A DNA stretch of 38,952 nt from an uncultured Pelagibacteraceae bacterium (GTDB lineage Bacteria > Pseudomonadota > Alphaproteobacteria > Pelagibacterales > Pelagibacteraceae), in the NCBI GenBank assembly GCA_902517175.1, contig CABYBM010000007.1, positions 1 to 38,952 of the forward strand. Direction: 5' to 3'. Below are positions 1 to 38,952 of this stretch, one piece after another. The notes under the pieces are model-generated. The model saw nothing but the letters and a program-made list of their open reading frames with translations, was not told the DNA's origin and made no database searches. Positions within the stretch are counted from its first letter, which is position 1. Each line of letters opens with the position of its first letter. Both the position numbers and the translations under genes were made by a program.

Positions 1-2
1 AA

Positions 3-101
3 GCAGTGAAGAAGAAATCTACTAAGAAGAAAAAAGCAGTAAAGAAGAAATCTACTAAAAAGAAAAAAGCAGTTAAGAAGAAATCTACTAAGAAGAAAAA
101 A
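3..101 (+). repeat. Three tandem 33-nt (11-codon) repeats encoding AVKKKSTKKKK
   Basis: gcagtgaagaagaaatctactaagaagaaaaaa repeated at 3, 36 and 69 with only a few, mostly third-position, differences. Confidence 0.85.
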
Positions 102-203
102 GTAGTTAAAAAGAAAAAGATAGCTAAGAAGAAAAAGATAATTAAGAAAAAGAAAGCTGCCAAGAAGAAAAAAGCCAAAAAGAAAAGAAAGAAAAAGAAG
201 TAG
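3..203 (+). CDS. C-terminal part of a lysine-rich, low-complexity (histone H1-like) protein; 5' end lies outside the window
   Basis: Open frame continues to the window edge; translation is nearly all Lys with AVKKKSTKKKK repeats, stop TAG at 201-203. The GTG at 6 is probably an internal Val codon within a repeat. Confidence 0.6.
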   Translation, partial: AVKKKSTKKKKAVKKKSTKKKKAVKKKSTKKKKVVKKKKIAKKKKIIKKKKAAKKKKAKKKRKKKK

Positions 204-262
204 TAATCTGATTTAAAAATAGATTTATTTACTTTATTTTAATTCAATATAAATTTAGTTAT

Positions 263-2314
263 GTGAAAATCTATTTATTAAAATATTTAAATTATATAAC
301 GTTTTCACTATTACTCATTATTTTGATAACTATCAAAATAATCAATCCGTCATTTGTAAAATCAATCTCCTATTTAAGTTTTGATGTTTATCAAAAAATT
401 TTTGTAGAAGATAAAAAGACCGATGTAATTATTGTAGATATAGATGAAAAAAGTCTGGGTAAATTTGGTCAATTTCCATGGAACAGAAATATTTTTGCAA
501 AAATACTTGATCAACTTAATATCTCAAATCCAAAAGCTATTGGTTTTGATATTTTTTTTACTGAAAGAGACAAACAATCTCCTAAAGCTATAATCAAATC
601 TTATAATTTAGTTCCTTCTGACCTACCAGGGATTCAAAATTTAAAAGATCCTGACACAATTTTTTCTGAAAAATTAAAACAGTCAAAGTCTGTAATTGCT
701 GTGTTAGGGAGTAATATTGCATCGCACACTGATTACAATAGAAAAGCAAAATCAAGATTTTTATCTAAAGGAGGAAACCCAAAACAATTTACCTATTCTT
801 ATACATATTCAATTGGATCTTTAGAGGAATTAGAAAAAAATGTTAAAGGGTTAGGCTCTATCTCTTTTTTAGATCAATTAGATGGAATTGTAAGGTCCTT
901 ACCTTTGGTAGTAAAATTTGATGATAAATTATATCCTGCCATGGGTTTAGAGATGATAAGAGTTGGTTCTAAACAAAAAAATATTTACATAGAGCTAAAT
1001 GAAACTGGAATAAATAGAATAAACTTAAGACCATATAAAATACAAACAGATCCAAATGCTATAATTTGGATTAAATATAAAAAACCATCAAAAAACCAAT
1101 ATATTTCTGCAAGCGATGTTTACGAGGGTAATTTTAGTAAAGGATTTTTTAAAGATAAATATGTTTTAATAGGTGCATCAGCGCAAGGTTTATTTGATCT
1201 TGTAAAAACTCCTTTAGGCACAACTATTCCAGGGGTAGAAGTTCATGCAAATGTTATAGAAAACATATTAGATCAATCTTATTTAATTCGAAACCCAAAC
1301 ATATACTTATTTGAATTATTATTTTCATTATTTATAGCACTTACAACTTTTGTATTATCTCAAAACATTAAACCTAAATTTAGTTTATCAATTTTTTTTG
1401 GAAGTGTTTTAATAATAATAATAATTGGCTTGATTTTTTATAAATTTAGAGGAGAGCTAGTTGATGTCAGTTATCCAATTTTTATGGTTGCTGTAACTTT
1501 TTTAGCAGGTCTTTATTTTAGATTTATTAAAGAAAATAAAACAGCTTTAGAAAATTTACAAAAAGAAGCAAAACTTTTAAAAGAGAGAGAGCTAGCAGCA
1601 GGGGTTCAAAAAAGTCTTTTTCCCGACATATCAAAGTTTGAAAATTTTATATACGCGAAAAATGTTCCAGCTAGAGATGTATCTGGAGATTATTTTGATG
1701 TTGTAAGGTCTAGTAAGGAGGAATATTTTTTTGCACTTGCTGATGTTTCTGGAAAAGGTATTAAAGCTGGAATGTATATGGCGAAAGCATCCTCAATATT
1801 TAGAACTCTTGCTAATTTAAAATACTCTCTTGAAAAAATAGTTTTTGGAGTAAACAATGAGCTAGTTGAGGCAAAATTTAAAGGTATGTTTGTAACAGCT
1901 GTGTTTGGTAAATTAAATGTTGTAACCGGTGAAATGACATTTATTAATGCGGGTCACGAAAGTATCTTAACTTTTGATGAGAATAAAAATTATGATTATA
2001 TTAAATCTGATATGCCACCTATTGGAATAATAAAATATTTTACAGAGTCTATGGTGAAATCAAATACAATAAATATCAAAGATAGATCATTAGTTGTTTA
2101 CACAGATGGTGTTACTGAAGGGTATTTAAAGAATGGTCAAGAACTTGGAGCAGAGGGTGTTCAGAATATTATTAACAATATTTCAAATATATCGCCTAAG
2201 TCAATTGTAGACTCTATTGAAAAAGAATTGAATTGGGGAGCTGAAAAACTTAGAGATGATATAACCTGTATGGCAATTAATATAAAAAATACAGAATTAA
2301 TCAAAAAAAACTAA
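263..2314 (+). CDS. CHASE2 sensor domain plus transmembrane segments plus SpoIIE/PP2C-type phosphatase
   Basis: N-terminal TM then CHASE2-like text (VDIDEKSLGKFGQFPWNR, KYVLIGASAQGLFDLVKTPLGTTIPGVEVHANVIENIL), TM helices, then SpoIIE motifs (ELAAGVQKSLFP, SGDYFDV, FALADVSGKGIKAGMYMA, INAGHES, VYTDGVTEG, RDDITCMAI). Confidence 0.9.
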   Translation: MKIYLLKYLNYITFSLLLIILITIKIINPSFVKSISYLSFDVYQKIFVEDKKTDVIIVDIDEKSLGKFGQFPWNRNIFAKILDQLNISNPKAIGFDIFFTERDKQSPKAIIKSYNLVPSDLPGIQNLKDPDTIFSEKLKQSKSVIAVLGSNIASHTDYNRKAKSRFLSKGGNPKQFTYSYTYSIGSLEELEKNVKGLGSISFLDQLDGIVRSLPLVVKFDDKLYPAMGLEMIRVGSKQKNIYIELNETGINRINLRPYKIQTDPNAIIWIKYKKPSKNQYISASDVYEGNFSKGFFKDKYVLIGASAQGLFDLVKTPLGTTIPGVEVHANVIENILDQSYLIRNPNIYLFELLFSLFIALTTFVLSQNIKPKFSLSIFFGSVLIIIIIGLIFYKFRGELVDVSYPIFMVAVTFLAGLYFRFIKENKTALENLQKEAKLLKERELAAGVQKSLFPDISKFENFIYAKNVPARDVSGDYFDVVRSSKEEYFFALADVSGKGIKAGMYMAKASSIFRTLANLKYSLEKIVFGVNNELVEAKFKGMFVTAVFGKLNVVTGEMTFINAGHESILTFDENKNYDYIKSDMPPIGIIKYFTESMVKSNTINIKDRSLVVYTDGVTEGYLKNGQELGAEGVQNIINNISNISPKSIVDSIEKELNWGAEKLRDDITCMAINIKNTELIKKN

Positions 2315-2323
2315 TTTTAAGAC

Positions 2324-4507
2324 ATGAAATACACAAAAATAATAAATGTTCTAATATTATTTTTAATTGTGTTTCAATTTACACATTTGAAAGCAGAAGT
2401 AAAACCTACTTTGTTAAGAACAGTTAGTTTAACTAATATTGTAAAATCTCCATCGGATGTGCGATTCAATCCTGATGGAACTAGAATTTTTTTTTCTGAT
2501 TATCGATCTACTAATCATTTATTACAATTTGATGTTGATACCCCTTTTAATATTTCTACAATAGATTTTAATAGTAAAGTAGAATTATTTATTAATGGAA
2601 CTGATGGCTTTCTTCAACCGCAAGGTTTTGAGTTTAATAACGATGGAACAAAAGTTTTTGTTATCAATGATGCAGGTAATTTCCAAGCCAATTTGCTTTC
2701 AGCTCCCTATGATTTTTCAAATCCCACCCGAGTTGCTGATGATGGTTTTAATTTTAAAACAGATCCGGATCCAAATATAAGTAATAACAGAGCTGTTAAA
2801 TTTAATCTTGACGGAACAAAAATGTTTCTTATTGATGTAAGTAGTAATAAACGAGTAGTTGAATTTAATTTATCTACTCCTTATGACACCAGCACAGTAA
2901 CTGAAGGAAATAGTTTTGCAATAAGTGGTACAACAACAGTTCTTCAAGATTTTTCATTTGATGATGATGGAACAAGAATGTATGTAATCGAATCTGGTAC
3001 AAGTCCAGGTGCGAGATTCATCTATGTTTATAAACTAAGTACAGGATTTAACATAACAACAGCAACGTTTGCAGGAAAAGTGCAGCAAGTGTTCGAGGAT
3101 GTAGGAAGTGATGGAACTAATGGTACTCCTCTGGGTATGGGATTCTCCGAAGATGGAATGAAACTTTACCAAGTTACTTACCATTCTGGTACGCAGGGTA
3201 ACCGTGATAGAATTCATGAATACGATTTAAGTTGTCCCTATGGAATTGTAATTTGTGAAGTTGAAACAACATCAGTTATAGGCGCTCAAGTAGAAATTGC
3301 TAAAAATGTTATTCATCAAAATTCATCAACAATATTTAAAAGATTTGAGTGGTTACGAAGAAACGAAAATAGACCAAATTTAAATAGCCATAACTTAAAA
3401 TTAAATATTGATAATCCAATTTTAGCATCCTTAAAAAATGAACTACAATCATCTTTTAAAGATTTTAAATATTCACAGGTATCATTAAAAGCAGAACAAC
3501 CAGCAGAAGATAAAAGAAAATGGTCTCACTGGTCACATGGTGATATTTCATTTGGAAGAGTGGGTGATAAAGCTTCAATTAAGCCAAAAGAAATTACAAC
3601 TAAAGGGATAATGATTGGAGCAGATAAATTAACAAAAAATAAGAATTTTTTTGGATTAGCAGTGAGATACGGTAATGATGATGTTGACATAAAATCTGGA
3701 AATAAAGAAGAATTAAATTCTCAATCTTTATCCTTTAATGTTTATAGCCAATTGCCTATCAATGATAAATCAAATTTAAATGCTCTAGTAGGGGTAAGCC
3801 TCTTAAGCATAGATCAAATGGTTTCTGGGACTGTTACTGGTGAAAGAAATGGAAAACAAATTTATACAGCTTTAAGTTATGAAAGTGAGCAAAGTTACTC
3901 TAAATTTGATATAGTCTCTTATGGTAAAACAGAGTTGGGGATCACACAATTATCTGAATATACTGATTTTGGAACAACAGCCACAAATAATGTTGAGACC
4001 CATGAAAGACTAACTTTTAAAACAGGAAATGCATCTGCTGGCTTTAAGTTTGATAACACTTTGTATATGGATGAAAACAGACTAAGTAGAAATGGATTTC
4101 TAGAGTATGTAATTGATTTTACACCAGATATTGATCATCGTTATAAAAATCACATTGATAATGTGACAATTCAAAATACCATTGAAAGGCATTCATTAAA
4201 TAATATTAAAGGAAATATTGGTTTTGAATTTTTAAAAAAGAGCGGTCATACATTTGCATTAAATTATGAAAGATTTCAAAGTTTAGATAATAGTGCACAC
4301 ACAGATAGTTTGCTTTTAAAATTTGGAAAACAAAAAAATGAAAATACTAATTTTAATGTGATTTATGATCCTTTAAAAAATAATAATACTGAAATCAGTT
4401 ATTTAAAAAATTATGATAATTTTAAATTAAAAGTAAAATCTAATTACGCAATGTATAGTAAAATTCCTGACTACGGTGCAGATATTGAATTTTCGGCAAC
4501 ATTTTAA
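2324..4507 (+). CDS. Secreted surface protein: beta-propeller-like DGT repeats with C-terminal autotransporter-type outer-membrane barrel
   Basis: Signal peptide; repeats FNPDGTRIFF, FNNDGTKVFV, FNLDGTKMFL, FDDDGTRMYV, FSEDGMKLYQ; beta-rich C-terminus ending in aromatic F (DIEFSATF). Confidence 0.75.
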   Translation: MKYTKIINVLILFLIVFQFTHLKAEVKPTLLRTVSLTNIVKSPSDVRFNPDGTRIFFSDYRSTNHLLQFDVDTPFNISTIDFNSKVELFINGTDGFLQPQGFEFNNDGTKVFVINDAGNFQANLLSAPYDFSNPTRVADDGFNFKTDPDPNISNNRAVKFNLDGTKMFLIDVSSNKRVVEFNLSTPYDTSTVTEGNSFAISGTTTVLQDFSFDDDGTRMYVIESGTSPGARFIYVYKLSTGFNITTATFAGKVQQVFEDVGSDGTNGTPLGMGFSEDGMKLYQVTYHSGTQGNRDRIHEYDLSCPYGIVICEVETTSVIGAQVEIAKNVIHQNSSTIFKRFEWLRRNENRPNLNSHNLKLNIDNPILASLKNELQSSFKDFKYSQVSLKAEQPAEDKRKWSHWSHGDISFGRVGDKASIKPKEITTKGIMIGADKLTKNKNFFGLAVRYGNDDVDIKSGNKEELNSQSLSFNVYSQLPINDKSNLNALVGVSLLSIDQMVSGTVTGERNGKQIYTALSYESEQSYSKFDIVSYGKTELGITQLSEYTDFGTTATNNVETHERLTFKTGNASAGFKFDNTLYMDENRLSRNGFLEYVIDFTPDIDHRYKNHIDNVTIQNTIERHSLNNIKGNIGFEFLKKSGHTFALNYERFQSLDNSAHTDSLLLKFGKQKNENTNFNVIYDPLKNNNTEISYLKNYDNFKLKVKSNYAMYSKIPDYGADIEFSATF

Positions 4508-4511
4508 TCTT

Positions 4512-6767
4512 GTGAAATTTATAAAAAAATTAATTTTAATTTTATTATTTATACTTCCAATCTCTAATTCATTTGCAGCTATGGTTACTTTTAACCAAAG
4601 AACTACAGTAGCTGATGGTGGTGACTTTATAGGTGGTATTCATTTTAACACTGATGGAACAAAAATGTTCATTAGTTATTCAGGGGATAGTAGATTTGTA
4701 GATGAATATAATTTAGCCACAGCATTTGATGTTTCTACAAGTAGTTATGCAGGTAATAGTGAAAGGTGCGAATTAGATGTTCTTGGGACTGGCGCTACGA
4801 AAACTAAAAAATTTGATATAGAATTTAGTAGCGATGGATTAAAATTATTTATTGCAGAGGGAATACCAAATAGTGGAGTAGATAAAGACAAGTTATATAG
4901 ATTTGATTTAACCTCACCTTATGATGTTTCAACATGTACATTTTCAGGTAATGCAACATTAAATCTTGAGAGTGGAAATAGTTTACAAAACGAAAGTAAT
5001 GCTGGAAATCGAACAGACTCAAACGGTGGTAGAGAAGATAATCGTCTTCAAGGTTTTGAAATTAATGAAGATGGAACAAAATTATTTATTGTATATCATG
5101 GTGCAGGTTCACAAAAACCAAGATTGTTAGAGTATACACTTTCAACTCCATACGATTTAACGACTATATCTCTTAATCTTAATGCAGGAATAGCACTAGA
5201 TGGTCAAGGAGTTTCTAATCCAATGGGAATGAGATTTAGTCCAAATGGAAAAAGAATTTGGATTAACAGTCATACTAACGGTGCACAAAGAGTAACTCAA
5301 ATTTCACTTGATGTAGCATATTCCACATCCTCATTTACGATAGATGGTTCAGTTTTTACACGAGACTTAAATGGCTCTAATAGTTTTCAACAACCAAGAG
5401 GAATCGCATTTAGTGCAGCTGGTTTAAAATTATATATTGGTACCGATCAAGATAATCCTAGTGATTCAGCAGATCATGTAAATGAACTTGATTTAATTTG
5501 TCCATTTAATATTATTGAAGGCAAATGTCCACCTGTAACAGAAAATAGTGACAGAACTGGAATAGCTATTGCACAAATAGAAGTTGCAACAAGAACTATA
5601 GAACATTCAACGGACACTGCTTTAAATAGATTAAAGTGGATTAGAAGAAACAAAGATAACCAAAACTTAACCAATCTTAATTTAGATTTTAATTTTACCA
5701 ATCAAGTACTTGCCTCTCTAACCAAAGCTGTAAAAACATCAGCCAATAATCAGAATAAACAAGATAAACCGCAAGATATATTTTATTGGAGTGAAGGAAG
5801 TATTGCTGTTGGAAGAGTGGGAGAGACAAATGTTTCTTCATTTAAAAAAGTTAAAACTGATGCAATCACAATTGGAGCAGATAAATTTACCAAAAATAAT
5901 GGTATCAGAGGACTAGCTTTTAGATTTGGTAAGAACGATATTGATGTTGGAACTGCTGGAAGCAATTTAGATACAGATACTTATAATTTGACACATTATA
6001 CATCTTCTCCAATTGAAGATGACACAAAGTTTATAGATACTATCCTTGGAGTAGGTGTCCTTAACTCAGATATTTTGTCAGTGCTTGATGGTAAACGTTT
6101 AGCAGCTAAAAGAAATGGTAAACAAATATATGGAACAATTAAATTAAAAGACGAGATTAAGAAAAATAATTTAATCCTAATTCCTTCAGCACAAATAGAT
6201 CTCGGTTACACTTTATTAGATGATTATCAAGAAAGCGGCACCACTGCTATGAACTTTAAAGAACAAAGTATCCAATCAAGGAATGTGAGACTTTCAATTG
6301 CAGCAGTTGATAAATTAGAAAATAATAAATATAAAATTCGAAAACATGGAAAATTAGAATACAAAGCAAATTTACATCGTTCTTCTAATATAAAATATTC
6401 TTATGTCTCCGATGCAACAAGTGGTGAATTTGATACCAAACTTAATTCAGGTACTTTACACAATATAAATGGTGAATTAGGTATAGATATAATTTTACCT
6501 GATAATTTTAGTATCTTTATAATCTATGAAAGAAATCAAGCTCTAGGAGTAGGGCATACTGATAAAATACATTTAGCGATAGGATACTTACCTAATAAAA
6601 AGACCAACTATGCTTTTAAGTTAGAAGGCTCAGATATGATTGGTTCTGTTTATAAGATTAGTAAAAATATAAATGATTTTGAAATTGATTTTAAATTGAA
6701 CAATAAAGATTTATTAAAACCAAATATCATTGATGAAGCAACAATCAGTTTAAAAAAAGTCTTTTAA
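4512..6767 (+). CDS. Paralog of the preceding surface protein (DGT repeats plus autotransporter-type barrel)
   Basis: Same architecture: FNTDGTKMFI, FSSDGLKLFI, INEDGTKLFI, FSPNGKRIWI, FSAAGLKLYI; shared linker (RLKWIRRNKDNQNLTNLNL) and barrel entry (WSEGSIAVGRVGE); ends VF. GTG at 4512 gives a clean signal peptide (MKFIKKLILILLFILPISNSFAA) and avoids overlap with the upstream gene, so the ORF-track start 4476 is probably too early. Confidence 0.75.
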   Translation: MKFIKKLILILLFILPISNSFAAMVTFNQRTTVADGGDFIGGIHFNTDGTKMFISYSGDSRFVDEYNLATAFDVSTSSYAGNSERCELDVLGTGATKTKKFDIEFSSDGLKLFIAEGIPNSGVDKDKLYRFDLTSPYDVSTCTFSGNATLNLESGNSLQNESNAGNRTDSNGGREDNRLQGFEINEDGTKLFIVYHGAGSQKPRLLEYTLSTPYDLTTISLNLNAGIALDGQGVSNPMGMRFSPNGKRIWINSHTNGAQRVTQISLDVAYSTSSFTIDGSVFTRDLNGSNSFQQPRGIAFSAAGLKLYIGTDQDNPSDSADHVNELDLICPFNIIEGKCPPVTENSDRTGIAIAQIEVATRTIEHSTDTALNRLKWIRRNKDNQNLTNLNLDFNFTNQVLASLTKAVKTSANNQNKQDKPQDIFYWSEGSIAVGRVGETNVSSFKKVKTDAITIGADKFTKNNGIRGLAFRFGKNDIDVGTAGSNLDTDTYNLTHYTSSPIEDDTKFIDTILGVGVLNSDILSVLDGKRLAAKRNGKQIYGTIKLKDEIKKNNLILIPSAQIDLGYTLLDDYQESGTTAMNFKEQSIQSRNVRLSIAAVDKLENNKYKIRKHGKLEYKANLHRSSNIKYSYVSDATSGEFDTKLNSGTLHNINGELGIDIILPDNFSIFIIYERNQALGVGHTDKIHLAIGYLPNKKTNYAFKLEGSDMIGSVYKISKNINDFEIDFKLNNKDLLKPNIIDEATISLKKVF

Positions 6768-6772
6768 TAATA

Positions 6773-7498
6773 TTATTTTTCCCAATCAAATCTTGGAAAA
6801 GAGTCAAAAACTTTAAAAATTCCCTCTGACCATTGATTACAAACCTTTGAATAATTTTCATCTGTAACGTTTAAACACTCAAGCGTAGAAAGATTATCAG
6901 CGTCTTTTTTAAGAACTGCAAAATCAATTGGAGGTCCAACAGTAAGATCACTTTTTAATGTAGAGTCCATTGAAATCAGAGCGCAACGTGAAGCATCACC
7001 AATTGAAACAGTTGGTTTTATAACTCTATCAAGAATTGGTTTTCCATATTTTACTTCTCCGATTACAAGATATGGTTTACTATCTGCTGGTCTTATATAA
7101 TTACCTTGAGGGTAAACTAAATATAACTCATGTTGCTGACCTTTTATCTGTCCACCAACAATAAATGTAGAACCCAACAAAACATTATCAGTATTTATTC
7201 CTTGAGGCGCTGAGTGTTCAATATTTAGTGAACCAATATAAGATGCTATTTGTTCAAAATCACTACAAGTATTTAAATTTATTATACCCGATGAACTTTT
7301 TAGATCTTTTTCAATTGATTTAAAAACTGCTTGAGATGTTCCTAAATTTCCTGATGTTACAATTACAATTGTTCTGTCGCCCACATCGTGCGTCATCATT
7401 TTAGAATAAATATTTACATTATCTAAACCTGCATTTGTTCTAGAGTCTGACGCAAAAACAAGACCATCATTTGTTTTAATACCTATACAGTAAGTCAT
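6773..7498 (-). CDS. Anbu-type (ancestral beta-subunit) proteasome-like peptidase
   Basis: N-terminus MTYCIGIKTNDGLVFASDSRTNAG is characteristic of Anbu/COG3484; Thr directly after the initiator Met fits an Ntn-hydrolase nucleophile. Confidence 0.85.
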   Translation of the reverse strand: MTYCIGIKTNDGLVFASDSRTNAGLDNVNIYSKMMTHDVGDRTIVIVTSGNLGTSQAVFKSIEKDLKSSSGIINLNTCSDFEQIASYIGSLNIEHSAPQGINTDNVLLGSTFIVGGQIKGQQHELYLVYPQGNYIRPADSKPYLVIGEVKYGKPILDRVIKPTVSIGDASRCALISMDSTLKSDLTVGPPIDFAVLKKDADNLSTLECLNVTDENYSKVCNQWSEGIFKVFDSFPRFDWEK

Positions 7499-7611
7499 CT
7501 CACCTTAATAATTAGTTAATTATTACATTTTTTCATAATCAATTAAAAGCATAACAGATATATCGAATATGCATTTGCTTATTTTATTTAAGTATTAAAC
7601 ACTAAATTATT

Positions 7612-9057
7612 ATGGTCTCGAAGCTCTGGAAAAATTATAATTCAACACATGCTTATGATGGTTATTTTACCAAAGATAATAAACTTCGAAAGCACGCCAC
7701 AATAATTTCATCAATTTTAGAGAGATACGGTAAAAAAAAACTTCAAGAAATTGAAAAAAATTGTCAGAGTACCATAAGTGCAAGAGGTATAAATTTTAGA
7801 GTTTATGCTGCTAACAATAGAGCAGAAGAAAAAAAATGGCCTCTTGATATAATTCCAAGAATAATACCAAAAACACAATGGAATAAGGTATCAAAAGGTT
7901 TAAAGCAGCGAGTAAAAGCGTTGAATTTATTTATTGATGATGTCTATAATCAAAAAAAAATATTCAAAGATAAAATTGTTCCAAAAGAAATTATTTTTAA
8001 TTCCCCTTTTTATGTAAAAGAATGCGAGGGGTTTTCTCCTAAACATAAAGCTTGGTCAAATATTTCTGGAGTTGATTTAATAAGAAATACAAGTGGTGAT
8101 TATTTAGTTTTAGAGGATAATCTTAGAGTACCCTCAGGTGTATCTTACATGCTTGAAAATAGAATGGTCATGAGAGATGTATTTCCTGAATTATTTACAA
8201 GATACAAAGTTGCATCAATTCATCAATACACAAATAAATTATTCAACTGTATGGTTGAATGTATTCCAAAAAAAACTGCAAACCCTCATATGGTAGTTTT
8301 AACACCTGGCATATATAACTCAGCTTATTTTGAACACTCTTTCTTGGCTGATCAGATGGGTATTGCTTTAGTCGAAGGAAAAGACTTATTCGTTGAGAAC
8401 GATATTGTTTACATGAAAACCGTCAAAGGTCCGTTAAAAGTTGACTGCATATATAGACGTCTTGATGATAATTTTTTAGATCCCAAGGTATTTAATAAAG
8501 AGTCAGTTATAGGTGTGCCAGGATTATTTAAAAGCTGGCGTAAAGGAAATGTTGGTATCATAAATGCGATAGGAACAGGTGTTGCGGATGACAAAGTAGT
8601 TTACTCTTATGTTAATAAAATGATCGTTTATTATCTTGGAGAACAGCCAATTTTGAATCAAGTAGAAACTTATTTATGTCATAATAAAAATGAAAGAAAC
8701 TATGTGATAGAAAATATTTCTAAATTAGTTGTTAAACCTGCCAATGCCTCTGGTGGTTATGGAATAATGATAGGGCCAAAGGCAGATAAAAAAGAAAGAG
8801 ATGAAGTGATATCTAAGATTAAGAAAAACCCAAGAGAGTATATTGCACAACCTCTTGAAACTCTGTCAACAGCACCAACAATCACTGAAAATGATATTGA
8901 GCCTAGACATCTAGATTTAAGACCTTTTGTTCTTAGTGGAAAAACTACGTATGTGAGCACAGGAGGATTAACGAGAGTTGCACTTAGAAAAGGAAGTACA
9001 ATAGTCAATAGTTCTCAGGGTGGAGGATCCAAAGACACATTAATTGTCGATGTATAA
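7612..9057 (+). CDS. Circularly permuted ATP-grasp type protein (COG2308-like)
   Basis: DLIRNTSGDYLVLEDNLRVPSGVSYMLENR, VDCIYRRLDDNFLDP, VVKPANASGGYGIMIGP, C-terminal RVALRKGSTIVNSSQGGGSKDTLIV. Confidence 0.88.
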   Translation: MVSKLWKNYNSTHAYDGYFTKDNKLRKHATIISSILERYGKKKLQEIEKNCQSTISARGINFRVYAANNRAEEKKWPLDIIPRIIPKTQWNKVSKGLKQRVKALNLFIDDVYNQKKIFKDKIVPKEIIFNSPFYVKECEGFSPKHKAWSNISGVDLIRNTSGDYLVLEDNLRVPSGVSYMLENRMVMRDVFPELFTRYKVASIHQYTNKLFNCMVECIPKKTANPHMVVLTPGIYNSAYFEHSFLADQMGIALVEGKDLFVENDIVYMKTVKGPLKVDCIYRRLDDNFLDPKVFNKESVIGVPGLFKSWRKGNVGIINAIGTGVADDKVVYSYVNKMIVYYLGEQPILNQVETYLCHNKNERNYVIENISKLVVKPANASGGYGIMIGPKADKKERDEVISKIKKNPREYIAQPLETLSTAPTITENDIEPRHLDLRPFVLSGKTTYVSTGGLTRVALRKGSTIVNSSQGGGSKDTLIVDV

Positions 9058-9060
9058 AAT

Positions 9061-12000
9061 TTATATATCTTGTAGAGAAGTAACCTCTAATTTTTTTGTT
9101 TTAAGTGATTTAATTGCTTCTAAACATGCCAGCGCTGTTGACATATTAGTACAATAGGGAACTTTGTTTTTAAGTGTTCCTCTTCTAAGGGCTATAGCAT
9201 CATTTAATCTGTGTTCGGTGTTTCCACCACCAGTATTAATAACAAGAGCAATTTTTTTAGTGTCTAACACATCAACAATATGAGGGGAGCCACTACTGAC
9301 TTTATTAATAATTCTGCATTTCATCCCATGTTTTCTAATGTATTCAGCTGTTCCTCGAGTTGCACAAAGTGTAAAATTTAATTTAATTAACTCTTTACCT
9401 AAGCTTATTCCTTCATCTTTGTGACTATCTTTTAAAGAGATAAATGCCAATCCATCTTTAGGTAAAGAGTTAGCAGAGGCTATTTGGCTTTTTGCAAAAG
9501 CCATTCCAAAGTTTTTATCAAATCCCATTACTTCACCAGTTGATTTCATCTCTGGACCTAAAAGCAGATCGCTGTTTGGAAATTTATTAAATGGGAACAC
9601 AGCTTCTTTAACTGCATACATTCCTTTAGACTTATCTTTAAAATTAAATTTAGATAATTTTTCACCAGCCATCACACGTGATGCAATTTTTGCAAGGGGT
9701 AATCCTTTTGCTTTTGATACAAATGGCACCGTTCTACTTGCTCGAGGATTAACCTCAATTACGTAAATTTCATCTTTTTTAATTGCGTATTGAATATTCA
9801 TGAAACCTTTGACTTTTAAAGCTAATGCTAATTTTTTAGTTTGGTTTTCAATTTCTTTAATCAAAAATGGTTTTATAGATACGGGAGGTAAACTACATGC
9901 AGAATCTCCAGAGTGAATACCAGCTTCCTCTATGTGCTGCATGATCCCTGCAACATGAACTTGTTTTCCGTCTGAGATGGCATCAACATCAACCTCCATT
10001 GCATGATCAATAAATTTATCGATTAAAATTGGATTTTCTTCAGCAGCCTTAAAAGCCTCTTCTACAAAATTTTTAAGTTGGCTTTTTTCATGAACAATTT
10101 CCATTGCTCTTCCACCTAACACATAAGAAGGTCTTACCATTAAAGGTAAACCAATTTTTTCCGAAATTTGTATTGCTTGTTTATATGTTTTTGCAATCCC
10201 ACTTTCAGCTTGTTTTAATTTCAATTTATTTAACAAATTTCTAAATCGATCTCTGTCTTCAGCTAAATCTATAGAAGCGTACTGTGTTCCAAGAATTGGA
10301 AGTTTGTGGTCATGTAAAAATTTTGCAAGTTTAATTGGAGTTTGCCCACCAAACTGTGCAATTATTCCAACAAGATTTCCTTTTTCTTGCTCTTTTTTAA
10401 TTATGTTAAAGACGTATTCTTCCTTTAGGGGTTCAAAATAAAGTCTGTCACTGGTGTCATAATCGGTTGAGACAGTTTCGGGATTACAATTAATCATGAT
10501 TGTTTCAAAACCAGCTTCTTTTAATGAAAAACTTGCCTGACAACAGCAATAATCAAATTCTATACCTTGTCCTATTCTGTTAGGACCGCCTCCTAAAATA
10601 ATAATTTTTTTCTTAGTTGATGGATCTGCCTCACACTCTGAATTGATTGAGAAATTTCGTTGATATGTTGAATACATATAAGGTGTAAAAGATTTAAATT
10701 CAGCAGCACAAGTATCAACTTTTTTAAAAACTGGTAAAATTTTTAGTGCTGTTCTTTTTCTTCTAACAATATCCTCAGAAGTCTTAGTTAATTCAGAAAG
10801 TTTTTTATCAGAAAAGCCAATTGATTTTATTCTATTAAATTCGACGAAATCATTTGGTAATCCTTTCTTTTTGATTCTATTCTCTGTATCTACAATTTCT
10901 TTAATCTGTTCTAAAAACCATGGATCAATCTTAGATAATGCGAATATTCTTTTTAAATTAAATTTTTTTCGTATTGCTTCTGCAACAATAAGAAGTTTAT
11001 TTGGAACATTTTCTTTAAGTTTTTTTTCAATTTGTTTTTTATTTAGATCTGGCACTCTATCTAATCCTGAAAAACTAGTTTCAAGAGAAACTAATGCTTT
11101 TTGAAGCGACTCTTTGAAATTTCTCCCAATTGCCATTGCTTCTCCGACAGATTTCATTGAGGTACCTAATGTTGCTGGTGAGGTTGAAAATTTTTCAAAA
11201 GTAAATCTTGGAATTTTTGTTACCACATAATCAATGCTAGGCTCAAAGGATGCCGGGGTAACTTTTGTAATTTCATTTTTTAATTCATCCAGCGTGTAAC
11301 CAACAGCAAGTTTTGCTGCAACTTTTGCAATTGGAAAACCAGTCGCTTTTGATGCAAGTGCTGAAGATCTTGAAACTCTTGGGTTCATTTCAATCACAAC
11401 CATTCGTCCATTTTTGGGATTGATTGCAAATTGAACGTTGGATCCACCAGTTTCCACTCCAATCTTTCTTAAGCAAGCAATGGAAGCATTTCTCATAACT
11501 TGGTATTCCTTATCAGTAAGTGTTAGTGCAGGGGCAACAGTCACTGAGTCACCAGTATGAATTCCCATAGGATCAACATTTTCAATAGAGCAGATAATAA
11601 TACAGTTGTCTTTTTTATCTCTTACCACTTCCATCTCAAATTCTTTCCAGCCTTCCAAGCATTCTTCAACCAATACTTGGCTAACTGGAGACTCGTGAAG
11701 TCCACTTTTAATTATTTTTAAGTAATCTTTTTTATTTTTAGCAATACCACCGCCAAGACCTCCAAGTGTAAATGCGGGTCTTATGATTGCTGGCAGTCCT
11801 ATTTTTTTTAAAACTTTAGAGGCTTGGTTGATATTGTTAACAATCTCAGATTTAGGTAAATCTAAACCAATATCAATCATATTTTTTCTAAATTTCTTCC
11901 TGTCCTCTGCATTGGCAATTGCTTTAGAATTTGCTCCTATTAGTTCAATTTTATATTTTCTTAAAATTCCTTTTTTCTCAGCTTCCATTGCAAGATTGAG

Positions 12001-12285
12001 TGCAGTTTGACCTCCCATTGTAGGAAGAATTGCATCAGGTTTTTCTTTGATAAGTATTTTTTCTAAAACCTCTAATGTTATAGGCTCGATATAAGTTTTG
12101 TCCGCAACATCTGGATCAGTCATAATGGTTGCAGGATTTGAGTTAATTAATATTACCTTAAAACCTTCATCTTTTAACGCCTTACAAGCTTGTGTACCTG
12201 AGTAATCAAACTCACATGCTTGACCGATAATAATAGGTCCAGCACCTACAACTAATATTTTTTTAATATCTTTTCTTTTTGGCAT
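9061..12285 (-). CDS. carB: Carbamoyl-phosphate synthase large subunit
   Basis: 1074 aa, two ATP-grasp halves; [53 protein letters not shown] domain near the C-terminus. Confidence 0.98.
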
Positions 12286-13456
12286 CTTTTTTCATATTGT
12301 TAATAAATTCTTTAAATAGGTAGACACTATCCTGTGGTCCAGGGTTTGACTCTGGATGATATTGTACTGAAAATATTGGTTTGTTTTTAAGTCTTATTCC
12401 TTCAATGGTGTTATCAAAAAGAGACTTATGAGTAACTTCAATTTTTTTAGGTAAAGTTTCTTCAATTACTACAAAACCATGATTTTGACTGGTGATTTCA
12501 ACTTTATCATGGACTAAATTTTTAACAGGATGATTGGCCCCTCTATGGCCCAACTTCATTTTTTTTGTTTTACCACCCAAAGCTAAAGCTAAAATTTGAT
12601 GACCTAAACAAATCCCAAATATAGGTAAATTTTTTTTAATTAATTTATTTAGTATTTCTATTGCATATTTTCCTGTTGCTGCTGGATCACCAGGACCATT
12701 GGACAAAAATATCCCATTTGGCTTGAGATCTAGTATTTTTTCTGCAGAAGTTTTGCACGAAACAACCGATACCTTACATTTAAAGTCTGAAAAATATCTT
12801 AAAATGTTTTTTTTTATTCCATAATCAATTGCAACTACATGAAAAAGGTTTTTTGTATTCTTTTTAAATCCTATTTCTTTTTTCCAAGTTTGAACTCCTT
12901 TCCAAATATAGTTTTTTGGAGTTGTAACAGTTTCTGCAAGATCAAGATTTTTTAAACCATTCCATTTAACTGTTGAATTTGTTAATTTGCTAACATTGAA
13001 TTTTCCGTTTTTTGAGTAAGCAATCGTTCCCTTTGGTGCCCCTTTATCCCTAATAAAGTTTGTTAAACTTCTAGTATCTAGCCCTGTAATCCCTACAATT
13101 TTATTTTTTTTAAGCCAGGCATCTAAATGTAAAAGTGCTCTATAATTTGAAGGAGAGGTTATTTCTGAATTAAAGATTACTCCTCTTGTCCAGATTTTAT
13201 CAGACTCAACATCTTCTTTATTGGTTCCAACATTTCCAATATGTGGAAAAGTAAAATTTATAATCTGACCTGCATAAGAAGGATCTGAAATTATTTCTTG
13301 GTAACCTGTTAAAGAAGTATTAAAACAAACTTCTCCAGTTGCTTCTCCTTGATAGCCAATCCCAATCCCCTTAAAAACCCTCTTGTTTTCAAGAACTAAA
13401 ACGCCTGTATTAATTTGTGAATTATTTGAGTTTGTTTTTTTTGCTTTTTTGATCAA
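12263..13456 (-). CDS. carA: Carbamoyl-phosphate synthase small (glutaminase) subunit
   Basis: [28 protein letters not shown]; class I amidotransferase motifs [24 protein letters not shown]; 3' end overlaps carB by 23 nt. Confidence 0.98.
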
Positions 13457-13582
13457 TTACAACTCATAAGTTAAAGGTTAATACAATAATTGCACTATTA
13501 TCGCAACAGAGATGTATTATAAAATTGTAAAAAAACAATTTTTCTTTTGAAGAATTATTTCTTTCAAGTAGATTAAAAAATT

Positions 13583-14044
13583 ATGTCCTTAAAAGATACT
13601 ATCGAAAACGAATACAAAACTGCTCTTAAATCGAAAGATAAAAATAAGATATCAACCTATAGGTTAATATTGTCATCCATTAAGGATCTAGACATAATCA
13701 ACAGATCTGGACCTAATAAAAAAGATACAGATGATGAAGATATCAAGAAGCTTTTGAAAAAAATGTTAAAACAACGAGCCGAATCGATTGATATTTACAA
13801 AAAAAATAATCGAACCGATTTGTTAGAAGTTGAACAAAATGAATATGATATTTTAACTGGATTTCTACCAAAGCAACTTGGAGAAGACGAAACTAAAAAA
13901 ATCTGTGCAGATTTAATTGCTAAACTGGGTGCTAATTCAATAAAAGATATGGGTAAAGTGATGGGTGAGTTAAAGAAAACCCATTCAGATGAAATTGATT
14001 TTTCTAAAGCAGGCCCGATGATCAAAGATTTGTTGAATAAATAA
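13583..14044 (+). CDS. GatB/YqeY domain protein
   Basis: SLKDTIENEYKTALKSKDKNKISTYRLILSSIKD; LLKKMLKQRAESIDIYKKNNRTDL; Asp/Glu-tRNA amidotransferase-like tail (MGKVMGELK). Confidence 0.88.
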   Translation: MSLKDTIENEYKTALKSKDKNKISTYRLILSSIKDLDIINRSGPNKKDTDDEDIKKLLKKMLKQRAESIDIYKKNNRTDLLEVEQNEYDILTGFLPKQLGEDETKKICADLIAKLGANSIKDMGKVMGELKKTHSDEIDFSKAGPMIKDLLNK

Positions 14045-15819
14045 TGAAATATCCAAAGGAATACCTTGATGAAATTAAGACAAGGTTAAAAGTATCAACA
14101 GTGGTCTCAAAGACAGTTTCCTTAAAAAAAAGAGGTAAAGAGTTTGTTGGTTTGTCTCCATTTAAAAATGAGAAAACACCTTCATTTACAGTGAATGATG
14201 AAAAGGAGTTTTATCATTGTTTTGCAACTTCAGAACATGGAAATATTTTTGATTTTGTAATGAAAATTCAAAATCTTAAATTTGGTGAGGCAGTAAAACA
14301 TTTAGCTCAATTGGCTGGAATGCAGCCCTATATGTTCTCAAAACAAGACGAACAAAGAGAAAAAAAATGGAAAGAGTACCAATCAATCTTTAACCAGTAT
14401 GTAGATTTTTATCATAATGAATTATTAAAAAATGAGAGTTATTCTATCGCAAGAGATTATTTAAAAAATAGATCTTTAACTAAAGAAGAAGTCAAAAAAT
14501 TTAAAATTGGATACATAGAAAAAAATCCAAATTTCTTTGAAAAATTAAAAAATACTTATAGTGAGCAAACTTTAGTAGAAACAGGTTTATTTTATTTAGA
14601 TGAAAAAAAGAAAATATATGTTGAAAGATTTAGAGGACGATTAATTTTTCCAATCAATAACATCTCAAGTCAACCAATAGCTTTAGGGGGAAGAATAATA
14701 GAAAAGATAGATTACTTGGCTAAATATATAAATTCACCTGAAACAAATTTTTTTAAAAAAGGATCTAACTTATATAATTTGGATCTAGCCCGAAAACTTT
14801 CTAATAAAATAGATAATATTTATTTGGTTGAGGGATATATGGATGTTGTTGGTTTAAGCAAAAACGGTATTGATAATGCAGTTGCTAATCTTGGAACTTC
14901 TTTGACTGATAAACAAATTTTAACTCTTAATCAGTTTTTTGATGATATTATTATATGCTTCGATGGTGATGAAAGTGGTTATAAAGCAGCATTAAGAGCA
15001 GCCGAGAACTCTATTAAAGAACTAAAACCAGAAAAAAATATTTCATTTTTATTTTTACCAAACAAGGAAGACCCTGACAGTTATGTTAATAAAAATGGCA
15101 AAGCTAATTTCATTGACTTTACTAAACAAAGTAAACTTTCTATACATCAATTTATTTTTAGTCATTATAAAAAACAAACAGAAAATAATCCTTCCTCTTT
15201 GGCAATTTTTGAAAAAAAATTGAGAAGTATTGCAAATACGATTAAGGATGATTTTATAAAAAAATATGTATTAGAATATTTTCTAGAAAAAATTGCTGAA
15301 TTAACCCCCCATTCTAACCAAAATAAGAAAAAGTTTTTTGTAAAAAGAACTAAATCACTAGATACAACCAAGCGACATTTCAATGAAAGTCAATCATTGA
15401 CAGGGGTTGAGCTTAAAGAATTTTCTTTATTATATCTAGTAATGAATAATTTAAATTTGTTACAGATAAATATACATTTAATTGAAAATATTAAGTTTTT
15501 TACTGAAGTTAATAAAAAAATATTTGAACTAATAATTGAAAAACTGAAATCTGGAGAGCAAACTTCAATTGAGGATTTAAAGTTAGACAATCAATTGTTA
15601 GAAAAAATAAATAAATTTGCCCCTATAAAACATATTCTTAAAAATCAACCTGTTAATGATCAAAAAACGATAGAATTGTTGGAGGATATCTCAAGAGATT
15701 TAATGAATTATGATCTTGAGTTTAGGATACAAGAATTAGAATCGAAGTTCTCAAAAGATATGAGTGAGACCACATTTAATGAGCTTAAAGAGCTCAAAAA
15801 AAAGCAGAATCTCAATTAA
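14044..15819 (+). CDS. dnaG: DNA primase
   Basis: CHC2-like N-terminus (GLSPFKNEKTPSF...YHCFATSEHGNIFDF), Toprim (YLVEGYMDVVGLSKNGIDNAVANLGTSLT, CFDGDESG). Confidence 0.95.
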   Translation: MKYPKEYLDEIKTRLKVSTVVSKTVSLKKRGKEFVGLSPFKNEKTPSFTVNDEKEFYHCFATSEHGNIFDFVMKIQNLKFGEAVKHLAQLAGMQPYMFSKQDEQREKKWKEYQSIFNQYVDFYHNELLKNESYSIARDYLKNRSLTKEEVKKFKIGYIEKNPNFFEKLKNTYSEQTLVETGLFYLDEKKKIYVERFRGRLIFPINNISSQPIALGGRIIEKIDYLAKYINSPETNFFKKGSNLYNLDLARKLSNKIDNIYLVEGYMDVVGLSKNGIDNAVANLGTSLTDKQILTLNQFFDDIIICFDGDESGYKAALRAAENSIKELKPEKNISFLFLPNKEDPDSYVNKNGKANFIDFTKQSKLSIHQFIFSHYKKQTENNPSSLAIFEKKLRSIANTIKDDFIKKYVLEYFLEKIAELTPHSNQNKKKFFVKRTKSLDTTKRHFNESQSLTGVELKEFSLLYLVMNNLNLLQINIHLIENIKFFTEVNKKIFELIIEKLKSGEQTSIEDLKLDNQLLEKINKFAPIKHILKNQPVNDQKTIELLEDISRDLMNYDLEFRIQELESKFSKDMSETTFNELKELKKKQNLN

Positions 15820-15886
15820 TCCAGCTAATTTAGTCATGGATTTTTCCAGATTTGACATTATATAAGACTTCCAAACTTTTATTGCT

Positions 15887-17710
15887 GTGGAAAGAATTAT
15901 AACAAAATCATTTGCTAGATTAATGGGTCGAGGAACTCACAGGGGTTTCATAACCTATGAGGAATTAAGTAAATCTCTTGGAAAAAGAAATTTATCAGAT
16001 GATAACTTAGCCCAAGCATTTATTCATATTTTAGATGAAAATGTTTCGTTAGTTGAAAAAAAATCTGACTTTAAAGTTTTAAGAAAGAAAGAAAACTCAG
16101 GTAAAGAAGAAGGTAAGATAATAGAGAAAAGTGACGATCCCATCAGGATGTATTTAAGAGAGATGGGTGGTGTGGAACTCCTTTCTAGAGAAGGCGAAAT
16201 TGCAATTGCAAAAAGAATTGAGGCTGGAAAAGATGTGATGTTAATTGCGCTTTCTCAAAGTCCAATAACAGCTCAACAGTTTTTTGAATGGAATGAAAAA
16301 TTACAAAAAGACGAAATTTTAGTCAGAGAAATTATCGATATTGATACAAATTACATGGAAGATGAGTCAACTGGCCCAAGTGCAAAACAAAAAAATGCAG
16401 GAGAGACAGATAAAGAAGAAGGTTCTTCTGATGAGGATGATGACTTCAATCCCACTCTAGCTGCTATGGAAACTGAGATTAAGCCTAAAGTTCTTAAAAC
16501 TGTTCATACACTAACTAAAGAATATACAAAATTAATAAAGTACCAAAAAGAAAAATTAGATTGTGTTTTAAATTCTCAAAATTTTTCATCAGCAAAAGAA
16601 AAAGGTCACGATAAAATTGTTAGTGATATTTTAGAAAATATCAAATCACTTCAATTATCCCCATCAGTTTTAGAGGAGCTTGTTCAAAGGCATTACGTTG
16701 AAAATAAAAAAATTATTTCTTTAGAGGGCAATCTTTTAAGACTTGCAATGGATCATAAAATTCCCAGAAGTGAATTTATAAAATTTTATATTGGAAACGA
16801 GATTAATCCAAATTTAAAAAAATTTCTGGATACTAATAATACATGGAAACAATTTTTTTCAAAAAATAAAGATGAATTCAAAAATATTAGAGAGAGATTA
16901 ATTGAAATTAGTAATAAGCTTGGAATTTCAGTAACAGATTTTAAAAAACAAGTAAGCCGAGTTCAAAAAGGTGAAAAAGAGTCAAGAATTGCAAAAAAAG
17001 AGATGGTTGAAGCTAATTTAAGATTAGTTATATCGATTGCAAAAAAATACACAAATAGAGGTCTTCAGTTTTTAGATTTAATTCAAGAGGGAAATATTGG
17101 ATTGATGAAGGCTGTAGATAAGTTTGAATACAGAAGAGGATATAAATTTTCTACGTACGCAACTTGGTGGATTAGACAAGCAATTACAAGATCCATTGCT
17201 GACCAAGCAAGAACTATAAGAATTCCTGTTCATATGATTGAAACAATTAATAAAATTGTACGAACTCAAAGATTAATTTTAAGCGAATTTGGAAGGGAAG
17301 CCACACCTGAAGAACTAGCTCAAAAATTGCGAATGCCATTAGATAAAGTAAGAAAAGTGTTAAAAATTTCAAAAGAACCAGTATCACTCGAAAAACCTGT
17401 TGGAGATGAAGAAGACAGTAGCTTAGGAGATTTTATCGAGGATACTAAGGCGCTGGCACCGTTAGAGCAAGCTATCAAGTCTAATCTTGGTGAAGCAACT
17501 ACCAAAATATTGTCAACTCTGACACCTAGAGAAGAAAGAGTATTGAGGATGAGGTTTGGTGTAGGGATGAATACCGACCATACTTTAGAGGAAGTTGGAT
17601 TACAGTTTTCGGTAACTAGAGAAAGAATTAGACAAATTGAGGCTAAGGCTCTAAGAAAATTAAAGCATCCAAGTAGATCAAAACAACTTAAAAGTTTTTT
17701 AGAAAGTTAG
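15887..17710 (+). CDS. rpoD: RNA polymerase primary sigma factor (sigma70)
   Basis: Region 2 ([59 protein letters not shown]), region 4 ([14 protein letters not shown]...[30 protein letters not shown]); GTG start. Confidence 0.97.
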
Positions 17711-17714
17711 TACT

Positions 17715-17789
17715 GGGCCGTTAGCTCAATAGTAGAGTACTGCATTGACATTGCAGGGGTAGTTGGAGCGTAACCAACACGGCCCACCA
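17715..17789 (+). tRNA. tRNA-Val (anticodon GAC) with atypical D and T loops
   Basis: Cloverleaf by hand: GGGCCGT/ACGGCCC acceptor, GCTC/GAGT D stem, CTGCA-TTGACAT-TGCAG anticodon arm, GTTGG-AGCGTAA-CCAAC T arm, A discriminator, encoded CCA. Confidence 0.85.
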
Positions 17790-17847
17790 TTATTGTATTT
17801 CTTTAATTGATAACTTAAATAAAATGGTATAACTAATTTTATAATTT

Positions 17848-17924
17848 GGGCCTGTAGCTCAGTTGGTTAGAGCAGTACACTCATAATGTATTGGTCCCAG
17901 GTTCGAGTCCTGGCGGGCCCACCA
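17848..17924 (+). tRNA. tRNA with CAT anticodon (elongator Met or Ile2/k2C; I lean Ile2)
   Basis: GGGCCTG TA GCTC AGTTGGTTA GAGC A GTACA CTCATAA TGTAT TGGTC CCAGG TTCGAGT CCTGG CGGGCCC A CCA; canonical arms and CCA. Confidence 0.93.
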
Positions 17925-17992
17925 AATCTAGTAATATTAACGTTTAGAAATAATAAATTTTTGTAAATTTTAACAAAAAACTTAGACTAAAG

Positions 17993-18484
17993 TCATTTTT
18001 TGGGTTTTTTTACTCCTGCCAATTTTTGTAGTAAATATACTTCTTTTTCAGATAAAGTTTCTTTTTTATTTTGTAAATCTTCAGCAATCTTATGTTTAAG
18101 GGTTATCGAAGATAAAAGACTAACTGTAGATGCAATTACAGTTAATATAATAAAATAAATGTATGAAGGTATAAAGATAAGCATTGCTATTGTGATTACA
18201 GTCCAACCAAAAAATATGCCTTTTTGAACTGTTCTTTGGCTGTTTAAATCTTTAATTTTTGTAAACTGAAAAAACAAAAACATAGAGAGTGCCATTACAC
18301 CTGAGATCGCAAACCATAATGTAATAGTAATATCTGAAGAGCTACCACCTACAAAAGTATCATCCATAGCTTTTTGGACAAAATAAACTTTAAAGCCTTT
18401 ATAGGCGAAATATGAAACAAAAATTATTGATGTTACTGAAGATATAATAAAAGATAACTTTGATGGTACATTCATTTTTTTCAT
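17993..18484 (-). CDS. Small integral membrane protein of unknown function
   Basis: 163 aa with about four hydrophobic segments; directly downstream of mlaC on the same strand. Confidence 0.6.
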   Translation of the reverse strand: MKKMNVPSKLSFIISSVTSIIFVSYFAYKGFKVYFVQKAMDDTFVGGSSSDITITLWFAISGVMALSMFLFFQFTKIKDLNSQRTVQKGIFFGWTVITIAMLIFIPSYIYFIILTVIASTVSLLSSITLKHKIAEDLQNKKETLSEKEVYLLQKLAGVKKPKK

Positions 18485-18516
18485 AAGTTTGTGAAATTTA
18501 AAATACTAATTAAAAA

Positions 18517-19101
18517 TTATTTAGAAGAAAAATCAGATAAATTTTTTAAAAGAGCTTCAATGCTACCATCATTTGAATTAATAATTGATGAAAACTCTTC
18601 TTTCTGAGTTCTTGCTAGGCTTAAACCTTCTATAATTAAATCTCTAATTAACAAATTTTCAGGATTTTTCGTATACACTCTCCAGTCAATTTTTACTTCA
18701 GGACGGCTATCTGTAGCAACAAGAGTGCTTGAAACTATAGTGTAATTTTCATTAAGTTTTTTTTTTGAGCTAACTTCTATTTCAGGATTAGAATATTCAG
18801 CAAGTCTGCTTGAAAAACTTTTTAAAAAGTATTCCTCAAAAACATTTATATAACTTGTTAATTGGTTTTTGCTTAAACCTTTTCGGTGAGTACCCAGTGA
18901 GTAAAGACCTATTCCTTTTATATCTACTGTTTCTTTGGCAATTTCTTTTAATTTTTCAACTCTTTGCTCCTTGGTAAAACTGCCACTTAATGTTTCAGCA
19001 GCTCTATTGACAGTAGATTGAATAAACACGTCTGCTTCTAAAGAATAAACATTAGAAGTGTTCAAACTGAAGAGTAATAAAATTAAGAGTAATTTTTTCA
19101 T
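18517..19101 (-). CDS. mlaC: MlaC/Ttg2D-family periplasmic phospholipid-binding protein
   Basis: Signal peptide; DIKGIGLYSLGTHRKGLSKNQLTSYINVFEEYFLKSFSSRLAEY; VKIDWRVYTKNPENLLIRDLIIEGLSLARTQKEEFSSII; adjacent to mlaA. Confidence 0.85.
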   Translation of the reverse strand: MKKLLLILLLFSLNTSNVYSLEADVFIQSTVNRAAETLSGSFTKEQRVEKLKEIAKETVDIKGIGLYSLGTHRKGLSKNQLTSYINVFEEYFLKSFSSRLAEYSNPEIEVSSKKKLNENYTIVSSTLVATDSRPEVKIDWRVYTKNPENLLIRDLIIEGLSLARTQKEEFSSIINSNDGSIEALLKNLSDFSSK

Positions 19102-19124
19102 AAATAATTGAACTTATTTCTGAA

Positions 19125-19931
19125 CTACTGACTATCTATTTCTTCCCAGTCCTCTTCATTTTTATATATAACTTCAATATTTCCTCTAGTTTGATTGTCA
19201 ATTTTATTTTCTCTATCTTGCAAATATAAACTTTTCACTGAAGCATAAAAATCTAAAGAGTTTTTTTGAAGATTATCGATTGAATCAATATTATTTGCTC
19301 TAAACTCAATACCACTTAGAGCTTTAGACGTTAAGTAAAGACCTTCACTTAAAAACTCGTTATTTCCATGTGTTGAAGCATTGTACCAAGGATCTCCTCC
19401 CAATACATTAACAAAAGATCCAGCAGTGTCCCTAACAGTTGAAGGGCCTAAAACCGGAAGGACTACGTAACAACCTGGACCTACACCCCAGGCTCCTAAA
19501 GTTTGACCATAATCCTCTCTGACATATTTTGGAAAACCCATTTTGTTGGCTACGTCAACAATACCCAATATTCCAATTGTTGTATTAACAATTAATCTTC
19601 CAGTATTAATCACTGCAGTTTTTACATCTCCCTGTAAAACGTTGTTAGGGATTGTTATCAAAGTTGACAAGTTTTTTACTGCATTACTTGTACCTTTTTG
19701 TATTGGGTCTGGCAGTTTTCTATAACCTTTTGCAATTGGCTTTATAACAGTTTTGTCCAGACCTTGATTGAAAGAAAAAGTAGCTCTGTTAAGTTTTTCA
19801 AAACAGTCTTTTATTTTTTTAGGCTTTTCGTTTTCTGATAATATCAATTTACCATCTGACGCTGCAATCGCGTTAAATGATATTAATAAAAATGAAATTA
19901 AGGTTAATACAAATTTTTTATACATGGACAT
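19125..19931 (-). CDS. mlaA: MlaA/VacJ-family lipid-asymmetry protein
   Basis: CFEKLNRATFSFNQGLDKTVIKPIAKGYRKLPDPIQKGTSNAVKNL; EDYGQTLGAWGVGPGCYVVLPVLGPSTVRDTAG. Confidence 0.9.
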   Translation of the reverse strand: MSMYKKFVLTLISFLLISFNAIAASDGKLILSENEKPKKIKDCFEKLNRATFSFNQGLDKTVIKPIAKGYRKLPDPIQKGTSNAVKNLSTLITIPNNVLQGDVKTAVINTGRLIVNTTIGILGIVDVANKMGFPKYVREDYGQTLGAWGVGPGCYVVLPVLGPSTVRDTAGSFVNVLGGDPWYNASTHGNNEFLSEGLYLTSKALSGIEFRANNIDSIDNLQKNSLDFYASVKSLYLQDRENKIDNQTRGNIEVIYKNEEDWEEIDSQ

Positions 19932-20018
19932 TATTTTATTATATTACAAAAAATGAATTATTAAATAACATTTAAAGTTAAAAAATGACTATAAAGTGTT
20001 TATAAATAGACAAAATTT

Positions 20019-20759
20019 ATGCCAAAATTAAGTATAGATACAACCTTGAATTATTCACCAAATTTCGATGTAAAAAGAAGAAAATTTAAAGAAATTAAAT
20101 TTCTTATTTATCATTACACAGGTATGAAAAAACAAAAAGATGCCATTTCGCAACTAACTAATATTAAGTCAAAAGTAAGCAGTCATTACTTTATAAAAAA
20201 TAACGGAGAAATTTTAATTTTGGTACCCGATTTATATACTGCCTGGCATGCAGGTGTATCATCATGGAAAAAATATAAATCAATTAATAAGTATTCAGTA
20301 GGGATCGAAATTAGTAATCCGGGACATGATCATTCCTATAAGAGTTTTTCAAAAAAACAAATAAAATCAATTCTAAAATTAAGTGCTTATTTAATTAAAA
20401 AATATAAAATAAAATCAAATTTTATTCTAGGACATTCTGATATTGCTCCAGATAGGAAAAAAGATCCAGGTGAAAAGTTTCCTTGGAAATATTTATCAAA
20501 AAATAAAATTGGTTTTTGGCATAATTTAAATCAAAAAAAACTTTTTAAAAAAAGAAATCAACTAGTCAATCCGATAGAAAAAAATAAATTTATTAAAAAT
20601 CTAAATAAAATAGGTTATTCAAAAAATATGTATTTTAATAAAAGTAAATATTCAAAAATATTGACAACGGCATTTCAGAGAAGATTTAGACAAGAACTTG
20701 TAAATGGTGTTATTGACCAAGAATGTTTAATTATAAGCAAAAACCTAATAAAAAGCTGA
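20019..20759 (+). CDS. N-acetylmuramoyl-L-alanine amidase (Amidase_2 family, AmpD/AmiD-like)
   Basis: FLIYHYTGM, SSHYFIKNNGEILILVPDLYTAWHAGVSSWKKY, VGIEISNPGH, ILGHSDIAPDRKKDPGEKFPW. Confidence 0.88.
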   Translation: MPKLSIDTTLNYSPNFDVKRRKFKEIKFLIYHYTGMKKQKDAISQLTNIKSKVSSHYFIKNNGEILILVPDLYTAWHAGVSSWKKYKSINKYSVGIEISNPGHDHSYKSFSKKQIKSILKLSAYLIKKYKIKSNFILGHSDIAPDRKKDPGEKFPWKYLSKNKIGFWHNLNQKKLFKKRNQLVNPIEKNKFIKNLNKIGYSKNMYFNKSKYSKILTTAFQRRFRQELVNGVIDQECLIISKNLIKS

Positions 20760-20802
20760 TATAAATTTTCTTGATATTTTAAAGTTTAGCTATAAATTCA
20801 AT

Positions 20803-21160
20803 GAGCCAGATAAACGACTTGTCGCTTTAACTTGTTAAAGAGGAAAGTCCGGGCTCTACAAGGAAACAGTGCCAGATAATACCTGGCGGGGGCAACCCTA
20901 GGGACAGTGCCACAGAAAATAAACCGCCATAACATGGCAAGGGTGAAAAGGTGTGGTAAGAGCACACCGGTTCTATTGGTAACAATGAACGCTGGAAAAC
21001 CCCACTGGGAGCAAGACTAAGTAGAGATGACATTGTTGTAAAACTAAAAGCCTTCCTTGGCTAGTCATCAGGGTTAGTTGCTTGAGCTTAAGAGCGATCT
21101 TAAGCCTAGACAAATGACAAGTTTAAATGACAGAACCCGGCTTATAGTTTATCTGGCAAA
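20803..21160 (+). ncRNA. rnpB: RNase P RNA (bacterial type A-like)
   Basis: Conserved GAGGAAAGTCCGGGCTC, GGCAACCCTAGGGACAGTGCCACAGAAA, GGGTGAAAAGGTGTGGTAAGAGCACACCG, AGATGACATTGTT, CAGAACCCGGCTTA; terminal helix GCCAGATAAAC (20805-20815) pairs with GTTTATCTGGC (21147-21157). Ends approximate. Confidence 0.95.
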
Positions 21161-21341
21161 CTTTTTAATTCTCATACCAAAACAAAAAATTAATTTTTCT
21201 TTTTATGGCCTATAAATGAGTCATAAATGCTCGTATTGTAAGTCATCAAATTACAAAACTAAAAATAAATTAATTTTGATTTTTAATTAATATTTGAAAT
21301 AAACTCCTAAAATATAGCAAATAATAGGTAAGATTCTCAGT

Positions 21342-21370
21342 TTGACAGAGATAGTAAATACCCATATATT
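21342..21370 (+). promoter_or_regulatory. Sigma70-type promoter of the dcw cluster: TTGACA - 17 bp - TATATT
   Basis: TTGACA at 21342-21347, 17-nt spacer, TATATT at 21365-21370, 43 nt upstream of the mraZ ATG. Confidence 0.7.
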
Positions 21371-21386
21371 CCCATATATTCCCAAT
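21360..21386 (-). promoter_or_regulatory. Putative MraZ operator: three TGGG boxes at 10-bp spacing (TGGGA-N5-TGGGA-N5-TGGGT on the minus strand)
   Basis: cccatatattcccatatattcccaa: CCCA at 21361, 21371 (CCCA) and 21381; immediately upstream of mraZ and overlapping the -10 element. Confidence 0.75.
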
Positions 21387-21412
21387 TATGGAATTTAAAT
21401 ATTATAAAATTT

Positions 21413-21880
21413 ATGTTTTTAAGTACTTACGAGAACAAATTAGACAAAAAAGGAAGAGTATCAGTGCCAGCTAGCTTTAGATCTCATCTTTCTAATTTAG
21501 GATACAATGGTGTTATTTGTTACCCTTCGTTTAATAATTCGTCTATTGAAGCATGCTCACAAGACAGAATAGAAAAAATATCCTCAGCAATAGATTCTTT
21601 AAATCCTTTTGAAGAAAAAAGAGATTTTTTTGCAACCTCAATTTTAGCAGAAAGTACTAATTTACAATTTGATAGTGAGGGAAGAATTTCAATTTCATTA
21701 AAATTATTAAGACATGCTAAAATTAAAAATAGCATGTTGTTTGTTGGTCAAGGTCAAACGTTCCAAATATGGGAGCCAACATCGTTTGAGAAATTTAAGG
21801 TAAATGCTAGAAAAAAAGCAAATTTAAATCGAGCGAACCTTAAATGGGAAAAACATTTAAACAACAACGAGGGGAACTAA
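21413..21880 (+). CDS. mraZ: Transcriptional regulator MraZ
   Basis: STYENKLDKKGRVSVPASFRSHL; second AbrB-like half LQFDSEGRISISLKLLRHAKIKNSMLFVGQGQTFQIWEPTSFEKF. Confidence 0.95.
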   Translation: MFLSTYENKLDKKGRVSVPASFRSHLSNLGYNGVICYPSFNNSSIEACSQDRIEKISSAIDSLNPFEEKRDFFATSILAESTNLQFDSEGRISISLKLLRHAKIKNSMLFVGQGQTFQIWEPTSFEKFKVNARKKANLNRANLKWEKHLNNNEGN

Positions 21881-21881
21881 G

Positions 21882-23363
21882 ATGACAATTAACTTTAAAG
21901 CACCAGAGATAAAAGAGTTGCAGCCACGACTATTAGTTTTAGGGGTTGGTGGAGCAGGTGGAAATGCAATTAATGAAATGATCGAAAATAACATGCAAGG
22001 AGTTGAGTTTATTGCAGTTAACACCGACGCTCAAGACTTGAAACTTAGCAAAGCAAAATCAAGAATTCAAATAGGATTAAATTTAACCAAAGGTTTAGGC
22101 GCAGGTGCAAAACTTGATATTGGACAAGCTGCTGCTGACGAGTCTTTAAATGAAATTGTAAACACTCTCCAAGGTGCAAATATGGTTTTTATCGCTGCTG
22201 GTATGGGTGGTGGAACAGGCACTGGTGCTGCTCATGTCATTGCAAGAGCGGCCAAAGAATTAAATATTTTAACAGTAGGTGTTGTGACTCTCCCTTTTTT
22301 GTATGAAGGTCCTTCTAGAATGAGAAGAGCACAACATGGTTTAGAAGAATTACGAAAACACGTTGATACGATTATTGTTATTCCTAATCAAAACCTTTTT
22401 AAAATAGCTAACGAACAAACAACATTTGAAGAGTCTTTTAATCTTTCAAATAACGTTTTAATGCATGGAGTTCAAAGTGTTACAGATTTGATGGTAAGGC
22501 CTGGTATAATCAATTTAGATTTTGCTGATGTTGAAACTGTTATGGCTTCAATGGGTAAAGCCATGATGGGGACAGGAGAAGCTGAAGGTGAAGGTCGTGC
22601 AATGCAAGCTACAGAAATGGCAATTAATAATCCTTTAATAGATGATTACACCTTAAAAGGTGCCAGAGGTTTATTAGTCAACATAACAGGTGGTAAAGAT
22701 CTAAAACTTTTTGAAGTTGACGAAGTAGTAAATAAAATTAGATCCGAGGTTGATACTGAGGCAGAGGTTATAATTGGAGCAATAACAGACGGAGAGCTTG
22801 AAGGTAAAATTAGGGTTTCAATTGTTGCAACTTCACTTGATGGTCAACAACCAGAGTCAAAATCAGTTGTAAATATGGTTCATAGAATTCATAATCGAAA
22901 TCCTGGTTATTCAGATTTTTCTAATATTGGATCATCTGCATCTTTTAATTTTTCAAACACAACATCTTCAAGTCCAATTACTCACGGGGCTAATGCTTTA
23001 AAGCTGGAAAATGAAATAGTTCAGGACCAACTAAGTGATACGGCTCATACAAATGTTACAAATGAAGAGGTTTTACAAAGCTCAAATACTGAGACAGAAA
23101 GTGTTATTGAAGACGCATCGGTAAATGAGATGGAGAAATCTTTTACACAAGAAGCTATTGAGACACAAGATGAAACTAACGCACAAGAAGGTGTTGAAGA
23201 AAATATTTCAAACAATTTAAAAGAATTTGGGGTAGATTCAGACTCTCCTGATTTATTTAGCTCTGAGACAGAAAATTTAAGTCCAGAAGATTTATTGTCC
23301 TCTGAAAGAGAAGAAGAGGATGATCTTGAAATACCAGCATTCTTGAGAAGACAAAAAAATTAA
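21882..23363 (+). CDS. ftsZ: Cell division protein FtsZ
   Basis: GVGGAGGNAINEMI, NTDAQDL, tubulin signature GGGTGTGAAHVIARAAKE; C-terminal peptide DDLEIPAFLRRQKN after a long acidic linker. Confidence 0.98.
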   Translation: MTINFKAPEIKELQPRLLVLGVGGAGGNAINEMIENNMQGVEFIAVNTDAQDLKLSKAKSRIQIGLNLTKGLGAGAKLDIGQAAADESLNEIVNTLQGANMVFIAAGMGGGTGTGAAHVIARAAKELNILTVGVVTLPFLYEGPSRMRRAQHGLEELRKHVDTIIVIPNQNLFKIANEQTTFEESFNLSNNVLMHGVQSVTDLMVRPGIINLDFADVETVMASMGKAMMGTGEAEGEGRAMQATEMAINNPLIDDYTLKGARGLLVNITGGKDLKLFEVDEVVNKIRSEVDTEAEVIIGAITDGELEGKIRVSIVATSLDGQQPESKSVVNMVHRIHNRNPGYSDFSNIGSSASFNFSNTTSSSPITHGANALKLENEIVQDQLSDTAHTNVTNEEVLQSSNTETESVIEDASVNEMEKSFTQEAIETQDETNAQEGVEENISNNLKEFGVDSDSPDLFSSETENLSPEDLLSSEREEEDDLEIPAFLRRQKN

Positions 23364-23381
23364 TGGTCTTCAAAGAAATAA

Positions 23382-24392
23382 ATGGACGCCGCCATAACAT
23401 CGAAAATGCAAAAGCATTATCCGGTGTTGCTAAAAGAAATTATTAGCATTATTTCCCCTCAATATGGCGGCACATTTATTGACTGCACTTTTGGTCAAGG
23501 TGGGTATACAAAAAAAATATTAGAATTTGATAAAACTAAAGTAATTGCGTTAGACAGAGATCCCAAAAGTGAAAAGGTTGCTTTAATGCTTCAAAAAAAG
23601 TTTGAAGATAGGTTTAGGTTTAAAAATATAAAATTTAGCCACTTAAATAATCTAAAACTAAAAAATGAAGATGTTAGAGGTGTTATATTCGATTTAGGAT
23701 ATTCTTATACTCAAATAAAAGACCCAAGTAAGGGTTTATCTTTTGACTCTGTCGGCAAATTAAATATGCAGCTAGGCTTAAATTCTTTTTCAGCTGAAGC
23801 AGCAATTAACAAATTAGACCAAAAAGAATTAGAAAAAATTTTTAAGTATTTTGGTGATGAGAAGGAAGGTAAATATATAGCTCAAAATATCCTTAAAGAG
23901 AGAATAAAAAAAATTATAGATACACAAGATTTAGTTAAAATTATTGATAATACAAAAAGAAGAAAAAATTTTAGAATTCATAATTCGACTAAATCATTTC
24001 AAGCTTTAAGAATATTTGTTAATAAAGAAATTAGCGAATTGATTTTTGGATTGATTAACGCTGCTAAAATTTTAAAAAAAGATGGGGTTTTAGCAGTGGT
24101 TACCTTCCATTCTTTAGAGGACAAAATTGTTAAATATTTTTTAAAAAGTCTTTCAGAAAATAAAAGTATCTCTAGATATACTCCTTTAACCGAACAAACT
24201 GATACACTTTTTCATTTAACAAAAAAAAAACCAATTACACCAAATGAAGAGGAGTTAAGTGAAAACCCTCCTTCGAGATCTGCGAAACTGAGATTTGCGA
24301 TAAAAAAAACTGATTTTTTTGATTTTGAAACTCATATTGAGGATCAATTTAAAAATTTAATAGATATTGAAAAATTTGGAGACAAATTATGA
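23382..24392 (+). CDS. rsmH: 16S rRNA m4C1402 methyltransferase RsmH (MraW)
   Basis: [68 protein letters not shown]; an internal ATG at 23406 just before [11 protein letters not shown] could be the true start. Confidence 0.95.
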
Positions 24393-24694
24393 AAAAAATT
24401 GTCTTAGTATCAGTCATTTTTTCATTAATTTTATTCACCACAATAATAAAAAATACAGCAAAACAAATTGAGGATGAATTATTTACTGTAAACGAAAATT
24501 TAAGAGTATTAGAAACTGAATATGAGAATATTTTGTTAGAGCATGATTATTTGAGCTCTGCTGAAAAACTACTTGAATTTCAATCTTTATATTTTGAGGA
24601 TCAGCTAATTCAAAAGAATATAAAAAATATCAAAATTTATAATATTTCTAAAAATCAAAAAAATATAAAAAATTTAAAAATAACCAAAGAATAA
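24389..24694 (+). CDS. ftsL: FtsL-like division protein
   Basis: 101 aa, single N-terminal TM followed by coiled-coil-like segment, between rsmH and ftsI; 4-nt ATGA overlap with rsmH. Confidence 0.75.
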
Positions 24695-26382
24695 TGAATA
24701 AATCTAAATCAAATTTGACAATAGAGGATAATGAAAATGATTTTATACATAAAAAAAAAAAATCTGGACTAAATATTCAGTTTAACAGAGTAGCCTTTAT
24801 TTTTTTTATTTTTTTTTTAATTTATACAATTTACTCTATTCATTTAATCAAACTTGGTACCCGCTATTCAAAAGTAGAAAAAAAAAATACTCCATTAATT
24901 AATGAGAAGCTTTATAGAGCTGATATTGTGGATACCAACGGTAATTATTTAGCAAAAACAGTAAATTCAATTGATATTGGTTTAAAAATATCTGACGTTA
25001 TAAATCCAAAAAAATTATTACTCAGTTTAAATTTAATTTTTCCTAACAAAGATTTTGATGAAATTGAAAAAAAAATGAATCAAAAAAAATTTTTTTATCT
25101 TGAGAAAAAAGTCTCAGAGAAAAATTATGAAAAATTGATGAAACTTGGAGACAAGTCTTTGAAACCTGAGGAAAAGGTTTTGAGGATTTACCCACAAAAA
25201 AATCTTTTTAGCCACATTATTGGTCAAATAGATAATGATAATATTGGAATTTCTGGACTAGAGAAATCTTTAAATGAGCTTTTAATAAAATCTAGAAAAC
25301 CCATCAGGCTGACAGTAGACAAAGATTTACAATTTCTAATTCGGGAAGAATTAATCAAATATCAAGAAATTTTTAAAAGTAAAGGCAGTGCCTCAATTTT
25401 AATGGATATCCATAATGGAAATATTTTATCTATTGTTTCCTTGCCTGACTTTGATCCTAATGAAAGACAAAATTTAAATGATGCAAGTTACATAAATAGA
25501 GTAACAAAAGGAACCTATGAGTTGGGTTCAGTTTTTAAGGCATTTACATTTGCAAGTGCGTTAAATGAAAAATTAATTAAACCAGAAACTGAATTTTTAA
25601 ATCTTCCAAAATCAATCAATTGTTATGGTTTTCCAATAAGAGAATATGATAATGAAATTCCATCTGATTTAACTGCAGAACAAATCTTTGTGAGATCTGG
25701 AAATATTGGTTCAGTAAGAATCGCCCAAAAGGTTGGTCCAGAAAAATTCAAGTCATTTTTGCAACAAATAGGTGTTCTGAGTGATATTCAGTTTGATATA
25801 GAAGAGGTGGCACCACAAAAAAATTATAATTTTGGAAAATGTAAACTAGCAACAGCATCTTTTGGTCATGGTGTAGCCACTACAATTCTCCAACTCGCGA
25901 AAGGTTATGCAATTTTATCTAATGGTGGTTACGACATAAATCCAACTCTTGTTGATAATAATCTTAATAAAAATACCAAGAAAAAAAAATTATTAAATGA
26001 CGGTGTTTCAGAACAGGTTGTAAATGCTCTTAGAAAAATAGTTAGTACAGAAGAGGGCACCGCAAAATTTGCAGATGTAGAATATTTTGAAATAGGTGGA
26101 AAAACTGGAACAGCAGATCAACCTAAAGATGGAGCATACTCACAAGCAAAAATAAATACTTTTGCATCTATATTCCCTACTTCAAATCCTCAATATGTAT
26201 TTATAGTGATGTTAGATACTCCACAAAAAGCGAAAGATTACTATTATAAATACAGACATAGAAAAGGTGGATGGAAAGGAACTTTATATAACACTGCTGG
26301 CTGGACTTCCGTGGAAGTAGCAGGAAAGATTATAGATAAAGTTGGGCCCATTTTAGCCACAAAATATATAGAAATTAAATAA
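24694..26382 (+). CDS. ftsI: Peptidoglycan transpeptidase FtsI (PBP3)
   Basis: SxxK GSVFKAF, SxN RSGNIGSVRIAQ, KTG GGKTGTADQP; N-terminal TM. Confidence 0.95.
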   Translation: MNKSKSNLTIEDNENDFIHKKKKSGLNIQFNRVAFIFFIFFLIYTIYSIHLIKLGTRYSKVEKKNTPLINEKLYRADIVDTNGNYLAKTVNSIDIGLKISDVINPKKLLLSLNLIFPNKDFDEIEKKMNQKKFFYLEKKVSEKNYEKLMKLGDKSLKPEEKVLRIYPQKNLFSHIIGQIDNDNIGISGLEKSLNELLIKSRKPIRLTVDKDLQFLIREELIKYQEIFKSKGSASILMDIHNGNILSIVSLPDFDPNERQNLNDASYINRVTKGTYELGSVFKAFTFASALNEKLIKPETEFLNLPKSINCYGFPIREYDNEIPSDLTAEQIFVRSGNIGSVRIAQKVGPEKFKSFLQQIGVLSDIQFDIEEVAPQKNYNFGKCKLATASFGHGVATTILQLAKGYAILSNGGYDINPTLVDNNLNKNTKKKKLLNDGVSEQVVNALRKIVSTEEGTAKFADVEYFEIGGKTGTADQPKDGAYSQAKINTFASIFPTSNPQYVFIVMLDTPQKAKDYYYKYRHRKGGWKGTLYNTAGWTSVEVAGKIIDKVGPILATKYIEIK

Positions 26383-26384
26383 TC

Positions 26385-29222
26385 ATGCGTTTAGGGGATC
26401 ACTTCCAAAAAATAAAAAAAAAATATCATAAAACTTTTTTTTCTGGGATTTGTTTTGATCATAGGAAAATAAAAAAAAATTATATTTTTTTTGCAATAAA
26501 AGGAAATAATTTAGATGGTAATAATTTCATACCATTAGTTATAAAAAAAGGTTGTAAAATAATTGTTACCGAGAAAAATTTTGATGAATGGAAAAATGGA
26601 GTTTTATATATCAACACAAAAAATATTAGAAAATTATTAGCTCAAATTTCGTTTAGTGTATTTAAAAAAAAACCAAAGAACCTAATTGCTGTTACTGGTA
26701 CAAATGGTAAATCTTCAGTTTCAGATTTTTATTATCAAATTTTACGTCTCAAAAATAAAAAAGTTGCTTCTATAGGAACACTAGGAGTGAGATCAAAAAA
26801 CTTTAATTTAAATTTATTAAATACCACTATTGATCCTATTTATTTAGGAAAAATTTTAAACGAATTAAAAAAAAGAAAAATAGAAAATGTAATTATGGAA
26901 GCATCAAGTCATGGGTTACATCAAAATAGATTAGATGGACTATTGTTTAATTCAGCTATATTTACTAATTTATCCCAAGACCATTTAGACTATCATAAAA
27001 ATTTTAAAAATTATCTTAATGCCAAACTTTATTTATTTCAAAATCTAGTAAAAAAAGGTGGATTTATTATAACCGATGACAAAATACCTGAATTAAAAAA
27101 GATTAAAAATATCAGTTTAAAAAAAGAATTAAAATTATTTACCCTTAAAAATAAATTTTTCCAAATTGTATCCCATAGTTATAAAAATGAAACTCAAATA
27201 TTAAAAATAAAACACGAAAACTTTATACATAAAATAAGAGTTAATCTTGTAGGAAAAATTCAATTAAAAAATATTTTGATGGCTATTATAGCAGCTTCAA
27301 AAAGTAATTTAGATTTAAAAAAAATATTTAGTGTTATTCCTAGACTATCTTCTGTTGAGGGTAGATTTGAAAAAATAGGAAAAATTAAAAATAAATCTTT
27401 AGTATTCCTTGATTACGCTCATACACCAGATGCCTTACAAACTTGTATTCTAAATATTAGAGAACAATTCCCTGATAAGCATATTTCTTTGCTCTTTGGA
27501 TGTGGTGGTGACAGAGATAAAGGTAAAAGATCAAAAATGGGCAAAATAGCTGATAAATATGCGAATAAAATTTATCTTACTGATGATAATCCAAGACATG
27601 AAAGGCCTAAGAAAATTAGAAATGAGATTAAAAGGGGTATAAAAAAAAGTCAAATTATTGAAATTTCTAATAGAAAAGAAGCAATTGTAAAAGCAATAAA
27701 TAACTTAAAGACAGGAAATGTTTTAATCGTTGCAGGCAAAGGTCATGAAAAAATTCAGCAGATTGGAAATAGACAAGTTGTTTTATCAGATAGGAAAATA
27801 ATTTTAAGCTCAATTAAAAAAAAGAATTTTAAATTATCTAAAAATTTAAAATTAAACATTATTAATGAAAGATTTGATCAAAATATTCTTTCATCTAAAT
27901 CGGTAATTAATAAAGCTAGTATAAACTCCAAGAGTGTTAAAAAAAATGATATTTTTTTTGCAATTAAAGGAAAAAAAAATGATGGTAATAAATTTGTTGA
28001 ACAAGTAATTCAAAAAAAGGCATCAATAGCTGTAGTAAATAAAATTCAAAAGAAACTAGCTATTAATAAACAAGCAAGCTCAATAAACCCTTTAGGTTTG
28101 CTTACAGAAACCGCAAAAATTTTTAGGAAAAATATTTCTACAAATATTATTGCCATAACAGGCAGTTGTGGAAAAACTTCTCTAAAGGAATTGTTGGGTA
28201 ACACCTTAAATAAAGTATCTAAGACAACAATTTCTCCAAAATCATATAATAATAAATATGGTGTTCCCTTAAGTCTTTTTAATATAAATCAAAATGATGA
28301 TTATGGCGTTATTGAAGTTGGAATGGATAAAAAAGGAGAAATAGATCAACTCTCAAAAATTATTCAACCTGATATAAGTGTAATCACAAATATTAACTAC
28401 GCGCATGCCAAAAATTTTAAAAACATAAGACAAATAGCTTTAGCAAAAGCTGAAATAATTAATAATACTAAAGATAATGGCTATGTAGTCCTTAACGCTG
28501 ATGATGCTTTTTTTGGTTTACATAAGAAAATAGCACATAAAAAGAGAATCAAAGTATTATCTTTTGGAATAAACAATCAATATGCAGATATTAAATTACA
28601 CAATATTATAAAATTCAAAAAAAAATATAAAATCTGTATTAAAATAAATAAAATTAAAAAAAATTTTATAGTTTCAAATGATTTTCAAAATCATATTTAT
28701 AATATCTTGGCAGCGCTAACTGTTAAAAGTGTTTTTTTTAATATTTTCAAATTAGATAAAAATATATTTCTAAATTTTAGAACTCCAGAGGGAAGGGGAG
28801 ATATAACTAAAATTAAAGTGAATAAAAAAATTATAAACTTAATTGATGAAAGTTATAATTCAAATCCATTATCTTTAAAGACTGCAATATTAAATTATGA
28901 TAAGATCAAAACAAAAAATGCTAAAAAGTATCTCATACTTGGTGACATGTTAGAGCTGGGGCATCATTCAAAAAAACTTCATGAATCTATAGCACCAGTA
29001 ATTAATAGAACAAATATTGATAAAGTTTTTGTTAAAGGAAAGGAAATCTCTTTATTGTATAATAAAATTTCTAATCTTAAAAAAGGTTCAGTTTTAAGAA
29101 ATAAATTGCAAATAAACGATCTAATTGAAAATAACTTTGATAATGATGATTTCTTGATGATAAAGGCCTCAAATGCGACAGGTTTCAATAAGATAGTAAA
29201 AGAATTAAAAGGTACAAATTAA
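26385..29222 (+). CDS. murE/murF: MurE-MurF fusion: UDP-MurNAc-tripeptide synthetase and UDP-MurNAc-pentapeptide synthetase
   Basis: 945 aa; first half VTGTNGKSSVSDFYYQIL, DYAHTPDAL, DNPRHE; second half ITGSCGKTSLKELLGNTL, EVGMDKKGEI, DESYNSNPLSLKTAI, LGDMLELG in one open frame. Confidence 0.95.
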   Translation: MRLGDHFQKIKKKYHKTFFSGICFDHRKIKKNYIFFAIKGNNLDGNNFIPLVIKKGCKIIVTEKNFDEWKNGVLYINTKNIRKLLAQISFSVFKKKPKNLIAVTGTNGKSSVSDFYYQILRLKNKKVASIGTLGVRSKNFNLNLLNTTIDPIYLGKILNELKKRKIENVIMEASSHGLHQNRLDGLLFNSAIFTNLSQDHLDYHKNFKNYLNAKLYLFQNLVKKGGFIITDDKIPELKKIKNISLKKELKLFTLKNKFFQIVSHSYKNETQILKIKHENFIHKIRVNLVGKIQLKNILMAIIAASKSNLDLKKIFSVIPRLSSVEGRFEKIGKIKNKSLVFLDYAHTPDALQTCILNIREQFPDKHISLLFGCGGDRDKGKRSKMGKIADKYANKIYLTDDNPRHERPKKIRNEIKRGIKKSQIIEISNRKEAIVKAINNLKTGNVLIVAGKGHEKIQQIGNRQVVLSDRKIILSSIKKKNFKLSKNLKLNIINERFDQNILSSKSVINKASINSKSVKKNDIFFAIKGKKNDGNKFVEQVIQKKASIAVVNKIQKKLAINKQASSINPLGLLTETAKIFRKNISTNIIAITGSCGKTSLKELLGNTLNKVSKTTISPKSYNNKYGVPLSLFNINQNDDYGVIEVGMDKKGEIDQLSKIIQPDISVITNINYAHAKNFKNIRQIALAKAEIINNTKDNGYVVLNADDAFFGLHKKIAHKKRIKVLSFGINNQYADIKLHNIIKFKKKYKICIKINKIKKNFIVSNDFQNHIYNILAALTVKSVFFNIFKLDKNIFLNFRTPEGRGDITKIKVNKKIINLIDESYNSNPLSLKTAILNYDKIKTKNAKKYLILGDMLELGHHSKKLHESIAPVINRTNIDKVFVKGKEISLLYNKISNLKKGSVLRNKLQINDLIENNFDNDDFLMIKASNATGFNKIVKELKGTN

Positions 29223-30308
29223 ATGCTTTATCAATTTTTACTTAACTTTGTTGATACATTTGGTTTTTTAAATGTTTTCAAATACATCACTTTTAGAACT
29301 GGATTGTCTCTATTTACATCATTAGCTATTGTCCTAATTATTGGTGGACCTTTTATTAATTATTTTTCTAGCCAAAAAATTTTAAATCCTATTCGAGATG
29401 ATGGGCCTGAAGAGCACATTGTAAAAAAAATTGGAACACCAACAATGGGTGGTGTAATTATTTTAATAGGTTTATTAGTTTCAGTTTTGTGTTGGGGGGA
29501 CTTAAAAAATATAAATATTCTTTTTTGTATTTATATTGCTATTTCGTTTGGTGTTTTAGGTGCTTTTGATGATTATAAAAAAATTAAACATAGCAATTCT
29601 TCTGGTGTCTCATCAAAATTTAAAATAATTTCTCAGATTATTTTAGCAATTATAGGAGTCTGTTTTTTTGTTTATTATGTAGAGAATCAGAATATAACAA
29701 ACTTATATTTTCCATTCTTTAAAAACTTAATTATTAATTTGGGATGGTTCTTTATACCATTTGCTGTGTTTGTTTTAATTGGTTCATCTAATGCAGTAAA
29801 TCTAACTGATGGTTTGGATGGGTTAGCAACAGTTCCAGTTATTCTGGTTGCAGGATGTTTTGCGTTTATAAGCTATGTAACTGGTAACATTGTTTTTTCT
29901 GATTACTTACAAATACCATATATTGAAGGTACAGGTGAAATCTCAATTTTCTGTGGAGCTATCATAGGATCGTGCTTAGGCTTTCTTTGGTTTAATGCTC
30001 CACCTGCTAAAATTTTTATGGGAGATACTGGTTCTTTGTCTTTAGGAGGATCTCTTGGAGCAGTTGGAATAATAACTAAACATGAAATTGTTCTTGCAAT
30101 TACAGGTGGACTTTTTGTGCTCGAAGCAGTTTCAGTGATGGTTCAAGTTATTTCCTTTAAATTAACTGGAAAAAGAATTTTTAGAATGGCACCAATTCAT
30201 CACCACTTTGAAAAGAAGGGTTGGCCAGAGTCGACAGTTGTAATAAGATTTTGGATTATCTCTATCATTTTAGCAATGATAGGATTAGCGACCTTAAAGT
30301 TAAGATAA
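29223..30308 (+). CDS. mraY: Phospho-MurNAc-pentapeptide transferase
   Basis: GTPTMGGVIIL, DDYKKI, NLTDGLDGLAT, FMGDTGSLSLGGSLG, PIHHHFEKKGW. Confidence 0.97.
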   Translation: MLYQFLLNFVDTFGFLNVFKYITFRTGLSLFTSLAIVLIIGGPFINYFSSQKILNPIRDDGPEEHIVKKIGTPTMGGVIILIGLLVSVLCWGDLKNINILFCIYIAISFGVLGAFDDYKKIKHSNSSGVSSKFKIISQIILAIIGVCFFVYYVENQNITNLYFPFFKNLIINLGWFFIPFAVFVLIGSSNAVNLTDGLDGLATVPVILVAGCFAFISYVTGNIVFSDYLQIPYIEGTGEISIFCGAIIGSCLGFLWFNAPPAKIFMGDTGSLSLGGSLGAVGIITKHEIVLAITGGLFVLEAVSVMVQVISFKLTGKRIFRMAPIHHHFEKKGWPESTVVIRFWIISIILAMIGLATLKLR

Positions 30309-31606
30309 TGAAAAAAATCAATAATATTTTTTTAAAAAAAAAAATATTAATTTATGGGTTGGGCAAAAGTGGAATATCTACTTATAATTTTTTAAAGCAA
30401 AAAGCTGAAATATACTTGTTTGATGATAATCTTCTAAATAATTTCAGACTTAACAAAAAAAGTCTTAGCTTTAGTAAAATACTTAAAAATGATTTTGATT
30501 TTATCATAATAAGCCCAGGTATAGACTCTTCCAAATGCAGATTATCAAAATATTTAAAGCAAAATTATTCTAAAATTTATACAGATCTTGACGTTTTTTA
30601 CTCATTTTTTAAAAATGATAGCGTTACAATCACAGGCACTAATGGGAAATCGACTACTGCAAAACTTTTATATGATGTTTTAAGAGACCAAAAAAAAGAT
30701 GTTAGGCTTGTAGGAAATATTGGAAATCCCGCTCTCTCTGAAAAAAAAATTACAAAAAAAACTTTTTTTGTAATAGAAGCATCTTCTTATCAGCTTGATT
30801 ATAGTAAAATTTTTAAATCAAAATACTCAGTTATTCTGAATATTACACCTGATCACATTGAAAGGCACAAAAGTTTTAAAAATTACATAGAAGCTAAATT
30901 TAGTTTATTAAATTCGCAAACTAAACAATCTGTAGCTTTTGTAAAAGAAAATGATCCTGTTATCAAAAAAAAATTGAGAAAGAAAATGTACAAACAAAAA
31001 ATTATTAAAATAGATACTTCTAACATCCCCACATTATTTAAAAAAATTAGTAATAAGTATTTCTTATCATTTGGTAATAGAGAAAATTTAATTTTTGTTC
31101 TAAAAATATGCCAAGTTCTTAAACTTAAGAAAGAAAAAATAATAAAAATAATAAATAAATTTAAAGGATTGAAATATCGGCAACAAATAGTTTTTAATAA
31201 CAACAATTTAACTATAATTAATGATTCAAAATCTACTAGTTTAGCTTCATCAGAAAATCTTCTTAAAAACCTTAAAAGTGTTTATTGGATATTGTGTGGA
31301 ATACCAAAGAAAGGTGACAAATTTAATCTTACAAAATCTCAATGTAAAAATTTTAGGATCTATATATTTGGTAATTATTATAAACAGTTTAGAAAAAATT
31401 TTAAGAATAAATTATTAACAAAAAAGTTTAATAATTTAAAACATATACTTAATCAAATATTTCTAGAAATTAAAAACAATAAAAGAAAAAAATATATAAT
31501 TTTATTTAGTCCAGCAGGAGCATCATTTGACAATTTTAAAAACTTTGAGGAAAGAGGTTTTTATTTTAATCAAACAATTAAAAAATATTTAAATGCAAAA
31601 CGATAG
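30308..31606 (+). CDS. murD: UDP-N-acetylmuramoylalanine--D-glutamate ligase
   Basis: ILIYGLGKSGISTYNFL, VTITGTNGKSTTAKLLYDVL, ASSYQLDYSK, NDSKSTS; ATG at 30308 overlaps mraY stop and is preferred over ORF-track start 30221. Confidence 0.93.
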   Translation: MKKINNIFLKKKILIYGLGKSGISTYNFLKQKAEIYLFDDNLLNNFRLNKKSLSFSKILKNDFDFIIISPGIDSSKCRLSKYLKQNYSKIYTDLDVFYSFFKNDSVTITGTNGKSTTAKLLYDVLRDQKKDVRLVGNIGNPALSEKKITKKTFFVIEASSYQLDYSKIFKSKYSVILNITPDHIERHKSFKNYIEAKFSLLNSQTKQSVAFVKENDPVIKKKLRKKMYKQKIIKIDTSNIPTLFKKISNKYFLSFGNRENLIFVLKICQVLKLKKEKIIKIINKFKGLKYRQQIVFNNNNLTIINDSKSTSLASSENLLKNLKSVYWILCGIPKKGDKFNLTKSQCKNFRIYIFGNYYKQFRKNFKNKLLTKKFNNLKHILNQIFLEIKNNKRKKYIILFSPAGASFDNFKNFEERGFYFNQTIKKYLNAKR

Positions 31607-32714
31607 TTTTCTTTATAAATTTTATTATCAGTGGTGGAAAAATATTGATAAATCTATCTTTTTTATAATTAGTTTATTATTTATTATTGGTCTATTTTTT
31701 TCTTTAGTCTCTACTTCTTTAATAGCCTCTGATAAGCTTGATACAAATAGTTACTTCTTTTTTTTTAAACATCTAATTTATGTTTTAATTGGTATATTTA
31801 TAGTTTTTATATTTTCTTCTTTTAGGAAAGAACAATTAATAAAATATTCAATAATACTTTTTTTTGTTTCCTTACTCTCTTTAGTTTTAGTTCCAATCAT
31901 AGGTATTGAGGTCAAAGGTTCAAAGAGATGGATAGATCTATTTTTCTTACCAAGGTTTCAACCTATCGAAGTTCTAAAGCCTTTTTTGATAGTTTTTTTG
32001 GCCACCATTCTTTGTACTGAAAAAACTAACTTAACGATAAAATACTTATTAACCACTATAACTATTTCAATTATATCTTTTCTACTAATAGTACAGCCAG
32101 ATATAGGTCAAACTTTGTTAGTGGTTTTCTCTTGGTCTGTCTTAATTTTTACATCAGGTATTAGTATATTTATTCTTTTATCTCTTTTCTGTTTAGCTAT
32201 GATTTTACTGACATATTTAATTTTATATGTTCCTAGGTTTGACTATATACAGGGAAGAATTCTCTCTTTTTTCAATAGGGATTCTGGAACTCATAATTTC
32301 CAGTCAGATAAAGCAATAGACTCAATTACCAGTGGAGGTTTTTTTGGTAAAGGAATTGGAGAGGGTATACTCAAAAACAGAGTCCCTGAGGCGCATACAG
32401 ACTATATCATCTCAGTAATTTCAGAGGAATTTGGAGTGGTGACCATAATGTTAATATTATTATTGTTTTTAATTTTCATTTACATGGTTTTTAAAAAAAT
32501 CAGTTTCGAAACAGATGATAGAATTAAATTGATATTAATCGGATCGATAAGCTTAATATTGATGCAAGCAACAATTCATATTGGGGTAAATATAAGACTT
32601 TTTCCAACTACTGGTATGACGTTACCTTTCTTAAGCTACGGAGGCTCATCAATTATAAGTACATCTATATTAGCAGGAATTATATTAAATTTGACCAAAA
32701 GGAAAATAAATTAA
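31593..32714 (+). CDS. ftsW: Septal SEDS glycosyltransferase/flippase-family protein FtsW
   Basis: Multi-TM; GSKRWIDL, RFQPIEVLKPFLIVFLA, QPDIGQTLLV, AHTDYIISVISEEFG, LPFLSYGGSSIIS. Confidence 0.95.
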   Translation: MQNDSFLYKFYYQWWKNIDKSIFFIISLLFIIGLFFSLVSTSLIASDKLDTNSYFFFFKHLIYVLIGIFIVFIFSSFRKEQLIKYSIILFFVSLLSLVLVPIIGIEVKGSKRWIDLFFLPRFQPIEVLKPFLIVFLATILCTEKTNLTIKYLLTTITISIISFLLIVQPDIGQTLLVVFSWSVLIFTSGISIFILLSLFCLAMILLTYLILYVPRFDYIQGRILSFFNRDSGTHNFQSDKAIDSITSGGFFGKGIGEGILKNRVPEAHTDYIISVISEEFGVVTIMLILLLFLIFIYMVFKKISFETDDRIKLILIGSISLILMQATIHIGVNIRLFPTTGMTLPFLSYGGSSIISTSILAGIILNLTKRKIN

Positions 32715-32717
32715 TTA

Positions 32718-33785
32718 ATGAGAAAAAAAATTTTGATAACTACTGGTGGATCAGGTGGACATGTATTACCAGCTTTAACAATTTATGATCATTTAAAAAA
32801 TGAACATGACTTATTGATTTCAAGTGATCAAAGAGGATTGAAATACTTTGAAACAGAAAAGCGTGAACCTTTTATAATTGATACTCCAAAACTAAATATC
32901 TCTATTTTTTTTCCTTTTGTAATTTTTAAAATATTTTTGTTAATAATTAAATCTTTAAGTATTTTAAAAAAAGAGAAAATATCTATTTTAGTTTCAACTG
33001 GTGGATATATGTCATTACCATTATGTATTGCTGCAAAAATATTAGGTATTAAAATATATTTAATCGAGCCAAATATGGTTTTAGGGAGAGCAAATAGATT
33101 TTTTCTAAAATTTTCAAAAATTATTATTGGATACTCAAAAAATATAAATGGTTTTCCTAAAAATTTTCAGAATAAATTAAGAATTCTTAAACCCATAGTT
33201 AGAAAAAAATATTATGAGGAACTAATGAACTTTCAAGATACAAAGTTATTTACTATTACTATTATTGGTGGCAGCCAGGGTGCCAAAATATTTGATAATT
33301 TATTACATCAGACTTTAGCAAAAGTTTCTAAAAGAGTTAAAATAAAAGTTATTCAACAAACGAGTGACAGTAATCAAAATTTTCTTATAAATTTTTATAA
33401 AGAAAATAAAATTGAAAATCATGTTTTTGTATTTGAAAAAGATCTCAATAAACTGTTAATTAAATCAGATCTTTGTATTACAAGGGGTGGTGCCTCAAGT
33501 TTAGCAGAATTATCGTTGTTAAAAGTGCCATTTATATCCATTCCTCTTCCATCAGCTATGGATAACCATCAATATGAAAACGCAAAATTTTATGAGGCTG
33601 AAAATGCTTGTTGGATTATAAATCAAAAAGATTTCGAAAAACAAAATTTCGAAGATCTTTTGCTCAAAATAATTAAAAATAAAGAGGAATATTTGATTAA
33701 AAAAAAGAATTTAGAAAATTTAAATTATCAAAATACATGGAATAATGTTAATCAAAATTTATTATCAATTTTAAATGAAAATTAA
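32718..33785 (+). CDS. murG: UDP-GlcNAc:undecaprenyl-PP-MurNAc-pentapeptide GlcNAc transferase
   Basis: ILITTGGSGGHVLPAL, STGGYMSLP, IEPNMVLGRANRF, GGSQGAKIFD, CITRGGASSLAELSLLKVPFISIPLPSAMDNHQ. Confidence 0.96.
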   Translation: MRKKILITTGGSGGHVLPALTIYDHLKNEHDLLISSDQRGLKYFETEKREPFIIDTPKLNISIFFPFVIFKIFLLIIKSLSILKKEKISILVSTGGYMSLPLCIAAKILGIKIYLIEPNMVLGRANRFFLKFSKIIIGYSKNINGFPKNFQNKLRILKPIVRKKYYEELMNFQDTKLFTITIIGGSQGAKIFDNLLHQTLAKVSKRVKIKVIQQTSDSNQNFLINFYKENKIENHVFVFEKDLNKLLIKSDLCITRGGASSLAELSLLKVPFISIPLPSAMDNHQYENAKFYEAENACWIINQKDFEKQNFEDLLLKIIKNKEEYLIKKKNLENLNYQNTWNNVNQNLLSILNEN

Positions 33786-35169
33786 ATTAGCAAAAACTGA
33801 GTTAATACATTTTATTGGTATTGGTGGTATTGGTATGAGTGGTTTAGCTCTAATAATGAAAGGCAAAGGTTTTAGGGTCCAAGGTAGCGATATCTCTATT
33901 AATAAAAATATAGAAAGGCTTAAAAAAGAAAAAATAAAAGTTTTAATTGGACATAAAAAACACAATATAAATAAGGCAACAATATTAGTTGTATCCTCAG
34001 CTATAAAAAAAAATAATCCAGAAATGATAGAAGCAATAAAGAAACAGCTGCCTATTTATAAAAGAGGTGAAATGTTAGCAAATATTGTATCTTTGACAAA
34101 AAATATTGTTGTAGTAGGATCACATGGTAAGACTACTACCACATCTCTAATAGCATCTATTTTTCAAGAAACAAGAATAGATCCGACAATTATTAATGGT
34201 GGCGTAATAAACTCTATAAATAATTCTGCAAAACTTGGTAAAAGTGAATGGTCAATATTAGAAGCTGATGAATCTGATGGCAGTTTTATTCATACCCCTC
34301 CAACTTACGCAATCATAACAAATATTGATAGAGAACACATGGACTATTATCAATCCATGGATAAATTAAATAAATATTTTGTAAACTTTGTTAACAAAGT
34401 TCCATCCTTTGGAAAAGCATTTATTTGCCTAGATAATAAAAATAACAGAAGCTTAATAAAAAAATTAAAAAATAAAAATTTTTATACTTATGGAACAGAT
34501 GATAAATGTAATTTTAATATTAAAAATATTAAACAATTTAGAGAATACTCAGAATATGATTTAAAAATTAGATTACCTAATAAGAAAATTCAAATAATTA
34601 AAAAAATAAAAATTCCATTATTAGGCTTGCATAATATTCAAAATTCGGCAACTGCAACAGCCCTAGCACTTACTGTTGGCTTAAGTATTTCAAATATAAA
34701 AAAAGGTTTAAGAAACTTTAAAGGTGTGCAAAGAAGATTTAATAAAATTTTTACTTTTAATAATGTTGATTTTTTTGATGATTATGCTCACCATCCAACT
34801 GAAATTAAAGAAGTTCTAAATGGAGTAAAAAAAGTTTACTCAAATCATGAAAAAATATGTGTTTTTCAGCCACACAGGATATCAAGATTGAAAGATTTGA
34901 AAGCAGAATTTGCCTCTGCATTTAAAAACGCTGACAAAGTAATCCTTTTTCCAATTTACACTGCTGGTGAAAAAATAAAGTTAGGATTTAATTATTCTGA
35001 TTTTGCAAAAGAGATAATTAAAAAATCTAAGGTACAACTATTTTTAGTGAGGGATAAATATGAATTAGCAAAATATATAAAACATAATATTTATGGAGAT
35101 AAAATTGTAATAGGTATGGGAGCAGGTTCCATTTCATCATGGATGAGAGAAATGCCAAAATTTTTGTAA
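33775..35169 (+). CDS. murC: UDP-N-acetylmuramate--L-alanine ligase
   Basis: IHFIGIGGIGMSGLALIM, VVGSHGKTTTTSLIA, EADESDGSF, DDYAHHPTEIK; overlaps murG by 11 nt. Confidence 0.96.
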   Translation: MKIKLAKTELIHFIGIGGIGMSGLALIMKGKGFRVQGSDISINKNIERLKKEKIKVLIGHKKHNINKATILVVSSAIKKNNPEMIEAIKKQLPIYKRGEMLANIVSLTKNIVVVGSHGKTTTTSLIASIFQETRIDPTIINGGVINSINNSAKLGKSEWSILEADESDGSFIHTPPTYAIITNIDREHMDYYQSMDKLNKYFVNFVNKVPSFGKAFICLDNKNNRSLIKKLKNKNFYTYGTDDKCNFNIKNIKQFREYSEYDLKIRLPNKKIQIIKKIKIPLLGLHNIQNSATATALALTVGLSISNIKKGLRNFKGVQRRFNKIFTFNNVDFFDDYAHHPTEIKEVLNGVKKVYSNHEKICVFQPHRISRLKDLKAEFASAFKNADKVILFPIYTAGEKIKLGFNYSDFAKEIIKKSKVQLFLVRDKYELAKYIKHNIYGDKIVIGMGAGSISSWMREMPKFL

Positions 35170-36074
35170 TGAGTGATTATTTAAAAGAATTATCTTCAGA
35201 ATTTAATGAAAATCTTAAATTAAATTATGATTTAAAGAAAAAGAATTGGTTTAATATTGGTGGCAAAACAAAGATTTATTATAAAGCAAAAAATTTAAAA
35301 GAGTTAATTCAGTTTTTAAAAAAGATTGATAATAAAGAAAAAATTTTCATTCTAGGAGGGGGCTCAAACACGTTAATCACAGACAATCAGTATGATGGTG
35401 TTGTAATAAAATTATTAAATAATTTTAATAATATTACTTTATTATCTGATGAAATTATTGTTGCTGGGAGCTCTGCTAGTGATAAATCACTGTCAGAATT
35501 TGCTGTCAAGAACGGTTTGGGTGGGTTTGAATTTTTATCATGTATCCCAGGCACAATTGGTGGAGGTATTAAAATGAATGCAGGATGTTTCGGAAGAGAA
35601 TTTAAAGATATTTTAATTTCTATTCAAGCGGTGAATAAATCAGGTAAAGTTTTAACTATTCCAGCAAAAGATATAGATTTTAAATATAGAGACAGTGGAT
35701 TATCTGATGAGCTTATATTTTTAAGTGCATCATTTAAGGGATACAAAAAAGAGAAAGCTTTAATAAAAAAGGAAGTTCAAAAACTAATTGAAAAAAAAGA
35801 ACTAGCCCAACCCACAAGGATAAAAACTAGTGGTAGCACATTTAAAAATCCTATAAACCAAACAGATAAAAAGGTATGGCAATTAATTAGTGAGTCAGTG
35901 CCTCTTGAAAAATCTTTTGGAGATGCCTCAATTTCAAAGAAGCATTGTAATTTCTTTGTAAATAAAGGTAATGCTAAATTTGAAGATATGAAAAATTTGA
36001 TCGAATTTGTAGCAGATAGTGTTTTTAAAAAAACTGGGATTAAGCTTGAAACAGAAATTAAAATTGTAGAATAA
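35169..36074 (+). CDS. murB: UDP-N-acetylenolpyruvoylglucosamine reductase
   Basis: NWFNIGGKTKIYYKAKNLKEL, ILGGGSNTLITD, FEFLSCIPGTIGGGIKMNAGCFGREFKD, SGSTFKNP; ATG at 35169 (ATGA-type overlap) preferred over 35139. Confidence 0.94.
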   Translation: MSDYLKELSSEFNENLKLNYDLKKKNWFNIGGKTKIYYKAKNLKELIQFLKKIDNKEKIFILGGGSNTLITDNQYDGVVIKLLNNFNNITLLSDEIIVAGSSASDKSLSEFAVKNGLGGFEFLSCIPGTIGGGIKMNAGCFGREFKDILISIQAVNKSGKVLTIPAKDIDFKYRDSGLSDELIFLSASFKGYKKEKALIKKEVQKLIEKKELAQPTRIKTSGSTFKNPINQTDKKVWQLISESVPLEKSFGDASISKKHCNFFVNKGNAKFEDMKNLIEFVADSVFKKTGIKLETEIKIVE

Positions 36075-36075
36075 T

Positions 36076-36990
36076 TTGAAAAAAAAAATATTAATTATTT
36101 CAGGGGGAATTTCAAAAGAGAGATCAGTTAGCCTTGATACTGGTTTACAAGTAGCAAACGAACTAAGAAGAAATTTATACAACGTTAAAATTTCTGAGCC
36201 AAATTATAATCTAGAAAAAACAATCAAAAAGTTTAATCCACATTTGATTTTCAATGCCTTACACGGGCAGTTTGGAGAAGATGGCTATATTCAAACTATA
36301 TTAGAAATGCTCAAAATACCTTATACTCATTCAGGTGTAATTCCATCTGCAATTGCAATGGATAAAGAAATATCAAAAAAGTTATTCGCAAAATATAAAA
36401 TTAATACTCCAAAGTTCTTTACATATTCATTCGACAAAAGAAATTCACAACTGGTTAAAGCAATCGACAGTAGATTAAAATTTCCGGTTGTGGTCAAACC
36501 ATTAAATGAAGGCTCAAGTGTAAATGTATTTATTTGTACAAAGAAAAATATATTTAAAATTTTGAATTCGCTTAAAAATTATAAAAGGGTAATGATTGAG
36601 CAATTTATAGGAGGTAGAGAAATACAGGTTGCAATTTTAGGAAATAAAAAATTAGGGGCAATTGAACTAAAACCAAAAAGAAAATTTTATGATTATCAAG
36701 CTAAGTATAATACCAATGCTAAAACACAACATATTATAAAAATTGATTTGCCTAAGAAAAAATTAAATGAAGTATTAGAGATAGCACACAAGGCTCATAA
36801 AATAATAGGATGTAAAGGAGTTACTAGATCAGACTTTAAATATTTTAATGGTAAATTTTATTTATTAGAAATCAATACTCAGCCTGGAATGACAAAACTT
36901 TCTTTAGTTCCTGAAATAGCTGCTCATAATGGAATGAGCTTTTTAGAATTAATTGAATGGATATTAGAAGATGCGTCGACAAATAGGTAA
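36076..36990 (+). CDS. ddl: D-alanine--D-alanine ligase
   Basis: ISGGISKERSVSLDTG, FNALHGQFGEDGYIQ, YTHSGVIPSAIAMDKEISK, VVKPLNEGSSVNV, LLEINTQPGMTKLSLVPEIA; TTG start. Confidence 0.95.
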   Translation: MKKKILIISGGISKERSVSLDTGLQVANELRRNLYNVKISEPNYNLEKTIKKFNPHLIFNALHGQFGEDGYIQTILEMLKIPYTHSGVIPSAIAMDKEISKKLFAKYKINTPKFFTYSFDKRNSQLVKAIDSRLKFPVVVKPLNEGSSVNVFICTKKNIFKILNSLKNYKRVMIEQFIGGREIQVAILGNKKLGAIELKPKRKFYDYQAKYNTNAKTQHIIKIDLPKKKLNEVLEIAHKAHKIIGCKGVTRSDFKYFNGKFYLLEINTQPGMTKLSLVPEIAAHNGMSFLELIEWILEDASTNR

Positions 36991-37642
36991 AAAAATTTTA
37001 ATTTATTTTTTTCTATTCTTAATAGTTGGTTCAGTTAATAATACCACGTTAATAAGAGTCCAATTTGAAAATATTAAGAATATTCAAATTTCAGGGCTTA
37101 GCAAAAATCAAAATATGAATCTTTTAAAAAATATTGAAAATTTAAATTTAAAAAAAATTTTTTATCTTAATAGAAATGAAATTTCTAAAATAATAAGCTC
37201 TAATAGCTTAATTGAAAATTATGAAGTATTTAAAAAATATCCACATACTCTAGATATCAGAATTGAAAAAACTAATTTTTTAGCAAAAATTAATTATAAT
37301 GGAAAAATATTTCTTATAGGATCAAATGGCAAGTTATCAGATGTAAAATTTGCAGATAAAGAGGTACCGTTTATATTTGGCAAACCAGAAATTGAAGATT
37401 TTATTAAATTTACAAATACTATTGATAAATCTAAATTTTCGTTAAATGACACTAAAAATTTATATTTTTTTCCATCCAAGAGATGGGATTTAGAGCTAAA
37501 AAATAATATAATTCTAAAATTATCAAAAGATCACACTCTGCTTTCTTTAGATCAAGCTTTTGAAATTTTAAATGACGGTAATTTTAAAGATATTAAAGTA
37601 GTTGACGCAAGAATTAAAAACCAAATCATTTTAAATGACTGA
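36971..37642 (+). CDS. ftsQ: Division protein FtsQ (POTRA domain)
   Basis: N-terminal TM, POTRA-like IKNIQISGLSKNQNMNLLKNIENLNLKKIFYLNRNEISKIISSNSLIENYEVFKKYPHTLDIRIEKTNFLAKI; position after ddl; overlaps ddl by 20 nt. Confidence 0.88.
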   Translation: MRRQIGKKILIYFFLFLIVGSVNNTTLIRVQFENIKNIQISGLSKNQNMNLLKNIENLNLKKIFYLNRNEISKIISSNSLIENYEVFKKYPHTLDIRIEKTNFLAKINYNGKIFLIGSNGKLSDVKFADKEVPFIFGKPEIEDFIKFTNTIDKSKFSLNDTKNLYFFPSKRWDLELKNNIILKLSKDHTLLSLDQAFEILNDGNFKDIKVVDARIKNQIILND

Positions 37643-38339
37643 TGAATTAAGTTACGAGGTTTATTTAAGTATTTCTCAGAAAAAGTTTGTAATTTATTTA
37701 TTAAATAAAGAAAATTTTAAAAATATACATATAGATGAGTTATACTTAGAAAGTACTGCAGATCAAATAGATTACAATCTACTAGGTAGTTTCCTTGATA
37801 ATAATATTTTTAAAATAGAAAAATTAATTGGTAATTTTTTAAAAAGTATCAATGTAATAATCAAAAATAATTATATTTTAAATTCCTCTATTGGAATAAA
37901 GAAAAAAAACTATGGTGAAACAATTAATAAAGAATATCTTGAAAATTTATTGATTGAGCTTAAGGATTTATTTAGAGAAAACTATCAAAACAATAAAATT
38001 ATGCATTTTTTAATAAACAGATATTTAGTTGATGGGGTAGATCACAAAACATTTGAAAAAGAAATTTACTGCAATCATATGTGTATTGAAGTAAATTTTA
38101 TTTCTATTCCCAATATTTTAATTAAAGAAATCAGCAATGTTTTAGGTAAATATCAAATAAAAATAGACCGTTTTTTAGAGGAGAGATATATTAAAAGTTT
38201 TTTCGAAAGTAATTCTTTAGATTTATCTGTAATTGCCTTCAAGATACAAAATGGTCATAATTATAGTGAAATTAGTTTAGTTCCAAAAAGCCTTAAAAAG
38301 AAAGGTTTTTTTGAAAAATTTTTTCAATTATTTAGTTAA
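37635..38339 (+). CDS. Reduced FtsA-like protein (N-terminal plus 1C/SHS2-like region and C-terminal amphipathic helix; most of the ATPase core missing)
   Basis: Occupies the ftsA slot between ftsQ and lpxC; 234 aa. Pattern KLIGNFLKSINVIIKNNYILNSSIGI ... TINKEYLENLLIEL ... IMHFLINRYLVDGVDHKTFEKEIYCNHMCIEVNFISIPNILIKEISNVLGKYQIKIDRFLEERY resembles the FtsA 1C region (isg..., evt..dv.., ...ih.ip..y.vDg..g...p.g..g..l.v..h.i.....v.kni...l...gl.vd.lv...yas); C-term KSLKKKGFFEKFFQLFS. Confidence 0.65.
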   Translation: MTDELSYEVYLSISQKKFVIYLLNKENFKNIHIDELYLESTADQIDYNLLGSFLDNNIFKIEKLIGNFLKSINVIIKNNYILNSSIGIKKKNYGETINKEYLENLLIELKDLFRENYQNNKIMHFLINRYLVDGVDHKTFEKEIYCNHMCIEVNFISIPNILIKEISNVLGKYQIKIDRFLEERYIKSFFESNSLDLSVIAFKIQNGHNYSEISLVPKSLKKKGFFEKFFQLFS

Positions 38340-38403
38340 TATCGTTTTATCTGGTAACATTAGTTGTTTTTAAATTTTGGTGGATACAAACTAATAATCC
38401 AAT

Positions 38404-38952
38404 GTGTCTTATTTAACTCAAAAAACATTAAAAACCAATATTTCTTTCAGTGGTGTAGCTTTACATAGTGGACTTAATGTTAATGTTTGCATTAAGCCAG
38501 CTGAACCTGATTTTGGGATTGTTTTCAAAAGAGTTGATTTAAAATTAAATAATATAATTTACCCAAATTTTAATAATGTCACAAATACATCTTTAAACAC
38601 AACGGTAGAAAATGAGTTTGGTGCAAGAGTTTCAACTATAGAACATTTAATGGGAGCTTTATTTGGTCTAGGAATTGATAATGCTTTAATTGAAATTGAC
38701 AAAGAAGAAGTTCCAATTTTAGATGGTTCTGCTAAAGTATTTATAGATAAGATAATCTCATCAGGATTTGAGGTAAGCGACTGTCCAATCAAAATTATAA
38801 AAATAAATAAAGAAATAAAGTATTCAAATGGAGAAAGATTTATATCAATCAAACCTTCAACACTAAGTTTGGATATTGATTTTGAATTAAAATATAAAAA
38901 TAATATTATTGGAAATCAAAGGAACAAGGTTAAAGTATACGAGGATGATTTA
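38404..38952 (+). CDS. lpxC: UDP-3-O-acyl-N-acetylglucosamine deacetylase, truncated by the window end
   Basis: GTG start; YLTQKTLKTNISFSGVALHSGLNVNVCIKPA, VSTIEHLMGALFGLGIDNALIEIDKEEVPILDGSAKVF; frame open to 38952 (absent from the supplied ORF list). Confidence 0.95.
   Translation, partial: MSYLTQKTLKTNISFSGVALHSGLNVNVCIKPAEPDFGIVFKRVDLKLNNIIYPNFNNVTNTSLNTTVENEFGARVSTIEHLMGALFGLGIDNALIEIDKEEVPILDGSAKVFIDKIISSGFEVSDCPIKIIKINKEIKYSNGERFISIKPSTLSLDIDFELKYKNNIIGNQRNKVKVYEDDL

Follow-up and report, generated by a model that had tools for sequence, protein, structure and literature searches.

In the standard tRNA elbow, G18 has the U54-A58 pair on one side and purine 57 on the other and makes contact with Psi55, while G19 pairs with C56 (PMC7912444). 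A valine tRNA gene from an uncultured Pelagibacteraceae bacterium lacks several of the nucleotides that make these contacts, which raises the question of whether it is a decaying gene or a working tRNA whose elbow is held together in another way. The gene lies in a stretch of 38,952 nucleotides with a GC content of 28%, which was analysed as a whole and is called the window here. The relevant features of the window are as follows.

17715-17789, plus strand: tRNA-Val(GAC), 75 nt, CCA encoded (ARAGORN, Rfam tRNA, cloverleaf fold)
17728-17734, plus strand: D-loop AATAGTA, with A15 at 17729, A18 at 17731 (replacing G18) and G19 kept at 17732
17747-17749, plus strand: anticodon GAC, decoding GUU and GUC (ARAGORN)
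17761, plus strand: A48, opposite A15 at the Levitt position (read from the sequence)
17767-17773, plus strand: T-loop AGCGTAA, with A54 at 17767, G55 at 17768, C56 at 17769, G57 at 17770 and T58 at 17771
15887-17710, plus strand: rpoD, encoding sigma-70 (Pfam Sigma70 regions 1.1-4)
17848-17924, plus strand: adjacent tRNA(CAT), whose GG and TTCGAGT are canonical (ARAGORN, Rfam)

A valine tRNA with altered elbow loops

The original prediction described fully complementary stems and an encoded CCA, and this description is borne out by the sequence, by the ARAGORN call and by the RNA fold, which is a plain cloverleaf (z = -3.3). The gene scores 53.6 bits against the Rfam tRNA model (RF00005), for which the cut-off is 29, and the adjacent CAT tRNA scores 72.7 bits. 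Valine identity is indicated by A35 and C36 in the anticodon and by the discriminator A73 at 17786. The positions assigned earlier (A15, A18, G19, A48, A54, G55, C56 and T58) are likewise all correct. Relative to a canonical tRNA, G18 is replaced by A, U55 by G, U54 by A and A58 by U, such that A18/G55 and A54/U58 stand where G18-U/Psi55 and U54-A58 would be expected. In contrast, G19-C56 (17732 and 17769) and all stems are intact, and a purine is kept at position 57. The A15-A48 combination is a further oddity of this elbow. No shift in the register of the T stem that would yield a TTC loop was seen, as the GTTGG/CCAAC pairing is fixed.

Comparison with related sequences makes it highly probable that this gene encodes a functional translational tRNA with compensated, alternative contacts between its D-loop and T-loop. 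In such an elbow, A18 would pair with G55 in place of G18-Psi55, filling the slot of the standard G18 and presumably preserving the L-shape, and A54 would pair with U58 in place of the reverse-Hoogsteen U54-A58 pair. The G19-C56 pair would be unchanged and form the outer surface of the elbow. This arrangement should need neither T54 nor Psi55, which fits a genus without the Psi55 synthase TruB (see below), although relatives that carry TruB also have the swap. The loss of these two modifications had been raised as a possibility, and it gains weight from the fact that both target uridines are missing.

Some other natural tRNAs depart from the standard elbow. In tRNA-Pyl and type II mitochondrial tRNAs, GG and/or TPsiC are missing as they are here, but these RNAs lose G19-C56 (PMC7609411), whereas tRNA-Val(GAC) keeps this pair and standard stem lengths. 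Eukaryotic initiator tRNA shares A54, which in that RNA pairs with A58 (PMC7912444); of the two, only tRNA-Val(GAC) has U at position 58.

Covariation of positions 18 and 55 and the loss of TruB

Related genomes were grouped as g1 (the genus of the window), g5 to g9 (from the family of that genus) and f2 (a second family of the order). Among the 241 tRNAs that make up the full sets of eight related genomes, 230 are G18/U55, 11 are A18/G55 and none is mixed, where positions 18 and 19 of three Phe/Thr D-loops (AGGAGTA/AGGTAGTA) were assigned by loop length because a leading GG would leave no position 15. The 11 A18/G55 tRNAs represent five isoacceptors: Val(GAC) in g1, g7 and g8, Phe(GAA) in g1, g8 and g9, Thr(GGT) in g1, His(GTG) in g5 and Tyr(GTA) in g7. 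The original prediction held that the elbow was specific to tRNA-Val(GAC), given its canonical CAT neighbour with TTCGAGT; the neighbour is indeed canonical, but the specificity does not stand, as Phe, Thr, His and Tyr tRNAs of the family and many phage tRNAs carry such elbows. The exchange of positions 54 and 58 is confined to Val among the bacterial genomes read, and U54-A58 is kept in the A18/G55 tRNAs for Phe, Thr, His and Tyr.

The same association emerges from searches of the whole order, from which two chance matches that are not tRNAs were set aside. When only a D-arm with A18 was fixed, every tRNA among the matches listed has G55, and when only G55 was fixed, every tRNA among the matches listed has A18. 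Across 285 genomes of other orders in the class, G55 turned up with a D-arm of this type once, accompanied by G18. The sole apparent G18/G55 mix found outside the order is a tRNA-Pro(CGG) with the T-loop TGCGAAT, from another family of the class (L121, genome G408).

Sister genera carry canonical orthologs of the A18/G55 isoacceptors. Each of the odd Phe, Thr and His tRNAs is nearest to its canonical counterparts in these genera, and not to the other odd tRNAs, which indicates that the 18/55 switch occurred several times. For the same reason, the idea that all four odd tRNAs (Phe, Thr, His and Val) descend from one ancestor through duplication is unsupported, although the nearest canonical tRNAs of the odd Val are mixed and give a less clear picture than those of the other three. 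All five A18/G55 isoacceptors have G at anticodon position 34, as do 13 of 32 tRNAs, and this may be chance. Two further tRNAs of congeners are unusual in other ways. Judging by its D-loop (TAATGTTA) and its T-loop (TTAGATT), a tRNA-Thr(GGT) of genome G004 (L251:5162-5236) seems to have U19-A56 where G19-C56 would be expected. The only tRNA-Phe of genome G009 (L099:4289-4363; GGGTCTCTGGTG..., T-loop TTCGTTT) is unlike those of its relatives and was perhaps replaced from elsewhere.

A matching rule for positions 18 and 55 is said to have come from laboratory selection. Doyon, Zagryadskaya and Steinberg (J Mol Biol, 2004) reportedly described a ‘specific purine trap’ in E. coli suppressor tRNAs selected from a random library, wherein purine 18 is said to be G if nucleotide 55 is U and A if it is G. 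The natural tRNAs analysed here follow the rule so reported, and the window’s tRNA-Val(GAC) does so by carrying A18 together with G55. However, the examples here are natural rather than selected in E. coli, are conserved in a genus, and extend over several isoacceptors as well as to phage tRNAs. No report of a natural use of the A18/G55 rule was found in the literature searched, where two papers on phage tRNAs say nothing of the D-loop, the T-loop or the elbow. A companion selection (Zagryadskaya et al., NAR, 2003) reportedly yielded G54-A58 and G54-G58 as replacements for the reverse-Hoogsteen pair; A54/U58 is not known to have come from it. A natural G54/G58 is present in the window’s own genome, in a tRNA-Thr(GGT) on contig C8 (L250:266-339) that has the T-loop GTCAGTA and a normal D-loop GG, and also in some viral tRNAs.

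The genera that share the odd tRNA-Phe also share a missing enzyme. TruB was absent from all 29 genomes of g1, g8 and g9 searched with TIGR00431 and PF01509, including those assembled as single contigs, and was present in all 14 genomes of g5, g6, g7 and f2. In the genera without it, the gene order infB-rbfA-truB-rpsO-pnp has become infB-rbfA-rpsO-pnp (infB and pnp assigned by reading the sequence), and truB is cleanly deleted at the rbfA-rpsO junction, as is evident when loci L237, L238, L231 and L239 are compared with L227 and L230. Because truB is deleted in these genera, Psi55 is probably missing from all of their tRNAs. In a four-protein tree, g1, g8 and g9 fall on one side of a branch with support of 74/74, consistent with a single loss. 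None of 10 genomes gave a TrmFO match above the cut-off; the hits obtained lie in long open reading frames whose proteins look like MnmG.

These observations make a link between the loss of TruB and the 18/55 swap plausible. The loss might even have driven the swap, with an encoded A18-G55 replacing, in some tRNAs, a G18-U55 contact weakened by the lack of Psi55. We regard this proposal, which is compatible with a compensated elbow in a functional tRNA, as tentative and somewhat doubtful. It draws on the coincidence that A18/G55 tRNAs occur in all three TruB-less genera, grouped by the branch noted above, and that among fully read genera A18/G55 Phe is found only in those lacking TruB. On the other hand, the loss is not required for the swap, since A18/G55 also arose in g5 (His) and g7 (Val and Tyr), which carry the enzyme. 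Moreover, most tRNAs of the TruB-less genomes retain G18/U55, some TruB-less congeners (such as G004) have a canonical tRNA-Phe, and few independent events bear on the question.

Alternative elbows in phage tRNAs

Contigs predicted to be viral, some of which may be host DNA, provide a much larger sample. A search with G55 fixed and position 18 free identified tRNAs on more than 100 contigs, nearly all of which have A18. Conversely, scans that specified the D-arm only and left position 55 free revealed G55 in 27 of 31 tRNAs with A18 and in none of 143 with G18. We also assembled an unselected set of 1,653 tRNAs from the same contigs, leaving out every tRNA that fits one of the search patterns. 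In this set, nucleotides 18/55 are G/U in 1,422 cases and A/G in 115, and the 18 mixed cases comprise 16 A/U, many of which are doubtful loop assignments, and two G/G, giving an odds ratio of approximately 5,000.

Positions 54 and 58 of the unselected set also covary, with 1,576 U/A, 41 A/U, 17 A/A and six G/G; A54 occurs 17 times without U58, and U58 once without A54. The A54/U58 cases span 16 anticodons and 29 contigs, and it is from viral contigs that support for this exchange extends beyond the bacterial Val. Fisher tests of the viral covariation return p-values of 1e-153 and 5e-67, which overstate the evidence because related contigs and tRNAs were treated as independent, although the range of isoacceptors stands apart from these values. 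The two swaps are found singly and combined, and the combination present in the window (A18 with A54-G55-C56-R-U58) also occurs in viral tRNAs for Asp, Ile, Gly, Met, Glu and Val. Viral loci L546, L570, L580, L605 and others carry, together with A18, yet another class of T-loop, AGCRAAG (A54, G55, A58 and G60).

The abundance of these elbows in viral tRNAs, among them a Val(GAC) whose T-loop is likewise AGCGTAA (L418), raises the prospect that the bacterial examples were acquired from phages and then kept. Such an origin would also accommodate the Val of g7, which has the same odd loops even though g1, g7 and g8 do not form a group (this clade is rejected in the tree). Nevertheless, we consider acquisition from phages unlikely. 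The nearest sampled viral tRNAs share about 80-88% identity, in most cases along a portion of the gene, no sampled viral tRNA matches the Val well, and the Val gene has no match in 50,697 phage records. The affinity of Phe, Thr and His to canonical orthologs in sister genera also speaks against it.

A broader reading that the data leave evenly balanced is that A18-G55 and A54-U58 constitute a second way in which nature builds the elbow of cellular and phage tRNAs, in which the two pairs could be exchanged separately and T54 and Psi55 dispensed with. By this reading, the arrangement became established in truB-deleted, SAR11-like bacteria, where most U55 tRNAs would be unmodified and some rewired genetically. 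An exchange that is natural, repeated and covarying in both free-living bacteria and phages allows the demands on the elbow to be tested directly. With the Psi55 synthase lost in this family too, one can also test whether replacing a base compensates for a modification that is gone. In addition, annotation by the TTC-loop consensus under-scores real tRNAs.

Conservation of the gene and its probable role in translation

Searching the window’s genome and 36 congeners revealed the identical 75 nt in 22 genomes, including the window’s own, and nearly identical genes in others. Mean pairwise identity is 0.95 for the gene and 0.37-0.38 for its 60-nt flanks. Among the orthologs from g1, g7 and g8 there are eight distinct sequences. 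Each forms 21 of 21 stem pairs (100% of cells paired), and 11 pairs have changed on both sides, a result that none of 500 shuffles equalled. A15, A18, G19, A48, A54, G55, C56 and U58 are invariant among these eight, and variants with A57 in the T-loop were found in other congeners. A conserved gene between diverged flanks, with compensated stems and an invariant elbow core, indicates that purifying selection acts on a functional tRNA that has this elbow. The rpoD stop codon lies 4 nt upstream, making co-transcription of the two genes possible, and rpoD-like sequence precedes the tRNA in many congeners but not in all.

In f2, g5, g6 and g9, tRNA-Val(GAC) has the same anticodon, the same place in the tRNA set and a similar sequence overall, but carries the G18G19 and TTC loops that the window’s gene lacks. 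Orthologs with normal loops had been named as grounds for suspecting a sequencing error or private decay. They do exist in other genera of the family, yet here they indicate a lineage-specific switch instead. The 22 identical copies, together with the covariation of A18/G55 and A54/U58 in independent tRNAs, also show that the elbow is not a product of chance. The earlier view of a compensated elbow rather than random decay is thus upheld, as both position pairs covary across orthologous, paralogous and phage tRNAs.

A conserved tRNA could still serve outside translation, for example as an aminoacyl donor for the envelope, and so be freed of the constraints imposed by the ribosome and EF-Tu. 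The staphylococcal cell-wall tRNA-Gly has an unusual elbow, and the second valine tRNA that the original prediction advised looking for, a canonical tRNA-Val(TAC), exists and might decode GUN codons. We nonetheless judge such a role very improbable. An A18/G55 tRNA is the only tRNA-Phe in the complete genome G012, and the sole Phe in some of these genomes, so this elbow must serve translation; Thr, His and Tyr tRNAs share it. Furthermore, GUU and GUC account for 371 of the 644 Val codons (58%) in the main open reading frames of the window, and G19-C56 is retained. A pseudogene, private decay or a sequencing error, which a low Rfam score relative to the neighbouring tRNA and a redundant isoacceptor might suggest, is refuted almost to certainty by the occurrence of the identical gene between diverged flanks in another 21 genomes and by its compensated stems.

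For reference, a complete congener genome measures 1.34 Mb and has 32 tRNA genes, which, like the low GC content of the window, agrees with Pelagibacterales (SAR11). The window also carries a bacterial RNase P RNA of class A at 20806-21160 (289 bits). Two adjacent, overlapping open reading frames at 2324-4507 and 4476-6767 (727 and 763 amino acids) have similar-looking N-terminal repeats and common C-terminal motifs, and likely encode paralogous surface proteins.

Follow-up and report, generated by a model that had tools for sequence, protein, structure and literature searches.

In the usual view, FtsA is an actin-like ATPase that controls division through its nucleotide state, its polymerisation and its binding of FtsZ. 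The C-terminal peptide of FtsZ also has further readers in bacteria. In FtsA, the peptide is bound by subdomain 2B, where FtsEX competes for it (PMC8998562). Lateral contacts of FtsA are made via IC and longitudinal contacts involve IIA-IIB, while the cytoplasmic tail of FtsN binds the IA-IC cleft (PMC7613929). No report of a half-size FtsA was found in the searchable literature, with subscription journals and preprints lying outside the search.

The DNA analyzed here (the window, 38,952 nucleotides in all) belongs to a draft genome of an uncultured Pelagibacteraceae bacterium that is 62.8% complete and comprises 52 contigs. Directly after ftsQ, at the place of FtsA in the dcw cluster, it carries a gene termed mini-ftsA, with an intact frame of 234 codons and an 8 bp overlap with the ftsQ stop; lpxC starts ~65 bp downstream of its end (Table 1). 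An earlier note on this DNA had placed an intact ORF of this size between ftsQ and lpxC, and its coordinates were borne out.

Table 1. Positions in the window of mini-ftsA, its predicted segments, its neighbors and ftsZ.
Feature	Position	Strand	Evidence
ftsZ, between mraZ and rsmH, with intact C-terminal peptide DDLEIPAFLRRQKN	21882..23363	+	
ftsQ, overlapping the mini-ftsA start	36971..37642	+	POTRA_1, E 2.7e-8
mini-ftsA, predicted lobe-I-only FtsA (1A + 1C + C-terminal amphipathic helix), 234 aa	37635..38339	+	alignment, AlphaFold2 model, Foldseek, hhalign
mini-FtsA residues 1-189, predicted lobe I (1A, 1C), 13 secondary-structure elements in long-form order; phosphate-1 Asp and Gly lost	37635..38201	+	
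mini-FtsA residues 190-196, short linker where the 2A+2B block (~145 aa in long orthologues) appears excised	38202..38222	+	alignment
mini-FtsA residues 197-213, predicted last 1A helix and GxNxxEv linker; "phosphate-2" of the earlier note	38223..38273	+	alignment, model
mini-FtsA residues 221-234, predicted C-terminal amphipathic membrane-targeting helix KKKGFFEKFFQLFS	38295..38336	+	model
lpxC, running off the window end	38404..38952	+	

Elsewhere in the window, ftsZ lies in the order mraZ-ftsZ-rsmH (21413-23363) and not behind ftsA, an arrangement common to the whole family and also found in the single genome of a second family in which the region is complete. The murE and murF genes are fused into a single 945-aa ORF (26385-29222) with two Mur ligase middle-domain and two C-terminal-domain matches, and the genus relatives fetched match this ORF at one place. 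The products of two adjoining, slightly overlapping genes (2324-6767) are related to each other, secreted, and bear autotransporter beta-domains, and positions 263-2314 of this streamlined SAR11 genome encode a protein with CHASE2 and a SpoIIE-type phosphatase.

By itself, the window protein (P0001) matches the FtsA model TIGR01174 weakly (E 0.05, residues 57-182), scoring 12.7 bits against a curated cut-off of 175.85 bits that no genus g1 genome among those tested passes. As a single query it gave no noteworthy Pfam match and no PDB sequence match. Orthologues made the relationship plain. Among 21 aligned members, 17 match TIGR01174 with E 0.001 or better and four match the Pfam family SHS2_FTSA, P0001 not being one of the four. 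A profile of 12 short orthologues found E. coli FtsA (7q6d, E 5e-4), and hhalign of this profile with that of nine long-form Pelagibacter FtsA proteins returned a match of 99.9% (E 2.9e-34).

The AlphaFold2 model of P0001, for which the short-form alignment served as input, has a pLDDT of 85.6 and a pTM of 0.80. When searched with Foldseek, ranks 1-19 were all solved FtsA chains (E 3e-12 to 3e-8; best 4a2a, E 3e-12), followed by PilM and then GspL/EpsL; VIA-align of the model with FtsA gave Z 12-14.6 over ~200 residues spanning FtsA 5-392. The order of elements and the match to FtsA structures show that the short protein has domain 1C (SHS2), which stands where actin has 1B. The predicted model of a long relative (371 aa, pLDDT 83.3) contains 13 elements in an order identical to that of the short form, then ten more that make up 2A and 2B, and finally a last helix and a C-terminal helix common to both. 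Because the same 13 elements are present, the next ten missing and the final helices common, the short protein is, as judged by alignment and models, FtsA lobe I with lobe II cleanly excised: ~145 aa, comprising 2A and 2B with their ATP-binding motifs, are absent in the alignment and in the model alike. Domain borders were taken from the alignment to the known FtsA architecture and from the predicted models. P0001 has a predicted amphipathic C-terminal helix (KGFFEKFFQLF; helix 225-232, hydrophobic moment 0.56), and such a helix is kept in all short forms. On this combined evidence, the 234-aa product is an FtsA homologue reduced to one predicted lobe.

The earlier reading is upheld in part by these results. 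It had described an FtsA 1C-like middle, for which the TIGR01174 match to residues 57-182, the profile matches and the model now speak, a retained membrane-targeting helix, seen here as the predicted helix 225-232, and the loss of the phosphate-1 Asp and Gly. It had also held the ATPase core and 2B to be gone; with 2A and 2B missing from the gene, the protein would have neither an ATP cleft nor the known FtsZ-peptide site. The Foldseek comparison that it had proposed returned FtsA structures as the best matches. In contrast, its view that 1C alone was kept needs correction, since the full lobe I (1A + 1C) appears to be retained. Likewise, AFKIQNGHNYSEI, taken for a degraded phosphate-2 loop, corresponds in the alignment to the final 1A helix plus linker of the long forms (ICESALKLGEGLNKQEV); the true phosphate-2 segment falls within the excised block and hence is deleted entirely.

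We surveyed ftsA length in 61 genomes and later in 397 genomes family-wide. The first set contained two FtsA length classes inside one genus, a pattern upheld in the larger search. At one locus, FtsA of genus g1 (Pelagibacteraceae, SAR11) is either 222-244 aa or 367-391 aa long, with no intermediates; all other sampled Pelagibacteraceae genera and a second family of the order have long FtsA. Among 159 distinct sequences, 84 fall at 222-244 aa, 75 at 367-411 aa and none between. The incompleteness of the window genome and its many contigs would invite the explanation that the short gene is an assembly or gene-calling artefact, but the identical length class recurs in dozens of species, in single-cell genomes and in the single-contig genomes G063, G077, G095 and G123, leaving this explanation with a negligible chance of being correct. 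The comparison with orthologs that the earlier note had called for thus shows the short length to be a conserved class, and this conservation in relatives rules out both a recent pseudogene and an assembly error as explanations of mini-ftsA. The half-size FtsA is real and more widespread than first stated. Every genome seen with the ftsQ-lpxC interval intact had ftsA in it. Fifteen genomes with no or only a partial FtsA match were checked and do not speak for FtsA-less species: ten also lack lpxC, and therefore the locus is absent from those assemblies, and among the remaining five several carry lpxC close to a contig end.

A tree was built from twelve genes of ftsA's cluster (5181 columns). 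In this well-supported tree, short forms occupy four places, clades A (the window's), B, C and D, and the sister of the clade C short forms is a long pair (G450, G324). AU tests on this tree rejected monophyly of all short forms (p about 1e-75) and of A+B+D (p 7e-5), a grouping picked after the tree was seen; the tests used LG+G4 quick searches and genes adjoining ftsA. A three-gene tree (LpxC+FtsQ+Ddl) did not discriminate between single and multiple losses (AU p 0.12). Because a single origin of the short forms was rejected, lobe II was lost at least twice, and probably four times in parallel, the latter if it was never regained. The long clade close to clade A (G086) is a candidate for such a regain. 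Its 2A-2B block was not nested in another long clade, but the weak support for this placement leaves a regain with some chance.

The dN/dS of short ftsA, obtained by Nei-Gojobori counts over 14 close pairs, ranged from 0.108 to 0.256 (median 0.177), compared to 0.168 for ftsQ and 0.071 for lpxC. Short ftsA is under purifying selection, much like ftsQ, and a pseudogene, for which the earlier note had proposed this same check, was ruled out by these values. A slower decay could still be imagined, in which mini-FtsA is a remnant kept by chance or for a marginal role and heading to loss. Such decay would agree with the fast evolution of the short forms, which are 25-47% identical to P0001, with the drift of their phosphate-1 residues and with a broken short ftsA frame in G012 (single contig, 1,343,202 bp; L017 1340-1530, near a T/A run), which is a sequencing error or a genuine loss in that one genome. 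The remaining complete short copies, however, have intact frames within a narrow length span and a dN/dS equal to that of ftsQ; E62, E212 and F230 are (nearly) invariant, the amphipathic helix is universal, and the ftsQ-lpxC interval was never seen intact and empty. We therefore regard decay as improbable.

The nucleotide-binding motifs differ between the two classes. The acidic residue (D/E) of phosphate-1 is found in 58/58 long g1 sequences, whereas its Asp persists in 2/84 short ones, both of clade B, in line with a recent loss. The two Gly of the adenosine motif GxGS and the 2B Arg are likewise found in 58/58 long g1 proteins. In phosphate-2, where GGG is usual, nearly every long FtsA, whether from g1 or from outside it, has other residues at the second and third Gly positions; residues 197-206 of the ftsA product of L015 provide an example. 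ATP use may thus be altered family-wide in the long FtsA of Pelagibacteraceae. Because the phosphate-2 glycines are altered throughout the family, the ATPase was probably already unimportant, which suggests that it weakened before lobe II was lost.

The conservation of lobe II residues in all long relatives would be understandable if FtsA were split, with lobe II encoded elsewhere and the halves assembling in trans, or if a second full-length FtsA existed. A profile of 2A-2B alone (E up to 0.1) found no match in eight short-form genomes (G000, G063, G077, G095, G123, G012, G111 and G172; five of them single-contig), whereas it gave the expected single match in 6/6 long-form controls. These results indicate that the missing half has neither moved nor split off. 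Candidates for a second ftsA were rejected: the other PF14450 match in the window genome proved to be MreB, and the frames holding additional TIGR01174 matches have the size of MreB. A separate full-length ftsA, which the earlier note had wanted looked for, was not found in the complete short-form genomes, and neither was a separate 2A-2B piece. The absence claims rest on these complete relatives, the window genome itself being incomplete. A split or second FtsA is, in our judgment, highly improbable.

Short- and long-form species of the genus alike retain the FtsZ C-terminal peptide EIPAFLRRQK, with one K to R change. In short-form species the peptide (LEIPAFLRRQK) is unchanged, in keeping with the earlier observation that it is still present, and FtsZ has no short-specific residue at the 90% level. 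Since the peptide is kept, something presumably reads it. The ZipA- or SepF-like tether suggested earlier was not found, as profile searches gave neither above cut-off. ZapA is present in 14/14 genomes tested. The FtsX_ECD model had no match in the genomes searched, nor in a Caulobacter control. FtsN was not recognised with the SPOR profile, whose matches (L240-L246) are putative lipoproteins of ~250-280 aa bearing an N-terminal signal with Cys.

The reader of the peptide might be mini-FtsA itself, which would then mainly tether FtsZ directly, through a new site on lobe I, and still serve as its main membrane anchor without ATP or polymerisation. The unaltered peptide, the lack of short-specific FtsZ residues, the lack of ZipA and SepF over cut-off and the constant position of the gene behind ftsQ would all fit such a tether, but the peptide has other readers in bacteria. 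Moreover, because the 2B Arg is invariant in all 58 long relatives of the genus, the 2B site seems to have been selected until it was lost; 2B is the known peptide site (PMC8998562; structure title 4a2a) and is absent here. Direct tethering is accordingly an unlikely explanation, if one to be taken seriously.

We favor, as reasonably probable, the reading that mini-FtsA is a stable one-lobe FtsA whose role in the divisome is that of a nucleotide-free membrane adaptor. Without lobe II it would lack an ATP cleft, an actin-type longitudinal filament contact and the 2B pocket that takes up the FtsZ peptide. The protein would be held on the inner membrane by its predicted C-terminal helix and would offer its 1A-1C face, which in FtsA is the FtsN site, to a partner; 1C-1C contacts, the lateral dimer interface of FtsA, could also be formed. 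The scaffolding of FtsN/PBP contacts through 1C that the earlier note had suggested would be a hypothetical role. FtsZ would be held by another membrane protein reading its peptide, or mini-FtsA would itself bind FtsZ through a remodelled contact, which might be a nucleotide-independent one made by lobe I. The ATPase would have become unimportant first, and lobe II would then have been deleted independently in several lineages. More tentatively, it is possible that most sampled lineages of this dominant ocean genus have a one-lobe, nucleotide-free FtsA with about four parallel origins, and that their FtsZ is anchored by a separate, as-yet hypothetical, peptide-reading membrane protein. In a bacterial group that is among the most abundant, selection has time and again kept no more of FtsA than the predicted membrane helix and the 1A-1C lobe, providing a natural experiment that separates the scaffold role of FtsA from its ATPase and FtsZ roles. 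Two testable questions follow: what lobe I does alone, and what keeps FtsZ at the membrane.

Among known systems, FtsA (TIGR01174; T. maritima 1E4F/4A2A, E. coli 7Q6D, V. maritimus 7Q6I) is the best structural match of mini-FtsA and has in common with it the locus behind ftsQ, domains 1A and 1C, the final 1A helix and the amphipathic helix at the C-terminus; mini-FtsA differs in its predicted lack of 2A, 2B, the ATP cleft and the known FtsZ-peptide site, and in its length (222-244 aa vs about 370-420). The long FtsA of other Pelagibacteraceae has the same locus and gene order and an already altered phosphate-2 loop, but keeps 2A, 2B and the invariant 2B Arg. PilM (5EOU, 2YCH), a cytoplasmic scaffold of type IV pili, has the FtsA-like 1A/1C fold of mini-FtsA, whereas it keeps both lobes, binds nucleotide (ATP/ADP in solved entries) and has no ftsQ/lpxC linkage. 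The cytoplasmic domain of the inner-membrane protein GspL/EpsL (1W97, 4PHT; type II secretion), which ranks behind FtsA and PilM, is likewise an actin-fold scaffold of ~225-240 aa; the likeness is structural alone (VIA Z about 11), with another locus, pathway and partners, and GspL/EpsL can serve as a parallel for an actin-like adaptor in reduced form.
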